Below are positions 1 through 56,272 of a stretch of DNA of 56,272 nt, one piece after another. Both the position numbers and the translations under genes were made by a program. Positions within the stretch are counted from its first letter, which is position 1. Each line of letters begins with the position of its first letter. Below the pieces are notes generated by a model. The model had not been told where the DNA came from and made no database searches. It saw nothing but the letters and a program-made list of their open reading frames with translations. Source of the stretch: a virus; the IMG/VR virus record IMGVR_UViG_3300037300_000108, positions 1 through 56,272 of that record; one strand, given 5' to 3'.

Positions 1-168
1 GCAGCCAGCGTAGAGGTTCCTGATGCCGACAGCGTAGTGAACGCACCAGCCGCAGGTGTACTCGCGCCGACAGTGCCGTTGATATTTATCGAGGCTGTAC
101 CTGTCAAGTTCGTGACTATACCGCTGCTGGGGGTTCCTAGGGCTGGGGTTACTAGGGTTGGGCTTGTG
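1..168. repeat. Left copy of the contig-end overlap
   Basis: Bases 1-168 match 56105-56272 except at positions 15, 18 and 42. All three differences are silent in the fibre reading frame, and bases 43-168 are identical. Joining the ends keeps the fibre gene open and in frame. This fits a circular or circularly permuted genome assembled from a mixed population. A within-gene fibre repeat cannot be fully excluded. Confidence 0.85.
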
Positions 169-500
169 TTGAGCACTACGTTGCCTGTGCCGGTGGAACT
201 TGTAACTCCCGTGCCGCCCTGTGCAACCGTGACCGTAGCGGCCTGCTTTACAAGTTTGCCCGTCGTGCCATTGAAAGCCACCAAGCCGTCAGCGGTTGCT
301 GAAGCCGGCCCCACTACATCACCCGTAGACCCAGCTGCGGAGGCGAGTAGTTTTACCGTGCCAGCAGCGTTCTTGAAATAAAGTTTTTCGTCGGTGGTGT
401 TAATCGCCAACTCACCGTCCGCTAGATTGCCAGAAGTAGGCGCTGCACTAGCCGTAGTTGTACGGTATAGCTGGATGGGGGTGAAGTTTGTTTGTGCCAT
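1..500 (-). CDS. Tail fibre with S74 chaperone domain, N-terminal part
   Basis: This is the N-terminal third of the fibre whose remainder lies at 55069-56272; after circular closure the gene is 1536 nt (511 aa). It begins MAQTNFTPIQLYRTTTASAA and continues with low-complexity Gly/Ser/Thr/Ala sequence typical of trimeric phage fibres (DGELAINTTDEKLYFKN, then VAQGGTGVTS). The ATG at 500 overlaps the stop of the upstream gene (TAATG). It sits 11 nt after a GGAGG that also encodes the end of that gene, so translation is probably coupled. Partial here only because the window starts inside it. Confidence 0.85.
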   Translation of the reverse strand, partial: MAQTNFTPIQLYRTTTASAAPTSGNLADGELAINTTDEKLYFKNAAGTVKLLASAAGSTGDVVGPASATADGLVAFNGTTGKLVKQAATVTVAQGGTGVTSSTGTGNVVLNTSPTLVTPALGTPSSGIVTNLTGTASININGTVGASTPAAGAFTTLSASGTSTLA

Positions 501-925
501 TAAAATATTCCTCCGTTGACGGTGGTCGTTGCAACCACAAAATCAGTGCCATTCCACACAACCAGTGCTGTGCTACCGGCTGCAACCAAAACTCCGGCAG
601 TTGGGCCAGTGCCGCGAATAACTACTTGAAAGCCGCCAGACGTTGAATTAACAACGACGTACATTTTGCTCTGCGCTGGAGCTGTGATGTATTTGACGGT
701 GGTGCGAGCCCCAGTACATAGCAAAACAGCCGAGCGGGCTTGGTTTGACGTAAGTGAGGTCGAGGTTAAAGTAACGTCTGCGTCAGTGCTAAGCGTGGTC
801 GTTCCAGCAACCGCAGTGTCCAGTAGAGCCGTTATTGAGCTATTTACTACGTTACCCCACGTGCCCGATAGTTCGCCCTGAGCGGGTAGTGCCAGCCCAA
901 GTAGCGCCGTATTTCCTGTTGCCAT
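500..925 (-). CDS. Tail-fibre-associated structural protein (141 aa)
   Basis: A 141-residue protein rich in Thr, Ser, Val and Gly. Its N-terminus (LGLALPAQGELSGTWGNVVN) resembles short fibre or tail-tip proteins common in podovirus structural modules; the rest looks like beta-structure. No enzymatic motif is seen. Start and stop overlap both neighbours as TAATG. The last residues, NGGIF, are encoded by bases that include GGAGG, the ribosome-binding site of the next fibre gene. The role is inferred from position and composition. Confidence 0.7.
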   Translation of the reverse strand: MATGNTALLGLALPAQGELSGTWGNVVNSSITALLDTAVAGTTTLSTDADVTLTSTSLTSNQARSAVLLCTGARTTVKYITAPAQSKMYVVVNSTSGGFQVVIRGTGPTAGVLVAAGSTALVVWNGTDFVVATTTVNGGIF

Positions 926-1563
926 TAGAAGGTTCCCCCGTTAATCCCACTCCAAACCGGAGCACTGGTTCCGGCAGATGTAAGAACTTGTCCCACAGTG
1001 CCAGTAGCCGTAAAATCTGTTGTACTTGCTGCTGTATTGTAGGGGATCTGTCCCGAGCCACCACCTGCTAAATTCTGAGCAGATCCTGTAGTATTTCCAG
1101 TTCCGCCATTAATCACCGGAAGCACGCCGCTTACATGCGTAGTAAGCCCAATCTTTCCCCAAAAAGGGTTTGCTCCAGCGCCACCAGAAAGAAAAGCGTT
1201 TCCCAGGGCAACATCTGCAAGACCAGCCAAAGTAGTTGTGTTTGCCTCGTCTACGTATATTGCACGGCCAGCAGGATAGGTGACAAATACTACCTTAGTG
1301 CCAGATGCAAACGCAACTTTAGAGCCCGACGAACTAGAGGAAAGTACCGTTGTTCTTGTAAGCGTTGGGCCAACTGTGCTGTAGGTGCCGAAGCCAACTT
1401 CCCATTCATTCGTCGTTGAGTCTACTGCCGTGTAGTACGTGGAGTTTGTATTGCCAATGGAAGAGAATGATTGAAAGCCGCCAACAGCTCCGCCTAGAAC
1501 GAAGTCTGTAACACCCGTCGTAGTGGTGGTTTCCTGTACCCGGTCTTTTACAATTATTGCCAT
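925..1563 (-). CDS. Tail fibre or baseplate-like structural protein (212 aa)
   Basis: The N-terminus MAIIVKDRVQETTTTTG is typical of phage structural proteins placed just before host-recognition fibres. The middle carries NGGTGNTTG and GQVLTSAGTSAPVW segments, found in fibres that end in beta-helical or collagen-like parts. I chose ATG 1563 rather than an in-frame start 36 nt upstream, which would run into the preceding gene. The protein ends NGGTF, nearly the same as the NGGIF end of its downstream neighbour, which suggests a duplicated 3-prime end or a retained translation signal. Confidence 0.7.
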   Translation of the reverse strand: MAIIVKDRVQETTTTTGVTDFVLGGAVGGFQSFSSIGNTNSTYYTAVDSTTNEWEVGFGTYSTVGPTLTRTTVLSSSSSGSKVAFASGTKVVFVTYPAGRAIYVDEANTTTLAGLADVALGNAFLSGGAGANPFWGKIGLTTHVSGVLPVINGGTGNTTGSAQNLAGGGSGQIPYNTAASTTDFTATGTVGQVLTSAGTSAPVWSGINGGTF

Positions 1564-1571
1564 TTTTGTCT

Positions 1572-2186
1572 TTAATTGTCTGTGCCGATGACGCCCCAAT
1601 TACTCTCTTGGTCATCGTCAACTTCTAGCCATCCTGCCGTTTGATTGTCGCTAATTGCCGCCCAATTGGCAATCTGGCCATCATCAATCTCTGCCCATCC
1701 AGCCGATTGAGTATCGTTCACTGAATCCCAGTCGGTAGTTTGATCGTCGTCCACTGGCTCCCACAAGTATCTTGCATTAATCTGGTCTGATGCAATGACA
1801 AGCTGCTGAGTGGAAGATTGAAACACCGCGCCGGCCAAAAAAGAATCCGATCCCATTGCAAAGTTCAGGGCTAAAGCACTAAACGTTGCCGAAGAAATTG
1901 CGTCCTCGTCAACTGCCAGTGCGGATTCGCTTAGATTTACAAAAAACTTTGCGCTCGACTGCGGGCTATCAGAGCCAGTTGCCGAGTTCAGAGTGGCAGT
2001 ATTGCCAGTGAATTGAGCTGACCCACTGTCCAAAACGGAAGTTGACTCACTTAAAGAGGACGAATAAACAACAAAACCATTAAGAATGTCGTTCGTTGCC
2101 GCCGATTCGTTTGTGATGCTGAAGTATTGCGGCTGTATCTCTGCCGAATCAAACGGAGCAGAAGAAAACGGCAAAAAGCCAAGCAT
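1572..2186 (-). CDS. Structural protein with C-terminal 11-residue W-rich repeats
   Basis: A 204-residue protein. Residues 1-140 are Ser/Ala-rich with recurring SxSxSALAVD-like stretches. From W142 to the end there are five full 11-residue repeats and one partial, pattern W-x-x-[VI]-x-D-x-Q-x-x-x (for example WEPVDDDQTTD, WAEIDDGQIAN). Such short W/D/Q repeats suggest a stacked beta or ligand-binding tip. It lies in the fibre block, so a virion surface role is likely. One genome-wide palindrome copy (1994-2007) lies inside and reads TGNTAT. No named family recognised. Confidence 0.7.
   Translation of the reverse strand: MLGFLPFSSAPFDSAEIQPQYFSITNESAATNDILNGFVVYSSSLSESTSVLDSGSAQFTGNTATLNSATGSDSPQSSAKFFVNLSESALAVDEDAISSATFSALALNFAMGSDSFLAGAVFQSSTQQLVIASDQINARYLWEPVDDDQTTDWDSVNDTQSAGWAEIDDGQIANWAAISDNQTAGWLEVDDDQESNWGVIGTDN
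1575..1763 (-). repeat. 33-bp tandem repeats encoding WxxVxDxQxxx
   Basis: Five complete and one partial 33-nt units encode successive 11-residue motifs. W, D and Q are conserved while the intervening residues vary, which points to selection on protein rather than recent DNA duplication. Confidence 0.75.
1994..2007. repeat. Dispersed palindrome TGGCA-N4-TGCCA (centre GTAT)
   Basis: One of 13 copies found by reading the window. It lies within the minus-strand gene 1572-2186 in the TGNTAT frame. Read on the minus strand it carries the common right flank CT. Confidence 0.8.
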
Positions 2187-2203
2187 TAGGATCTATCCTT
2201 GAC

Positions 2204-2779
2204 TTATGCTGCGTCAAGACTAAAAGTGTAAGTCACATTAAGCACGTCACCGGAAACCACCGCCCTATTACCCGGCGACTGAAAGTTTGCTTCGGAAAAT
2301 AGAATGCCAGAAGTTCCGCTTGCTACCGTGCAAAGGAAAGCACCCGATACAGTTCCGCCAGCGCCTGAGATTGCAAAGGATGCAACAGATCCTGAATTGT
2401 CAATAACCGAAGGATCTGCCAGGGTGGGCGTACCAAGCGTTAGAGTTTTCCGTGTGCCGGAATAGTTTACAAATTCAATCCATCCGGCGTGAGATGCAAG
2501 GGCATCGCCAGAAGCATAAGATGCGCCGGGGCCAATAATCAGGCCAAGAAAGAACGCCGCAGTGTAAGAGCTACCCTTAAAGTACTTGGAGTTCATGTCC
2601 TGCAAGCCTTCATTCACCACAAGGTTGTGCATTTTATCCTGCCACTTCAAATTGCCGTCTTTGTCGAAACACTGCAATTGGAATATACCACCGCCTTTTG
2701 CCGATTCTGGGGATTGAGTTTTTGCAACCAAGCCAGCAGTAATTTGCTCACCTGATTTAGCCTTGTCGTTGAACATCAT
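2204..2779 (-). CDS. Putative virion structural protein (191 aa)
   Basis: Unrecognised as a named family, but with features of phage tail or capsid appendage proteins: a short charged N-terminus, FQLQCFDKDGNLKWQDKMHN, and a Gly/Ser/Thr-rich beta C-terminal half. Two ATG codons lie in tandem at 2779 and 2776; AAGGA lies 4 nt before the first and 7 nt before the second, so either may be used. Six nucleotides separate it from the upstream gene, so it belongs to the same structural operon. Confidence 0.65.
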   Translation of the reverse strand: MMFNDKAKSGEQITAGLVAKTQSPESAKGGGIFQLQCFDKDGNLKWQDKMHNLVVNEGLQDMNSKYFKGSSYTAAFFLGLIIGPGASYASGDALASHAGWIEFVNYSGTRKTLTLGTPTLADPSVIDNSGSVASFAISGAGGTVSGAFLCTVASGTSGILFSEANFQSPGNRAVVSGDVLNVTYTFSLDAA

Positions 2780-2785
2780 TAATCC

Positions 2786-3202
2786 TTAATTTGAGCTACG
2801 AATAAGTGCTGATGTAGCAGTATTCTTAGGCATGGTAATAGCGAAGTTACTGGATGTTTTGTCAGATCCAAAGTCTAGCACTGCAATAGCTTTGTTTCCT
2901 TGGCTTGCGTTGTAAATTAAAGCGCATCTTGCAGTCACCGAAGAGCCAAACTCCACGTTGCTGAAGTTAACGTAAGCTGTGTCTTCCGAGGAAAGCAAAG
3001 TAACCCCAGTCATAGCAACTCCACCTGCCACGTAACCAGCGCCAGATACCTCATTAACCGTTGTATAGACCGTGGTTGCCTCATTGAGATCGGCGCTGGC
3101 TGAGTACAGAGCAATCTTTAAAGTGTCCACTGTTAGGTTATGTACGGCTTGATAAAGCTCTAGTTTAAAGCTTGTGGTTTGAGTTTGAACGATTGAGCTC
3201 AT
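2786..3202 (-). CDS. Putative tail or head-completion protein (138 aa)
   Basis: A 138-residue protein starting MSSIVQTQTTSFKLELYQAV, with a predicted beta-rich body (VSGAGYVAGGVAMTG, AYVNFSNVEFGSS). Proteins of this look are frequent next to adaptor genes in podovirus genomes, but I cannot name the family. The start overlaps the stop of the upstream adaptor-like gene as ATGA, which suggests coupled translation. Confidence 0.65.
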   Translation of the reverse strand: MSSIVQTQTTSFKLELYQAVHNLTVDTLKIALYSASADLNEATTVYTTVNEVSGAGYVAGGVAMTGVTLLSSEDTAYVNFSNVEFGSSVTARCALIYNASQGNKAIAVLDFGSDKTSSNFAITMPKNTATSALIRSSN

Positions 3203-3849
3203 GAAACGGCAATCCTAACTTGGCCATCGCGGTAGGCGTCCATCCTTTGTTTGCCATCGCCAAGATTTTTAAGCAATGCAATAGACTGGAAGTACATGTC
3301 TTGGTAAATTTTAACCAAGTCAGCCTCTCCCTTCATGTAGCGTATTGCTTCGATTAAAGCACCATTGAGAAGCGCTGAGTCGAAGTTTTCTCCAAGCCAT
3401 GTTTCTCCAGCAGTCACAATAGACTCTGGATAGTAGTAGTAATGCAACTCTGTTGAGTAGCCGCTATTTGGGGTTGGCCCAACAATAAACACCAGCTCAT
3501 TTACATCACTAGATCTGGGGCCAAAAATTGCATAGTGCTTTGGAAGGCCAGTTTGCGCTGACTTGGGATACGCTTCTCGAATGAAGTTTACGTCCTTGTT
3601 CAACAAGTAATAATAATCACCATCACCGTCAATCACTGCAATTGAATACGTGGACAAAAAATCCGTAGGGGCTTGCAGGTAGTTGCTGCCCGTAGTCAAG
3701 TTGCCAGTAACGTTTTTTCGTAGATTGGCTAACTGCACCGTGTTGTATATGCGCTGCTCGGCCTGCTGCGCAAACAATGCAAACTCATTCTCTGAGAACT
3801 GATTCTCACAGATGTTGGCAATAGAAGTTTTTAACTCGGCGTAGTTCAT
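3199..3849 (-). CDS. Head-tail adaptor-like protein (216 aa)
   Basis: Residues 1-60 are helical (MNYAELKTSIANICENQFSE, then EQRIYNTVQLANLRK). A beta segment follows, and then a C-terminal helical region (ALLNGALIEAIRYMKGEADL, GDGKQRMDAYRDGQVR). This helix-beta-helix layout and length match podovirus adaptor proteins that sit between portal and tail nozzle. The assignment rests on pattern and context, not a catalytic motif. It follows the Lys/Gly-rich gene cluster and precedes the tail genes. Confidence 0.6.
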   Translation of the reverse strand: MNYAELKTSIANICENQFSENEFALFAQQAEQRIYNTVQLANLRKNVTGNLTTGSNYLQAPTDFLSTYSIAVIDGDGDYYYLLNKDVNFIREAYPKSAQTGLPKHYAIFGPRSSDVNELVFIVGPTPNSGYSTELHYYYYPESIVTAGETWLGENFDSALLNGALIEAIRYMKGEADLVKIYQDMYFQSIALLKNLGDGKQRMDAYRDGQVRIAVS

Positions 3850-3856
3850 ATAAACT

Positions 3857-4123
3857 TCAAGCCATTGGGCCTCGTGCCATTAATCCTTTTGTGGCAGCGC
3901 CAGTACCACGTATTTTAATGCCGCTAGTCTTAACTGGAGGTGCGTCTTCTTGCTTGCTGATATTGCCAACGCTCATGTTGACCGTATTCAAGTTACTGCC
4001 ATTTTTACCTTTGCCGGGATTACTCTCGGCGCGGACAATTTTGCCAGTCATAGTGTGCGGCTTGGCGTAAACAGCGGCATCGCCAACTTCTTTGCCACCC
4101 ATTTTTTTGCTGAATTTAGCCAT
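3857..4123 (-). CDS. Small basic Lys/Gly-rich phage protein (88 aa)
   Basis: An 88-residue, strongly basic, low-complexity protein beginning MAKFSKKMGGKEVGDAA. There is no hydrophobic segment or enzyme motif. It follows AGCGAGG 6 nt before the ATG and lies 2 nt after a similar small basic gene. Several such proteins lie between 3.8 and 7.3 kb; they may bind DNA in the capsid or act as structural fillers, but the function is unknown. Confidence 0.6.
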   Translation of the reverse strand: MAKFSKKMGGKEVGDAAVYAKPHTMTGKIVRAESNPGKGKNGSNLNTVNMSVGNISKQEDAPPVKTSGIKIRGTGAATKGLMARGPMA

Positions 4124-4125
4124 GA

Positions 4126-4317
4126 TTAGCCTCGCTTCTGGTTTGCAACTTTAGCCATACCGCGACCCATTGACAGCATGTCTTCATTAGTTTTGCCGCC
4201 TTTTCCGTTCTTAGGCTTGCCCTTTTGAATGGCAACCATGGGGCCGCTATCGCCAAGATTTTTACCAACGGTACGACCTTTTTTGGCAACTCCGTCAGCA
4301 GATTTTGTAAAAGCCAT
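4126..4317 (-). CDS. Small basic Lys/Gly-rich phage protein (63 aa)
   Basis: The ATG at 4317 has a strong AAGGAG 6 nt upstream, so I prefer it to an in-frame start 42 nt earlier. The 63-residue product (MAFTKSADGVAKKGRTVGKN...) is basic and low in hydrophobic residues, with a GKPKNGKGGKT stretch. It resembles its downstream neighbour in composition and belongs to the same cluster. Function unknown. Confidence 0.65.
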   Translation of the reverse strand: MAFTKSADGVAKKGRTVGKNLGDSGPMVAIQKGKPKNGKGGKTNEDMLSMGRGMAKVANQKRG

Positions 4318-4327
4318 GATTAACTCC

Positions 4328-4717
4328 TTAAGACTCTGTAACCAACACTGTACCAACATAACTCGTTGCGACCAAATAGTTTGGAGTCAACGAATTGTCA
4401 AAAAATTGAGCGCCGCCTACTGGTGCCCATCCCCACTGTATTGACCGGCTACCTCCACCTAGCGAGCCTCCAGAGGTTAATCCGGACGTTACATAGGTTG
4501 TATCTCTACGTGGATTCCTTACCGCCTGCGGGTCATCTATAGGGTACATCCCAATCTGTAGCTGTGGGTGATCTGGATCCCAGCATGCAGGACAAACAAG
4601 CAACTCGTACCGCTTAGTCTTGATAATTTCAATTTTCAAATTACGCAGCTTATATTGCTGACCGCACCGATCACATTCGGCAATTGACTTTTTGCCGGAT
4701 GCAAATCTATTTCCCAT
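4328..4717 (-). CDS. Structural protein with Cys-pair zinc-ribbon motif (129 aa)
   Basis: The N-terminal half contains ECDRCG and, about 25 residues later, VCPACWDPDHPQ: two CxxC pairs that would form a zinc ribbon. The C-terminal half is Gly/Ser-rich. Proteins with this arrangement occur in podovirus structural operons next to the adaptor gene. The start codon overlaps the upstream stop as TAATG. Role in the virion not established. Confidence 0.65.
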   Translation of the reverse strand: MGNRFASGKKSIAECDRCGQQYKLRNLKIEIIKTKRYELLVCPACWDPDHPQLQIGMYPIDDPQAVRNPRRDTTYVTSGLTSGGSLGGGSRSIQWGWAPVGGAQFFDNSLTPNYLVATSYVGTVLVTES

Positions 4718-5646
4718 TATGTGCCACCACCGATAAACATGCGCCTTGGAACAAATCTTACGGCTGCCTTTTCGCGATCTTCGCCAGCAGCAATTTCAAA
4801 TGTTTCGTCGTACATCTGTTTAAGCATTTGTACGCGCGGCATCATTTCTGGCACCTTGACGGCAATGTGATATGCCAGTCCAGCTACAAGAGCGGGTAAA
4901 AAACGAAAGTTCATGTCCGCCGTCTCAATACCTGCGCCAGCATCTTGTACGCGGCGCAAACGCCAATAGACAAAGGTGTAGGGTGTTGTGCTGTCTGGTG
5001 TAGGCCAAACTGTAATTGCTGGCAATTGAGTTACATAAACGGTAATACCGCTTGTATGACTGGCCGCCGTAGTGTTGGCCTGTCCTCGAAAGCATTTACT
5101 CAACACGTTACCCGAGATGTAGTTGTAGTAAACAACCTCATTTTCCAGCTTGATAAAACCTGCCGCAGCCAGTCCGCTCGTAGAACTTAATGTAATCGTG
5201 GTGTCGGTACTGGCAATATTGCCACTTAGCGTAGATCCAGCCGGGTTTGTTTCTCCCGACATCCGCTGAATCATGACTTGAATCGGTCGAGCTTGCTGGA
5301 TCTTGTTGGGAATAGTGGCGTAGGTGGAAACGCTAATGCGCGTGATACTCAGATCGGCCTGAGTTGACGCTGTATTTGCACCAGTTCGAATGACGTGTTC
5401 AAGCAAATCAATGGTGTCAGCGGGTAATGCGTACGTGTTTAGACCTGGCGTCAAAGGAATGGTCCCCTGCTCCATCGTCCACATGTTGATTCCCTTGCTT
5501 TGCCACTCAATCGTCATTAGGTTCATGGATCGACGAGCCGTGCGCAAGTCATATCCAGTACGCATTTCCCTGCCAGCTCGCTCCCACGCCTCTTCAGCGA
5601 TCTCCGTAAAATCCATGTTGAAGAGAGTTGAGCCGGTAGTTGTCAT
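4717..5646 (-). CDS. Tail tube / head-tail connector protein, gp4-like (309 aa)
   Basis: The N-terminus is helical (FTEIAEEAWERAGREMRTGY, then RSMNLMTIEWQSKGINMWTM). The centre holds a beta domain with an FIKLENEVVYYNYISGN segment, and the C-terminus is helical (FRFLPALVAGLAYHIAVKVP, then VQMLKQMYDETFEIAAGEDR). This matches podovirus tail-connector proteins that attach to the portal. One genome palindrome (5211-5224) lies in the central beta insert, reading SGNIAS. Operon context among adaptor and fibre genes supports the call. Confidence 0.65.
   Translation of the reverse strand: MTTTGSTLFNMDFTEIAEEAWERAGREMRTGYDLRTARRSMNLMTIEWQSKGINMWTMEQGTIPLTPGLNTYALPADTIDLLEHVIRTGANTASTQADLSITRISVSTYATIPNKIQQARPIQVMIQRMSGETNPAGSTLSGNIASTDTTITLSSTSGLAAAGFIKLENEVVYYNYISGNVLSKCFRGQANTTAASHTSGITVYVTQLPAITVWPTPDSTTPYTFVYWRLRRVQDAGAGIETADMNFRFLPALVAGLAYHIAVKVPEMMPRVQMLKQMYDETFEIAAGEDREKAAVRFVPRRMFIGGGT
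5211..5224. repeat. Dispersed palindrome TGGCA-N4-TGCCA (centre ATAT)
   Basis: Sequence TGGCAATATTGCCA, flanked AC and CT. It lies in the tail connector gene, frame SGNIAS. Confidence 0.85.
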
Positions 5647-5882
5647 TATCTAAACCCTGCTGTTTTCTTTGCGATACGCTTGGGCTGGGCTACGAACTGC
5701 TTGCCTGCGGCCTTACCAGCACGCTTGGCCTTTGTGGTGGCAGCATACTCGGCGGGGCTCAGTGATTTTATCGCAGCTTTTGGCAAATACCGCTCCCCCG
5801 TCTTGGAAGATGGTTTGCCGGATTTAGTTCCCCAATCCTGCTTTGACCAGTCCTTGAGCGACTTTTGCGGTGCTTTAATCAC
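5646..5882 (-). CDS. Small basic phage protein (78 aa, GTG start)
   Basis: I place the start at GTG 5882, giving MIKAPQKSLKDWSKQDWGTK. An in-frame extension upstream would overlap the preceding gene for about 150 nt and has unlike composition. The motif SGKPSSKTGERYLP...LSPAEYAATTKAKRAGK is one I have seen as a conserved small phage domain of unknown function (possibly DUF5872). It overlaps the upstream gene by 8 nt and the downstream one as TAATG or similar. Basic and soluble; function unknown. Confidence 0.6.
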   Translation of the reverse strand: MIKAPQKSLKDWSKQDWGTKSGKPSSKTGERYLPKAAIKSLSPAEYAATTKAKRAGKAAGKQFVAQPKRIAKKTAGFR

Positions 5883-6162
5883 GATACCCGCCGCCTGCGG
5901 CCTTATAACGCTTAGCCACCAGTTGACTTTTTCTCGCGCTCCATTTTCCCGCACCAGTACCAACAATGGAAGCTGCTTTGACGCTGTTAAAAATCCGCTT
6001 ACGCATCTCTGGCTTCGTGTAGTTGCCCGCCTCATTGACTTTGGATTTTACCTTACCGCCGTCCTTGAACTGCGTGAAGTCGGTGTCGTCCCTACGGGCT
6101 TTTTTCTTGCCGCCGGGCATCTTACTAGGGGAGACTGCCCCCATGCCTCGGCTGGCCATCAT
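5875..6162 (-). CDS. Small basic phage protein (95 aa)
   Basis: The start is taken as ATG 6162, which overlaps the upstream TGA as ATGA; an upstream TTG start is also possible. The product has a disordered basic N-terminus and a conserved-looking C-terminal part, NEAGNYTKPEMRKRIFNSVK followed by GKWSARKSQLVAKRYKAAGG. That segment recurs in many phages as a small domain of unknown function; its basic helices suggest nucleic-acid binding, which is inference. Confidence 0.6.
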   Translation of the reverse strand: MMASRGMGAVSPSKMPGGKKKARRDDTDFTQFKDGGKVKSKVNEAGNYTKPEMRKRIFNSVKAASIVGTGAGKWSARKSQLVAKRYKAAGGGYRD

Positions 6163-6476
6163 GCTCGTGTTTTCCCGCGTTGGGCGCAACCGTCACCTCG
6201 TTTGGAAGCCGAAGACACAGAACCACCTACGGCCATCTTCTTGACTGCGCCGCCTTTTTTGTAGCCCATATCGCTGATCTTCTTGCGATCCTTGGCGTCT
6301 TTGACTTCCTGCATCATCTCTTCCATTTGTGCAGGACGCTTAGTGGCCTTCCTGGGTATAGGAGCCATCTCGGGCTCCATATCACCCGTAGCTTGATCGT
6401 AGGCTTTCTCGGTGCGACGGCGCATTTTCATTTCGCGAACATCGTCGGGGGTCATGTCATTCATATCCATGTTCAT
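6159..6476 (-). CDS. Small charged phage protein (105 aa)
   Basis: The N-terminus is Met/Asp/Glu/Arg-rich (MNMDMNDMTPDDVREMKMRR); the C-terminus is basic and ends in SSASKRGDGCAQRGKTRA. This C-terminal motif recurs in small structural-module proteins of many tailed phages. A short mixed-charge helix (MEEMMQEVKDAKDRKKI) may form a coiled coil. It overlaps the next gene by 4 nt. Function unknown. Confidence 0.6.
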   Translation of the reverse strand: MNMDMNDMTPDDVREMKMRRRTEKAYDQATGDMEPEMAPIPRKATKRPAQMEEMMQEVKDAKDRKKISDMGYKKGGAVKKMAVGGSVSSASKRGDGCAQRGKTRA

Positions 6477-6482
6477 CTCCTT

Positions 6483-6809
6483 TTAGTACTTGCCGCCAGA
6501 TTTCATCTTAACCATTGTTCCCTTGGTCTTGCCCTTGGTTTCGACGCCGCCGCCCTTGGCCATCTTTGCCATGCCGCCGTGCTTCATCCCTCCGGCCATC
6601 ATGGAGCCGTCTGGCATTTGGTGGACCCCACCGCCCATAGCCATCTTAGCCATGCCGCCAGCTTTCAAGCCTGCGTGTGCTTTGGATGCGGGTTTACCTG
6701 CGTGTTTGGCCAGAGCTGCTGGCATTTTGTCTTTGCCTTTAGCGGGGGCGTCAGCCCCTTTTTTCTTTGCCATCATGGCCATAAAGCCGGGGTTCATTTT
6801 GGAAGCCAT
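6483..6809 (-). CDS. Met/Gly/Lys-rich low-complexity phage protein (108 aa)
   Basis: ATG 6809 is preceded by AAAGGTGG, 7 nt upstream, and is preferred to a start 51 nt earlier. The product is dominated by Lys, Gly, Met and Ala, with repeated GGMAKMA[MK]GGGV units near residues 55-90. Such GG-A-K-M repeats occur in small proteins coded near podovirus capsid and tail genes. It may be a DNA-condensing or internal protein; this is not shown. Confidence 0.6.
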   Translation of the reverse strand: MASKMNPGFMAMMAKKKGADAPAKGKDKMPAALAKHAGKPASKAHAGLKAGGMAKMAMGGGVHQMPDGSMMAGGMKHGGMAKMAKGGGVETKGKTKGTMVKMKSGGKY

Positions 6810-6884
6810 AGTATCACCACCTTTAAAAATATGCGGGGTTTTCCCGCGTTGGAGAAACATTTTCCCACTTTCTGTGGGGTCCTT

Positions 6885-7070
6885 TTACTCTTTCGGGCCG
6901 CGGCCCGTCCAGCCACGAACTGTATCCGTTTCCCAAATCCGCAAGCTCGTCCAGATTATCGTAAAAATAGCAGCAACAGATGGGAGCATATCGGCAAGAG
7001 TCCCCAATACGGTGGCAATAGACAAGACGTCCACTAGGGGTTTTATGGATTCAGCGGATTCGTTTTTCAT
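6885..7070 (-). CDS. Small membrane protein, possible holin (61 aa)
   Basis: One or two closely spaced hydrophobic segments (PLVDVLSIATVLGTLADMLP, then SVAAIFTIIWTSLRIW) are followed by a charged tail (ETDTVRGWTGRGPKE). The size and layout match small class II-type phage holins. It is separated from the lysis genes at 53-55 kb, so it may instead be a structural membrane protein. It lies 2 nt after the DUF-type basic gene 7072-7332, in the same operon. Confidence 0.5.
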   Translation of the reverse strand: MKNESAESIKPLVDVLSIATVLGTLADMLPSVAAIFTIIWTSLRIWETDTVRGWTGRGPKE

Positions 7071-7071
7071 G

Positions 7072-7332
7072 TCAGCATTTCCACGTTTTTAGCGATTTGT
7101 TGATGCGGCTGTTGGGGTCTTTAGCCGTTTTCTCGCTGGTCAACTTCTTTTTCATACCGGTCATCCGGGCGCAAAAAGAGTCGCGCCTGCTGCCGCCCTC
7201 GGGTTGAGGGGCCTTCAGACCGGGTTTGCCGGGGTTGGCTTTGTTGTACGACGCTCGGCCCTTCGCGTTCAGGCCGCCCTTGTCGGACTTGCCTTCTTTG
7301 CGTGTCCATGCTGCTGATTTTTCTTTAGCCAT
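7072..7332 (-). CDS. Small basic protein, DUF6321-like (86 aa)
   Basis: The sequence contains SAAWTRKEGKSDKGGLNAKG, then SYNKANPGKPGLKAPQPEGG and SRRDSFCARMTGMKKKLTSE. This is a recognisable conserved phage domain, which I believe is DUF6321; the number should be checked. The protein is strongly basic with a single Cys near the C-terminus. The start overlaps the stop of the upstream gene by about 8 nt. Function unknown. Confidence 0.7.
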   Translation of the reverse strand: MAKEKSAAWTRKEGKSDKGGLNAKGRASYNKANPGKPGLKAPQPEGGSRRDSFCARMTGMKKKLTSEKTAKDPNSRINKSLKTWKC

Positions 7333-7600
7333 AGAAAACAGTTACTTTAGCGTTTGTGAGCACCGCGTAGGCATCTGCCAGAAACAGCACGCCCTCGCCC
7401 GGGATCTCTACGCTGAAGGGTTCGCCGTTAGCTGTGGTGTTAATCGTAAAAACGGTCGTACCGCTTGCGCCCCCATCCTTGAACACCACGCTGCCTGCGG
7501 GTGCGCCGGGCTCTACTAAGGCACCACGCACGCGAGTACGCTGACCAAAAATAGAACCCGATGCTGCCAGCGACGTGGCCTTGACGTCAGTTTGCATCAT
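7325..7600 (-). CDS. Small beta-rich structural protein (91 aa)
   Basis: A 91-residue protein with the look of a small virion protein: SGSIFGQRTRVRGALVEPGA, then FTINTTANGEPFSVEIPGEG and a C-terminus VLTNAKVTVFYG. Two tandem ATGs follow a TAGGAG about 9-12 nt upstream. Similar proteins occur between capsid and tail genes of podoviruses. Precise role unknown. Confidence 0.6.
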   Translation of the reverse strand: MMQTDVKATSLAASGSIFGQRTRVRGALVEPGAPAGSVVFKDGGASGTTVFTINTTANGEPFSVEIPGEGVLFLADAYAVLTNAKVTVFYG

Positions 7601-7615
7601 GTTTAGATGCTCCTA

Positions 7616-7813
7616 TTAACCGGCAGAAACAGCAAGCGTACCGGCGTTGTTCCAGATTGCGCCAAGTACACCGGGATCAGAAGTGGGGATAACAATAACG
7701 TTGTTGGCGGCGGTAGCGATAACTGCGCCAGTAGCGGTAACAGTAGTTGCGGTAACTGCGCCAACAAAACCATTGGTAGACGTAACCGGGCCGGAAAAGG
7801 TGGTAGAAGACAT
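7616..7813 (-). CDS. Small Val/Thr/Ala-rich structural protein (65 aa)
   Basis: Begins MSSTTFSGPVTSTNGFVGAV and ends VLGAIWNNAGTLAVSAG. Composition is beta-prone and uncharged, as in capsid decoration or fibre-tip fragments. ATG 7813 follows AAGGAA 7 nt upstream. The alternative frame over the same interval gives a Leu/Pro-rich product and is rejected. Function not known. Confidence 0.6.
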   Translation of the reverse strand: MSSTTFSGPVTSTNGFVGAVTATTVTATGAVIATAANNVIVIPTSDPGVLGAIWNNAGTLAVSAG

Positions 7814-7928
7814 CTGAGTTCCTTACATGCAAGTTGGGGCGTATCTGTCTGCATGTCGTCGGCCCGGAGCCGTCAGATACACCGGATAGTCCGGGGTGCC
7901 TTGTTTATATCACGCAAATGCTAAGCAA

Positions 7929-8651
7929 TCAAGGTGTTTTAATCATTAACGGCTTGAGAACATCTTCTTCAAAACTACGGATAAACTTTTCAGACCCCAC
8001 ATGGGGCAAACTAATAGTTGGATCTAAATAAATTGTAAAACCTTCTTTAGCAGCTCTATCGCAGAACAAATAGTCTTCGCCGTAGTACTGGCCGTCAACT
8101 AATCCAAGATCAAAGATAGCGTGCTCAGTGCGATTTGTGACGTTATTCTCATAGGCCCACTCTGGATGCTTGTCGCGCATAGTTTCAAGCACATGTCGTT
8201 GGATCATCATAAAACCCGTACCGATTCTCTTGACTCGCATAAAACCACTTGCGTCAAACTCTAGTGCGCCTTGCTCGTTTAAGTGGTAGTCCAAAAAGAA
8301 TTTCCTGTCCATGCCGCGACGAGGGTAAATACCGGCAGTAATGTCTTTACCAATACTTAGGGCTAATAGACGAAGCACTAAGTCAGCGGTTATTATGACA
8401 TCCGCATCCACAAATAGCATAGTGTCCGCGTCTGATGCAAGAAAGTCTGCCACCAAACCATTGCGAGCCTTGGTAATCAAGGAGCAGTTGGAAAAGTGAG
8501 TGAGATATAACTTGACGCCTAAGCCTACGACTTGGACCGCCAAATTTGATAGCGCGAAAGCTGAGTCAATGTTTAATTTACCGTCGTAAGCTGGAATGCA
8601 AACCATGAGTTTGCGGCCCGATAGGTCTATGCTTTTTTCAATGTTGGCCAT
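7929..8651 (-). CDS. Glycosyltransferase, GT-A fold (240 aa)
   Basis: The Rossmann-like start (KLMVCIPAYDGK, residues 15-25) and the DAD motif at residues 82-84 (LFVDADV) mark a metal-dependent GT-A nucleotide-sugar transferase. Further conserved-looking parts are AGIYPRR and a C-terminal GEDYLFCDRAAKEG segment. It may glycosylate a virion protein, host surface sugar or DNA; the target is unknown. It sits just downstream of the capsid-gene terminator, so it probably has its own promoter in the preceding ~65 nt. I see no strong Shine-Dalgarno sequence before ATG 8651. Confidence 0.8.
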   Translation of the reverse strand: MANIEKSIDLSGRKLMVCIPAYDGKLNIDSAFALSNLAVQVVGLGVKLYLTHFSNCSLITKARNGLVADFLASDADTMLFVDADVIITADLVLRLLALSIGKDITAGIYPRRGMDRKFFLDYHLNEQGALEFDASGFMRVKRIGTGFMMIQRHVLETMRDKHPEWAYENNVTNRTEHAIFDLGLVDGQYYGEDYLFCDRAAKEGFTIYLDPTISLPHVGSEKFIRSFEEDVLKPLMIKTP

Positions 8652-8715
8652 AAAGTTTGATTCGCACAGCTAATGCTGGAAAGTTGATGGTGAGACTAAT
8701 ATAACTTACGCCCAA

Positions 8716-8743
8716 AGAAAAAGGGGCATAAAGCCCCTTTTTC
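8716..8743 (-). terminator. Rho-independent terminator after the capsid gene
   Basis: On the minus strand AAAAAGGGGC-TTTAT-GCCCCTTTTT forms a strong hairpin ending in a T-rich run. It lies 10 nt beyond the capsid stop codon. The A and T runs make it partly symmetrical, but only minus-strand genes are nearby. Confidence 0.85.
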
Positions 8744-8752
8744 GTAACGCAT

Positions 8753-9661
8753 TTAAGCGCCTGGTGAACCGTAAACACCCAACGGATCGCTGACTCCAAA
8801 CGAATATCGTTCACGTGCCTTGTAGCGAACGTTGCCAGTGTCGAAATCACCGTCCATCGAGTTGCTCAATGGCGAACGCACAAAGTGCTTCAAACCGTTA
8901 GGCACATCGGTGCAGAGGAACCAGGCGTTCGTGTCTGTCAAGAAGTGATTAATAGCATAACCTTCAGGGATCGAGCCGTTGTTCTTCAGTGCATTCAGAT
9001 CATTGTCAGCAGTGCCGACTCGCAAGTTGGTTTCCAGCAAGCGCGTAGCAACGAATTGCAGGGCAGGCGGAACAATCAGCTTACGTGGCTTGGCAGCAAT
9101 CAGCAAACCGCGCTCATCGGTGTAGCCAGCGATTTGAATAACAGCGTTTTCCAACGATGTTTCGTTCAAGTCGGCTGCAACGCTAGGACGGTTACTGTTT
9201 GAGCCGCCAGAGATCAGCGGGTGGGCAGTTGAGAACAAAGAAACGCCATCACCGTAGGTAACACCGGCAGCAAAGCCAGTGTTCAGGATGTTGGCGGCCT
9301 TGACTTGCTTCGTGTAGGACATGGCGCGAGCCAGTGCCTTCGTGTAGCGAGCTGAAAGGCTGTCATACAAGTTATCTTCCACAGCTTCTTCGGTGATGGA
9401 AAAGCCCATCGCGATAGTTTCGTGGTTGTAACGAGCAGTCCATGCTTCTTGACCATTGTCATACTGGATTGCAGAACCCTCGTTCTTGACGGGAGCAGCG
9501 CTGAAACCAGAAAGTTTGGTTTCTTCTTCAAAACTACGCTCCGACGACTCGGTTTCGTAAATTTCTTTGTGCTCTTCGCTGTAACGAGCATACTCCAGAC
9601 CGAACAAAGCGTTCAAGCCGGGGAGCAGTTCTTTCAGTAGTTGTGCGCGTGAGATTGCCAT
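8753..9661 (-). CDS. Major capsid protein (302 aa)
   Basis: The N-terminus MAISRAQLLKELLPGLNALF and the motif YDNGQEAWTARYNHETIAMG match the major capsid protein type common in uncultured podoviruses and Mu gpT-like heads (HK97 fold). ITEEAVEDNLYDSL and the C-terminal RYKARERYSFGVSDP support it. ATG 9661 has AAGGAG 7 nt upstream, one of the best ribosome sites in the window, as expected for the most abundant virion protein. It follows the decoration and scaffold genes and ends at a terminator. Confidence 0.85.
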   Translation of the reverse strand: MAISRAQLLKELLPGLNALFGLEYARYSEEHKEIYETESSERSFEEETKLSGFSAAPVKNEGSAIQYDNGQEAWTARYNHETIAMGFSITEEAVEDNLYDSLSARYTKALARAMSYTKQVKAANILNTGFAAGVTYGDGVSLFSTAHPLISGGSNSNRPSVAADLNETSLENAVIQIAGYTDERGLLIAAKPRKLIVPPALQFVATRLLETNLRVGTADNDLNALKNNGSIPEGYAINHFLTDTNAWFLCTDVPNGLKHFVRSPLSNSMDGDFDTGNVRYKARERYSFGVSDPLGVYGSPGA

Positions 9662-9671
9662 GATTTACTCC

Positions 9672-10268
9672 TTAAACACCAGTGGTGTTGTTGTATTGGT
9701 GGGTATTGATTTTCACCAGCAACTCGACGAATACGCCGGAGGCAGTGGCAGTCTCAGGGACTACATCAATAACACGCAATGGGATGGTGGCAGTACTGCC
9801 AGCGCCTGTCAGCGTTACCGCAAAAGCAGAGTTGCCGGTAGCAGCGGAACCAGCGTTCAGCACCAATGCAACATTGGAGCCAACATCAGCGCGACTAGCG
9901 GTGCCCATTGTGGTGCCGCTTGTAACGACTGCCACTTTGAACAAGGCTTGTTGGTCATCAACAACATAGGCATAAGCCAAATTGTCAGAAGTAGAAGCCA
10001 AAGCAGGAATGTACTGAGCCTGAACCGTTTGACTGGAAGAGTTTACGTACTGACCGCCCACAACAACGCCGACGACATTGCCGGAATTGGTGGTAGTTGA
10101 TTTAACAAGAAAACCATCGCCACCGACAAGAACCGTATCGCCATTAAAAATGGCGGTGCCGAAACCTGCTGCAACGGGGATTTGACGAATAGCGCCTGCG
10201 TATGGCTTGCCATCAACGGAGTTGATAGGGATTAGACCGTACGGAGCGCTGACTGATGGATAAGCCAT
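9672..10268 (-). CDS. Capsid decoration / minor head protein (198 aa)
   Basis: Begins MAYPSVSAPYGLIPINSVDG, a pattern of head-stabilising proteins coded beside Mu-like or podovirus capsid genes. The body is beta-rich (IFNGDTVLVGGDGFLVKSTT). GGAG lies 8 nt before ATG 10268. One genome palindrome (9788-9801) lies in the frame AGSTAT. Position directly upstream of the capsid gene supports a head role. Confidence 0.65.
   Translation of the reverse strand: MAYPSVSAPYGLIPINSVDGKPYAGAIRQIPVAAGFGTAIFNGDTVLVGGDGFLVKSTTTNSGNVVGVVVGGQYVNSSSQTVQAQYIPALASTSDNLAYAYVVDDQQALFKVAVVTSGTTMGTASRADVGSNVALVLNAGSAATGNSAFAVTLTGAGSTATIPLRVIDVVPETATASGVFVELLVKINTHQYNNTTGV
9788..9801. repeat. Dispersed palindrome TGGCA-N4-TGCCA (centre GTAC)
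   Basis: A perfect 14-bp inverted repeat, TGGCAGTACTGCCA, inside the decoration protein gene. Confidence 0.8.
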
Positions 10269-10286
10269 TGTATTACTCCAAAAAAA

Positions 10287-10739
10287 TTAAGTACCTCGAC
10301 CGAAACTAACAGAAGACTTCCGATCTTTGAACATCGGCATCCTCGTGTCACTTTCACGCATGTAGTTGCTATCTACGGAGTTCATCTGCGACTCTGTTTG
10401 GTTATTAAAGTGCGCACTACGCTGCTCCACAAACTCAACTGGGGTTTTGCATAACAACAGACCGCCAACCTCAATTCCGCCGGGAAAGCTCTTATGACCA
10501 GGGCCAAACTGGCTGATTTCAGGGTGATCTGATGCCTTTACAGGCTCCCAACCTTCACGTAGTTTTCCGGAAACGTTACGAGGATCATCCTCGTTCAATG
10601 TGCTGATACGAATCCAGCGAAACGCATAACCCTCTTCCGGATTCGGATCGGGTAGAAGCTGCGCAGGCATCCAACGCTTTGGGCGCATGGAGACTTCGCG
10701 GTTTTCGGTATCACGCTTTGTACGATTTTGTTCACTCAT
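10287..10739 (-). CDS. Conserved head-module protein (150 aa)
   Basis: A 150-residue hydrophilic protein. It contains LLPDPNPEEGYAFRWIRIST and a REGWEPVKASDHPE segment, then GGLLLCKTPVEFVEQRSAHF. Proteins with this signature lie between scaffold and capsid genes in many podoviruses; no function is known. It is separated from the scaffold gene by one base, so translation is probably coupled. Confidence 0.65.
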   Translation of the reverse strand: MSEQNRTKRDTENREVSMRPKRWMPAQLLPDPNPEEGYAFRWIRISTLNEDDPRNVSGKLREGWEPVKASDHPEISQFGPGHKSFPGGIEVGGLLLCKTPVEFVEQRSAHFNNQTESQMNSVDSNYMRESDTRMPMFKDRKSSVSFGRGT

Positions 10740-10740
10740 T

Positions 10741-11727
10741 TTATTTCCTCATGTCTTCCGCTACCTTACGAGCATAGAGTTCCAAAGGAACACCAAGCCG
10801 CTTGGCGATTTCCACCTGCGATTTAGTAAGTACGACTTTTCTTGGCGCAGTACCTCTCGTTGCCGGTGCGACAACATTTGATGTTCTTGGCGAAGTAGGA
10901 GCATCCGCCAATTTCTCAGACTCAAAACGATCTGAGAAACGTTGACGCATTTCTGCGTCGATTCGTTCGTAGTATTTGTCACTAGAAGGATTAATTCGCT
11001 CTTCCTGCGTCAAATCTTCATGCAAAGCCAGTGCATAACTTGTCATGCGCCGGTCTTGCCCAAACCATTTGTTTCTACTTTGCCATTCTAAAGCCTTTTC
11101 GTCAACACTTTGTTTTGCTGGCTGTTGACGCAAACTCTCCGGCAACTGAACGGCACTGTCATCTGGCGCTGGCGCAGGCTTGAAATTACTAACTCGGTCG
11201 AGTTTCATTTTGACCGATGTCATTTCCTCTTGAGCGGCAACTAAAGCGTCAGAATCTCCTGATTCATAAGCCGCCTTGTACTTACTCTTGGCCTCACTCA
11301 TCTCATTGGCGACAACTTTCTTGGCCTGCTCAATAAGAGCAAGCTGCCCCTGAGACAAAGAGCCTTTGAGTTTTTTATTCTCTTCGGCCATTTGCTGAGC
11401 AAAACGCAAAGCCTCTTCTCGCAGACGCTCAGCAGATTCTTTAGCTCGCCGCTCTTCGTGATACCCCTTGGTAAAGTGCTGAATTCGCTTTCGTACGCCC
11501 TCGTCGTACTTGGCTAGTTCATCGTCACCCATATCCTTTGGAGCTTCGTCCATTGGCTTGCGGTTTCGATCTTGACTTGGAACGTCGTCAACAATTTCAA
11601 TCTCTGTTTCGTCAGATTCAATTGGTTTATCTTGGTCTTGAAGGTTTACAACTTTTCCACCGGCACGAGAATTTTTTTCCTCGTTTTCATGTGGAAACTC
11701 AAATTCAACTTTTTCAAAATCAGCCAT
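10741..11727 (-). CDS. Scaffolding protein (328 aa)
   Basis: A highly charged protein with a long predicted coiled coil at about residues 80-190 (HEERRAKESAERLREEALRF and following) and a basic C-terminus (TKSQVEIAKRLGVPLELYAR). An acidic N-terminus, helical core and basic tail, plus position between portal and capsid genes, are standard for phage scaffolds. It should guide procapsid assembly and then leave the shell. Confidence 0.75.
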   Translation of the reverse strand: MADFEKVEFEFPHENEEKNSRAGGKVVNLQDQDKPIESDETEIEIVDDVPSQDRNRKPMDEAPKDMGDDELAKYDEGVRKRIQHFTKGYHEERRAKESAERLREEALRFAQQMAEENKKLKGSLSQGQLALIEQAKKVVANEMSEAKSKYKAAYESGDSDALVAAQEEMTSVKMKLDRVSNFKPAPAPDDSAVQLPESLRQQPAKQSVDEKALEWQSRNKWFGQDRRMTSYALALHEDLTQEERINPSSDKYYERIDAEMRQRFSDRFESEKLADAPTSPRTSNVVAPATRGTAPRKVVLTKSQVEIAKRLGVPLELYARKVAEDMRK

Positions 11728-11738
11728 AATTTTTCCCC

Positions 11739-12137
11739 TTAAACGCGACTAATGCCACGAGGATCTTCAACAACCGCCTCAACGCTGTCGTCGTTAATCA
11801 GGCGAAACTCTTTGCCGTGGATTTTAATACGTGTGCCAGTATTAGGCCGTACCATAATAAAATCTCCGGCCTTGCACGACGGGCCGGATGGGAATCTCTT
11901 CTCATCTCCGTAGGCATCTGGGCCAACCTTTACGACAAACAATACAGGAGACAACAATTCTTCAAAGTGAATAGTTGATCCAGTTTTTGCAATGCCATTT
12001 TCATATTTGTCCTCTGCATCCGGGAGGACGCAAAGTAAATGAAACGTAACAGGATTGGGTAGTTGCTTAGCCTTCTCGTCTTCAGTTTTATTTAGAATAC
12101 CCGATAGGTCTACCGCTTGAATATCAAATTTAGTCAT
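11739..12137 (-). CDS. GroES-like co-chaperonin (132 aa)
   Basis: Residues ~25-125 follow the Cpn10 plan. LPNPVTFHLLCVLPDAEDKY is the first strand and the start of the mobile-loop region. VLFVVKVGPDAYGDEKRFPS corresponds to the GroES segment GEVLAVG. KAGDFIMVRPNTGTRIKIHG aligns with KVGDIVIFNDGYGVK, and FRLINDDSVEAVVEDP matches the C-terminal GroES strand. It would cap host GroEL, probably to fold the capsid protein, as T4 gp31 does. It lies between the portal and scaffold genes. Call based on my own alignment by eye. Confidence 0.75.
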   Translation of the reverse strand: MTKFDIQAVDLSGILNKTEDEKAKQLPNPVTFHLLCVLPDAEDKYENGIAKTGSTIHFEELLSPVLFVVKVGPDAYGDEKRFPSGPSCKAGDFIMVRPNTGTRIKIHGKEFRLINDDSVEAVVEDPRGISRV

Positions 12138-12327
12138 CGTTGATTTCTTTCATTTTTCGCACGAGGTCGGCAATTTCAAGTTGTGCGGCTTGCAGGCCCC
12201 GGATTTGACCGCACACTTCTTTATAGGCGTCGTAGGTTGTAGCACTACCACGTCCTAAAAAATCAACGAGCTCCATCCGCCGCTCTTCTAGTTTGAAGTG
12301 CAGGTGGTCTAAGATTTGACTACTCAT
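12130..12327 (-). CDS. Small helical protein between portal and co-chaperonin (65 aa)
   Basis: A 65-residue, charged, almost wholly helical protein (LHFKLEERRMELVDFLGRGS, then GQIRGLQAAQLEIADLVRKM) that may form a coiled coil. It overlaps the next gene by 8 nt. Similar short proteins follow portal genes in podoviruses. Role unknown. Confidence 0.65.
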   Translation of the reverse strand: MSSQILDHLHFKLEERRMELVDFLGRGSATTYDAYKEVCGQIRGLQAAQLEIADLVRKMKEINDD

Positions 12328-12347
12328 TCATGACCTTTACTATTTAG

Positions 12348-14795
12348 TTATTGGGAAGAAGGCTGATTAACAATCTTCATCAACTGAGCTTGGAGTTTGA
12401 TCGCATCGGACTCTTGTTGATGTTTAATTTTTAAGTCATGCTCTTGCTGCATAAATTCCAATTCCTGCCTGTGCTCTTGCGCAACCATTTCTGGTGTTTT
12501 ACCTGATTTCTGGGAAGACTCTTGCATTTTGATTTTTAATTCTTCCTGACGAATCTGCAAGTCACCCTGAACCTGCTGGGATTTAGTCTGAGCATCTTGT
12601 GCTTTGATCTCCAAGCCTTTCTGTTGGATCTGAACCAATGGGTCTTGCTGCGCTTGTTGTGCTTGTTTCTCTTGAGCCTGAGCTTTACCCTGAGCAAGAA
12701 CCTGCTGAGCGGCTTGCGCAACCATGCGGGACAATTGAACTTCCACTTCTTCTGGCAGATCTTTGTCCGGGGCTGGCATTGGAACACCAAGCTGTTCTTC
12801 GATCTTTTTGCGGTAAGCGTAAGCCAAGTGCTCTGCAATGTGAGCCTGGATCTCGGCGGTCATTTTCTGAGCTTGAGGATTCTGCCCAATCTGCGCCATC
12901 AAGGTAGGGTCTTGCATCATTGCTGAGTGAACGGCAATATGAGCATCGTGGTCTTGATAGATGAAGGCTTTTGTAGGCTTGCCATTTAGGAACGCCATAT
13001 TCTCGCTGATTGGATCTCTTGGTTTCATATCGTCATTAATTGGCACGAGTTTATCAGCGTTGCGTACACCCAACACTTCAATCATTTGACGGTGCAATTG
13101 CGGCAGGTCGTAGATTTGCGGGGCACTTTGCGATAACTGAATCACTGCCTGATACTGCATGATTCGCTGGGCCATTGTCGAGCTATTGGGGTCTGATACT
13201 GGAATTACTTCGCAGCAGTCATAGTCCTCTTGCTTTATCTGAGGAGTTCCATTGACGGGTACATATTCGTAAACAGTAGGAGTATTCTCCCGAATAATCT
13301 CTTTCAGAAGTTTGAATTCCTGCTTCATTGAGTAATGCACTCTGGCTTGTACGGCGCTCATTGTTTTAAGCTGACGCTCAAGCAATGCCAAAGTAGTTCC
13401 AACTGGAGCATTAGCGCCCATATCACTAATCTTCATGTCAGCAATTGAACCTAGTCGTCGACCTTCTTCGGTAATCTTATCTAGCAATATACTCAGAACT
13501 TGACTTGGTTCTTTGTATGGAAGAGGCATGATATTATCTCGCACGCTACCCGATGGAACGTCAACATCTCGCCATTCGCCCGGGGCAATAGGAGTATCGT
13601 CGCCTTTGATTCTAAGGCCGCGAGTTTTCAGTCCTCCTGGTAAGTTACTCAAAGTGCCGGCATCAACTAATTGGCGTATCAAAGAAGTGCCAGCACGAGC
13701 ATAGCCGCCAATCAAATGAATATAGCCAAAGCCATAAGCACCAAAGCCAGGTACATAATCATACTGAACAAAGTGCTGGCGCTTGAGCTTTTTCTCGTCT
13801 GGCTCATTCCAGTTACGGTAAATGGAAAGAACCTTATTAGTTCCACGATCTACTGTAATAATATAAGGCAGAGCAATACCATCCGGGTCTTCAAAACCGG
13901 GCATGTCATAGTCCACCTGAATTTCGCAAAGCTGGTGTCGATTATCGTCAGTTACTGAGTAACCCTGCTCTTCTGCCTTTTTCTTTTCCACGTCATTAAA
14001 CATCATGACGGGCTCCCCAAGATCAAAGTCGCAATAAAAACCTGCCACCTGAAGTTTTCGCACTTCGTTCTTGGTCTTTCGCATCATGTGAGTGACACGC
14101 TCTGCGCTACGAACATTGCTTGAGCCGTAAGGGATAACCAAGTCTTCCGCTGGAATAAACATAGCCACTTGACGGCCAAGGCTAGGATCGAAGTACACCT
14201 TCTTAAAAGCAGAGCCTGCCAGACCCAAGTTAAATAACATGCGCTCATGCTCAGGACGATACTCGACCATTTCCTCGGTGAGCTTAAAGTTCATGTCCTC
14301 TTTAACTCGTTCAGCGGCTTCTTCCTTGAGCTTATCAATGGCTCCAATGACCGAAGTCTTAACCGGGCCAGCGGCAGGAAACGTCTCAATAATGGTTTCA
14401 CTTTGAAATCGCACAGCGGCTTCTGTTAGAAGAGTACTGAATACCCCGCAGGCTCCAGACCAAGGCTCAGTTCTTTCCTCGTACTTCATGCCAAGAACTT
14501 CTAAGCCCTTGACGTACATCTCAATCCAGTCTTTACGGCTTGTGATGTCAGCGTCAACATCCTCGATTAGATTGGATCCAAGAGTGGCGAGTTCGCTGTC
14601 ATTCATATATTCAGCCAGGTTGGCGCTGAATTCCATTTCGTCCATTTCGTCTTCAGGCTCTAGGATAATTTCTACACCATCCATTCCAATGGCCATTCCT
14701 TCTGGATTGATAATTTCAATCTCTACGTCCGCTGACATATCCTCAAGTGAATTAAGTCCTTGTGGGGCTGCGTAAAGTGAGCGGTCGATGTCCAT
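12348..14795 (-). CDS. Portal protein, P22-type (815 aa)
   Basis: At 815 residues it is close to the large podovirus portals. Hallmarks are EMYVKGLEVLGMKYEERTEP and SGACGVFSTLLTEAAVRFQS near residues 90-130, NLGLAGSAFKKVYFDPSLGR near 190, and QFVQYD-GFGAYGFGYIHLIG near 345. The C-terminal 150 residues are Gln-rich and helical, fitting the barrel domain of P22-like portals. It forms the dodecameric ring that connects head and tail and docks the terminase. Located 9 nt from the large terminase gene. Confidence 0.9.
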   Translation of the reverse strand: MDIDRSLYAAPQGLNSLEDMSADVEIEIINPEGMAIGMDGVEIILEPEDEMDEMEFSANLAEYMNDSELATLGSNLIEDVDADITSRKDWIEMYVKGLEVLGMKYEERTEPWSGACGVFSTLLTEAAVRFQSETIIETFPAAGPVKTSVIGAIDKLKEEAAERVKEDMNFKLTEEMVEYRPEHERMLFNLGLAGSAFKKVYFDPSLGRQVAMFIPAEDLVIPYGSSNVRSAERVTHMMRKTKNEVRKLQVAGFYCDFDLGEPVMMFNDVEKKKAEEQGYSVTDDNRHQLCEIQVDYDMPGFEDPDGIALPYIITVDRGTNKVLSIYRNWNEPDEKKLKRQHFVQYDYVPGFGAYGFGYIHLIGGYARAGTSLIRQLVDAGTLSNLPGGLKTRGLRIKGDDTPIAPGEWRDVDVPSGSVRDNIMPLPYKEPSQVLSILLDKITEEGRRLGSIADMKISDMGANAPVGTTLALLERQLKTMSAVQARVHYSMKQEFKLLKEIIRENTPTVYEYVPVNGTPQIKQEDYDCCEVIPVSDPNSSTMAQRIMQYQAVIQLSQSAPQIYDLPQLHRQMIEVLGVRNADKLVPINDDMKPRDPISENMAFLNGKPTKAFIYQDHDAHIAVHSAMMQDPTLMAQIGQNPQAQKMTAEIQAHIAEHLAYAYRKKIEEQLGVPMPAPDKDLPEEVEVQLSRMVAQAAQQVLAQGKAQAQEKQAQQAQQDPLVQIQQKGLEIKAQDAQTKSQQVQGDLQIRQEELKIKMQESSQKSGKTPEMVAQEHRQELEFMQQEHDLKIKHQQESDAIKLQAQLMKIVNQPSSQ

Positions 14796-14804
14796 ACTTG
14801 TACC

Positions 14805-17342
14805 TTAATAAAATGCGTGTTTGCGGCGAAAACTGATAGGTTCGTCGCGTTCGTCGGATTCTAGTCTTAAGAACCCACCTTGTCGAAACCGGGTAACAGC
14901 CATCACTGCTGTGTCAACCAAGTCATCGTGTGCTGCGTTAGGGAATGCTGCCATCTGGTCAATTACTTCATTCGCCCATCTCGTATCTGGAGCCCATACT
15001 TTTCCACCTTGGAAAATTGGCGCCACGGTATTGAGCCTTGCAATTTTATCGTTGGATTGCTGCCTAGTACCCCTGGTAGGCGTGTACCCGCGTACAAATA
15101 TATCAGACTGTTGGTTTAACTCTTGAATCAAAGAGGCTCCAGCCGCTTTGGCTTCCACGATACAGTCATCGGGCTTCCACTCCAAATAGTGCTGTCTGGC
15201 TTTTTCCTTCAACTCAGGAAACTCCATCCGCTTTTGAAAGGCGTCTAGCAAAATAATATTTGCGTCGTTTTCATCTTCATTCAAATAAAAAACCCCCCAC
15301 GTCGTGCAAGCCGAATAGTCGGAGCGCTCGTTCTTTGTAAACGCAGTATCCCACGACTGGATGATGAAATGACACTTTGGAGGATCTGGCCTATCCCAAG
15401 TCTTCCACCAATCCCTTTTAACAATAGCGCCTTCTTCGCCAGTTGGGCTTTGTTGATACTGCGCATTCCATTTACTCGCCGGAAGCTCTTCTTTCAGAGC
15501 CATTAGCTCTTCTGTAGACCAAAATTCAGGCCATAGGGAATTACCCGAAGGCAGGATAGCCGGTAGCTCTACAACGTCCCACTCGTCGGCTCTACCCCGT
15601 TCCTGTGAATCCCGAATCACCCTGCCAATAAGATCCGTCTCCGCCCAGCGTGTCGCGATTATGACTATCGCCCCGTTTGGCTGAAGTCGCTGACGAGGAC
15701 CTGATGTGTACCACTCATAAGCCTTATCGTAGATCTTGGGATCAAACGCGGCCATAGTGGCTTCACCCTCAGTGTGAGGGTCGTCAATAATGACAATATC
15801 CGCACCTCGACCCGTCATAGTTCCACCTACACCAATGGCGAAATACTCACCACTCTTATTAGTAGCCCAGCGACCCGCTGCCTTGGAGTCTTGCCGCAGC
15901 TTTACATCGGGGAACACCTCGGCGTACTGGTCACTCATTACCAAGTTACGAACCTTACGGCCAAAGCTGACAGCTAGCTCGCCAGTGTTAGACGCCTGCA
16001 TTACTTTCTTCTCAGGATACTTGCCAAGAAACCAAGCGGGAAACATAAAAGACCCAAATTCCGATTTGGTGTTATGAGTACAAATATAACCGTCTCCAGC
16101 CAAGAACAAACCATCTTCTCGGTCAACCTTGATACATTGCGTGTCGCCAGTTTCAATCAGCTTTTGAATTTGAATATAACGCCCAAACCGTCTTTCGTTT
16201 TTTAAAGTCCTGCATTCTTTTCTTGGCAGGGTAAAAACATTATTTGCATAAAAAGACAACTTCCAAGACGGGCCGTATGACTTATTTCCAATCTTTGCTT
16301 CTGATTCAAGAATGCTGGCTTTAATTCCAAGACTTCTTACAAGCTCAGCCGCTTGCTCAATAAATTTTTTGTTACTTTGGGCAAAAAAGCACTGCCCCTT
16401 CTTTGAGATGTTTCCATCTGTATCCATTAACCCCTTAAGCAAATCACGCCTTTGCTGCGAAGAAGCCTCAAGATAACTCCGAGGTATGTGCTTATCACAC
16501 AAAACTCCAAGATCTCGTAGCTGCACTTTTAACTTAAGCACACCAAAAGTAAATCTTGTCGCTTGGTCGGTAGTTGCATAGCCACGTTTTTCTATTTCTG
16601 CCCGCGTGTAAATTGCATCGTCGTCGTGACAGGTAATCACGCCATTGTTTTTTGAGCCATCTCCAAGCCAGACTCCAAGAACGTACGGGTCAATTGGTAA
16701 TTTTTTTTCTTTGTACTCAACAGCCAATACAGACGGAAGCATTGGAGCCCTAAAATCTGTACTCTTGCCTTTGAAAAACTTTTGCTTTCCTTTTGGCATT
16801 ACCCTAACTACCCATCCCTCTTGTCTTAGCCACAAGTCTTCGGTTGTGTAATCTCTCCAGTTTTTAACCTTTCGATCAAGCCGAACCGTCCAAAGATGCT
16901 CACCATCAACAACAAGTGAAGCGCCATCGTCTGTTGTTACTTTGTAAAGCTCTTGATCCTTAAAGACGGTTGATTTTCCAATAACCTTAACTGGCTTTCC
17001 ATTTGGGCCAAATACAAAGTCGCCTTCACGAATATCCGCCATTGTTACCATGCCACGCAAAGTGGGTATTTTCATACTTGTCATTATTGCATGACGCGGT
17101 GGCAAGGAGATAGCCAAGCGTTTTATTTTTCCACTGGCTACGTCCTCAAACTTCTTTGCCAAGACTGCATGATGCCGTCCATGAATAAACCCCGGCCACA
17201 TCTTTTTTACAAATGTCAAAAAGTTACCTTGGCACTTTTCCCTCTCTATCGCCTGCTTGTACTCATCCAACTGAGCCAATAGCCTAGTCTGGTCTCCCGC
17301 AGGAAGGGTCTCTAGTAACTGGCTTATCTTGTCAAACTTCAC
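14805..17342 (-). CDS. terL: Terminase large subunit containing an intein (845 aa precursor)
   Basis: The ATPase/nuclease that packages DNA into the procapsid. After removing the intein (residues 85-424) the protein is 505 aa. Walker A is PPRH|TKSE (intein between H84 and T425), Walker B IVIIDDP at 516-522, and motif III IIATRW at 561-566. The RNase H-like nuclease has D665, E730 and D806/D807/D810. The start is GTG, overlapping the upstream TGA as GTGA. Until the intein is spliced out the P-loop is interrupted, so ATPase activity should depend on splicing. Confidence 0.95.
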   Translation of the reverse strand: MKFDKISQLLETLPAGDQTRLLAQLDEYKQAIEREKCQGNFLTFVKKMWPGFIHGRHHAVLAKKFEDVASGKIKRLAISLPPRHAIMTSMKIPTLRGMVTMADIREGDFVFGPNGKPVKVIGKSTVFKDQELYKVTTDDGASLVVDGEHLWTVRLDRKVKNWRDYTTEDLWLRQEGWVVRVMPKGKQKFFKGKSTDFRAPMLPSVLAVEYKEKKLPIDPYVLGVWLGDGSKNNGVITCHDDDAIYTRAEIEKRGYATTDQATRFTFGVLKLKVQLRDLGVLCDKHIPRSYLEASSQQRRDLLKGLMDTDGNISKKGQCFFAQSNKKFIEQAAELVRSLGIKASILESEAKIGNKSYGPSWKLSFYANNVFTLPRKECRTLKNERRFGRYIQIQKLIETGDTQCIKVDREDGLFLAGDGYICTHNTKSEFGSFMFPAWFLGKYPEKKVMQASNTGELAVSFGRKVRNLVMSDQYAEVFPDVKLRQDSKAAGRWATNKSGEYFAIGVGGTMTGRGADIVIIDDPHTEGEATMAAFDPKIYDKAYEWYTSGPRQRLQPNGAIVIIATRWAETDLIGRVIRDSQERGRADEWDVVELPAILPSGNSLWPEFWSTEELMALKEELPASKWNAQYQQSPTGEEGAIVKRDWWKTWDRPDPPKCHFIIQSWDTAFTKNERSDYSACTTWGVFYLNEDENDANIILLDAFQKRMEFPELKEKARQHYLEWKPDDCIVEAKAAGASLIQELNQQSDIFVRGYTPTRGTRQQSNDKIARLNTVAPIFQGGKVWAPDTRWANEVIDQMAAFPNAAHDDLVDTAVMAVTRFRQGGFLRLESDERDEPISFRRKHAFY
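16071..17090 (-). other. Class 3 intein with DOD (LAGLIDADG) homing endonuclease, 340 aa
   Basis: Precursor residues 85-424. The first residue is Ala, not Cys or Ser. The block B sequence DGEHLWTV provides H149 and W151, block F QCIKVD provides C403, and the end THN|T provides T422. Together W, C and T are the diagnostic triad of class 3 inteins, in which the internal Cys forms the branch. Endonuclease blocks are LGVWLGDG (residues 222-229) and LLKGLMDTDG (301-310), the two DOD motifs, both with acidic residues intact. The insertion point is the Walker A loop of the terminase, a site known for terminase inteins. Confidence 0.92.
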
Positions 17343-17695
17343 TGCAAGTTCCTAAATTTCAAATATACAGGCCGCACAGTCCGCTTTCCAAACGCTAAGT
17401 ACTTTACCACTCCCAAAGCAACAAGCCGGTCCACGATACGCTTGGTGTTTCCTTTGCCCGCTCTCCCCCTCATGTGAGCAATATCTTCTAAAGACGGGGC
17501 ATAGCTGTACTTTTTCCAGAACTCATCTATGGCCAAAAAAACCTCACTTTGACTGGCGGTCATTGGTATCTCCTTACACTGCTCTTCTGATAGATCGCGA
17601 CTACTGGCAATCATTTTTCGATTGATTAAAACTATCCGGCCATTTTTATATTTTTCAGAATATTTCCACCGGGGGGTAGGCTTAGATTCGGACAT
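17339..17695 (-). CDS. LexA-type winged-helix DNA-binding protein (118 aa)
   Basis: Residues ~45-110 (MTASQSEVFLAIDEFWKKYS, then YAPSLEDIAHMRGRAGKGNT, RIVDRLVALGVVKYL, GKRTVRPVYL) follow the LexA N-terminal pattern. That is, LTxxQxEVLxxI..., xPSxxDIA, a recognition helix and a beta wing ending R-x-V. The peptidase domain is absent. It lies between the two terminase genes and overlaps terL. It could be an autoregulator of the late operon or a DNA-recognition partner in packaging; which is not clear. Confidence 0.7.
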   Translation of the reverse strand: MSESKPTPRWKYSEKYKNGRIVLINRKMIASSRDLSEEQCKEIPMTASQSEVFLAIDEFWKKYSYAPSLEDIAHMRGRAGKGNTKRIVDRLVALGVVKYLAFGKRTVRPVYLKFRNLQ

Positions 17696-17706
17696 GGGGG
17701 GGGGTT

Positions 17707-18492
17707 CTATTTATCGAAGGAATATAGGGGGTCGTTTGAGTGAGATAGTATGATATATCCAGAGGGTACCTCGTCAGCCAGCTTGCCTCCTGCCCCTACT
17801 GTACCCCCCTCACCCCCCTTCAATTCATAGTTATCCACAGCAGGATCAGAGTTATCCACTGGCATTAATGCCACTCCGCCATCATTTACTGGCAGTTCTG
17901 CCACTCGATCACCTGGCACTGGCATTAATGCCACGTCATCCACGGCGTTTAGCTCGTCCAGCAAGCTGATCGCGTCTATGTCTTGGGCATTGTCACCGCC
18001 CAGCATGAGCGCTCGAATCTCATCCATCACTTTGGTGCGAGCATCCTCGCTGGACCGAATCGTCCGCACCTCTTTGCGCTCGGTGAAAGCTGCCACCTCG
18101 GTCACGGTGCCCAGCACTTTGACCGCCTGGACGCGCACTGCTGCTTTAGTATCAGGATCGAGCAGCGTTTGCACCAGGGTTTGTATCACTAAAGCTCTTA
18201 ATTGTGCTGGCGTTTGCATTGATTGCGCATACTCTGCCAGCTTCAGCGCCTCGATCTCTGCCTTGATTCGTGGGTTCCGCGCCAGCTCATACGGGTGGTG
18301 CACCAGTGAATGCTTACTTTTGACATCGTACGCGCTGCGATAAGCATCCGCCTTGGTCGCTCCCCTTGCTACTTCACGTGCAAATTTTTTTTGCTTGTAA
18401 GTTAGCTCTTTGGATGCGCCACGACCGAGCAAAGAGTCCAAGGGCATGGACTCGACTGCTTCGGCTAGTTTTGCCCTACTTAATTTAATCAT
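17707..18492 (-). CDS. terS: Terminase small subunit (261 aa)
   Basis: The helix-turn-helix LTYKQKKFAREVARGATKAD (residues ~30-49) and following RSAY, and RNPRIKAEIEALK, match the DNA-recognition domain of terminase small subunits. A helical oligomerisation region follows to about 165. The C-terminal ~90 residues are a Val/Asp/Pro-rich tail that carries three copies of the genome palindrome, read as VALMPV, VAELPV and VALMPV, and a VDN repeat made by two DnaA-box-like sequences. It has AGGGG 8 nt before the ATG and opens the late operon. Confidence 0.8.
   Translation of the reverse strand: MIKLSRAKLAEAVESMPLDSLLGRGASKELTYKQKKFAREVARGATKADAYRSAYDVKSKHSLVHHPYELARNPRIKAEIEALKLAEYAQSMQTPAQLRALVIQTLVQTLLDPDTKAAVRVQAVKVLGTVTEVAAFTERKEVRTIRSSEDARTKVMDEIRALMLGGDNAQDIDAISLLDELNAVDDVALMPVPGDRVAELPVNDGGVALMPVDNSDPAVDNYELKGGEGGTVGAGGKLADEVPSGYIILSHSNDPLYSFDK
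17831..17860. promoter_or_regulatory. DnaA box pair (TTATCCACA and TTATCCACT)
   Basis: TTATCCACA at 17831-17839 is a perfect high-affinity DnaA box; TTATCCACT at 17852-17860 differs in the last base and abuts a palindrome copy. Both lie inside the terS 3-prime coding region. Two other perfect boxes occur at 20970-20978 and 55199-55207. Chance alone would give about 0.4 in this window, so enrichment is modest. Confidence 0.35.
17860..17933. repeat. Cluster of three TGGCA-N4-TGCCA palindromes
   Basis: Copies at 17860-17873 (TTAA centre), 17890-17903 (GTTC) and 17920-17933 (TTAA) are spaced 30 bp start to start, about three helical turns. They would face the same side of the DNA. All read VAxxP in the TerS tail. 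Confidence 0.85.
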
Positions 18493-18827
18493 AGCTAACC
18501 CCTATTTGTTTGCGCTGCTTAATAGCCGAAGTGTATCGGAACATCTCTACATTTCCTACTTTGCTGTTTTTCGCTAGATTTTGGGAAACGGGATTGAGAG
18601 GATGGAGACACGGGAAGGATTTGCAATTGTCTTATCTATAGGTGCGGAGCAGCTGCAGGGCCGTTGCGCTTCGCGCCTAGAAGACCCCCCCGGCGCTGGC
18701 AATACTGCCACTGAAACCCGTTATAGTCTGCCACTATCATGCAGCCCATTGCAATACAAACAATTGTTTTGCAAGTATCTACAAAACCCCTAAGATAACC
18801 CACATCAACAACCAATGGACACGCCGA
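18493..18827. promoter_or_regulatory. Divergent early/late control region
   Basis: A 335-bp stretch without a convincing gene separates the minus late unit from the plus early unit, so both sets of promoters should lie here. It contains a genome palindrome at 18697-18710 and the perfect 12-bp palindrome AAACAATTGTTT at 18758-18769. A possible -10 element TATAGT lies at 18722-18727; with the TGGCAA of the palindrome as a weak -35 the spacing is 19. A 70-codon ORF across it (18581-18793) has no ribosome site and is not called. Confidence 0.55.
18697..18710. repeat. Dispersed palindrome TGGCA-N4-TGCCA (centre ATAC), non-coding
   Basis: The only copy outside a gene. It lies in the divergent control region, just upstream of a possible TATAGT promoter element, where a bound protein could affect early transcription. 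Confidence 0.8.
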
Positions 18828-19052
18828 ATGACAACAGACACCGTTTCGCACTACCAAACCACCCTCAAAGTTCACCCGCTCTTACCCGGCTACCGTGCTA
18901 TAAAAGGGTGGGAAACCGGGCCAGGAATAGTCGTTATTGATACGCATACGGCAACCGCTCAATCCGCCTGTATCCGCGCTTGCCGATTGTTCGCCGCTCT
19001 GGGCGCTACTGGCTGCATCATGTCTCACGATACCGCTGTTAAACCCCTTTAA
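18828..19052 (+). CDS. First early gene, unknown (74 aa)
   Basis: Starts ATGACAAC after TGGACACGCCGA, a degenerate version of the leader found before later early genes. The 74-residue product (MTTDTVSHYQTTLKVHPLLP, ending CIMSHDTAVKPL) has a central IVVIDTHTATAQSACIRACR segment but no recognised domain. Small first-transcribed phage genes often encode host-takeover factors, but nothing shows that here. Confidence 0.5.
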   Translation: MTTDTVSHYQTTLKVHPLLPGYRAIKGWETGPGIVVIDTHTATAQSACIRACRLFAALGATGCIMSHDTAVKPL

Positions 19053-19075
19053 ACCCTCGCCTAAGGACACGCAAA

Positions 19076-19483
19076 ATGACAATCACAAACAAACTGACCG
19101 GCGACACAGTAACTCTTGATGGTCGTCCTTTTTGGCTGAATTCGGCGCTTGAATCCAAGGTAGGGATTGCTGTGGCACGAGTACATGCAAACTCCACAAC
19201 CATGCGGCTGCCATCGCCAGAGCAACTGGCGGCTGATCCGTTGCTTAATCAGTACTGGGCCGATGCCAGCAACACAGGTCGTCTGCAAAATTACCTGATC
19301 GACCTGACGGAGGATGACCTGTCCGCTTATGGCTTGGCACCTGGTATTTTTGACGGTTTGAGGGTTAATGATGGCCCACGGCCAAAAACCAACACGACCA
19401 CAAAAGTCTTATCCGCAAAGCGGCATCAGCAGTCTCAAGAGTGGCTACAAAACGACTGTATCGGACAACCATCCGATTACTGA
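19076..19483 (+). CDS. Early protein of unknown function (135 aa)
   Basis: The ATG at 19076 is preceded by AAGGACACGCAAA, the standard early leader. The product starts MTITNKLTGDTVTLDGRPFW, with an acidic helical middle (LQNYLIDLTEDDLSAYGLAP) and a basic, probably disordered C-terminus. No family recognised. It is separated from the next gene by 118 bp holding a short hairpin. Confidence 0.6.
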   Translation: MTITNKLTGDTVTLDGRPFWLNSALESKVGIAVARVHANSTTMRLPSPEQLAADPLLNQYWADASNTGRLQNYLIDLTEDDLSAYGLAPGIFDGLRVNDGPRPKTNTTTKVLSAKRHQQSQEWLQNDCIGQPSDY

Positions 19484-19601
19484 GCACAGAAAAACAAAGG
19501 CCACCATGACCACACCGTGAAGCCTTACGCGTAGGGCTTTGCAGTGCGATACAGCACCAACGCCAAGCAATACCGCTTGGCACAACTAAAGGACACGCAA
19601 A
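19484..19601 (+). other. Short intergenic region with hairpin and early leader
   Basis: CCAAGC-AATACC-GCTTGG at 19563-19580 is a perfect 6-bp stem, too weak and without a T run to be a terminator. The region ends with the AAGGACACGCAAAATGA leader for the next gene. Confidence 0.4.
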
Positions 19602-20273
19602 ATGAACTACGCAACGAACCCGTTCGGGCCTGACCAAGGCGAAGGCATGGCCATCGCCCAGGATATTATCGTGACGGCAGCCCAGCAGTCTGGCGCACGC
19701 CAATGGGCGACCGTGGCCCGTGGTGCAGCTCTGCTGGCTCAGCAAGCCATTACGGCCCGAGATTGGGCGCATCTCCAACAGGCGGAAGATATTATAAATT
19801 CTCCGCAGGCAAGCGGCGATCTGGTTATTGCCGCCATATTTGGCGGCAATGGTCCAGACCTGGGCAACCGCCTGCTGGCGGCCCTACACGCTGTTGGCTT
19901 AACTGCAAGCGATGAGGACGTCAAGGCTGCAAAAGCGGCAGTGGCTGCCAATCGCCGCGAGCGCGCCCACGCAGCCAGCCAGCGCCAGCAAGCGGAAAAC
20001 GCTGCGCACAACATTGTGCGCAGCCAGAAACGCCACGAGCTGGCGGCGGAAAAGGCCGAAATCGTCCGCTCAGCCGGGATTGCGGTTGGTGATCTTGTGG
20101 AGGTGAGCCAGAGCTACAAGCAGTGCAAGCTGGGCAGGGCCACGCTGAAGGCTAGTAACAATTTGGTGGAGGTGTTCAACTTCACCCCATTCGGTGAAAG
20201 CGCGATGGTGCGGGTTACTGCCCTATCATCAAAAGAGCGCCTGTGCATTGCGAAAGTTGAGGAGATCGAATGA
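19602..20273 (+). CDS. Early Ala-rich coiled-coil protein (223 aa)
   Basis: A 223-residue protein. The first 100 residues are Ala-rich helices; about 105-155 is a charged coiled coil (AAKAAVAANRRERAHAASQR and following), and the last 70 form a probable beta domain (GDLVEVSQSYKQCKLGRATL, FTPFGESAMVRVTAL). It has the exact AAGGACACGCAAA leader. It overlaps the next gene as ATGA. No known family. Confidence 0.6.
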   Translation: MNYATNPFGPDQGEGMAIAQDIIVTAAQQSGARQWATVARGAALLAQQAITARDWAHLQQAEDIINSPQASGDLVIAAIFGGNGPDLGNRLLAALHAVGLTASDEDVKAAKAAVAANRRERAHAASQRQQAENAAHNIVRSQKRHELAAEKAEIVRSAGIAVGDLVEVSQSYKQCKLGRATLKASNNLVEVFNFTPFGESAMVRVTALSSKERLCIAKVEEIE

Positions 20274-20641
20274 TTGCAAACTTGACCCAGCACGCGGCAA
20301 CCGCCGACCAGCTTGCTGCTGGCGTACGCGATATGCCACCCGAGGCTAAATCCGCCCTGGCCGCCCTTTTGACATTTGCCGATCTACCGACCGGCGATGA
20401 TTTACGTCAGCGTGCCAATGCTGTTGTGGCGCTGCTGGTGGACGCATCCGACCGGATGCCTACAACGGCAATGATAGGTGGCGCCCCCTATTTCATGCCG
20501 CCCCTCGTTGATGCTCTAACGCATTATGGCATCCGGTCGGTTTATAGTTTCACGCGACGTGAGAGCGTGGAGTCGGTCAACGTTGACGGTAGCGTTAGTA
20601 AGACAGCCATTTTCAAGCATATTGGTTGGGTAGAGGCATGA
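20270..20641 (+). CDS. Conserved early protein with IGGAPYFM motif (123 aa)
   Basis: The pattern NLTQHAATADQLAAGV, then LLTFADLPTGDDLRQRA, AMIGGAPYFMPPLVDALTHY and SFTRRESVE...DGSVSKTAIFKHIGW belongs to a family seen in many phages and plasmids. I recall no established name or function for it. The fold looks mixed alpha/beta with a Rossmann-like central strand. It is translationally coupled to the upstream gene through ATGA. Confidence 0.6.
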   Translation: MIANLTQHAATADQLAAGVRDMPPEAKSALAALLTFADLPTGDDLRQRANAVVALLVDASDRMPTTAMIGGAPYFMPPLVDALTHYGIRSVYSFTRRESVESVNVDGSVSKTAIFKHIGWVEA

Positions 20642-20703
20642 CCCTATGCCCCTCGCCTCATGCCCTGCGCACAGGCTTACAACAACTAGAAAGGACACGC
20701 AAA

Positions 20704-20925
20704 ATGACAAGAGTCAATCGATACGAGCACTTCGCAGCATTACAAGCCTGCGCAACAATACCGCCTGCGTTTGAAGTCGAGGACCAGGTGGAAGCACATG
20801 GCCGCTGGCGCTGCACGCTGGCCAGCGGGCGCACATATGCAGTCGTCCCAGTGGACGGCGGATTTCGGAGAGGCCATCGCTTTGGGAAAACAATCGAGCA
20901 GGCCATGGTCGGCGCGCAACTTTAA
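20704..20925 (+). CDS. Small early protein (73 aa)
   Basis: ATG 20704 follows the exact leader AAGGACACGCAAA, so it is preferred over an upstream in-frame start at 20626. The product MTRVNRYEHFAALQACATIP, then QVEAHGRWRCTLASGRTYAV, has no recognised domain. It is followed within 10 nt by a very short reading frame. Confidence 0.55.
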   Translation: MTRVNRYEHFAALQACATIPPAFEVEDQVEAHGRWRCTLASGRTYAVVPVDGGFRRGHRFGKTIEQAMVGAQL

Positions 20926-20935
20926 AGGTGCAATT

Positions 20936-21007
20936 ATGCAAGTCTTACATTTTAATGTCGGCGGATTTGTTATCCACAAAATACCCCACGGCCTGGTCGA
21001 GCTGTGA
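20936..21007 (+). CDS. Possible 23-residue peptide
   Basis: ATG 20936 follows AAAGGTG with 5 nt spacing. The peptide is MQVLHFNVGGFVIHKIPHGL plus VEL. Its stop TGA overlaps the GTG start of the next small gene as GTGA, which supports real translation. It contains a perfect DnaA-box sequence (20970-20978). Confidence 0.4.
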   Translation: MQVLHFNVGGFVIHKIPHGLVEL

Positions 21008-21093
21008 TCGCGCGCATCATCGGCGCGCTAACCCTTGTCGGCGCTAGCGTCGCCCTCCTACTGTCTTATTTTGATGTTCTAACCAAAGGCTAA
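21004..21093 (+). CDS. Single-pass membrane peptide (29 aa, GTG start)
   Basis: The GTG overlaps the upstream TGA. The product, [20 protein letters not shown] then SYFDVLTKG, is one hydrophobic helix with a charged end. It is 3 nt from radC. Small early membrane peptides of phages often modulate host membrane enzymes or block superinfection; no specific evidence here. Confidence 0.5.
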
Positions 21094-21095
21094 AA

Positions 21096-21572
21096 ATGCA
21101 AATACAATCTACAGACGCCGCCGCGTACGCCGTTAACACCGATGACGCGATCATCGCCCAGGCGCTCGGCATACTAGAAAAGCGAGTAAAGACAGGCCCC
21201 ATCTTTGGGAGGCCGGCGGACATTAAAGACTACCTGCGGCTAAAACTCGGCACGCTTGAGCATGAGATTTTTGTAGTGCTGTTTTTAGACAGCCAACACC
21301 GCCTCATCGCGCTGGAAGAAATGTTTCGCGGCACCTTGAACCAAACCAGTGTCTACCCCCGAGAGGTCGTTAAACGCACGCTGGCCCTGAACGCCGGCAG
21401 CGTGGTACTGGCGCACAACCATCCTAGCGGCAGCGCCCAGCCGTCGCGCGCCGACGAAATGCTGACGCAAACCCTGAAAACCGCGCTGGCGCTGATCGAT
21501 GTGCAGGTACTTGACCATTTTATCGTGACTTGCACGGAATCAGTATCAATGGCCGAACTTGGCCTACTTTGA
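21096..21572 (+). CDS. radC: RadC-like JAB/MPN domain protein (158 aa)
   Basis: The C-terminal RadC domain (DUF2466) is complete: [20 protein letters not shown] followed by [20 protein letters not shown]. The JAMM metal site is H107, H109 and D120 with E74 or E75 upstream. The N-terminal helix-hairpin-helix of full-length bacterial RadC is absent, as is usual in mobile elements. Metal-dependent hydrolase activity is expected; the substrate is not known, and a role in DNA repair is doubtful. Confidence 0.9.
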
Positions 21573-21605
21573 TGTATACACAAACATTTTAGAGAGACGC
21601 AAACC

Positions 21606-21794
21606 ATGACCGCATCACAATTATTAAACCGCGCCAGTTGGTATCGTGCAGAGGGACAGATTGACCACGCCGAAGCGGCAGAGGCCGAAGCCGCCCATTT
21701 GAGCGGACTACAGGCCGTCGAAGCTGATGCCTTTGCCTTACAGCACACGATCAACCATCCCCGCAGCACGACAGCACAAAACCAACTTTTTTAA
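21606..21794 (+). CDS. Small Ala/Glu-rich helical protein (62 aa)
   Basis: ATG 21606 follows AGAGAGACGCAAACC, a variant of the early leader. The 62-residue product MTASQLLNRASWYRAEGQID, then EAAEAEAAHLSGLQAVEADA, is a predicted helical bundle. No family recognised. Confidence 0.55.
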   Translation: MTASQLLNRASWYRAEGQIDHAEAAEAEAAHLSGLQAVEADAFALQHTINHPRSTTAQNQLF

Positions 21795-21802
21795 GGTACA
21801 CA

Positions 21803-22051
21803 ATGATACACACAATTAACGGAAATAATTTTCACGGTGACTTTTTGGTAACTGTTCGCGGGCCTGCTGCGGGGTTTTTATTAAGCGCAAAGCAGTACAA
21901 AAAGATAACGGATGTGCTGTGTGGTTGCAAGAGCTGCCAGTGTGGCGGAGGCTACGGACAAGGGCCGGATGCTGATAGCGCCACTATAGAGCATGTCGGC
22001 TATGACAAAGTTGCACTCATTCCCGCAGCTCTTAAAAAGGCAATAGCATGA
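21803..22051 (+). CDS. Small Cys/Gly-rich early protein (82 aa)
   Basis: The segment CGCKSCQCGGGYGQGP (residues ~41-56) gives four cysteines and could bind a metal. The rest is mixed beta/alpha. AAGGTACACA precedes ATG 21803. The stop overlaps the next start as ATGA. Function unknown. Confidence 0.6.
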   Translation: MIHTINGNNFHGDFLVTVRGPAAGFLLSAKQYKKITDVLCGCKSCQCGGGYGQGPDADSATIEHVGYDKVALIPAALKKAIA

Positions 22052-22347
22052 CCACCGACGAAGCACGCGCACGAATCAAAATTCAGGCAGCCGAACTACG
22101 AAAGCAAGTAGAGGAGCGAGAGCAGCGCCGCAAAGTTGAACGCGCAACGCCGCCCGCTTATCTAAGCACCAGTGACGGACGCTGGCGGATTATCTCTCAG
22201 GGTTTGCCCGTATGTTCCGAGCAAGCAACAGCCGCCGAAGCGATGAGGTTCGCCGAGAAATACCACATGAAAATGGCGCCCGTGGCATGGAACGGCGACC
22301 GTGTCGAATGGGTGGATAGGGATGCCATCGATGAATTGTCAGCGTGA
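22048..22347 (+). CDS. Small early protein (99 aa)
   Basis: The N-terminal half is a charged helix (ARARIKIQAAELRKQVEERE), the C-terminal half a small domain, STSDGRWRIISQGLPVCSEQ then MRFAEKYHMKMAPVAWNGDR. It overlaps both neighbours by 4 nt (ATGA upstream, GTGA downstream). Unknown function. Confidence 0.6.
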   Translation: MTTDEARARIKIQAAELRKQVEEREQRRKVERATPPAYLSTSDGRWRIISQGLPVCSEQATAAEAMRFAEKYHMKMAPVAWNGDRVEWVDRDAIDELSA

Positions 22348-22499
22348 CCTACATAGTCACCATCGAGAAGGATGGGCATAGGTTTCAGCTCGTAATGACC
22401 GCCCAGTCTAAGCCAGAGGCAATTCGTGCAACGCTGGAGGCTTTTCGGAAAAACCCTAGCCCGACTAACTTTTTAATCTCCATCGAGGAATCGTCATGA
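22344..22499 (+). CDS. Small early protein (51 aa, GTG start)
   Basis: GTG 22344 overlaps the preceding TGA, and the stop overlaps the next ATG; both junctions are 4-nt overlaps typical of this operon. The product MTYIVTIEKDGHRFQLVMTA, then SKPEAIRATLEAFRKNPSPT, is a compact beta-alpha domain. Function unknown. Confidence 0.6.
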   Translation: MTYIVTIEKDGHRFQLVMTAQSKPEAIRATLEAFRKNPSPTNFLISIEESS

Positions 22500-22732
22500 C
22501 AAAAGATCAATCAGAAATGTACAGCCTTATGCAAGATGCTCATATGGAGCAGGACGAAAACCATCGAGAAATGATTCAAATTTACAACTTGTGCCAATTT
22601 ATCTCCAAAGCACCGATGAGCCATGCGACCGTAAAGCAAATGCTGATTGTGCTGGCGAACAGCATGGCCAACTCTCACCGGTTTGCCCCTAGCGAGGTTG
22701 ATGCAGTGGATGATCTGTCCATCCGCTTCTAG
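22496..22732 (+). CDS. Small helical early protein (78 aa)
   Basis: An acidic N-terminus (MTKDQSEMYSLMQDAHMEQD) and a helical C-terminal half (HATVKQMLIVLANSMANSHR). It is the last gene before the terminator at 22751. CTCCATCGAGGAAT occurs shortly before its start and again directly after its stop, so a short duplication brackets the gene. Confidence 0.6.
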   Translation: MTKDQSEMYSLMQDAHMEQDENHREMIQIYNLCQFISKAPMSHATVKQMLIVLANSMANSHRFAPSEVDAVDDLSIRF

Positions 22733-22750
22733 CCTCCATCGAGGAATAGC

Positions 22751-22773
22751 CCGCCCACTGAGGCGGTTTTTTT
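22751..22773 (+). terminator. Rho-independent terminator of the first early operon
   Basis: CCGCC-CACTGA-GGCGG is followed directly by seven T. It ends the 18.8-22.7 kb plus-strand block. On the minus strand no T run follows. Confidence 0.85.
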
Positions 22774-22777
22774 ACGT

Positions 22778-22951
22778 TTATTGGTTTCCCCATAGGTCGA
22801 GCCGCCACCAGATGACCCCTCGCGTTTGCATTGGGTTCTGGTAGCGCTCCACCGTCGAGACTGCTGCCTCGGGCCAAGTGCGGTTTACTGGCAAAAATAC
22901 GCCAGCTCTGCCGTATGCTATTTCCATCTGGGTGGTGCTTTTAAGGTACAC
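22778..22951 (-). CDS. Possible small minus-strand protein (57 aa, GTG start)
   Basis: GTG 22951 has GGAGG 7 nt upstream, a strong site. The product, MYLKSTTQMEIAYGRAGVFL then PVNRTWPEAAVSTVERYQNP and GVIWWRLDLWGNQ, has a protein-like composition rich in W. It overlaps the end of another open minus frame (22918-23139, ending GCTLKAPPRWK) that lacks a clear start and may be a broken gene. No known family. Facing against the early operon, it would need its own promoter. Confidence 0.4.
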   Translation of the reverse strand: MYLKSTTQMEIAYGRAGVFLPVNRTWPEAAVSTVERYQNPMQTRGVIWWRLDLWGNQ

Positions 22952-23148
22952 CCTAGCGCCTCCGCCTTACCCCTACGTCCTACGTGCTTACCCAGTTTCC
23001 TCACCGCCTCGCATAATTTGCGGCATCCCCCCGGCTCGACTAAAAGGGGGCCAATCAACGCTTCATTGGATAGGTGTTTGGTTCCGCGCAGCCCATGCAG
23101 GCTCTTGCTATCGTGCGGAGTACGGCGCGGCGTGGAAATTTAGGCATG
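22952..23148. other. Unassigned stretch with a start-less minus-strand frame
   Basis: The minus frame 23139-22918 is open for 73 codons (…EALIGPLLVEPGGCRKLCEA, then AEALGCTLKAPPRWK) without ATG or a ribosome site. A second minus frame starts at ATG 23147 (MPKFPRRAVLRTIARACMGC) and stops after 30 codons. The two could be one decayed gene joined by a frameshift. Plus-strand frames here look random. Confidence 0.3.
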
Positions 23149-23232
23149 AAAAAAGCCGTTGAGACAGACTCCGATGGAAACTCATCCAAGGATGATGCCC
23201 CAAAAGGGGTCGGAGTCTGACTAAACGGCTTT
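23149..23232 (-). ncRNA. Branched structured element ending in T6 (minus strand)
   Basis: The sequence can fold into a 9-bp stem (23152-23160 with 23224-23232) and a 10-bp stem (23165-23174 with 23210-23219). Within these are two hairpins: TCATC-CAAG-GATGA at 23182-23195 and CCCC-AAAA-GGGG at 23198-23209. On the minus strand the outer stem is followed by six T, so it could be an elaborate terminator or the 3-prime end of a small RNA. No known RNA family recognised. Confidence 0.5.
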
Positions 23233-23274
23233 CAGGCACAAAGGTTTCCACACCCAGCGAACATAGTGTAGCTC

Positions 23275-23303
23275 AAAAAAAGACCCGACACAAGGGCCGG
23301 GTC
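23275..23303 (-). terminator. Rho-independent terminator, minus strand
   Basis: Read on the minus strand: GACCCG, a 10-nt loop, CGGGTC, then seven T. It would stop minus-strand transcripts coming from the right, where only plus-strand early genes lie, so it may end antisense or nuclease-gene transcripts. It lies 43 nt from the structured element. Confidence 0.65.
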
Positions 23304-23310
23304 AAAGATC

Positions 23311-23325
23311 AACAACTAGGAGATT
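23311..23325 (+). repeat. First copy of AACAACTAGGAGATT
   Basis: Identical to 23446-23460, where it supplies the ribosome site of gene 23464. Here it is followed not by a start codon but by a hairpin with a GNRA-type loop, GCACG-GCAA-CGTGC (23326-23339). Confidence 0.6.
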
Positions 23326-23377
23326 GCACGGCAACGTGCCTCGCCAGTGTACACCCGTAGAAGATAGTCTATGGCTA

Positions 23378-23405
23378 TTGAGATTAAGATTTTGATAGCT
23401 ACAAT
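23378..23405 (+). promoter_or_regulatory. Probable sigma70-type promoter of the second early operon
   Basis: TTGAGA at 23378-23383, a 16-bp spacer and TACAAT at 23400-23405 resemble a host housekeeping promoter. It lies 59 bp before gene 23464 and downstream of two minus-strand terminators. Confidence 0.55.
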
Positions 23406-23437
23406 TAACATCAAATCATTGCAAAGGAGTGTAATAT

Positions 23438-23446
23438 ATGGGCTAA
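23438..23446 (+). other. Two-codon minigene ATG-GGC-TAA with strong ribosome site
   Basis: AAGGAG at 23424-23429 lies 8 nt before ATG 23438, and the frame stops after Met-Gly. The next ribosome site (AGGAG) follows at once. The layout recalls the lambda bar minigenes, whose short translation drains peptidyl-tRNA; it could also be a translational control element for the gene at 23464. Confidence 0.4.
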
Positions 23447-23463
23447 ACAACTAGGAGATTTAT

Positions 23464-23622
23464 ATGAACGTAGCAGTAGTAATTTTTGGAGTGCTTTGCA
23501 CAATTGCCTGGTTTAACCACATATTTACTTGTTTCGCAGAGGGTTTATGGGGCTTCCTGTTAGTGGGAGCCATCATGTTTCCCATCGGAATCCTTCATGG
23601 CTTTTACCTTTGGTTCAACTAA
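23464..23622 (+). CDS. Small two-pass membrane protein (52 aa)
   Basis: ATG 23464 follows AGGAG with 8 nt spacing. Two hydrophobic segments, MNVAVVIFGVLCTIAWFNHI and GLWGFLLVGAIMFPIGILHG, span almost the whole protein. It is the first gene of the second early operon. Phage proteins of this kind often act in superinfection exclusion, but no specific match is seen. Confidence 0.65.
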   Translation: MNVAVVIFGVLCTIAWFNHIFTCFAEGLWGFLLVGAIMFPIGILHGFYLWFN

Positions 23623-23624
23623 TC

Positions 23625-23813
23625 ATGACAAGCATCAAGAACATTTTTCGCTGTCTTACGCCCATAGACTGCGTAATTGCAGAGCTGGAAGAAGCCGAAC
23701 ACGCTTTGCTACGCGCCGAGACGGGTGTCGAGTACGCCCAAGCGTTGGTTATATACAACAAAAACCGAGTAAAGCGCCTGAGCGCGTACATCAAAGAACA
23801 GGAGGCAGCATGA
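23625..23813 (+). CDS. Small coiled-coil early protein (62 aa)
   Basis: Start at ATG 23625, 2 nt after the previous stop; a longer in-frame start at 23529 would overlap the membrane protein and is rejected. The product has a helix with heptad pattern (DCVIAELEEAEHALLRAETG) and a basic C-terminal helix (KNRVKRLSAYIKEQEAA). The stop overlaps the next ATG. Confidence 0.65.
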   Translation: MTSIKNIFRCLTPIDCVIAELEEAEHALLRAETGVEYAQALVIYNKNRVKRLSAYIKEQEAA

Positions 23814-24226
23814 CTACAACAGCATGGGCACACTTGCCCAACGCAAAGGATATTGACCGTGTGTTGGCGAGCCTTGCGGCTCATCCCCAGAAGTGGAGAG
23901 CAGCATGGGACGCAGCAAGAGCCGCAGCAAGAGCCGCAGCACGGGACGCAGCACGGGGCGCAGCACGGGACGCAGCACGGGGCGCAGTATGGGACGCAGC
24001 ATGGGACGCAGCATGGGACGCAGCACGGGACGCAGCACGGGGCGCAGCACGGGACGCAGCACGGGGCGCAGTATGGGACGCAATAGCAGCACTTATAGCG
24101 TGGGACGACTGTGCATACATGCTTGAGCTGCCCGAGGACGAACTCAAGATATTACGTGCGGCAGGCAACGAGCAAGCAATATTGCTATCAGCGGCAGCAA
24201 AAGTACTAAGGGAGGCATCGTCATGA
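23810..24226 (+). CDS. Early protein with Ala-rich tetrapeptide repeats (138 aa)
   Basis: Residues ~30-100 are tandem [WR][DG]AA units (AARDAARGAARDAARGAVWD and so on), expected to form one long amphipathic helix or stacked helices. Conserved ends flank them: MTTTAWAHLPNAKDIDRVLA at the start and AWDDCAYMLELPEDELKILR near the end, a pair of motifs seen in other phage proteins. The repeat length is a multiple of 3, so copy-number change would not break the frame. Function unknown. Confidence 0.65.
   Translation: MTTTAWAHLPNAKDIDRVLASLAAHPQKWRAAWDAARAAARAAARDAARGAARDAARGAVWDAAWDAAWDAARDAARGAARDAARGAVWDAIAALIAWDDCAYMLELPEDELKILRAAGNEQAILLSAAAKVLREASS
23905..24082 (+). repeat. 12-bp tandem repeat array (GGGACGCAGCAC type)
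   Basis: About fifteen 12-nt units with small changes, each coding four residues. The array is open in several frames on both strands for that reason. It is prone to slippage and so to length variation between relatives. Confidence 0.85.
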
Positions 24227-24486
24227 CTAAGTATTGTGACGGAACAACAGCGCTGACACCGTGCCCGCACCCCGAGGACTGCACGGTTTCTTGTGAGTTT
24301 AATGATGCCGTGGTGTTGCGCAAAGTCAAACCGTACCCACGCGTGCCGACCGATCTGATTGAAGCCGACCGCGAGGAAGGCTCAAAGATCGCCCGCCGTT
24401 TGATTGTGGCCATAAAGGTCTTTTTGTTTCTCTGGGTGTTGCTCATGGCCATGTCGGGGATGTTTTTATGGAGCCTGTTTATATGA
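24223..24486 (+). CDS. Small protein with Cys-rich head and C-terminal membrane helix (87 aa)
   Basis: The head CPHPEDCTVSCEF (residues ~14-26) has three Cys and one His that could bind a metal. The tail RLIVAIKVFLFLWVLLMAMS then GMFLWSLFI is a transmembrane helix, giving a cytoplasmic N-terminus by the positive-inside rule. ATGA overlaps join it to both neighbours. Confidence 0.65.
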   Translation: MTKYCDGTTALTPCPHPEDCTVSCEFNDAVVLRKVKPYPRVPTDLIEADREEGSKIARRLIVAIKVFLFLWVLLMAMSGMFLWSLFI

Positions 24487-24692
24487 CTGACAAAGATACT
24501 GGCGGGCCAGCGTTCCCAACTGGCACGGGCGTAACGCCATACGCACCCGGCATGCTGCTGCGAGATTACTTTGCAGCCAAGGCAATGCAGGGGCTGCTTT
24601 CCGACACCAGCATCAAAGGCGCTGTTTTAGAATTTGCTGCACGGTCTTATGTCATGGCCGACGCCATGCTTGCCGCTAGGGAGGCTAAATGA
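24483..24692 (+). CDS. Small phage protein, LRDYFAA family (69 aa)
   Basis: ATG 24483 is chosen because it overlaps the upstream TGA; a start 15 nt earlier is possible. Contains GGPAFPTGTG, MLLRDYFAAKAMQGLL and SYVMADAMLAAREA, a widespread small phage family of unknown function. A distant paralogue is coded at 34433-34627. Confidence 0.7.
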   Translation: MTDKDTGGPAFPTGTGVTPYAPGMLLRDYFAAKAMQGLLSDTSIKGAVLEFAARSYVMADAMLAAREAK

Positions 24693-24934
24693 CTGACAAA
24701 GAAATCATGCAGCAAGCGCTGGATGCGCTGGAAACGAAAGGTGAGCACCACCCAAGAGTGTATGAAGCCATCACCGCACTGCGCTCACGGCTTGAGCAGC
24801 CAGCCGCATGGCAGGGGCTGACGGATGATGAGATCAAAGGAATCATTGGGGCTTGGGGCGACACGCCAATCAAAGGCTACACACGCAAACTGTTCGATCA
24901 GATTGAAACTAAATTAAAGGAAAAAAACACATGA
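24689..24934 (+). CDS. Small phage protein with WxGLTDxEI domain (81 aa)
   Basis: N-terminal helices (DKEIMQQALDALETKGEHHP, then TALRSRLEQP) are followed by AWQGLTDDEIKGIIGAWGDT and a C-terminal IETKLKEKNT. The last part is shared with the protein at 25314-25655, so the two are partial paralogues. ATGA overlap on both sides. Function unknown. Confidence 0.65.
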   Translation: MTDKEIMQQALDALETKGEHHPRVYEAITALRSRLEQPAAWQGLTDDEIKGIIGAWGDTPIKGYTRKLFDQIETKLKEKNT

Positions 24935-25311
24935 ACTACCAAGAACTTAAGCATCAGGCTGCGCAATACGAAAGCATGAAACAAAACGTCCAAATCGTGC
25001 AGCCAGGTAACGGCATACGCGGAGCAGTGCCAAGTGGACCGTATACGGATTCACCCACAGCACAGAAAGAAATGCCCGTGCCCACAGAGATGGGCCGTCT
25101 CAAAGACAGACTGCACTCGCTGCTTAACCGCATACAACACCTTGAGGAGTGTCTGCACCCAGTGCTTAGAGAGACTCTGCCAACAACCGAGCGCGTGCAG
25201 CAAGACTGCGCGGGAACATCCCAGTTAGCAGGCTCGATCTACGTGATGTCTGTACTGGTCGAGGACATGACGTACAGGATAAACGACCTCGCCGAGCGCG
25301 TGGAGCTGTGA
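24931..25311 (+). CDS. Helical early protein (126 aa)
   Basis: The middle and C-terminal parts are helical (GRLKDRLHSLLNRIQHLEEC, then IYVMSVLVEDMTYRINDLAE) and may dimerise as a coiled coil; the N-terminal third is probably unstructured. Overlaps the upstream gene as ATGA. No family recognised. Confidence 0.6.
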   Translation: MNYQELKHQAAQYESMKQNVQIVQPGNGIRGAVPSGPYTDSPTAQKEMPVPTEMGRLKDRLHSLLNRIQHLEECLHPVLRETLPTTERVQQDCAGTSQLAGSIYVMSVLVEDMTYRINDLAERVEL

Positions 25312-25313
25312 GC

Positions 25314-25655
25314 ATGACCACGCAAATTACAAAGACATGGTTTGACGGAGAAAAAATCGTGACCCAAAACATTCCTAAAGCTGACATATACAAGCCTGAG
25401 CAGAAGCCAACAGCTTGGGTCTACCCCGAAGGGCTTGATGCTTTTCAGCAGCGCCAGCCGTGGACTGCTTACGGGACAGACGGCGATGGGCGCATCCCTC
25501 TTTACAAATCACCACAACAGAAGCCTTGGGTCGGGCTGACGGACAAAGAAATAAACTACGCGATAGAAACCAGTAAAAACGTCGAAGGTAGCCTTGTGTT
25601 GCCATACGGATACGCGCGTGATATAGAAGCCAAACTCAAGGAAAAAAACACATGA
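25314..25655 (+). CDS. Small phage protein, paralogue of 24689-24934 at the C-terminus (113 aa)
   Basis: I choose ATG 25314 (GGAG 8 nt upstream) over an overlapping GTG at 25308. The N-terminal half has TAWVYPEGLDAFQQRQPWTA, a phage motif for short modular proteins. The C-terminal half PWVGLTDKEINYAIETSKNV...IEAKLKEKNT repeats the domain of gene 24689. Both genes end in the same AAAAAACACATGA junction. Confidence 0.65.
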   Translation: MTTQITKTWFDGEKIVTQNIPKADIYKPEQKPTAWVYPEGLDAFQQRQPWTAYGTDGDGRIPLYKSPQQKPWVGLTDKEINYAIETSKNVEGSLVLPYGYARDIEAKLKEKNT

Positions 25656-25855
25656 TATTCACAGACTGGATACACCGGTTTGCCCTCGACACGCTAACCT
25701 CAAAGGACTTGGCCCGACTACACGCCGCCTTTGAAGCGGGTCAAGACCACGAGCGTGAGGCGTGTGCGAAGTTGCTAGACGATGCTACGGGCACAAATTC
25801 AATCGTTAGCTGTGCCAGCGCCGCGAAAGCAATCAGAGCAAGGAACCAAGAGTGA
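25652..25855 (+). CDS. Small helical phage protein (67 aa)
   Basis: Includes DLARLHAAFEAGQDHEREAC and AKLLDDATG...CASAAKAIRARNQ, a pattern common in tiny accessory proteins of tailed phages. Overlaps the previous gene as ATGA and the next as GTGA. Confidence 0.6.
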   Translation: MIFTDWIHRFALDTLTSKDLARLHAAFEAGQDHEREACAKLLDDATGTNSIVSCASAAKAIRARNQE

Positions 25856-26301
25856 GCAGAAAAGCGTATCGACCCAAGCCTGTGGTGCTCGATGTCATGG
25901 CGTACGTCAAGGCCAGTATGAAACCGCTGGCTGCCGTCGGTAGTGAGCTGATCAAGCTGCGGATCATTAACCACGATGCGCTTCTGGCGTTGGCGCAAGG
26001 CAGAGCTACTTTAGGCGACATGAACAAGCTGATCGAGGTGGGCAACATAAGCGAGGCGCTGGCACACCAAGGCTTTGGCAAGGACTGGGAGCCCGAGATA
26101 CGTGCTGGGCAAGACGCGTTGCTTACCGTGGCTAGGCGGGACAAGTGGGTCTGCCGCTCCGAAGAGCTGTCTGCCATCCGGGAGATGGTCGAGGTGAGTG
26201 ACGCACAGCTTGACGTGGTGACGGTAGCGCAGATGGAGAAGGGCATGGCCCACATCCGGGAAGTGAAGCGAAACAAACGAGCAAGGAGAATCAGAGAATG
26301 A
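25852..26301 (+). CDS. Helical early protein (149 aa, GTG start)
   Basis: GTG 25852 overlaps the preceding TGA. The protein has MSRKAYRPKPVVLDVMAYVK, then RIINHDALLALAQGRATLGD and SALVAR-type helices, and a basic end (EVKRNKRARRIRE). I have seen similar sequences in betaproteobacterial phages and prophages without a function attached. The basic tail may bind nucleic acid. Confidence 0.6.
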   Translation: MSRKAYRPKPVVLDVMAYVKASMKPLAAVGSELIKLRIINHDALLALAQGRATLGDMNKLIEVGNISEALAHQGFGKDWEPEIRAGQDALLTVARRDKWVCRSEELSAIREMVEVSDAQLDVVTVAQMEKGMAHIREVKRNKRARRIRE

Positions 26302-26621
26302 CTATAGATCAAATCGCAAACGACCCCGATGCAGGGCGACACACCCCAGGCCCATGGAGGCACCACGTGGGAAACCACGGCGAGTATCTTGTGAGTTGTG
26401 AGTCGTATGGATACGCACCATTGGCCCGAGTCAAGGGTGACAAGCGGTCCACGCTCAAGAGTGCTCACGCTAACGCTCGCATGATCGCCGCCGCGCCCGA
26501 GCTGCTTGAGGCACTGTACGCCACGATGGAGCACTGCTACGACCTCGAACTCTCGGATGAAATTGCCCGTGCCGTTAAGCTAGGCCGCAACGCAATCGCC
26601 AAGGCGGAAGGATTTCGATGA
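26298..26621 (+). CDS. HTPGPW-family phage protein (107 aa)
   Basis: The motifs RHTPGPWRHH and ANARMIAAAPELLEALYATM, then GRNAIAKAEGFR define a very common small phage family (starts with HTPGPW, ends with an AAPELLEAL helix). Its function is not known. ATGA overlaps with both neighbours. Confidence 0.75.
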   Translation: MTIDQIANDPDAGRHTPGPWRHHVGNHGEYLVSCESYGYAPLARVKGDKRSTLKSAHANARMIAAAPELLEALYATMEHCYDLELSDEIARAVKLGRNAIAKAEGFR

Positions 26622-26800
26622 ACTGCCCCATCTGCAACACATGGACTGAACAGATTGATACACGCAAAAGAGCAGGCAGTATTTTTAGGCGATACGAGTG
26701 CGCCAACTTGCACCGTTTTACAACCAAGGACAGAGAAGTTTTTCGAGTTGATGAGGCCAAACAAAGAGTTGGACGACCAAAGAAAAATGACAATGTTTGA
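26618..26800 (+). CDS. NrdR-like zinc-ribbon protein (60 aa)
   Basis: MNCPICNTWTEQIDTRKRAG, then FRRYECANLHRFTTKDREVF matches the N-terminal zinc ribbon of the NrdR repressor (CPxC...DSR...RRRxC...RFTT). Ligands would be C3, C6, C28 and H32 rather than four Cys. The ATP-cone domain of NrdR is absent; the tail is basic (VGRPKKNDNV). A small DNA-binding regulator is likely. Confidence 0.65.
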   Translation: MNCPICNTWTEQIDTRKRAGSIFRRYECANLHRFTTKDREVFRVDEAKQRVGRPKKNDNV

Positions 26801-26821
26801 CCACAATTTACAAGGTTTGCT

Positions 26822-27106
26822 ATGAAAGATTTATTCGCTCCCGCTAATGCTTTTGACTGGAGGCGATTCTCGACGGAGGAATCAGCACGCCGTGGCGAAA
26901 AGCCAAACGCCTTAGATGCAGGAACAACTTCCCGTAAGCGTAGCGTAGCCTCCACTCAGGCTATTGAGCGCATCCGGGAAAGCCAACCGGGTTACGGCAC
27001 TATCGGCATGAGCAAGAAAACTGCTGAGATGATTTCACTCAAGCCGAAAACATTTTCTATTTATAGCAAGTCTCAAACCAAAAGCAAAGGACGGGGATTT
27101 ATATGA
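26822..27106 (+). CDS. Small basic early protein (94 aa)
   Basis: Sequence MKDLFAPANAFDWRRFSTEE...KTAEMISLKPKTFSIYSKSQ is hydrophilic and basic with no recognised fold. It overlaps the next gene as ATGA. The initial codon is preceded only by a weak site (AAGGTTTGCT). Confidence 0.55.
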   Translation: MKDLFAPANAFDWRRFSTEESARRGEKPNALDAGTTSRKRSVASTQAIERIRESQPGYGTIGMSKKTAEMISLKPKTFSIYSKSQTKSKGRGFI

Positions 27107-27390
27107 AAGACGCAACTAGCACAGACGACATCTTGGCCGAACGCGGTAGCCGCTACGGTACATTCGTAGGCCATGCCGAAGTTACGCAAGAGCTAAAGCG
27201 CAGCATGGCTAATCACCTGGCCAAGCGCAACAAGACACTGCAAGATGACCAGTGGGAAGCCTTGGAGATGATCGTGCACAAGATAGGCCGTATCATTAAC
27301 GGAGACCCCAACTACCACGACTCATGGGCCGACATCGCAGGCTACGCTAAGCTCGTCTCAGACAGGCTTGAGACCGGCAAGACTACATAA
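27103..27390 (+). CDS. DUF6378-like protein (95 aa)
   Basis: The pattern RGSRYGTFVGHAEVTQELKR, then ALEMIVHKIGRIINGDPNYH and DSWADIAGYAKLVSDRL matches a widespread phage domain I know as DUF6378. It is related in look to MazG-like all-alpha folds but has no proven activity. It lies near other nucleotide and DNA genes. Confidence 0.8.
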   Translation: MKDATSTDDILAERGSRYGTFVGHAEVTQELKRSMANHLAKRNKTLQDDQWEALEMIVHKIGRIINGDPNYHDSWADIAGYAKLVSDRLETGKTT

Positions 27391-27417
27391 ATTTTTACTT
27401 TGGCTGGAGATATACAA

Positions 27418-27570
27418 ATGGACATTATTCGGAAATCTTTTGAGGCTGTCATGGCCTCCAAGGGACGCGGTGAGATGGTGCGAAATGGTGCCAATTACAA
27501 GAACGCCAACATTCAAACCAAGTGGCGCTACTTCCAGCTTGGCTGGAATTTGTCTAGGGGCAACGCATGA
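27418..27570 (+). CDS. Small basic early protein (50 aa)
   Basis: ATG 27418 follows GGAGA with 7 nt spacing, and the stop overlaps the ParB-like gene start as ATGA. The product MDIIRKSFEAVMASKGRGEM, then KNANIQTKWRYFQLGWNLSR, looks like a compact basic helical protein. A longer ORF in another frame over the same bases is rejected because it lacks a ribosome site. Confidence 0.6.
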   Translation: MDIIRKSFEAVMASKGRGEMVRNGANYKNANIQTKWRYFQLGWNLSRGNA

Positions 27571-28340
27571 TTAGCACAATTGAAATTAGCAAGATACGCA
27601 TTGACGCTGGCACTCAAAGCCGCGAGAGCCTAAGCGAGGCATTGGTTCAGGAATACCACGAGCATCTTGAGCAAGACGGAGACTTTCCTCCCATAGAGGT
27701 TTTTCTTGATGGAACGGAGTACTTTTTAGCAGATGGCTTCCACCGGGTTCTGGCATTTCGCAGGTCGCAGCGTGAATATATTGAAGCCCGCGTGAACTTT
27801 GGCGCGGTACGTGACGCCATCCAGTACAGCCTTAGCGCAAATTCAGAGCATGGCCTGAGACGAACCCGTGCCGACAAGTGTAAAGCAGTCAACACAGCGT
27901 TAGACGATCCGAAGTGGGGAGAGTTATCTGGTCGCCAGATTGCAAAAATGTGCGGCGTCAGCCATACGTTAGTGCAGGAGGTTACAAAGAGTCGGAATTC
28001 CGACACCCCTCCAAAGGACAAACCGACCAAGCTCAAAAACTTGGTTGAGGCTCCGCTTAAGGAGGATGAAGTGGCAATATTGCCACCCCAAGCAGATGAG
28101 ATGGTGCAAGAGTTGATTTCTGAAAACGAGCGACTGCAAGACTTGGTAGCTGTTGGCGGCATGGATGGAACCGACGAAGAGAAAGCTCTTGCATCGGAAA
28201 CCATTGACGACTTAAGGGTTCAAGTAAGCAGCCTCACCACTCAATTAGAGTCCGTGAAACTGTCAAGGGATCAGTTTCAGCGCGAGTGTTCTGAATTGAA
28301 AAAGCAAGTCGGCATTTACCAGCGCCAACTTAAGAAATAA
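27567..28340 (+). CDS. ParB-like DNA-binding protein (257 aa)
   Basis: Residues 1-80 form a ParB/Srx-type domain: ISTIEISKIRIDAGTQSRES, then FLADGFHRVLAFRRSQREYI with the conserved DGFHR (in place of GxRR). A helix-turn-helix follows at ~115-140 (LSGRQIAKMCGVSHTLVQEV). After a linker, residues ~175-257 form a coiled coil. The linker carries one genome palindrome (28072-28085), read as VAILPP. It may regulate transcription or partition DNA. It is a natural candidate to bind the palindrome, which is speculation. Confidence 0.75.
   Translation: MISTIEISKIRIDAGTQSRESLSEALVQEYHEHLEQDGDFPPIEVFLDGTEYFLADGFHRVLAFRRSQREYIEARVNFGAVRDAIQYSLSANSEHGLRRTRADKCKAVNTALDDPKWGELSGRQIAKMCGVSHTLVQEVTKSRNSDTPPKDKPTKLKNLVEAPLKEDEVAILPPQADEMVQELISENERLQDLVAVGGMDGTDEEKALASETIDDLRVQVSSLTTQLESVKLSRDQFQRECSELKKQVGIYQRQLKK
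28072..28085. repeat. Dispersed palindrome TGGCA-N4-TGCCA (centre ATAT)
   Basis: Part of a perfect 16-bp palindrome GTGGCAATATTGCCAC within the linker of the ParB-like gene. Confidence 0.85.
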
Positions 28341-28391
28341 AAAACGCCAACGCCGGGTGGCTATGTCCCGGTAGTTCTAGGAGAAATAAAT

Positions 28392-29876
28392 ATGCTGCAT
28401 CTAAGGCAGTACCAGATCGACTCGATTGAGGGTTTAAGGCAGGCGTTCCGTGGGGGTCACTCGCACATTGTGTTGGCCGCAGCTACGGGAGCTGGCAAAT
28501 CAGTTATCGCCATGACCATGCTGGAGAGCGCCGTCAAGAAGGGTGCCCGTGTGATGTTCGTTTGCGACAGGCGGGTATTGGTAGACCAATTCTCCCGTCA
28601 TTTAGATGGGAGCGGCGTCGAGCACGGCATTTGCATGGCTGGTCACTGGCGGCATAGACCGCACGCCAATGTACAGGTGGCATCTATCCAGACGCTTGAG
28701 CGCATGAAGGGTTGGCCAGACGTAGATTTAATCTTGGTTGATGAGATACACGCCGTCATGCGTAAAAGTCTCAAGACCTTTCTAAGCAACCACAAGGATC
28801 TGCGCGTTATTGGAATGACTGCCACTCCGTTTCACGCCGAGATGGGCAAGTACTTCACAAACGTAACCAACGTTGTGACCATGCGCCAATTGGTAGACGA
28901 AGGATTCTTGGTTCCGTTTCGGGTGTTTGTGGCCAAGGAAATTGATATGTCTGGCGTCAAGGTGGTGGCTGGTGAATGGCAGAAAGACGAGACTGAAAAG
29001 CGCGGTCTTCAAATCGTCGGCGACGTTGTGTCGGACTACATACGAATCAGCCAAGACGTGTTTGGCGGGCCGCGCAAGACTATTTGTTTTTCATCGGGCG
29101 TGGCACATGGTGAGCAATTGGTACAGCGCTTCCAAGAACACGGAATCAACGCGGTACAGATCAGCTATAAGGATACGGATGATTTCAAGGAAGAGGTCTT
29201 AAAAGACTTCTCTCAGCCGGATACAGAGATCAAGATTGTCATTAGCTCTGACATTCTGACTCGCGGCTTTGACCAGACCGATGTAGAGCACGTCATCATT
29301 GCTAGGCCGCTGAGAAAAGCATTCTCTATGCACGTTCAGATGGTAGGACGTGGAGCCAGGCCTCACCCCGGAAAAAAGTTCTGCATTTTGCAAGATCACT
29401 CAGGTAACTGGTTACGCTTTGCTGATGACTGGGCACAAGTGTACGAAGAGGGAACGAAGGAGCTTAACTCCGAGAACGACACCAAGACTCGTAAGGAGAA
29501 AACAGACGAGCAAAAGGAGCAGTGCAAATGCCCGAAGTGCTCCGCCTTGTGGCCTATAGGCTCAGACACTTGCACCAACTGCGGCCATACACGCCAGCGC
29601 AGAAGCATGGTGGCAGAGATGCCGGGAATCATGGAAGAGCTTTCCGGTGCAGCCAAAAGGGACGAGAAGCAGGCGTTCTGGTCTATGTGCCAATACAAAA
29701 TAAAAATGGAGGGCTGGAGTCCCGGGCGCGGGGCACACACCTATAAAGAAAAGTTTGGCGTTTTTCCAAGAGGTCTTGTTGACTCGGCATCATCACCAGA
29801 TATAGGTTTTGAGAAGTTTGTGAAGTCCAGACTGATTGCCTATCTCAAGGGTAAACGTCAAGGGCTTTCATCATGA
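28392..29876 (+). CDS. Superfamily 2 DNA helicase (494 aa)
   Basis: Motif I AATGAGKS (residues 30-37), DEIH box (117-120), TATP (143-146) and motif VI QMVGRGARP (316-324) define an SF2 helicase of the DEAD/DEAH type. A C-terminal zinc ribbon with C380, C383, C394 and C397 follows. It likely unwinds DNA during phage replication, together with the primase coded next (ATGA overlap). AGGAG lies 7 nt before ATG 28392. Confidence 0.9.
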   Translation: MLHLRQYQIDSIEGLRQAFRGGHSHIVLAAATGAGKSVIAMTMLESAVKKGARVMFVCDRRVLVDQFSRHLDGSGVEHGICMAGHWRHRPHANVQVASIQTLERMKGWPDVDLILVDEIHAVMRKSLKTFLSNHKDLRVIGMTATPFHAEMGKYFTNVTNVVTMRQLVDEGFLVPFRVFVAKEIDMSGVKVVAGEWQKDETEKRGLQIVGDVVSDYIRISQDVFGGPRKTICFSSGVAHGEQLVQRFQEHGINAVQISYKDTDDFKEEVLKDFSQPDTEIKIVISSDILTRGFDQTDVEHVIIARPLRKAFSMHVQMVGRGARPHPGKKFCILQDHSGNWLRFADDWAQVYEEGTKELNSENDTKTRKEKTDEQKEQCKCPKCSALWPIGSDTCTNCGHTRQRRSMVAEMPGIMEELSGAAKRDEKQAFWSMCQYKIKMEGWSPGRGAHTYKEKFGVFPRGLVDSASSPDIGFEKFVKSRLIAYLKGKRQGLSS

Positions 29877-30712
29877 CCGACTTGATTAGTTTTGCCAGAG
29901 CGCATGGAATCATCATTGATACCCTGCCAACACCAGGCGCTTGGCGTCGATACCCTACGACGGACAAGCCGCACAAGCGCAACGGTTCAATGAAGTTTAT
30001 GCTTGACCATGCTTTTCTATACAACTGGGCAATTGACCAAGAGGTAATTGTCTGGAGTGGACAAGCCCCGGCAGGCATGAACCCAGAGCGAATTGCGAAG
30101 ATGAGCAAGGACGCCGACAACAAGCGGTTAGCCCTACAGAGGAAAGCGGCAGGTAAAGCGGCTGGCCTGCTCAACAACTGCCAGAGAGGCTCACACCCGT
30201 ACTTGCAGCGCAAAGGATTTGAAGACGAGCCGGGTAACGTCTACGTCAAAGAGGGTCACGGCTACCTCATTATCCCTATGCGCGTGAATGGAAACTTGGT
30301 AGGGGCGCAAATCATATCCGAGGACGGTGAGAAGAAGTTTCTGTTCGGTCAGCGAAGTAAGGGTGCTGAGTTTGTTTTTGATAACAAGGGGCCACACATA
30401 CTCACGGAAGGCTATGCCACAGCTTTGTCAGTAAGAGCGGCAATGAAAGCGCTGAAGATGCGCTACACCATCCATGTTTGCTTTTCTGCGCACAACCTAC
30501 TGCACATTAGCAGGGAGTTGAACGACTGCTTCATCATCTCGGATAACGACGAGTCCAAAACAGGCGAGAAGATTGCCGAGCAGTCCGGCAAGCGTTGGTG
30601 GATGCCGCCTACGGTTGGTCATGACTTCAATGACATGCACCAAGAGCTAGGTTTATTCAAGTCAAGCCAAGCCCTGCAAAAAGCAATGAGGACTACCAGT
30701 CAAACTTCGTGA
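29873..30712 (+). CDS. TOPRIM-domain primase (279 aa)
   Basis: The TOPRIM core has E179 in ILTEGYATALSV, the DxD pair D224/D226 in IISDNDES, and GHDFNDMH at 249-256. This matches small phage primases of the Toprim_2/3 type. The N-terminus lacks the CHC2 zinc finger of DnaG. It should synthesise RNA primers on the strand opened by the neighbouring helicase. The 3-prime end overlaps the convergent nuclease gene by 20 bp. Confidence 0.85.
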   Translation: MTDLISFARAHGIIIDTLPTPGAWRRYPTTDKPHKRNGSMKFMLDHAFLYNWAIDQEVIVWSGQAPAGMNPERIAKMSKDADNKRLALQRKAAGKAAGLLNNCQRGSHPYLQRKGFEDEPGNVYVKEGHGYLIIPMRVNGNLVGAQIISEDGEKKFLFGQRSKGAEFVFDNKGPHILTEGYATALSVRAAMKALKMRYTIHVCFSAHNLLHISRELNDCFIISDNDESKTGEKIAEQSGKRWWMPPTVGHDFNDMHQELGLFKSSQALQKAMRTTSQTS

Positions 30713-30971
30713 GCGCGTCATCTACAGAGACAACGATGTGCAAGTTATCACCCGGCCAGCCGTCATGAAATCCCTGTTCAGCAGGAGATAGACGACGCGC
30801 CGACGGCGGTTTCTTGCCGTCCTTTACTTCAAGCAAGATGGTTTTACCCAGGTGATTGCACAGCAAATCAAAGGCTCCCTCGTCATTGATCTGCTTGACA
30901 AACACCCCTCGGGAGCGAAGTGCTTCAATTATTTCTTGCTCGTTTGAGTCTCTGCGTGCAGCTCTTCTCAC
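30693..30971 (-). CDS. PD-(D/E)XK / VRR-NUC-like nuclease (92 aa), opposite strand
   Basis: Key residues are E13 in SNEQEIIEALRSRG, D35 in GAFDLL and the E48-V-K50 pair in ILLEVKDG, the fold plan of VRR-NUC and Holliday-junction-resolvase-like nucleases. KPPSARRLSPAEQGFHDGW is a typical C-terminal signature. GTG 30971 has AAGGAG 6 nt upstream and is preferred to TTG 30977. It is the only clear minus-strand gene in the early block and may be an independently acquired module. Confidence 0.75.
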   Translation of the reverse strand: MRRAARRDSNEQEIIEALRSRGVFVKQINDEGAFDLLCNHLGKTILLEVKDGKKPPSARRLSPAEQGFHDGWPGDNLHIVVSVDDALTKFDW

Positions 30972-31065
30972 TATCAACTCCTTGTTTTCAATAGGAAAAA
31001 TTAATCACGATTTATTAACCTACCTGTTAACATGATGTTCAATATAACACCTAGCAAGCACTAAG
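30972..31065. promoter_or_regulatory. Divergent promoter region
   Basis: A 94-bp AT-rich gap between the minus-strand nuclease and the plus-strand exonuclease gene. It contains the inverted repeat TTAAC-CTACCT-GTTAA (31015-31030), a possible operator. Promoter elements for both directions should be here, but none matches consensus well. Confidence 0.45.
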
Positions 31066-31947
31066 ATGAAAATTACAAACATATACGGCTTACCGCAAAC
31101 AATTGTAAATGCCGTAAATCGCCCGTCCTATACAAAAGAAGGAGCCAACATGTCGGTCACTGAGCTGCTTGGCAGTCCCAGGATTGTGCAGCTTAAACGC
31201 CGATACTGGAATGATCTTGAGCAGGACGCCAGCGAAATGGTTTGGAGCTTGTTTGGAACAGCAATTCACCAAGTACTTGAGCATGGCAAAGATGATAACC
31301 ACATCATTGAGCAAAGGCTGCACGCGACTGTAGACGGATGGCACATTAGCGGAGCCATTGACTTGCAGGTTCTCACGCCAGATGGCATGGAGATTTCAGA
31401 CTACAAGACCACATCGGCGTACAAAGTTATGGCCGGTTCTACAGATTGGGAAGAGCAGCTTAACATTTACGCCTTCTTGGTTGAGGAACAAAAGAAGACG
31501 CCAATTTCAAAGCTACAGATCGTGGCTATCGTGCGCGATTGGGTTGGACGGGACACCTACAAAGAAGGCTACCCCAAGGCTCCTATCGTTTCACTTGACA
31601 TCCCGCTCTGGCCGCAAGAGAACCGGTTGAAGTTCATTCAAGATCGCATTACCGCGCACGCAGACGCATTGTTTGCACAGGAGACAGACGCCGACCTGCC
31701 GGAATGTACGCCTCGGGATATGTGGGAAAAGCAAACGAGCTACGCCATCATGAAAGACGGCGGCGTTCGTGCCAAGTCTGTTCACGCGTCCAAGGAAGAG
31801 GCAGAAACGTCATTGGCTGAGATTAAGGAATTTAAGAAGTACCAAATTGTTGAGCGTCCGGGCGAAAGGACTCGTTGCGCCAACTATTGCCAAGTCAGTA
31901 AATACTGTTCCCAGTATCAAAAATTTATCAACCAACCCCAGGAGTAA
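31066..31947 (+). CDS. Cas4/RecB-like exonuclease with Cys cluster (293 aa)
   Basis: The PD-(D/E)XK core has H68 (GTAIHQVLE), D99 (GAIDL), D112-Y-K114 (ISDYKTT) and a QLNIYA motif. Four cysteines near the end (CTPRDMW, then CANYCQVSKYC) fit an iron-sulfur cluster as in Cas4 and AddB. It probably resects DNA ends to feed the Sak3-type annealing protein coded 215 bp downstream. It starts the third plus-strand group. Confidence 0.85.
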   Translation: MKITNIYGLPQTIVNAVNRPSYTKEGANMSVTELLGSPRIVQLKRRYWNDLEQDASEMVWSLFGTAIHQVLEHGKDDNHIIEQRLHATVDGWHISGAIDLQVLTPDGMEISDYKTTSAYKVMAGSTDWEEQLNIYAFLVEEQKKTPISKLQIVAIVRDWVGRDTYKEGYPKAPIVSLDIPLWPQENRLKFIQDRITAHADALFAQETDADLPECTPRDMWEKQTSYAIMKDGGVRAKSVHASKEEAETSLAEIKEFKKYQIVERPGERTRCANYCQVSKYCSQYQKFINQPQE

Positions 31948-31949
31948 AA

Positions 31950-32165
31950 ATGTCCCGAATCTATTACGTGTCAGCACCCGGCTCTAAAAACCATCTCGTT
32001 CGAGCAAACACGCCGCAGCAGGCAGTGGCTCTGGTCGCTAGGGAGGCATTCCAAGTTCGAGTTGCATCTCAGGATGACATCGTTCACGAGATCAGTAGAG
32101 GCGAAAAAGTCAAAGAGGCTTTGATGCCAACTCAGGATGAGATTAAACATGGAGCAGAAGAATGA
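31950..32165 (+). CDS. Small phage protein beside the exonuclease (71 aa)
   Basis: The start MSRIYYVSAPGSKNHLVRAN, then TPQQAVALVAREAFQVRVAS, suggests a small beta-alpha fold often found next to phage recombination genes. It overlaps the annealing protein gene as ATGA. Function unknown. Confidence 0.65.
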   Translation: MSRIYYVSAPGSKNHLVRANTPQQAVALVAREAFQVRVASQDDIVHEISRGEKVKEALMPTQDEIKHGAEE

Positions 32166-32860
32166 GCGAAAACCATTACGCCGAGTTAGCCAATATTGAC
32201 GTTAGCAAGTACGTCGAGAAAAAGCAAAACTTGTCATACCTGTCTTGGCCATTTGCCGTAGACCAACTCATGCGCCGCGATTCAACGGCTAACTGGGTAT
32301 TCAACGACCCGTCCATGTTTGGCGAATCCATGATGGTTTCTTGCACCGTCACGGCGTTCGGTAAGCCTATAACCATGCACCTACCCGTCATGGATCACCG
32401 CAATCAAGCCATTAAGAACCCAAACGCATTTGAAGTTAACAAGAACATGATGCGTTGCTTGGTTAAAGCTATTGCCTGTCATGGTCTTGGCATCCAACTG
32501 TACGCAGGTGAGGATTTGCCGCTTGAGGATTTGTCCGTAAAAGACAAGCCAAAAGTAGAAGCGAAGGAGCCGAGTGGCAATATTGCCACTCCAAAACCAC
32601 CAGCTCAAATTGAAGGCCGAGAAGGCCCGTGGCAGTTGAACGTAAAAGCAGATCCTAGCGCCGACATGGCCGCGTGGACAAGCATCGTGACAGAGGCGTG
32701 CAAGCTCGCGCTAGAACAGTGCCAAAGTAAGGTTGATGTTATGAGTATCTTTAAGGTGAACCGGAACATCTTTGACCGTATGAAGGCTAACTCCCCTGAT
32801 GAGTACACTCAACTTATGGCTCTGTTTAAAGAGCGCAAAGAATTTTTCAAGGAACAATAA
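32162..32860 (+). CDS. Sak3-type single-strand annealing protein, DUF1071 (232 aa)
   Basis: The core NLSYLSWPFAVDQLMRRDST, TMHLPVMDHRNQAI and NKNMMRCLVKAIACHGLGIQ, then LYAGEDLP is the signature of DUF1071, the Sak3 group of Rad52-like annealing proteins. It pairs complementary single strands in phage recombination with the neighbouring exonuclease and SSB. A palindrome copy (32575-32588, SGNIAT) lies in the linker after the core. The C-terminal 80 residues are a separate helical part. Confidence 0.85.
   Translation: MSENHYAELANIDVSKYVEKKQNLSYLSWPFAVDQLMRRDSTANWVFNDPSMFGESMMVSCTVTAFGKPITMHLPVMDHRNQAIKNPNAFEVNKNMMRCLVKAIACHGLGIQLYAGEDLPLEDLSVKDKPKVEAKEPSGNIATPKPPAQIEGREGPWQLNVKADPSADMAAWTSIVTEACKLALEQCQSKVDVMSIFKVNRNIFDRMKANSPDEYTQLMALFKERKEFFKEQ
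32575..32588. repeat. Dispersed palindrome TGGCA-N4-TGCCA (centre ATAT)
   Basis: A perfect 16-bp GTGGCAATATTGCCAC in the linker of the annealing protein gene. Confidence 0.85.
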
Positions 32861-32861
32861 A

Positions 32862-33224
32862 ATGAATTCAATAACCGTAGCTGGAATTGTTGGCAACTCA
32901 GAACTCAAGCAACTCAACAGTGGCGATGCTATTTTGAACTTCTCAATAGCCGACTCAGAGGGCCGAGACAAACCAACTATTTGGTGGAATTGCAGTCTTT
33001 TTGGTAAACGCGCTGAGTCTTTGGCTCCTTACGTTCAGAAAGGTAGCAAGGTTACAGCCGTTGGAAAAGTAAGCCAGCGCCAGTACACCGATAAGAATGG
33101 CATTGAGAAAACTTCAATGGAAATTCGCGTCAACGAAATTGCACTCCAAGGCGGCAAAGAACAGGCTGAATCTAAGCCAGCCCCAAAACCCGTGCCAGAA
33201 GACGACACAGATTTGCCTTTTTAG
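32862..33224 (+). CDS. ssb: Single-stranded DNA-binding protein (120 aa)
   Basis: The OB-fold markers SITVAGIVGNSELKQLNSGD, then FSIADSEGRDKPTIWWNCSL, LFGKRAESLAPYVQKGSKVT and VGKVSQRQYTDKNG are all present. The acidic tail ends DDTDLPF, the conserved C-terminal tip that binds partner proteins. ATG 32862 lies just after the annealing gene, with AAGGA upstream. Confidence 0.92.
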   Translation: MNSITVAGIVGNSELKQLNSGDAILNFSIADSEGRDKPTIWWNCSLFGKRAESLAPYVQKGSKVTAVGKVSQRQYTDKNGIEKTSMEIRVNEIALQGGKEQAESKPAPKPVPEDDTDLPF

Positions 33225-33317
33225 TTTACGGGGGAAAGCCGATGCTGTGCGTTGTGGGCTTTCCAGCAATGCAATACAGACGCAGCGAGTACCCCACCTT
33301 TTACAGAAAACTACACA

Positions 33318-33764
33318 ATGAACAACTACGAACGAACCGCTGACTGGCTTTCGGCCTGCGGCAAAGAGCCAACACCGGAGAATCTATCCGTGCAAATTGG
33401 CTGTCACATTGAAGAGTTTTGTGAGTTTATCAAGACGCTACGCACTGACAGCGAAGGTTACGCCAAACTGCTAGACCGTACCCGTTTGGACTTGGAGTGG
33501 TTTGCCACCAAGCTCAAACGTAAGGAGCAGCAGGTTTACATTCCAGTTCACTTTCGCGCGGAGGCGTTAGACGCACTGTGCGATACCGATGTGACGGGTA
33601 ACGGCGTTGCCTTTATGGCAGGCTTTAACAAGAACGGTGCAGACCAATTGGTTCTAGCCAGCAATGAGGCCAAGCTAGTTGACGGAAAGCCAGTTCTGCT
33701 TGAAGGCGGGAAGATAGGCAAACCAACCGGCTGGAAGGCTCCTGATCTGCATGGGTTTGTGTGA
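33318..33764 (+). CDS. MazG/HisE-like NTP pyrophosphohydrolase (148 aa)
   Basis: I start at ATG 33318; a longer frame from 33252 has no ribosome site. E33-F-C-E36 and E82-A-L-D85 form the ExxE...ExxD metal site of all-alpha NTP pyrophosphatases. The C-terminal part, TGNGVAFMAGFNKNGADQLV then LLEGGKIGKPTGWKAPDLHG, is typical of phage members. It may clean up nucleotide pools during replication. Confidence 0.7.
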   Translation: MNNYERTADWLSACGKEPTPENLSVQIGCHIEEFCEFIKTLRTDSEGYAKLLDRTRLDLEWFATKLKRKEQQVYIPVHFRAEALDALCDTDVTGNGVAFMAGFNKNGADQLVLASNEAKLVDGKPVLLEGGKIGKPTGWKAPDLHGFV

Positions 33765-34180
33765 TGAATCCCTATCCAAACTTTGAGGCACTGAAAATTG
33801 CTATGAAGCAGGATAAGGACGGAATGGTCCTGACTCTTCGTATCCACCCAGACGAGCTGCCGTCCGATCTTATGCGCGACTTTGTTGGCGCTCGCTATCA
33901 GGTCGTTATGGTTCGGTTGGATGGAGAGGAAAAGCCGATGAACCGCGAGCAGGCCAACTCTACCGATTGGGTCAGGGCGGCAGGTATTTTGTCGCGTGAT
34001 CCAGCTTTCTCTGCTTGGTTGTCCCATAACGGAGAGCTGCTTGACCCAGACCAGGCCGAGGCGGTTTCTTGGTTGCGAGATCATCTCGGAGTGAAGTCTC
34101 GTGCAGAAATTGTAAACAATGATTTGGCGATTGCTAGACTTCGCATATTGCTTAAGGAGTTTAACCAGTGGAAAAACTAA
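33764..34180 (+). CDS. Conserved phage protein (139 aa)
   Basis: The sequence GMVLTLRIHPDELPSDLMRD, then VGARYQVVMVRLDGEEKPM has a beta domain seen in phages near recombination genes, always without assigned function. The C-terminal part is helical. An overlapping GTG start 3 nt earlier is possible. Overlaps the next gene by 13 nt. Confidence 0.65.
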   Translation: MNPYPNFEALKIAMKQDKDGMVLTLRIHPDELPSDLMRDFVGARYQVVMVRLDGEEKPMNREQANSTDWVRAAGILSRDPAFSAWLSHNGELLDPDQAEAVSWLRDHLGVKSRAEIVNNDLAIARLRILLKEFNQWKN

Positions 34181-34440
34181 TACCGTACACGGTTCACCTG
34201 CCGCCAGAACTGCACAGGAAGCTGAAAATGGCAGCGCAAAACCGCAAGGCAGCGGGAATAGTTCGGGAGGCCCTGACAGCGTTTCTGGATAATCTGGACC
34301 CCTATGAGGCAGGAGTAAGAGCCGGTATCCGCACGGCGCAAGAAGAAGTCAGACTTCAGCCGCTGCTTAATAGCTTGATGTGGAAGAACGAATCAATGGC
34401 AACCATTGTGAACAAATTATTGGAAAACTCTAATGGCTAA
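34168..34440 (+). CDS. Ribbon-helix-helix regulator (90 aa, GTG start)
   Basis: The N-terminal IPYTVHLPPELHRKLKMAAQ, then AGIVREALTAFLDNLD is an Arc/CopG-type ribbon-helix-helix DNA-binding domain. GTG 34168 has AAGGAG 9 nt upstream. The C-terminal half is helical and may oligomerise. It could autoregulate the early operon; the operator is not known. Confidence 0.75.
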   Translation: MEKLIPYTVHLPPELHRKLKMAAQNRKAAGIVREALTAFLDNLDPYEAGVRAGIRTAQEEVRLQPLLNSLMWKNESMATIVNKLLENSNG

Positions 34441-34627
34441 ACGACAAGGCATCGCACTGCTACAGGCGAAGCGAGACCCCATACCTTTAGAGCAAATTAC
34501 TTTGAGAGACTTCTTTGCTGCATTTGCCTGCATCGGCGCAAGCTCTATGGCGGCACCGAAGGAAATTGCTACTCAGTCCTACGCCGTGGCAGACGCCATG
34601 CTGGATGAGCGTACCGATGTGGAGTAA
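34433..34627 (+). CDS. Small phage protein, LRDFFAA family (64 aa)
   Basis: ITLRDFFAAFACIG and ATQSYAVADAMLDERTD repeat the layout of the 24483-24692 protein, so the two are likely paralogues. Overlaps the upstream gene by 8 nt. Function unknown. Confidence 0.65.
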   Translation: MAKRQGIALLQAKRDPIPLEQITLRDFFAAFACIGASSMAAPKEIATQSYAVADAMLDERTDVE

Positions 34628-34629
34628 AA

Positions 34630-34878
34630 ATGAATAATAACCTTACGGCAAAGCAGCGCAATCACATTGGCGCTGTTAAGGGACTGCCTTGCTCTGTATG
34701 TGATGTGTCTGGGCCGTCGGATGCCCATCACATTGAGCAAAAACTTCAATACTGCGTTGTTGCACTATGCAGATCGTGTCATAGTAGCTTACATGGTGAA
34801 AAGTTAATTTGGAAAGTTAAGAAACTAGATGAAATTAAAGCCCTAAACATCACCATAGAAAGACTTGTAAATGGTTGA
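34630..34878 (+). CDS. Ref-like HNH endonuclease (82 aa)
   Basis: The arrangement LPCSVCDVSGPSDAHHIEQK, then CVVALCRSCHSSLHGEKL gives C21, C24, H33, H34, C47, C50, H51 and H55, the zinc-bound beta-beta-alpha metal site of Ref/NinX-type HNH nucleases. Ref of phage P1 is a RecA-dependent nuclease. It is the last gene of the early block. Confidence 0.8.
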   Translation: MNNNLTAKQRNHIGAVKGLPCSVCDVSGPSDAHHIEQKLQYCVVALCRSCHSSLHGEKLIWKVKKLDEIKALNITIERLVNG

Positions 34879-34932
34879 GATAAACATAATCTAGCTGAGA
34901 CGGTTGAATAGCTTATGAACCCCAAGTAATCC
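34879..34932. other. Convergence point of early and late units
   Basis: Only 54 bp separate the convergent genes. A short inverted repeat AAGTAA-TCC-TTACTT overlaps the end of the minus-strand gene (34924-34938) but has no T run, so I see no good terminator. Confidence 0.5.
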
Positions 34933-37900
34933 TTACTTCGATACTTCGTCAAAACTCTCGTTGACGCGCATCATCCGTACTTTAATAGCCTCTTCAATTT
35001 TTTTGGCCAGTTCTTTGTTGTCTTTCTCTATTGCATTGCGACGTTGTTTTCGCAGCTTTTGAATTTCTCTGTATTGAATGTTGGCAGATGCAGATAGTCT
35101 GGCCTCCGGGTTTTCCCGTATATAACCCTGAACATCACCACGCCGCTCTTTGAGTCCTTCAACTGCTCTGGTATGGCCATTTAATTCCGTTAGGTTTCGA
35201 TAGAACGCATTGGCCGTGGGTGCCATGCCCTTTATGTCGCCATAGAATCGGCCAAACAAAGGGACGTTGTAAGGGGGCAACTCTTCGCCGGTCGAAAGTG
35301 ATTTAGCGGTCTTGGCTACTTTAAGAAACTCTCGGCCAATACCGCCAGTGGCTTGCCCAATCAAGTATTCCAAATCGTCTGCCGTTGGACTCAAAGCGCC
35401 CTTCTTATCCTCAGTTCCACCGCTGGCAAAGTTAAGGAAGTAGGCCACCTGCTCACCAAGCCAAGAAGAAGAATCTTTTGACCGCGAGTACCCCGGCGTT
35501 GGATCTAAGTCACTGAAGTCTTTCCGGGAAATGTCCTGTCCAGTCCAGTCTTTGTTTTCAAACAAGGCAACCATCGGATCGAACACAGTCGGCGCAAAGG
35601 TTTGAAACGACCAGCCAGCATTGCCAACCGGGTTAAACATATCCAGCATGGCGTCTGTAATGTCCAAGACACGACGCGGCGTATCTTTAAATCCACTGAG
35701 CGCCCACTCCGTAATAATGCGAGTTGTATTTGGCAGCACGTTAAAGCCAAGTGGCATTGGGAATGCAAGATATTTGCCGTCGCCAATAGGAATTATGTAG
35801 TTCCGCTGCTTAATAAATTCTGGAGGCTCTTCTTCGTCAAACCCCGCACCAGCCAGCAGTAGAGCTTGCATGGAGCCTAAAAGAAAGGCGCCAGCAGCAA
35901 TCTTTTTGCCAACAGGTGATTTAAGCAACTGGAACATCCGGGTTGTGCCCTGAACCGATGCGTTAAAGAAAGCGTACAGCGCACCGGCCTGTGTAGCGAC
36001 TTGGCCTTTGCGGTTAAAGTTGACGGTTAATTCTTTGGCAATGGCGGCAGCACGCTGCTTAGCTGATCCGGCATCCGTACCTTCGCCGATAAACTTATCC
36101 TTAGCCGCTTTGTAGGCCGACAGACGGATTGAGTTTTCCATTGACTCGTTGTAGTCGGACAGCCAATCAAACAAAGGCTTTGCTGTTTTACGCGCCTGCT
36201 CCAAAGGAACCTTCAAAGTGCCATTGGCTGAGAACACATTACCCAAAGGAGATTCAGACCAACTGGCCGGGTCAATCATCCGCTGAATAGCCGTAGCCCG
36301 CTCGTTCGATTGACTAAACACATCTCGGAAGCCAGTTTGACCACCTTCTTTTTGGAACTCTTCGTACAATTTAGACCACTCAGTTTCGGGTTTCTCGCCC
36401 TTACGAAGTTTTCTTGTGGACTGATAGATGGCTCGCAAAGCTGGAAGAGTACCGGCTACTACTTTCTTTTTCTGGTCGGCAATTTCAGTATCGTTAATTT
36501 GAATCAAGCCAGCTTGCACATCACGCAAGAAGTTGTAGGCTCCAAACACCGGGTTGTACTGAGTGTTAATTGCAGAGAAGTAACGAGTAATCTTGGCCAT
36601 AGTGCTCATGGCAATACCAAGCTGGTCGGCATCCATGTTCTTCAGGGATTCGACCATTCTCTTGGCGCGAGCATCGTTTGCGTTGAACAGCAGGAACTTG
36701 TCTTCGCCGTTAACTCTTGCGGAGAAAACGAAGGGGTTCGCAAAAGACGAATTTGGTTCGTACACAACCTTGTTGCGAGCCTTGTCGTACCGCGCTTTCA
36801 TTGGCGGCATCATGATGTTTTCCACCAGGGCCGGGTCAAGCCCCAAGTCCGTCAATTGTTGTCGAACCTTGTCCAGCGAACCAAGCGCTTTAGACTTTTC
36901 CTTTTTCAGTAACTTTTTGTACAGCGTTATTTCACGCTCGTAATCTTTGATGTTGCTCGGGTCAACGTCACCTTCTTCAATAATGGTTTCCATTAATGTA
37001 ATGTCGTCTTGAAGCTGACGCTCCATGCGCAAGGACTGCCAAACTGGATTGGTTGATGGGTCAAGAGCCAGCCAAAAATCTGGATTAGGATTCTGCAAAG
37101 CAAGGCCGTACAAAGCCTGTGCCACCCGGTTTTTCTCCGCACGAACAATTGCACGCTCCCGTTGAATGGCTAGGTTGGCCAAAATTTCGTTAACGTTCAC
37201 ATCCTTTGTCGAGCCTGTACGAGATTTGGCAGAAGCGCCGCTGGTGCTGTAGCCTGCGCCCTGAGACATGGCCTTGCTGGTATCAAAGTCCGCATCTACG
37301 CGGTTCAATGGAATGTAAAAGCTGAACATATCGCGCCAGGTGGCAATAGTTTCTGGGCTCTCTAGGCCGTACTCTACCAACTCGTCTTGCATTTTGCGCG
37401 TGCCGTCGTCAATCAAGGCGGCAACTTGCTCAAATTGTTTCCGTTTTTGGGGGCTCAGATCCTCCATGTACTTCAGTGCGTCGGCAGTTTTAATTCCCGA
37501 GCCGCCGTCTGGATAACGCTCGTTACGCTCAGCAATGTGTGCGTTGGCTTCTGGCGCATGGCGGTTGTGCAAGTACTCGCCCACATCTTCTTTGGTCAGA
37601 CCGAACTTCTGGATTGCCTCTACTTGCTTTTTGAGCTCGTCTTCCAAGTAGGCTTTGGTGCGTGTAGCGGTACGCCCGTGATACAGCGTCTCCTGTAGGT
37701 AAGCGTCCCATTTTGCACCAATGTTTTTGCTCGTGGATTTGATGGAATCTACTACTCGCTTCAAGTCAATTTGCTTGTTTTGGAGACTGTAAATAACGTC
37801 GTCTTTGAGCAAGCCCATGATCTTGGTATCGGTAGGCATCGTCCACGTAGTAATGACGCCATCCCCAAAGATGTTTTCTCTACGGGCTTTTTGCTCGACA

Positions 37901-40900
37901 GTCTCGGCCTCAGTGGTTACGCCGGGAGCTTCGGCAAGATTAATGCGCCGTTCCTTGGGGTCAAAGTTACCGCTGTTATCGGCTCCAGTGTCGCCTCTCT
38001 GAGTTGTGCCGACACTAGGAACGACTCTGCCTGCTTGGGATTGAACGTCCTCATCCGATCCAACTCGTTTTTGGAGAACATTGTTTTTAGTAATTTCTCT
38101 CTTTGCAGGGCTTGCGCTTGTTGTTGCTTGAGATTCATTTTTTAATCTTTCAAGTGCGTTGGCAATAATGGAATAAGCCGCTGGCGCTTTTTCCTGAAGC
38201 ACAACAGGGTTTGTAATGTAAATGGCAAACGACTGAGCAAAACTTTCGGCCTTCTTATTGGGCACGGATTTTTCAAATTGAGCATTAAACGGGTACGCCA
38301 AAATATTTTTAAGCGGCTCGTTCTTGTACCACGCTTCCAACTCCTTATGCGCTTTTGCCCACGAAGGATCTTTAGAAAAGACAAAAGCGTCGTAGCCATC
38401 TTGCTCGGCCAAGTGCGCCAGTTCATGAATCAAGTAAAAAAACTTTTCATCATTTGACCGACTACTCCATTGGGAGCCCAAGGCCAGCCATCCTCTTGTT
38501 GGAAACATCGCCGCCACAGCGTTCAGGCCGGTACTACCCCCGGCGGTAATCCGATCAAGCAGGGATGATGGAATTCCAAGACGAAGTGCTCGCGTCGCCA
38601 AATCAGATAAAAGTTTAACCTGCGGCGCGGAAAGTGGCTTTGGTTTTAATACCGTTCTACGTCCGGTTGCATTAACTCTTGTTGGCGGAATTGTCTGCTG
38701 CAATGCCATCTCAAAGCGTTGCACTGCTGCACGCTGCACCTCAACAGACTCTCCCGGCGGTGGAGTTACTTCTGCTTTTGTTTCATTTGTTGCAGGAGGC
38801 TCTTGTCTTGCGGGCTCAGGAGTTGGTTGTACATCATCTTCTTTAGGAGCTCCGCGCCCTGTTGCGTCTTCCATGGGCTTGTCGTCTGTTTTTTCATTTT
38901 TAATCCTAAAGTTTTTCATTAACTCTTCGCGACTAATTCTTGGCACTTCACCAAAAAAGTCCTCGGACGGAGCGTTGTACGCCTCGAAGGCATTATCTGC
39001 CAAGTTAGACAGAGCTTCAGCGGTAGCCTTGGGCGAGCGAGAGTTGTTAGAGAACATTTCAAGCACGGCATACACGTCTGGGTCGGCTACAACGTCAATC
39101 TGCTGAGCCGCTCGGGATAATGGCAGTCCTTGACGCCTTGCATTAACAGCAATCTCAGCAGCCTCGGTAACTATGTTGCGAATATCCAAGTTACCAGCGC
39201 CATCCAGACGAGCCATTTTTGGCGCAACACGGGCCAGCGCCGACAAAATATTTCGGGCTTCAGGATCTTGCGTCTGGGTGTAAAGTTCAATCAACTGGTC
39301 ATTGTTGTATGCCTTTGCAAAGATTGCGCCATTAAGCCGGTCGTAGGCTTGAGTGGTGGGCTTGCCTTTGGTTCCAATAAATTCTCCGCGTTCTGTTTGC
39401 GGCATGGCCTGGATAAAGCCTCGAATCGTGTTTTCTGAAATAGAACCGTCATCATTAAACTGCAAAGCATTCAGATCGACACGGCGTAAATCGTTCTTTG
39501 CGTTTTCAATTGCCGATAGCCGTAGTCCAGTTGGAGTATTGGATACGTCGCCAATATTTTGAGTGACAAACTGATTAGGCATGATGCGCACTAAGACCGG
39601 CTGCTTCATTCGGTCAATCGCTGCCAAATCTACGCCATGCAATCTCAGGTCAGATTTCAACTCTTTTACGTAGTTGTCAGTGGTTTTTCTTTGGTAGCCC
39701 AACTGCAAGCCTGCAATCCGGCCATTGCCCGCAATTACGCGAGTTCTATCGGTTGCATTGGCATAGTCAACGTTGGTCAGGCCATTAGCATCGTTAGACG
39801 CCAATACATCGTCAACTTCCATAACCGCGTATCGCACGGGAATCCGGCGACCATCCGGCGCAATTGCCACGTCCTTGGCGCCAAGCTGGCTAGGATCAAT
39901 AGTCCCACCAAATACCGCTGGAGCACCGTTAGCAAAGTCACGAGAAAAACTCATGCGTCCGTAGTCTGGTTTGGCAGAGATTACCTGCATCTGCTCAATA
40001 CTCGCCTGAGATGAGCGATCACGGTTTTGAAGAATTATTTCTCCTGTTTCTTCCGGTCGTTGCGTTTCTGTTTCGATGGTTTCTGGGGACGTAAGGCCAT
40101 TTGGTTGCTCTGGGGTTGGTTGAATAGTTACTGGAGGGATTGCAATTGGCGTAGTAGGAGTTGTCTCTCCAGCGAAAGTGCTAGGAGCTCCCATTCCTGT
40201 TGGTTCAGGTGTGACAATTCCTTGGGTGTCGGGCTGTACGGTTGGCTCTGTAGGTGGAACAGGTAGCTCCACGCTAGGCTGATCTCTTTGTCCGCCAGTT
40301 TGTTGGAGTAGGGACTGGATAACTCTTGATGTTGGGCTCTCATTTTCCAATACCTCTGGGTTTTCATTGACAAATGCCTCAAGCTCGTCTCGGGTTTTCC
40401 CTAATACATTCCTTCGTACGGCAGGCAGGTTTCCGCCGGGAATTGAAACCTCCGTTCCAAGAATATCCTGCTCCGTAAAAACACTAGAGGGTGGCAATAT
40501 TGCCACTGGTTGTTTCTCAGTCACTGGCAGTTCTGCCACTTCAGTGGTTGCTGGAGGCGTAACAGTCTCTGGCGGTGTAATTGTGTCGGGAGGGGCAACT
40601 ATTTCTGGAGCGGCAGTTTTAGGCCGCATAGCTAAAGACTTGGCGGCAGCAGGCACTTCAATTGCAGCGCCACCTAGCTCGCCCAGCATTTCCATACCCA
40701 CGTCTTGCAGGTCAACTTTTCCGTAAGCTACGCCCTGTCCAGCAGCCTCTGAGATGCCGCCACCAGCCACGTCAATGCCAACAGCGCCAGCGCCGCGACC
40801 GACCTTCTGAGTCAGTGTACGGGCTTTAAAAATATCATCGGCACGTTTAGCAATTTGAGCCGCTTGAGCAGCCACACCAAGTTCTTTGCGAGCTGCATCA

Positions 40901-41688
40901 ATGGCAGATTTCCTTGCGCCACTGGCAAACTTACCGGCACCAACAGTCATTAGCGAGTCTACAGCGGCAGTCGTCACGCCTTTGGTTCTGGCATCGCTCA
41001 CGGCTTTTTCAACCGTCTTCGTATCTTTTAGAAGCGCCGTGATGTTCTCGGTAGTAGGCTCCATGCCTCGATTGCTAAGCTCTTCGCCAATCCTGCCAAT
41101 AAACTCTGAGCCAATTTCCAACGGAGCGCTAGCAGCAAAACCACCAGTAATTGCGCCAACACCAGCACCTATTGCAATTCCGGCTGGGTTGGCCGATAAA
41201 GCCCCAAGTGCAGCTCCGCCTTTTCCGCCAGCCAGCATACCGGCAATCTGCGGAGCCATATTGGCAGCACTTTGAGCGGTTAGGTAGACGGCACCCTTTG
41301 GGTTGGTAATTGCCTGCTTGCCAAATTCCAATAAGAAGTCACCAAACGGGCCTATGCTCTCGCGGAATCCCTCGGCCTTGTCAAAGGCGGCAGCTTCATC
41401 TTTAAAAGCTGACTGCACTTCTAGTAATTCTTTAGGCTGCACGCTTGGTTTGCGAGAGATTTCTTCAGACAGAAGTTTCGCCTGATCTTCTCCAACATTG
41501 CCAGACACCACGGACGGTGCAATTTGTGCGGCACCAATTGCACGTTGACCACCCTCAACCAACAAATTCCCAATGTTAGAGAAAAAGCCTTTGTCCTCGG
41601 GAGGTGAGCCAAATAATTCAGCGCTAAGGTTTCGGCCATAGCCAGCCTCGGAGCCAAAAAGCTCCGAACTAAAATCACGCCCTGCCAT
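34933..41688 (-). CDS. Giant polyvalent virion protein: DdrB-ParB, zincin, LPD38 (2251 aa)
   Basis: Domains in order: a Gly-zipper hydrophobic region (~145-200, LAGGKGGAALGALSANPAGI) likely to enter membranes; a Pro/Thr-rich linker with two genome palindromes (VAELPV, VAILPP); and a DdrB-like ParB domain (~570-730, VIAGNGRIAGLQLGYQ). Then comes a zincin (HELAHL at 1089-1094 with E1148) and, at ~1850-2150, an LPD38 domain (FFNASVQGTTRMFQLLKSPV, then NYIIPIGDGKYLAFPMPLGF). This is a polyvalent protein, a type packaged in the capsid and injected with DNA to counter host defence. It ends the late operon. Confidence 0.8.
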   Translation of the reverse strand: MAGRDFSSELFGSEAGYGRNLSAELFGSPPEDKGFFSNIGNLLVEGGQRAIGAAQIAPSVVSGNVGEDQAKLLSEEISRKPSVQPKELLEVQSAFKDEAAAFDKAEGFRESIGPFGDFLLEFGKQAITNPKGAVYLTAQSAANMAPQIAGMLAGGKGGAALGALSANPAGIAIGAGVGAITGGFAASAPLEIGSEFIGRIGEELSNRGMEPTTENITALLKDTKTVEKAVSDARTKGVTTAAVDSLMTVGAGKFASGARKSAIDAARKELGVAAQAAQIAKRADDIFKARTLTQKVGRGAGAVGIDVAGGGISEAAGQGVAYGKVDLQDVGMEMLGELGGAAIEVPAAAKSLAMRPKTAAPEIVAPPDTITPPETVTPPATTEVAELPVTEKQPVAILPPSSVFTEQDILGTEVSIPGGNLPAVRRNVLGKTRDELEAFVNENPEVLENESPTSRVIQSLLQQTGGQRDQPSVELPVPPTEPTVQPDTQGIVTPEPTGMGAPSTFAGETTPTTPIAIPPVTIQPTPEQPNGLTSPETIETETQRPEETGEIILQNRDRSSQASIEQMQVISAKPDYGRMSFSRDFANGAPAVFGGTIDPSQLGAKDVAIAPDGRRIPVRYAVMEVDDVLASNDANGLTNVDYANATDRTRVIAGNGRIAGLQLGYQRKTTDNYVKELKSDLRLHGVDLAAIDRMKQPVLVRIMPNQFVTQNIGDVSNTPTGLRLSAIENAKNDLRRVDLNALQFNDDGSISENTIRGFIQAMPQTERGEFIGTKGKPTTQAYDRLNGAIFAKAYNNDQLIELYTQTQDPEARNILSALARVAPKMARLDGAGNLDIRNIVTEAAEIAVNARRQGLPLSRAAQQIDVVADPDVYAVLEMFSNNSRSPKATAEALSNLADNAFEAYNAPSEDFFGEVPRISREELMKNFRIKNEKTDDKPMEDATGRGAPKEDDVQPTPEPARQEPPATNETKAEVTPPPGESVEVQRAAVQRFEMALQQTIPPTRVNATGRRTVLKPKPLSAPQVKLLSDLATRALRLGIPSSLLDRITAGGSTGLNAVAAMFPTRGWLALGSQWSSRSNDEKFFYLIHELAHLAEQDGYDAFVFSKDPSWAKAHKELEAWYKNEPLKNILAYPFNAQFEKSVPNKKAESFAQSFAIYITNPVVLQEKAPAAYSIIANALERLKNESQATTSASPAKREITKNNVLQKRVGSDEDVQSQAGRVVPSVGTTQRGDTGADNSGNFDPKERRINLAEAPGVTTEAETVEQKARRENIFGDGVITTWTMPTDTKIMGLLKDDVIYSLQNKQIDLKRVVDSIKSTSKNIGAKWDAYLQETLYHGRTATRTKAYLEDELKKQVEAIQKFGLTKEDVGEYLHNRHAPEANAHIAERNERYPDGGSGIKTADALKYMEDLSPQKRKQFEQVAALIDDGTRKMQDELVEYGLESPETIATWRDMFSFYIPLNRVDADFDTSKAMSQGAGYSTSGASAKSRTGSTKDVNVNEILANLAIQRERAIVRAEKNRVAQALYGLALQNPNPDFWLALDPSTNPVWQSLRMERQLQDDITLMETIIEEGDVDPSNIKDYEREITLYKKLLKKEKSKALGSLDKVRQQLTDLGLDPALVENIMMPPMKARYDKARNKVVYEPNSSFANPFVFSARVNGEDKFLLFNANDARAKRMVESLKNMDADQLGIAMSTMAKITRYFSAINTQYNPVFGAYNFLRDVQAGLIQINDTEIADQKKKVVAGTLPALRAIYQSTRKLRKGEKPETEWSKLYEEFQKEGGQTGFRDVFSQSNERATAIQRMIDPASWSESPLGNVFSANGTLKVPLEQARKTAKPLFDWLSDYNESMENSIRLSAYKAAKDKFIGEGTDAGSAKQRAAAIAKELTVNFNRKGQVATQAGALYAFFNASVQGTTRMFQLLKSPVGKKIAAGAFLLGSMQALLLAGAGFDEEEPPEFIKQRNYIIPIGDGKYLAFPMPLGFNVLPNTTRIITEWALSGFKDTPRRVLDITDAMLDMFNPVGNAGWSFQTFAPTVFDPMVALFENKDWTGQDISRKDFSDLDPTPGYSRSKDSSSWLGEQVAYFLNFASGGTEDKKGALSPTADDLEYLIGQATGGIGREFLKVAKTAKSLSTGEELPPYNVPLFGRFYGDIKGMAPTANAFYRNLTELNGHTRAVEGLKERRGDVQGYIRENPEARLSASANIQYREIQKLRKQRRNAIEKDNKELAKKIEEAIKVRMMRVNESFDEVSK
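40492..40538. repeat. Two TGGCA-N4-TGCCA palindromes in the polyvalent linker
   Basis: Copies at 40492-40505 (ATAT centre) and 40525-40538 (GTTC centre), 33 bp start to start. Both read VAxLP in the Pro/Thr-rich linker before the DdrB-ParB domain. Confidence 0.85.
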
Positions 41689-41697
41689 AAAAGCTCC

Positions 41698-43524
41698 TTA
41701 CTGAATTGTGTAGCCGCGAGCTTTTGCCGCTTCAATAACTTGCTGCTCCGTTTTGCCACTAGCCTTAGCGGTGGCGGAAATATCTGCTTTGGATAGCATC
41801 TTGCTCGGGCCGCCCTCTTGACCCAGCATAATACTTGCAATTTGTTCTCTAGCTACTTTTTTCTGGTCATCTGTACTCTCATAATTTTCTATAACAGCTT
41901 TAGCGGCACGTAGCCTTTCGTCGGGCGTTGGGTTTCTGTCTGGCCTGGTCTGCCCTTTAATGGACGCCATACGTGCCAAGTACTCTTCAGCTTCCTTATC
42001 CTTACCTTCAGCCTTAAGAGCCATGAACTTAGCCTCAATGCGCTCAGCTTCGCCGGGCTTGGCGGCTTCTGCGGCGCGGGCCGTAATGCGCAGTTTTTCC
42101 AGTTCAATGTTGGACAAACGATTTGCAGCCTCATCCATGCGGCGCTGATCCACGCCAGCCAAGTCGGCCAAAGTTTTGGTTTTGGTTGCCAACTTATTTT
42201 GATAAGCGGCGTTGGCCTGATCCATAGATTTAGAGCGAGCGCCAAACAGTTCTTTTCCGCCTTCGTATTCTCGCGCGTCAGCCTCTGTCTGCATCTTGTT
42301 CATGCGAGACTCCATTGACAGCTCTTCAGCGCGTTTTTGTTGCTGGTTAGCAGTGTAAGCAGGGGCTAGTCCAGACAAACCTTTATATTGGCTTGACTGG
42401 CCAAGCACGCGAATCAAGTCCTGAAGACCTGTGGGCTTACTTTTTTCAAATGATTCTCGTTCTCCAGAAATACGATCACGCTGCTCCTGTGAGCGTTTTT
42501 TCATAAAGTCTTCTTGCATAGACTCAGGAGAAAGAGCTTTTTGCTGAGCAATGATGCCTTCTGGCGTTGGCGCTGCAATAGGTTTTGCCAAATCAGTATC
42601 AGCTTGGGCAAAGTACTTGCTCTGCCCCGGCATTACACCCGGCAAACCGGCCAGCGCCGGGTTTGCTTGTGGTGCGCCAGCGGTAGGAGCCATAGGATTT
42701 GCTGGCGTCATTGAGCCTGCTGCACCACTTTGCGCAGGTATACCGGACGCAATACCAGTGCCCGAGCCGATCCGAGGATCTTGAAACGGTGCTCTGCGAA
42801 AGTTATCGGGTATCGGTGTAGGTGGCGTCATGGCAGTTGCAGGCTCAGCAACTTTGGGCATAGGCGGAGACTCAATGCTGGTAATCTCACGACGCGCTTT
42901 GTCTAGCGCTTGGTCGTACATTTTTTGTCCAAATTGGCCAACCAACTGCTCTTTATTGGCCTCTAGCTTAGCCAGTCTTTCTTGAACAGTGCCAAGCATT
43001 TCTTCTTTTTGCAGAAGATCTCGTTCCTCTTTTGATTTTCCAAAGTTCTTGTCGTAGATGCTTCCCTTGTCCATCATTTGCTGGCCAGCTCTTTCGTTCA
43101 AGCTGCTACCGCCTTCTTGAAAAGCAATGATTCCGCCATTGGCAAACTTGTACATGTTGCTACGAACAGGTAGGCGAGCCACTCCACCAGAGGCCATAGC
43201 CATTTCCTGCTGCTGCCCCTGCATTTCCGGGCCGGGAGTCCCCATAGGAACAGGGCCACCGGGCTGGGGCTGAGGCTGTTGCTGTTGAACTTTTGCCTGT
43301 TGCAACGCAAGTAGACCCGCTTTTTGCTCAATCTGTTCTTTGATACTAGGCTGTCCCTGTGCAGCGCCTTGGCCTGTAGCCATTTGCTGCTTGAGCTTTT
43401 CCCGGCGCTGAATTTCTCCTAGCGCAAGATATGGCGGCACTTCAGGATTTGAGCCATTGGCGTACTGTTGCAGCGCCTGCACTGGCATTTCTTTTAAACG
43501 CTCATTAATTTGTACGAGATTCAT
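41698..43524 (-). CDS. Large internal virion protein (608 aa)
   Basis: The start MNLVQINERLKEMPVQALQQ then YANGSNPEVPPYLALGEIQR is typical of the internal virion protein that follows the tail genes in many podoviruses. Next comes a Gln/Pro-rich zone, the motif MYKFANGGIIAFQEGG and a long helical C-terminal part (~320-600, HITARAAEAAKPGEAERIEA type). It probably forms part of the ejected complex with the two proteins coded upstream of it. No lytic motif seen. Confidence 0.7.
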   Translation of the reverse strand: MNLVQINERLKEMPVQALQQYANGSNPEVPPYLALGEIQRREKLKQQMATGQGAAQGQPSIKEQIEQKAGLLALQQAKVQQQQPQPQPGGPVPMGTPGPEMQGQQQEMAMASGGVARLPVRSNMYKFANGGIIAFQEGGSSLNERAGQQMMDKGSIYDKNFGKSKEERDLLQKEEMLGTVQERLAKLEANKEQLVGQFGQKMYDQALDKARREITSIESPPMPKVAEPATAMTPPTPIPDNFRRAPFQDPRIGSGTGIASGIPAQSGAAGSMTPANPMAPTAGAPQANPALAGLPGVMPGQSKYFAQADTDLAKPIAAPTPEGIIAQQKALSPESMQEDFMKKRSQEQRDRISGERESFEKSKPTGLQDLIRVLGQSSQYKGLSGLAPAYTANQQQKRAEELSMESRMNKMQTEADAREYEGGKELFGARSKSMDQANAAYQNKLATKTKTLADLAGVDQRRMDEAANRLSNIELEKLRITARAAEAAKPGEAERIEAKFMALKAEGKDKEAEEYLARMASIKGQTRPDRNPTPDERLRAAKAVIENYESTDDQKKVAREQIASIMLGQEGGPSKMLSKADISATAKASGKTEQQVIEAAKARGYTIQ

Positions 43525-43535
43525 TTTCGGCCTTA

Positions 43536-45440
43536 TTATGATGATGGAGTGGTCACACCAAGTTTTGAAAGTGATTCGTACAACGCTCCAAGACCTGCAA
43601 CGTTACCTTGTAATTTAGACATTGCGTCTTGATTTACAGCTGTAGTATTGGCGCCAATTGGCAAGCCCTGAAGAAGGTTAAGTTGGTACTGCGGCATTTT
43701 GTATGCGTAGTCGCGCTGCTCTTCAAACTGCGCCTTGTCTGCGGCCAAGCCTTGTTGCTTAATATTTCGCTGAGCCTCACCAAGACCGGATAGTTTATCC
43801 AGAGATTGCAAGCCAAAGTTAGCGCCAAATTGACGCGATGCTTCGCTTGCTTTTTCGGCACCAAGACTACGGTCTTGCTCAGTGTTGAATTGCCCCATGG
43901 CTTGCCCATAAGCTGTATCGTAGCCCCTGCCGGTAATCCCAGCTAGATTGCTCAACAAGTTGCGCTGGTTCTCAGACTCCATTAAAGCGCTGCGACCACC
44001 GCCAAACGCACCTGATTTTGTGGCGGCAGTTCTATTGGCCAAGTTGGAAATTTCAGACTGACGCCGCGCCTCTTCAATTTGTGGGTTCAGTGAAGCCTGA
44101 AGGTATGGATTCATGTACTTCTGAGCCGCCGAGGCGTCAAATGTGTCGGACGAATAAGTACTAGGGCCATATCCAGCTTGAGCAACTTCACCCGCTCCAG
44201 CAAATGCTTGGTTTTGCAAATCAGACGGGCCGGCTGTTAGTTGACCCCCGTAGGCTTGGTAGGGTTGATTGGCCAGTGCGCCAGCTTGCCCAAGCGCTCC
44301 AGTTACGTAGTCACCAATCCAAGGCGAAAGGGTTGATGCCTTGGATATATCTTGCGGAATTCCACCGGAAGTTGCTTGAGTGGTGGTAGTTGTAGCGGCA
44401 ACATCCCCTCCATTTGCAAAGTTTTGAACTGCCCCGCCATTTGCCAGGCCAACAATTCCGCCGGGCATAAACTGATTTGGTTCAATCTCTTTGCCCTGCT
44501 CTTCTGTTCCGGTTCGTGCTTTACGAATGCGAGACATCATTTCGTAGAGTTTTTCAGCACCAGCTTCGGAGTTGCCGTTGCCAAGATGCGACACTACATC
44601 GGCAGGAATAACAAACTCCCCATGGCTCAGTGCCGCAGGTTGTTCTCCGTCAATGTTGGAGGGAATTTCATCTGCCATGCCATCGGTAGCGCCCGCCAAG
44701 TAGCGACCACCTTCTGCTAAACGTGCAATACCACCTTGTGCCATTTGTACTTCCTCTTGCGGTTTTGGTGCTGGATTAGCATAAGACAGCGGCATTTTCC
44801 CGGCGTATGGGTTGACCTGCGGGGCCGCGTCAGGCTGTAGTGCGCGAAGTCCAGAAGCCTGCTCTTGTGCAGAGGCTACTGCGGCCTCTTTTGCGGCTGC
44901 ATCGCCTCTCGGGACGTACTGCGTATCAGTGAAGTACTGGCGACCAGCCGATCCGGGAACCCTGTTTTCATCGTTGTATTGAACTTGTTGGCGAACTGCT
45001 TCCATCTTTGGCACCGGCTTGTTATATCCACCCTGCGCACCACCATTGTTGTCAGCCATTAAAGAGTAAAGAGCCGCGCCGGCAGTGCCAAGCCCCGCTA
45101 CATTAAATTGTTTAGTAGTTGGGTTGTACAGATATTTCTTTAAAAAATCTTTTGCGCCGCCACCAAGTGTCTGGCCTACGCTTTTAATAAAATCCATAAC
45201 TCCACTAGACTGATTTTCTTGGTCGGCAAGATAGGCTTTGGTCATAAAGTCCATGAACTCTTCATCGCCCGTACTTGTCTCGTAGTCAGTAAACGCTTGA
45301 CCGCCTATGTCATCGTAAATTGAATAGTAGTCAAATGGGTCTAAGTAGTAGCCGTATGGGTTTGAGTCATCATAGTCAGTTAACTCTTGACCGCCTATGT
45401 CATCGTAAATTGAATAGTAGTCATTGAATGCGTCAGCCAT
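43536..45440 (-). CDS. Internal virion protein with duplicated N-terminus (634 aa)
   Basis: The N-terminal DYYSIYDDIGGQELTDY is repeated 30 residues later as DYYSIYDDIGGQAFTDY. The middle carries the common podovirus signature LSHGEFVIPADVVSHLGNGN then AGAEKLYEMMSRIR, and LANGG/FANGG repeats. The C-terminal half is helical with TKSGAFGGGRSALMESENQR, also typical of this class. It likely sits in the head and is ejected. Function inferred from class and position. Confidence 0.7.
   Translation of the reverse strand: MADAFNDYYSIYDDIGGQELTDYDDSNPYGYYLDPFDYYSIYDDIGGQAFTDYETSTGDEEFMDFMTKAYLADQENQSSGVMDFIKSVGQTLGGGAKDFLKKYLYNPTTKQFNVAGLGTAGAALYSLMADNNGGAQGGYNKPVPKMEAVRQQVQYNDENRVPGSAGRQYFTDTQYVPRGDAAAKEAAVASAQEQASGLRALQPDAAPQVNPYAGKMPLSYANPAPKPQEEVQMAQGGIARLAEGGRYLAGATDGMADEIPSNIDGEQPAALSHGEFVIPADVVSHLGNGNSEAGAEKLYEMMSRIRKARTGTEEQGKEIEPNQFMPGGIVGLANGGAVQNFANGGDVAATTTTTQATSGGIPQDISKASTLSPWIGDYVTGALGQAGALANQPYQAYGGQLTAGPSDLQNQAFAGAGEVAQAGYGPSTYSSDTFDASAAQKYMNPYLQASLNPQIEEARRQSEISNLANRTAATKSGAFGGGRSALMESENQRNLLSNLAGITGRGYDTAYGQAMGQFNTEQDRSLGAEKASEASRQFGANFGLQSLDKLSGLGEAQRNIKQQGLAADKAQFEEQRDYAYKMPQYQLNLLQGLPIGANTTAVNQDAMSKLQGNVAGLGALYESLSKLGVTTPSS
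45296..45423 (-). repeat. Direct repeat of 38 bp, 90 bp apart
   Basis: 45296-45333 and 45386-45423 are identical and code DYYSIYDDIGGQ twice. Exact identity over all codon positions points to a recent duplication. Confidence 0.85.
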
Positions 45441-45450
45441 TTTTAATCCT

Positions 45451-48400
45451 TTAGCGTAAGAGTTTCAATAGTTCGTCTACTGTCATGTCCCCCGCCAGTA
45501 GGTCGTCAATGTAACCACCTGCGGCAATTTTAATCGGTTGTTGGTTGTTTTGGTTAGTTTGCTTCTCTTTGCGAGTACCAAAGAAATTTACATCCAATGG
45601 ACTGCCAAAGTCAAACTCCTGCATTGCGCCGCCGTAAATAGGAGTGTATTCCGTTTGCGCCGCCTGATAAGCTGCTGGCAATTGGTCTGAAATCCTTTGT
45701 ACCTGAGCTTGTGCTTGGCCTCTAACTTGACCAAGTTGAAACTTTCTATCGGACTCTTTTTGCCGCGCTATCGCCGCCGCACGTTCCTGGGCGATACTTT
45801 TATTGGCCCGATTCTCAGCCTCTTCTTGCCCAAGGAACATGCCAGTTGGAGACCACGCGGAGGACGCTGGTGGGCTCCATGTTTGGCCGCCAGAAATAAC
45901 TCCCCTTAGAAAGTCAACATCATCCGAAGTAATCTGCTGGTCGCCAGTAACGTCATAAGCTAGGTTGGTCTTTGATGGATCGGAAATCATTCCCAACATC
46001 AAGTCAATGTCGGATTGATTTGCGCCTCGACCCTTAGTTCCAATAGTTTCCTGAAGCTGCTGGTTCTGAGTATTAACTTCGGCAATGGCTTGCTGGGTTG
46101 CCTGCTGGTAAGTCTGGCCCTGCTGCATGAGCTGGTCAACGCGCTGGTTTACTTCCGCGCCAAAGTCAGATATTTGCTGCTGAGTCTGTGTTTGAGCAAG
46201 GTCAATGGCTGATTTAAAGTCGATTCCCTGCTGGGTTAGCGCATCAGCTAAATCTTTTTGTCCCTGATTAAGCGCGTCGTATTTTGCCTGTACGTCCGCT
46301 GACACGCCTTCAATCTGTTCTTGTGTTTGGGCTTGGGCTTGCGCAATGGCGTCATTAAGATCAACACCTTGTTGAGCCAAAGACGTGGCCAGCGCTTTCT
46401 GCTCCGTTGTCAGCGCGTCGTACTGAGCTTGCACATCTGCGGATAACCCTTCAATTTGCTGCTGAGTTTGAGCTTGTGCTTGCTCAATGGCAGATCCAAA
46501 ATCAACGCCCTGTTGCCGAAGCTGCTCTGCTAGTGCTTTTTGTTCCGCAGTCAAAGCATCGTACTTTGCTTGTACATCCTCCGATACACCAGACAGGCCA
46601 GCAGCAAATTCAGCCTTTAGTGCGGCTTCGGTAGTTCCCAGACTTGTTAGTAAATTAGCGGCACTTGTTTGTTGATCGGCAGCTACAGAATCAATTGCAG
46701 CTTTAAGAGCTGCGTCCCCTTGTAGGCCAATCTCTTTTGCAGCTTTAATTGCGTTTTCTAAAGCTGTGCGAGTGTTGGCTACATCCTCCGATACACCAGA
46801 CAGGCCAGCAGCAAATTCAGCCTTTAGTGCGGCTTCGGTAGTGCTTAGATTATTTAACAAGCTGGTTGAGCTAACACCCTGCTCTGCGGCTATAGCGTCA
46901 ATTGCAGCCTTAAGAGCGAAGTCTCCCTGTAAGCCAGCTTCTTTTGCTTCGGCTATTGCAGCTTCAATCGCCGCTTTTGTATCTGCAACATTGGATTTAA
47001 CTGAGTTAATTTCAACAGAAAAATCTTCGCGAAGCTGAGATTCAGTTTTTCCAATTTGAGATAGAAGCTCGGTTTTAGTTGACCCAGCTTCTGCGGCCAC
47101 CGTGGCGATAGCAGACTCAAGCGCTGCATCACCCTGCATTCCCATTGCTTTGGCGTCAGCAATAGCTATTTGTATTGAAGCCTCAAGATTGGAATTTAAA
47201 TTTGACTTAACTGAGTTTGAATCTGTTTGTGGATTTTCTAAGGATTCCGTTAAAATAACTTGGGTTTTTGGTAGGTCAACCCAAATAACTTCGTTAGTTT
47301 CTTTGTTAACTACTCGACCAGTTCCATCGGAGTAAACCAGAAAAGCAAACCCGTTGCCGCCGTCATACAAGGTACCCCCGGAGCCGGAGTCTTTGGCTAC
47401 AAGCTGTAGGCCGGAAAAAAATCCGGAGGAAGCTCCCGTTCCATCTCCAAAAACTGATCCGCCACCTGTTGTTGGAGGATTCGCAGATTGGCCTAGCGCG
47501 AACAAAGCGGAAATATCACGCTCGCTCATGCGCTCTTGACCTCCGCCACCTGGAATCAAAAGACCTGTTACCGGATCAATTGTATTGTAACCACTTAAAT
47601 AAACCCTAAAAGCACCTGTTACTGGATCATAAGCTGGCCCCCAAGGCCGATAAACTGGAAAAAGTGTATCCGGGTCAATCTTCCCACTTTGAATTGTGGC
47701 AAAGCCGTCTTCTTCTTTTACTACGCCATAACGTCCGTAGTCCGCCATTGCGCTAAGGGCGTCTTTGTACGCCTCTTTGTATTCGGCGCTATCCGTTCCT
47801 TTTTCACCGGCTACATACGAGGCATAGTCTCGCAACTGATCTACGTTACTTTTTTGACTACTTAATACATTGTTCACGTCAACCGTTGAAAGACCTGTAT
47901 CCATTAAATAATCAATTTGGCTTTGAGAATAACCGTTTTTTATGTACTCATCGTAAACTGTTGCAACGGCTTTGGCTTGAGTAGATTTAAATGCTTCTTG
48001 ATCGGCTACTGATCTTTGGGTTGAAAGTTTGGAGTCAGCCGCCGCATAGCTTATTGAAGCGCCATCAAATTGCCCTACGCTTAAAAAGTGTTCGTAAGGA
48101 TCAGAGCCTTCGGGCAGGTTGTTGATCTTTGCATACTCATCTGCCTTGAATCCTGGATTCATAGCCTCAACAAATGCGCGGTTACTTGTGTCAATTATCG
48201 GCTTAATGCTTCCAGAAAGATTGTCAACAGAGCCTTTAAACTCTTCTGCGGCGCTGGTGTACTCATCAATTAATGTTTCATGCGCATCTTGCAGTTCGCC
48301 TAATTGATTTTTATATTCATCCATCTGAGGTTGATATGTCTCAGAATTTTCTTTAATAAGATTTGTAGCAAAATCATTGTATGTTTTGGTTGCGGCATTA

Positions 48401-49461
48401 GCAGCATCTAAATTTGCTTGATTTTTATTAGATTCGTAATTTTGAACCGCTACATCTCTAATTGATTTAAGCCTATTTTGCTCTACGACCTTTGTATTAA
48501 ATTCATCCGCAACAGTGTTATAACTATCTGCAATATTTTTTTGCGACTCTTCATTGGTGCTTAATTTATCTACGGCGTTTGTATATGCTTTGGATGAATC
48601 TTCCGATTTCTCTGCGGAAGACGTAAATGCAAAGTTTTTAACCATGTCTCCAAGAGCTTTAGAGCCAGCTTTAAGCAGGGCTGCTCGCACGACATTAGTG
48701 GGGTTCCCGCCAGTAAGCGCGGCAGTTGCAGTACCCATTAAAACGTCTGTAACAATCGCTTCTTGAGCGGGAGTCAGTTTAGCGTTTGATCCTTCAATAA
48801 TGTCTTTGACGATGCCGGATGCAGAAATAGCTCCATACACTGTAGCCGCAGCAACATCTCCACCGCCAAGGGACGCGCCAACATAACCGGCAATAGCTCC
48901 CGCTGCTGTCGGATTGGATTTTTGAAATGCAGCAAATTCAGGAATGCTTCCTAGAGCGGCAGATGTACCGGCGGAAATGCCGCCAGAGATCAGTGCCTTC
49001 AAAGGATCTTGTCCAGTTACGATTGCAACCGTAGCCCCTTGTGTGGCTCCAGCCACTGCGTTTGCAACAAGTTTTGCTGTAGCAGCAGATGTAGCTGCTG
49101 GCAAAGAAGATGCAGCGTAAGCACCCGCAGCTTGACCGGCGTAGGAGCCAACCTCCTGTACAACGTAAGCCTTGGCGGTAGCCTTTAGTACATCTCCAAG
49201 GTCTCCACCTGCAATTGCAACGTCAGCCCCCTCAATTAAGGGAATCATCCAAACGTTGCCAGTTGCATACGCTGCAATTTGAGCTAAAGTTTTTATTGGA
49301 TCATCTAAGGCCGCCTCAATAACTCCTGTAATAGTATTTACTACAGGTTCAATAATTTCATCAATAACAAAATCCGCAACATCAGCTACCGCATCAACAA
49401 CGTTGTCTAAATAATTTAATGGATTTACATCAATACCTGTTTCTTTTCTTACCCATCCCAT
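45451..49461 (-). CDS. Very large internal virion protein with coiled-coil repeats and dockerin-like motif (1336 aa)
   Basis: Residues ~1-290 have Gly/Ala-rich, membrane-active-looking helices (AVAGATQGATVAIVTGQDPL and similar). The region ~765-1100 holds tandem repeats: ~69-residue units (AAIAEAKEAGLQGDFALKAA...) then ~46-residue units (VQAKYDALTAEQKALAEQLR...), all coiled coil. Near 1148-1191 DVTGDQQITSDDVDFLRGVI is a calcium-binding dockerin-type EF loop. The C-terminus ends GGYIDDLLAGDMTVDELLKL, common in this class. It may form a trans-envelope channel during DNA ejection. Confidence 0.65.
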   Translation of the reverse strand: MGWVRKETGIDVNPLNYLDNVVDAVADVADFVIDEIIEPVVNTITGVIEAALDDPIKTLAQIAAYATGNVWMIPLIEGADVAIAGGDLGDVLKATAKAYVVQEVGSYAGQAAGAYAASSLPAATSAATAKLVANAVAGATQGATVAIVTGQDPLKALISGGISAGTSAALGSIPEFAAFQKSNPTAAGAIAGYVGASLGGGDVAAATVYGAISASGIVKDIIEGSNAKLTPAQEAIVTDVLMGTATAALTGGNPTNVVRAALLKAGSKALGDMVKNFAFTSSAEKSEDSSKAYTNAVDKLSTNEESQKNIADSYNTVADEFNTKVVEQNRLKSIRDVAVQNYESNKNQANLDAANAATKTYNDFATNLIKENSETYQPQMDEYKNQLGELQDAHETLIDEYTSAAEEFKGSVDNLSGSIKPIIDTSNRAFVEAMNPGFKADEYAKINNLPEGSDPYEHFLSVGQFDGASISYAAADSKLSTQRSVADQEAFKSTQAKAVATVYDEYIKNGYSQSQIDYLMDTGLSTVDVNNVLSSQKSNVDQLRDYASYVAGEKGTDSAEYKEAYKDALSAMADYGRYGVVKEEDGFATIQSGKIDPDTLFPVYRPWGPAYDPVTGAFRVYLSGYNTIDPVTGLLIPGGGGQERMSERDISALFALGQSANPPTTGGGSVFGDGTGASSGFFSGLQLVAKDSGSGGTLYDGGNGFAFLVYSDGTGRVVNKETNEVIWVDLPKTQVILTESLENPQTDSNSVKSNLNSNLEASIQIAIADAKAMGMQGDAALESAIATVAAEAGSTKTELLSQIGKTESQLREDFSVEINSVKSNVADTKAAIEAAIAEAKEAGLQGDFALKAAIDAIAAEQGVSSTSLLNNLSTTEAALKAEFAAGLSGVSEDVANTRTALENAIKAAKEIGLQGDAALKAAIDSVAADQQTSAANLLTSLGTTEAALKAEFAAGLSGVSEDVQAKYDALTAEQKALAEQLRQQGVDFGSAIEQAQAQTQQQIEGLSADVQAQYDALTTEQKALATSLAQQGVDLNDAIAQAQAQTQEQIEGVSADVQAKYDALNQGQKDLADALTQQGIDFKSAIDLAQTQTQQQISDFGAEVNQRVDQLMQQGQTYQQATQQAIAEVNTQNQQLQETIGTKGRGANQSDIDLMLGMISDPSKTNLAYDVTGDQQITSDDVDFLRGVISGGQTWSPPASSAWSPTGMFLGQEEAENRANKSIAQERAAAIARQKESDRKFQLGQVRGQAQAQVQRISDQLPAAYQAAQTEYTPIYGGAMQEFDFGSPLDVNFFGTRKEKQTNQNNQQPIKIAAGGYIDDLLAGDMTVDELLKLLR
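45889..46020 (-). other. Dockerin-like EF-hand segment in the internal protein
   Basis: Codes NQSDIDLMLGMIS...LAYDVTGDQQITSDDVDFLRG. The loop D-x-T-G-D-x-x-I-T-x-x-D has the acidic positions of a calcium-binding dockerin half; the first half is degenerate. Confidence 0.55.
46574..46842 (-). repeat. Exact 62-bp direct repeat, 207 bp apart
   Basis: 46574-46635 and 46781-46842 are identical and code TTEAALKAEFAAGLSGVSED twice. The 207-bp period equals 69 residues, one unit of the coiled-coil array. Confidence 0.85.
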
Positions 49462-49964
49462 TATTTTTCCCCTTTATTGGCGGATTCCCGTTGCAAGTAA
49501 AGTTCAAGGCTTCCTATATCTAATGTAAGAACGTATTTTCCCAAATCTGGATTATCTGTTTTTTCAAGCTCTACATAGTCTTTGCCAACTAATTTGGAAA
49601 CCATGCGATAGGCGCGTTTGTCTTCTGTATACGTAAAAGCAGTTTGCGTACCTTTGGATTTATTTAGTCCAAGAAAAAACATTAGCATAAGAGATTGATA
49701 AACCTCGGAAGGATCTGCGGTAAAAGTGTGGAACTCTACTTCCTCATAGTCATCATCGGGGGTAATTAAGATAATCGTATTGCGGAGTCTAAAAACATCA
49801 CCCCCCGAATCTACATGACTTTTAATCATTAGCTTCACGGAAACAAAAGACACATCCGTTTTTTTGTAGTTCCGTTCCCAAAAAGTCCGCACTATCTCCT
49901 CAGCAGTCAAGTTACCCTTGATGGCCGGATTTTCTTTATTGTCAGCGTACTTTTGCAATTTCAT
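49461..49964 (-). CDS. Virion-module protein of unknown function (167 aa)
   Basis: A mixed alpha/beta protein: KGNLTAEEIVRTFWERNYKK, then FRLRNTIILITPDDDYEEVE, FHTFTADPSEVYQSLMLMFF and KRAYRMVSKLVGKDYVELEK. The order of strands and helices is compatible with a GNAT-like fold, but no acetyl-CoA loop is clear. Similar proteins precede large internal proteins in podoviruses. Start overlaps the upstream stop as ATGA. Confidence 0.6.
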   Translation of the reverse strand: MKLQKYADNKENPAIKGNLTAEEIVRTFWERNYKKTDVSFVSVKLMIKSHVDSGGDVFRLRNTIILITPDDDYEEVEFHTFTADPSEVYQSLMLMFFLGLNKSKGTQTAFTYTEDKRAYRMVSKLVGKDYVELEKTDNPDLGKYVLTLDIGSLELYLQRESANKGEK

Positions 49965-50665
49965 ATAAACCTTGCTATCAGGGCGCTATCATCAATATTG
50001 TCCGGATGAAATTTAGGGTTAGCAAGTAGACGAGAAAGCCCTACTGCGCGGCAAGACCTCCACAAGCACCACATCACACCGCCTAATACCCGAGGTGTTG
50101 GGAATATCCGATCTTGGCGTAGTTTATCAGTGGTGTACGCGATAAGAAAACGCAGGACGTACAATAGATTGCCTCTCGCAAGTCGTTTCAAATCCTTCCT
50201 GGTGTAGCCGAGAGCGTCCCATAAATCAAGCGCAAGGCTTTTATGTTGCAATTCTTCGACCGCGTGCCAGCGATACATGGCAAATTCGCGTCCGGTATGG
50301 TCTCCGTACACTGAAAGTAAGTGACGGGAAAGACCCGACGCAATGTGTTCAATAGAAACCATGGACGCCAGCCAGATCCGCATCTTGGGGCGGCGTAGCA
50401 CCAGCTTAATTTTTTCAAACTCTTTGTCTTCTAGGTCTGTTATACCTACGCGGGCATTGTGCGAGTGGTGGGCTTTACCGTGAGCGGTTTCCTGCGCAAT
50501 GAACTCATCCATTCGGCTCAACAACGCCGGATCGTGAATATCTTCCTTATAGGCCGCTACGATTTTTGCAAACGCCAACTCCCACGGAGGAAACAGCACG
50601 CTCATGGCGTCACAAAAGTGTGTCCGCACCGGGCACCCGTCAAACCAATAATTTTTAGACATCAT
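49961..50665 (-). CDS. PF10118-like metal-dependent hydrolase (234 aa)
   Basis: Residues E59-T-A-H62 followed by HGKAHHSHN (62-70) and E138-L-Q-H141 in WHAVEELQHKSLALD fit the predicted metal-dependent hydrolase family PF10118, with a ferritin-like di-iron helical bundle. The start YWFDGCPVRTHFCDAMSVLF and FPPWEL also match. The start overlaps the upstream stop (ATGATG). An enzyme of this type inside a virion operon is unusual; the substrate is unknown. Confidence 0.75.
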   Translation of the reverse strand: MMSKNYWFDGCPVRTHFCDAMSVLFPPWELAFAKIVAAYKEDIHDPALLSRMDEFIAQETAHGKAHHSHNARVGITDLEDKEFEKIKLVLRRPKMRIWLASMVSIEHIASGLSRHLLSVYGDHTGREFAMYRWHAVEELQHKSLALDLWDALGYTRKDLKRLARGNLLYVLRFLIAYTTDKLRQDRIFPTPRVLGGVMWCLWRSCRAVGLSRLLANPKFHPDNIDDSALIARFI

Positions 50666-50973
50666 GCAACCAACTTCCAAGAAAAGCTACCACCCGCATC
50701 CTTGGTGCAAACATAGACCTCATCGGCAACACCCGCACCATTGTCAAGGTATACAAAAATGCCCTTGTTCCCAGCAGACGCCACTGGCAATACTGCCACT
50801 TGCTGAGTGACTTGCCCTTGAAGTGTTGTAACAGAAATTGCTATGGTATTAACTAATGCAATAAGTCGGTTGTAAAAAATTCGACCGATATTGTTAAGCT
50901 GATCCTGATACGGACGGCTATACTCGTCCGTTGCAAACGGAAGAGCTGGTGGGTCAATTGGGTTAAACGCCAC
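50662..50973 (-). CDS. Small tail-associated protein (103 aa)
   Basis: Begins MAFNPIDPPALPFATDEYSR, then DQLNNIGRIFYNRLIALVNT, a short helical segment, and a beta-rich end (GIFVYLDNGAGVADEVYVCT). A palindrome (50785-50798) reads VAVLPV in the hinge between halves. Podoviruses often code such a small protein beside the tail nozzle; it may be a nozzle plug or trimeric stalk. Confidence 0.6.
   Translation of the reverse strand: MAFNPIDPPALPFATDEYSRPYQDQLNNIGRIFYNRLIALVNTIAISVTTLQGQVTQQVAVLPVASAGNKGIFVYLDNGAGVADEVYVCTKDAGGSFSWKLVA
50785..50798. repeat. Dispersed palindrome TGGCA-N4-TGCCA (centre ATAC)
   Basis: Flanks AC and CT. It lies at the junction between helical and beta parts of the small tail protein. 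Confidence 0.85.
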
Positions 50974-50976
50974 GGC

Positions 50977-53079
50977 CTAGCGCCTCCCGTCAGGACGCAT
51001 ATCGATTCTAGGCGATCCAAGCTGCCACGTCACGCCTAAGTCAGTGGATTCAATCTTAATTGCCATTTGACGCCCCCTTACTCTGGTAAAAATTTCGCCG
51101 GTAAATTGCTCCACTGGCAGTACTGCCACTCGCGCAATTTCCGCTGAACTGTTTGTTGCCACTGAGTGATCGGCATTGACCGCTGTATTGACGCTGTAAC
51201 CCGAGCCTGAATTTTTCAATGGCAGCAAATACATCGTTATGGAAGGGGATTCGGCGGTTGAGTTGGCAAACGTAATGTCTGGAAGAACGCGCCACACAAA
51301 CATAAAGTTATGGCCGTCATCTAGGTCAAATTCAGCGGATGTGATAAATGCAGATATTGGCAAAGGTTCGCCATTTTCGTTATTATCTACGCCGTCCTCG
51401 TGTCCAACAATGTTTCTGCTGTAGGTGGCGGCAATTGGGAAGTTTCCTAGGCCGGAGTCTAGCCACGCCGTCCTGCCCAAATTTCCGTAGTACCAAACAT
51501 TTTCTACGTAGTTATAAATTACGTAACGATCAATCACAATAGAGTCTTTTGAGCAGTAGAACCACCAAACTTCATTAAACCCCTCACTTGTCCCTGAAAA
51601 AATTTGCGTGTACTGATCTGTGTTTATGTCTTGAAAAACATATCGGCGCAAATCACTTGGAAGGGTTTGACTTCTACCGTCGTATTTATAAAATTTGTCT
51701 TTGCCCATCCAGTAGGCAACTCCGTTTGCATAAGCAACTGAGTTTTGTGAAACGATAGAAATGTTTTCACCCACAATCTGCGCCGACCAAACAATTGGCG
51801 CACCCACGTACTGCAAAGAATACAGCGCGGCATCCGTCCAAACTAGAACCTCTTGACGAGACTGTATGGAAGTAACAATCTCCGAACCTCTGGATAGGCG
51901 TAAAAATCCAGCTTGATTTGTAGACGCCGGAGTCCAGTTAAATGGATTTTCCTGATCTGACCAGCGGATCAACATTGGATCAAAAATTAATCCACCAAAT
52001 TCAGTGGCACCCATTGCGAAGACGAATCGGCTTATATCAGATACAAAAATTTGATTTTGTAGATTGGGAACATCTAATGCGCCCGGATAGTCGCTGAGCA
52101 GATTGGCATTACCTGCTACAAACATTAGTCCAGATCCTGCATCTGATGTATTAATTAACGCACCAGATGGCGTTGCTGAAATGTTAAACGTAGAGCCTGA
52201 AACGTTTCTTGTGTAGTACAGTTTTCCGGGTTCAATTCCAGATGGTAGTACTCCATCCGTATCCGGAAAAAAACGTATCGGCGCACCTTCATAGTAGCCC
52301 GCACCAAAAGTAATGACGGTAGGGCTTGCAACGGTCGCAGTAAACGAAATAGATCCAAACCCAGATGAAGCATCCCAGTAAAAAATTTCTCCGTATCTGT
52401 GTCCAAAAATTAAATCTTCGCCAAAGTTACTTTGGCTCCAAATCCTCAAAGACTCCAGCGAAGTCTGCCCAAATCCCCACAAGCCAGCACCCCAAGATCC
52501 AGCGCCCCATCCGTTTAAGGGTGCAGCAGATTCTGGGCCGACATTAATTTGATATACGGCATACACGGTTCCGCCGCCGGTAGCGTCAGATGTTGCGCTT
52601 GTTTCGGTAAAAATCTTGTAGGTGGAGCTTGAGATAACTTCAATTTTAAAGCTACCGGAGATTGTCAGTCCGCCGACTGCGGTTGCCCCAAAAAATTGAA
52701 CAAAGTCGCCAGTTATGTAGCCGCCAGAAGTATCTGTTACAACCACCTCATTAGATCCGGAAAATGTTTCAAACGGATTGGTTAGCGTGACCTGAGAACG
52801 AATTGGTGTAATGTCGTTGTAAACGCCACCAACTTCAAGATAAAACTTTTCACTTGTGCCAACACCAACAATATTGATGGAGTCTAGTGTTATCCAATTC
52901 CAGAGCGAACGGCAAATACCAAGAAATATGCTGCTTGAAATTCTTCTCCAACCGCCAATTTTTTCTGGATTACCTTGCCGAAAACGAATTTTGTCGCACT
53001 CATACCAGCCTCCTTCATTGGTATATTTTGTGTTTTCTCGATTTAATCCTGACTTTAATTGCAGCTTCTTTAGTGGCAT
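50977..53079 (-). CDS. Tail nozzle / stabilisation protein, P22 gp10-like (700 aa)
   Basis: The N-terminus MPLKKLQLKSGLNRENTKYT and NEGGWYECDKIRFRQGNPEK then IGGWRR is diagnostic of gp10-type nozzle proteins. Further blade-like repeats follow, such as WGAGSWGAGLWGFGQTS, YGEIFYWDASSGFGS and PFNWTPASTNQAGFLRLSRG. The protein forms the distal tail tube of short-tailed phages. A palindrome at 51115-51128 lies near the C-terminus (VAVLPV). Confidence 0.8.
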   Translation of the reverse strand: MPLKKLQLKSGLNRENTKYTNEGGWYECDKIRFRQGNPEKIGGWRRISSSIFLGICRSLWNWITLDSINIVGVGTSEKFYLEVGGVYNDITPIRSQVTLTNPFETFSGSNEVVVTDTSGGYITGDFVQFFGATAVGGLTISGSFKIEVISSSTYKIFTETSATSDATGGGTVYAVYQINVGPESAAPLNGWGAGSWGAGLWGFGQTSLESLRIWSQSNFGEDLIFGHRYGEIFYWDASSGFGSISFTATVASPTVITFGAGYYEGAPIRFFPDTDGVLPSGIEPGKLYYTRNVSGSTFNISATPSGALINTSDAGSGLMFVAGNANLLSDYPGALDVPNLQNQIFVSDISRFVFAMGATEFGGLIFDPMLIRWSDQENPFNWTPASTNQAGFLRLSRGSEIVTSIQSRQEVLVWTDAALYSLQYVGAPIVWSAQIVGENISIVSQNSVAYANGVAYWMGKDKFYKYDGRSQTLPSDLRRYVFQDINTDQYTQIFSGTSEGFNEVWWFYCSKDSIVIDRYVIYNYVENVWYYGNLGRTAWLDSGLGNFPIAATYSRNIVGHEDGVDNNENGEPLPISAFITSAEFDLDDGHNFMFVWRVLPDITFANSTAESPSITMYLLPLKNSGSGYSVNTAVNADHSVATNSSAEIARVAVLPVEQFTGEIFTRVRGRQMAIKIESTDLGVTWQLGSPRIDMRPDGRR
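51115..51128. repeat. Dispersed palindrome TGGCA-N4-TGCCA (centre GTAC)
   Basis: Thirteenth and rightmost copy, flanked AC and CT, in the nozzle gene, frame VAVLPV. Confidence 0.85.
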
Positions 53080-53088
53080 GGCGAATCC

Positions 53089-53601
53089 TTACGCGGTCAT
53101 TTTGGCGGATTGCGCCGTTACCTCCGCAACGCGGCGATCCCAACCCTTGCCGAAGGTGTCCCAAGTAGCTAGGTTTTTGAGGAACGCCATCCGGGTGGCT
53201 TGATATGTAGCAACAAGATCAACGACGCTGTGACCCACAACAGCGCGAAGCGTAGCAGGGCCGACTATACCATCTGGCACTGATCCGGCAGCGCTTTGCA
53301 GCCACTTCGCTGCACGGCTTGGGCCTGAGTTAACCGCAGCGTCAAAGACCACGTAATCAAGTCCTGCGGGCAAGTCGTCGCCTTTAATCTTGTCCCAGTA
53401 CATCTGCTTGTACATTGGTCCGATCAGCTCCGGCGTAAGCGCCCGCATTTCGTCTTCATCAACTTCGCGTCTAATCCAGTTTTCCCAGACACGTTTTGTA
53501 ACTCCGAGGTTCGTCATGCCGCCCGGGTCTTTTGGGTGATTGACAAAACCACCTTCATGCTGAAGTACAGACTCAAGCGCCGCGTCAAAGTTAATTCTCA
53601 T
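53089..53601 (-). CDS. Endolysin, glycoside hydrolase 108 (170 aa)
   Basis: The catalytic Glu is E16 in LQHEGGFVNHPKDPGGMTNL, the GH108 signature. The C-terminal PG_binding_3 part is AAVNSGPSRAAKWLQSAAGS then VPDGIVGPATLRAVV. It cleaves murein and has no signal peptide, so it needs a holin to reach its substrate. It overlaps the 3TM holin gene as ATGA. Confidence 0.92.
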   Translation of the reverse strand: MRINFDAALESVLQHEGGFVNHPKDPGGMTNLGVTKRVWENWIRREVDEDEMRALTPELIGPMYKQMYWDKIKGDDLPAGLDYVVFDAAVNSGPSRAAKWLQSAAGSVPDGIVGPATLRAVVGHSVVDLVATYQATRMAFLKNLATWDTFGKGWDRRVAEVTAQSAKMTA

Positions 53602-54008
53602 TTTTTAGCCTTCATGTCCATGATTTTTTCTAGGGTTCTGCCGCCAAAATAAAACGACATGACCAGCATACCCCACTGGCCCAGCAGCGTAACGTAGGCT
53701 TCTTTGGCATCGTAGCCGTAAGCCGACATCATGGCGAACACAAAGTAACCGATAAAAATGGCAATCAGCGTCATGGGCCGGATGTTCTTGGACAACCACG
53801 AGTCGCTATTCATGTCGGCCTCCATGCGGCTGGTAAGGTTGCCCTGCTCCGTCTTGTAGAGGTCAGTCTCGTTAGCCATTTTTGCCAGCTCGCCGTCCTG
53901 CGCCATCTTGGCCAGCTCCAACTGCGCAACCGCCTTGGCTTGTGGGTCGGGGATAAGTTTTTCAATCAGCTTGCTGCCGATACCGAGGAGTTCTGCTAGT
54001 GGAAACAT
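53598..54008 (-). CDS. 3TM holin, GTA-type (136 aa)
   Basis: ATG 54008 with AGGG upstream; a TTG two codons earlier is possible. KLIEKLIPDPQAKAVAQLEL and a helical charged region lead to membrane segments (IRPMTLIAIFIGYFVFAMMS, then AYVTLLGQWGMLVMSFYFGG), the pattern of the 3TM holin family (PF11351). It would form the lesion that releases the endolysin coded next. Confidence 0.75.
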   Translation of the reverse strand: MFPLAELLGIGSKLIEKLIPDPQAKAVAQLELAKMAQDGELAKMANETDLYKTEQGNLTSRMEADMNSDSWLSKNIRPMTLIAIFIGYFVFAMMSAYGYDAKEAYVTLLGQWGMLVMSFYFGGRTLEKIMDMKAKK

Positions 54009-54020
54009 GGTCAACCCTTT

Positions 54021-54500
54021 TTAACATTTACCGCCGCACTGCTGGAGAGCTTCGTACACAAGCCAGCCAACCCCACCAAGCAAAGCAACAAACACAAGCA
54101 AGATCAAGCCGATGTTGGTGATCTCGTCAATTTCTTGTTTACGCCTTAGCTCGACCGCTTTGCGCTTGCCTTCAGCAATGGCGTGGTCACGCTCAATCTG
54201 GGCTGTTCTGGCAATAATATTTTTCCACACGTCCATTTTGTTTGACTGGAAGAAAAGCATTTTTACTTCTTCTTCAAACACTTTGGCCTGCTCAATCGCC
54301 ATCTCAAGCTCAATGGCTTGACCTTTGGCAGAGCCAGAAAAACCACCCTTCTTCACCACCGCAATGGCGTCGGCCTTTGCCGAGAAGTATTTACCCAGCA
54401 CCGGCCCCAAGCTCTCAACGTCTTGCACCACCGAGATGGTTTTTTTGACTAGCTTGACCGCAGTAGATACCGCAGCAAGGGCTGTGAAGGGGTCGATCAT
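54021..54500 (-). CDS. Lysis-module protein with coiled coil and C-terminal membrane helix (159 aa)
   Basis: Residues ~10-125 are helical (AAVSTAVKLVKKTISVVQDV and IERDHAIAEGKRKAVELRRK); one membrane helix follows (GLILLVFVALLGGVGWLVYE) and a short Cys-containing tail. The topology resembles a spanin or an antiholin-like component, but orientation (membrane at the C-terminus) is opposite to a typical inner-membrane spanin. Function unresolved. Confidence 0.6.
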   Translation of the reverse strand: MIDPFTALAAVSTAVKLVKKTISVVQDVESLGPVLGKYFSAKADAIAVVKKGGFSGSAKGQAIELEMAIEQAKVFEEEVKMLFFQSNKMDVWKNIIARTAQIERDHAIAEGKRKAVELRRKQEIDEITNIGLILLVFVALLGGVGWLVYEALQQCGGKC

Positions 54501-54506
54501 TTGTAG

Positions 54507-54557
54507 CTACGTTGTCAGCTTGTTGCCGATACCAAGAAGTGCAGTAAGTGGAAACAT
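54507..54557 (-). pseudogene. Truncated duplicate of the 3TM holin start (16 codons)
   Basis: ATG 54557 codes MFPLTALLGIGNKLTT then TAG. The intact holin at 53598 starts MFPLAELLGIGSKLIEKLIP; DNA identity is high over about 45 nt. So a copy of the holin 5-prime end remains in the 93-bp gap. It is either a remnant of tandem duplication or a tiny expressed peptide. Confidence 0.65.
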
Positions 54558-54593
54558 ACAGGCTCGCTTTAAATGTGACTAACGTCGTATTGA

Positions 54594-54800
54594 TTAAGCC
54601 GTCTTGTCCGCCAGCGCAACTGTTGTCACCTCACGCAGCGCCAGCATAATTACCGGCCAAAGCATGATGGTGTACTGGCGATACTGCACAGGCAGGAGCG
54701 TACTCAAGAAACCTGAGTTAACTTCAACCACCGTCAGCAGAGCGCCGATGAGCGCCACCCAATAAGTCTTGGACTTGAGCCGCTGGATTAGCATGTTCAT
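54594..54800 (-). CDS. Small holin-like membrane protein (68 aa)
   Basis: Two hydrophobic segments (WVALIGALLTVVEVNSGFLS and YTIMLWPVIMLALREVTTV) are separated by a short polar loop, with basic N-terminus MNMLIQRLKSK. Matches small phage holins in size and topology. With the 3TM protein downstream it suggests a holin pair or holin/antiholin. Confidence 0.7.
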   Translation of the reverse strand: MNMLIQRLKSKTYWVALIGALLTVVEVNSGFLSTLLPVQYRQYTIMLWPVIMLALREVTTVALADKTA

Positions 54801-54805
54801 ATTGG

Positions 54806-55072
54806 TTACGCCTGTTCAGGCGCTTCAACGGCGCTTTGCAAGGGTGTCAGGTCTTCCGTTGTCCAATAATCCTTAGCTAGCATCAATACCAAATGCTCTT
54901 GGTTGCGTGCCAATGTGTCTGCCTCTTCGGAATTCAAAGCAGGCTTTGCTTTTAGCGCGTTAATCAGGTTCACACTGTCCATAGCGGAAGAGTAGTGCTT
55001 TGCGATTTGCTCAGGTGTAGTTTCGATAACGTAGTGCTCATCGATTTGCTCAGGGGTAGTTTCAATAATCAT
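54806..55072 (-). CDS. Small acidic protein with duplicated N-terminal motif (88 aa)
   Basis: Residues 1-26 repeat IETTPEQID-EHYV / IETTPEQIA-KHYS, an obvious internal duplication. The rest is helical (NSEEADTLARNQEHLVLMLA). It lies between fibre and holin genes and overlaps the fibre stop as ATGA. A fibre-chaperone or lysis-timing role is possible but not shown. Confidence 0.6.
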   Translation of the reverse strand: MIIETTPEQIDEHYVIETTPEQIAKHYSSAMDSVNLINALKAKPALNSEEADTLARNQEHLVLMLAKDYWTTEDLTPLQSAVEAPEQA

Positions 55073-56272
55073 GGGTTACTTTCAAGTGCCGTTAGGCGGG
55101 TTGTGAGTGATTCGATCAGGGCTTGTTGCTCTTGAATGGCTTTGACAAGCACTGGGATTAAAGCGGTGTCAATCATCCGCAGTTTGTCTGCATCTTCGTT
55201 ATCCACAATGACAGGGTTAGCACCTTCTAGCTCTAGCACGTCTTGGGCTTTAAAGCCGTAACGCACCCCGCCGTTGGTTTCTTCCGAGTCCCGTGCGGTG
55301 CGGAATTGATACGCTGTAGGTTGCAACGCTTTGACAAACTCAAGGCCGTGCGGTACAGGTGCAAAGTTGGTCTTGTCACGAGCGTCTGATACAACAGTCC
55401 AAGCCACTTGAATGTAGGCGTTGGTAACTCCAGTTGACCCCATGCAAAAGCGATTGTTTTCGGTAGTTGGATCAAAGACAGGGGCGTAGGAACCCGCTGG
55501 ATTAAACGGATTGATTGCTGTGTTTCCGCTGCCCGTGGTGTTTTCGCGGAGTGCGCCCTGCCCGCTGGCTGTGTTTTGAGTGCCTGTGGTGTTGCTGAGG
55601 AGTGCGTTCTGCCCGGTGGCTGTGTTTGCGCTGCCCGTGGTGTTGTTGCGGAGTGCTTGATACCCGCTGGCTGTGTTGTTGTTGCCTGTGGTGTTTGAAT
55701 TCAAAGCACCCGAACCCAATGCGGTGTTCGACGATATAGCCCCAGCACCTTTGCCTACTGTTAAGCCTGACAGGGTTGCGTCGGTTGTGGAAGAGATAGC
55801 TCCGGTTACTGCTAGGACGCCGCCAACAGTTGTGATCCCCCCTTGAGGTTGTATTGCTAGGGGCTTCTGTGTAACCCCTCCGTGGACTACACCTATATAT
55901 CCTGTATCAGTAGCGTTGTTATACCCAATGTACAGTCTTTTTGATTGAGTGGTAGCAGAGCGCACCTGCAACGCTCCAGCCTCTCCAGTACTAGCATTAT
56001 TACTTTCAATAGTCAGCGCGGCGGCTGTGACACTGGTCGTGCCAAAGGCGGACGCAGCACTAGCTGTGATAGCTCCGGTTACTGCTAGCGCCCCTGAGTT
56101 CACAGCAGCCAGCGTAGATGTGCCTGATGCCGACAGCGTAGTGAATGCACCAGCCGCAGGTGTACTCGCGCCGACAGTGCCGTTGATATTTATCGAGGCT
56201 GTACCTGTCAAGTTCGTGACTATACCGCTGCTGGGGGTTCCTAGGGCTGGGGTTACTAGGGTTGGGCTTGTG
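55069..56272 (-). CDS. Tail fibre with S74 chaperone domain, C-terminal part
   Basis: Continues the N-terminal part at 1-500 through the circle junction. About residues 290-363 of the full 511 are ~22-residue repeats (ALxxNTTGxxNTAxGxxAL, YadA-head-like beta-roll). The C-terminal peptidase S74 chaperone has Ser406 and Lys411 in the motif SDARDK. It also has YGFKAQDVLELEG and a coiled coil ending ALIESLTTRLTALE. This domain trimerises the fibre and then cuts itself off before Ser406. It probably serves host recognition. Confidence 0.9.
   Translation of the reverse strand, partial: TSPTLVTPALGTPSSGIVTNLTGTASININGTVGASTPAAGAFTTLSASGTSTLAAVNSGALAVTGAITASAASAFGTTSVTAAALTIESNNASTGEAGALQVRSATTQSKRLYIGYNNATDTGYIGVVHGGVTQKPLAIQPQGGITTVGGVLAVTGAISSTTDATLSGLTVGKGAGAISSNTALGSGALNSNTTGNNNTASGYQALRNNTTGSANTATGQNALLSNTTGTQNTASGQGALRENTTGSGNTAINPFNPAGSYAPVFDPTTENNRFCMGSTGVTNAYIQVAWTVVSDARDKTNFAPVPHGLEFVKALQPTAYQFRTARDSEETNGGVRYGFKAQDVLELEGANPVIVDNEDADKLRMIDTALIPVLVKAIQEQQALIESLTTRLTALESNP
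55510..55734 (-). repeat. 66-bp tandem repeats of the fibre beta-roll
   Basis: About three and a half units of 66 nt code the NTTGxxNTAxG motif. On the plus strand GTGCCTGTGGTGTTG-like words recur. Confidence 0.7.
56105..56272. repeat. Right copy of the contig-end overlap
   Basis: Repeats bases 1-168 with three silent differences. One copy should be removed to obtain the circular map of about 56,104 bp. Confidence 0.85.

Follow-up and report, generated by a model that had tools for sequence, protein, structure and literature searches.

The large terminase (TerL) gene of an uncultured phage carries an insertion inside its ATPase motif, which raises the questions of what kind of element this insertion represents and whether it moves between terminase genes. 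The window analysed spans one entire virus record of IMG/VR, 56,272 bases long. The insertion is almost certainly a class 3 intein that interrupts Walker A of a phage large terminase as a mobile element, predicted to splice out of the protein and to home by means of its endonuclease.

Host gene and site of insertion

The following features were assigned to the locus; boundaries of the splicing domain's N-terminal part and of the endonuclease domain are approximate.

14805..17342, minus strand: TerL precursor ORF with intein, 845 amino acids, GTG start (Terminase_6C, TIGR01630, phrog_38)
17091..17342, minus strand: N-extein, residues 1-84, last residues PPRH (first half of Walker A)
16071..17090, minus strand: class 3 intein, 340 amino acids, A85-N424
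16749..17090, minus strand: splicing domain, N-terminal part, approximately intein residues 1-114, blocks A and B, Ala1 in place of Cys/Ser
16890..16898, minus strand: His65-Leu66-Trp67, block B His (B:10) and class 3 Trp (B:12)
16191..16748, minus strand: LAGLIDADG homing endonuclease domain, approximately intein residues 115-300
16656..16679, minus strand: first LAGLIDADG motif (block C) LGVWLGDG, intein residues 138-145, with Asp144
16413..16442, minus strand: second LAGLIDADG motif (block E) LLKGLMDTDG, intein residues 217-226, with Asp225
16071..16190, minus strand: splicing domain, C-terminal part, approximately intein residues 301-340, blocks F and G
16134..16136, minus strand: Cys319 (F:4), predicted initiating nucleophile
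16071..16079, minus strand: Thr338 (G:5), His339 and Asn340, followed by Thr+1
14805..16070, minus strand: C-extein, residues 425-845 and stop, first residues TKSE (Walker A lysine K426), with the remaining ATPase and the nuclease domain

Residues 1-84 and 425-845 together constitute a phage large terminase (matches to Terminase_6C, TIGR01630 and phrog_38) with Walker A ATPase and RNase H-like nuclease domain. The initial annotation had placed an intein at 16071-17090 on the minus strand, which proved exact and corresponds to residues 85-424 of the ORF; the Ala start and THN|T end that it had read from the sequence were found as described, i.e. Ala as first residue, T-H-N as last residues and Thr at position +1. 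The proposed splitting of Walker A also stands, as the intein lies between H84 and T425 and divides the sequence PPRH|TKSE. Taking out A85-N424 exactly restores PPRHTKSE as present in empty homologues, and the intein ends are fixed because such intein-free homologues read through the junction. Their existence, for which a search had been suggested, is evident from TerL relatives retrieved with the C-extein alone: where the contig extends to the insertion site, nearly all possess an uninterrupted [P/A/G]PRH-[T/S]KS, and the isolates DSL-LC04 and HTVC023P likewise have a continuous Walker A motif. When IMG/VR was scanned with a degenerate DNA pattern for empty sites, at least 120 stretches were found, and 120 of the 120 listed encode PRHTKSEF in a frame; the counts of empty and filled sites (at least 120 versus 52) cover one Ser codon family only. 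Since Walker A is split by the intein, it follows that the ATPase activity of TerL should require splicing.

A short contig (L033, 1-4254), which starts downstream of the insertion site, is 99% identical to the C-extein of the window TerL, hence a near-identical phage exists. Just upstream of terL, at 17339-17695 and 17707-18492 (minus strand), there is a weak match (E 0.008) to a small protein resembling LexA-type winged helices, and a candidate small terminase subunit whose Terminase_2 match (E 0.067) stays below cut-off.

Class 3 signature and endonuclease

The defining residues of class 3 inteins are Trp at B:12, Cys at F:4 and Thr at G:5, and a nucleophile at position 1 is not required (PMC5222942, PMC7664689). 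The window intein displays A1, H65, W67, C319, T338, H339, N340 and T+1, the triplet being encoded by the codons 16892-16890 (W67), 16136-16134 (C319) and 16079-16077 (T338). Position 1 is occupied by Ala rather than Cys, Ser or Thr, the three signature residues align with those of MchDnaB1 and MsmDnaB1, and the block B His (H65), the terminal H339-N340 and Thr+1 are all in place. When solved structures were searched with phmmer and with profiles, class 3 DnaB inteins ranked first, with H65/W67 and C319/T338 sharing columns with H65/W67 and C124/T143 of MchDnaB1. Within an alignment of 63 sequences, H65 and W67 are invariant, while C319 and T338 are conserved to at least 90%.

An AlphaFold model based on this alignment reached a pLDDT of 94.3 and a pTM of 0.91; it replaced a poor first model from a 12-sequence alignment (pLDDT 68). 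Foldseek matched PI-SceI across most of the model length (TMq ~0.7) and, for the splicing domain, the class 3 inteins 6bs8, 6rix and 6riy (6bs8_C, TMt 0.83; 6rix_A, TMt 0.80). A HINT splicing fold is thus confidently predicted. The class 3 signature claimed initially is therefore sustained by sequence profile and fold comparison, with W67, C319 and T338 at B:12, F:4 and G:5: the profile search, named beforehand as a possible refutation, returned class 3 and neither class 1 nor class 2, and the structure prediction agrees with class 3 DnaB inteins and PI-SceI. Assignment to class 1 was rejected for lack of a Cys/Ser nucleophile at position 1 (Ala1), and both class 1 and class 2 for the presence of the triplet and for best matches to class 3 structures. 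A class 2 intein, in which the +1 residue attacks the N-terminal junction directly, likewise dispenses with a residue-1 nucleophile and would be compatible with Ala1, which has no nucleophilic side chain. It is nevertheless very improbable, considering that the class 3 triplet is complete and does not vary at the site, that the closest solved inteins are of class 3, and that Thr at +1 is usual in class 3 (PMC5222942).

Both DOD endonuclease motifs, originally judged to look intact, are indeed complete (LGVWLGDG and LLKGLMDTDG), each containing its catalytic Asp (D144 and D225). Pfam search with the intein alone matched LAGLIDADG_3 (E 3.9e-9) and Hom_end (E 3.3e-5), both above cut-off. A frameshifted or broken endonuclease was dismissed, as the frame is open and both motifs are intact. 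The endonuclease is under purifying selection in near relatives: dN/dS of this region amounts to ~0.1 in close pairs (0.055/0.548 for L011/L183; 0.017/0.158 for L005/L006), the same as for the splicing region; the nearest relative of the window itself is saturated at synonymous sites. D225 is lost (D to Y) in one of 40 inteins at the same site, and the endonucleases of this same-site family are presumably active.

From characterised class 3 inteins, we infer the chemical steps, the splicing itself, the cleavage specificity and the precedence of splicing over packaging. The TerL precursor would be translated in one piece. Cys319, aided by His65, Trp67 and Thr338, would then attack the H84-A85 bond and take up the N-extein as a branched thioester, from where the acyl group would move on to Thr+1. 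Cyclisation of Asn340 would release the intein, and joining of the exteins as PPRH-TKSE would restore the ATPase. In turn, terL alleles that lack the intein would be cut by the LAGLIDADG endonuclease at the codons of the P-loop, and the intein would be copied in as the cut gene is repaired.

Same-site family and spread between terminase genes

Protein-guided scans of IMG/VR retrieved 39 further inteins at the identical peptide bond (n=40 with the window); E values down to 1e-162 exclude chance. A1, H65, W67, C319, T338, H339, N340 and D144 are kept in all 40. A scan for the filled C-terminal junction (THN|TKSEF) detected 52 stretches on contigs partly shared with the protein-guided set. Complete inteins are present in 43 of these, all located at the H|T bond and all (43/43) with block B Trp, block F Cys and THN. 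Their first residue is Ala (25), Arg (13), Asp (3), Lys (1) or Cys (1), a variation which the class 3 mechanism allows.

Several members and relatives deserve separate mention. Thirteen loci (within L342-L389, e.g., L342, L343 and L344) harbour same-site class 3 inteins of 323-326 amino acids, which start with Arg (others with Asp or Lys) and represent a second sub-lineage at the H|T bond. The same-site class 3 intein of L202 (4001-5023) is followed by Cys at +1 (THN|CKS), a residue known there by 2016 in the Bvi IcmO intein only (PMC5222942). A diverged relative, L204, starts with Pro and ends with A-T-L-N instead of T-H-N; with the penultimate His lost, its splicing appears doubtful or altered. 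Six TerL precursors of ~1,130-1,190 amino acids (L005, L014, L169, L177, L189 and L194) contain, besides the class 3 P-loop intein, a second intein-like insert with Cys1 start, the sites being the Walker B region, the MTRW motif, the HDD nuclease region and GEYFA|CGVG. In L215 (4001-4414), a class 3-type intein without endonuclease resides near Walker B (IIDDPH|...THN|SEQ), and the P-loop site is empty. A scan of bacterial genomes detected distant inteins only (at most 35% identity in the best segment) and no cellular copy of the same-site family.

On the TerL tree, intein presence requires at least seven changes, an approximate figure from a quick tree with long branches and a sampling partly chosen by intein presence. 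Close to the window, filled TerLs (window, L168) are mixed with empty ones (L026, L028 and L029), and most near TerLs are without intein. The inteins are often more alike than their own exteins (70 versus 52% identity for L003, 56 versus 26% for L202 and 55 versus 36% for L201), the same intein occurring in TerLs just 26-36% identical. Moreover, the inteins of L201 and L203 nest with those of L007 and L008 (98/88), whereas the corresponding TerLs are far apart, and G+C content differs between intein (41.6%) and extein (49.0%). The patchy presence, the intermingling of filled and empty TerLs, the incongruence of inteins and exteins including transfer to distant TerLs, and the G+C difference fit spread of the intein by homing.

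Two other accounts accept the intein and question its mobility or its role. It could be degenerate, still splicing with an endonuclease that no longer cuts, and be inherited or spread by recombination only. Decay does happen in the intein family, as the D225 loss in one same-site relative and the missing penultimate His of L204 demonstrate; in the window intein, however, the frame is intact throughout and the two motifs keep their catalytic Asp, the model is confident, and the low endonuclease-region dN/dS in near relatives argues in the same direction, rendering degeneration unlikely. Alternatively, the intein might be kept as a conditional switch, with signal-responsive splicing timing DNA packaging. 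The intein occupies the ATPase centre of the motor that packages DNA, which would suit such a function; mycobacterial DnaB inteins are described as splicing in response to stress (PMC6195587), and for the TerL inteins of cyanophage Mic1 a role in control has been suggested (PMC7156551). Yet simple homing is already consistent with the patchy presence, with transfer between distant TerLs and with an endonuclease that is maintained, and most near TerLs do without the intein, so that a switch is rated somewhat less probable still than degeneration.

Relation to known inteins

The closest solved counterparts of the mobile class 3 intein are the mycobacterial DnaB1 inteins (MsmDnaB1, 6bs8; MchDnaB1, 6rix/6riy), which share triplet columns, HINT fold and THN end (~34% identity across the first part) but were solved as constructs of 125-146 amino acids without endonuclease and reside in DnaB. 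PI-SceI, the yeast VMA1 intein and best whole-length fold match, has the same architecture, with a LAGLIDADG endonuclease of two motifs interrupting the splicing domain; it differs in class (class 1), host protein (yeast) and sequence (15-18% identity).

Phage TerL is a preferred host of inteins, and those of class 3 have been recorded there before, including in the P-loop. Among the mycobacteriophage inteins TerL1-a to -e, which mark the TerL ATPase domain as an intein hot spot, TerL1-a and -b are located in the P-loop, and TerL1-c and -e were grouped with class 3 DnaB-b inteins (PMC5050341). Unlike in the window, the class 3 sites of TerL1-c and -e lie outside the P-loop, and P-loop site a is K|T (PMC5050341). 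Inteins with class 3 residues also interrupt the terminase Walker A of Clavibacter phage CMP1, Synechococcus phage B23 and Streptomyces plasmid pCQ4 (33-37% identity); endonucleases are present at B23- and CMP1-type lengths, as in the window, but all three sit at GK|S/T, two residues downstream of H|TKS. By tblastn, relatives of the window intein were found in 750 of 50,697 isolate phage records, many in TerL, for which reason the remark in the initial annotation that class 3 inteins are much less common than class 1 may mislead for phages.

All P-loop inteins of known elements whose junctions were compared sit at K|S/T, and not all are of class 3 (B23, CMP1, AV108, pCQ4, ViaConlectus, CcrColossus, CcrPW, Porphyromonas 005b and Bacteroides BF486P1). 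The H|TKS site, two residues upstream, occurs among the junctions compared only in the metagenomic same-site family and is likely new, judged from part of the 750 isolate-phage records. The chances are even that H|TKS in this TerL family constitutes a hot spot not described before and occupied by class 3 inteins exclusively, in keeping with the 43 complete inteins of the junction scan, which all share the class 3 residues but differ at residue 1, and with the rare Cys+1 of L202. If so, it would amount to a natural experiment in which class 3 splicing is seen to free position 1, in an element that homes across TerLs as little as ~26% identical.

The present family adds, from uncultured phages, class 3 inteins that share one site and whose endonucleases are presumably active, and offers natural material on the tolerance of class 3 inteins for almost any first residue and on endonuclease homing into an essential ATPase. 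It fits the published proposal, cited in PMC5050341 and PMC7664689, that class 3 inteins spread through phages.
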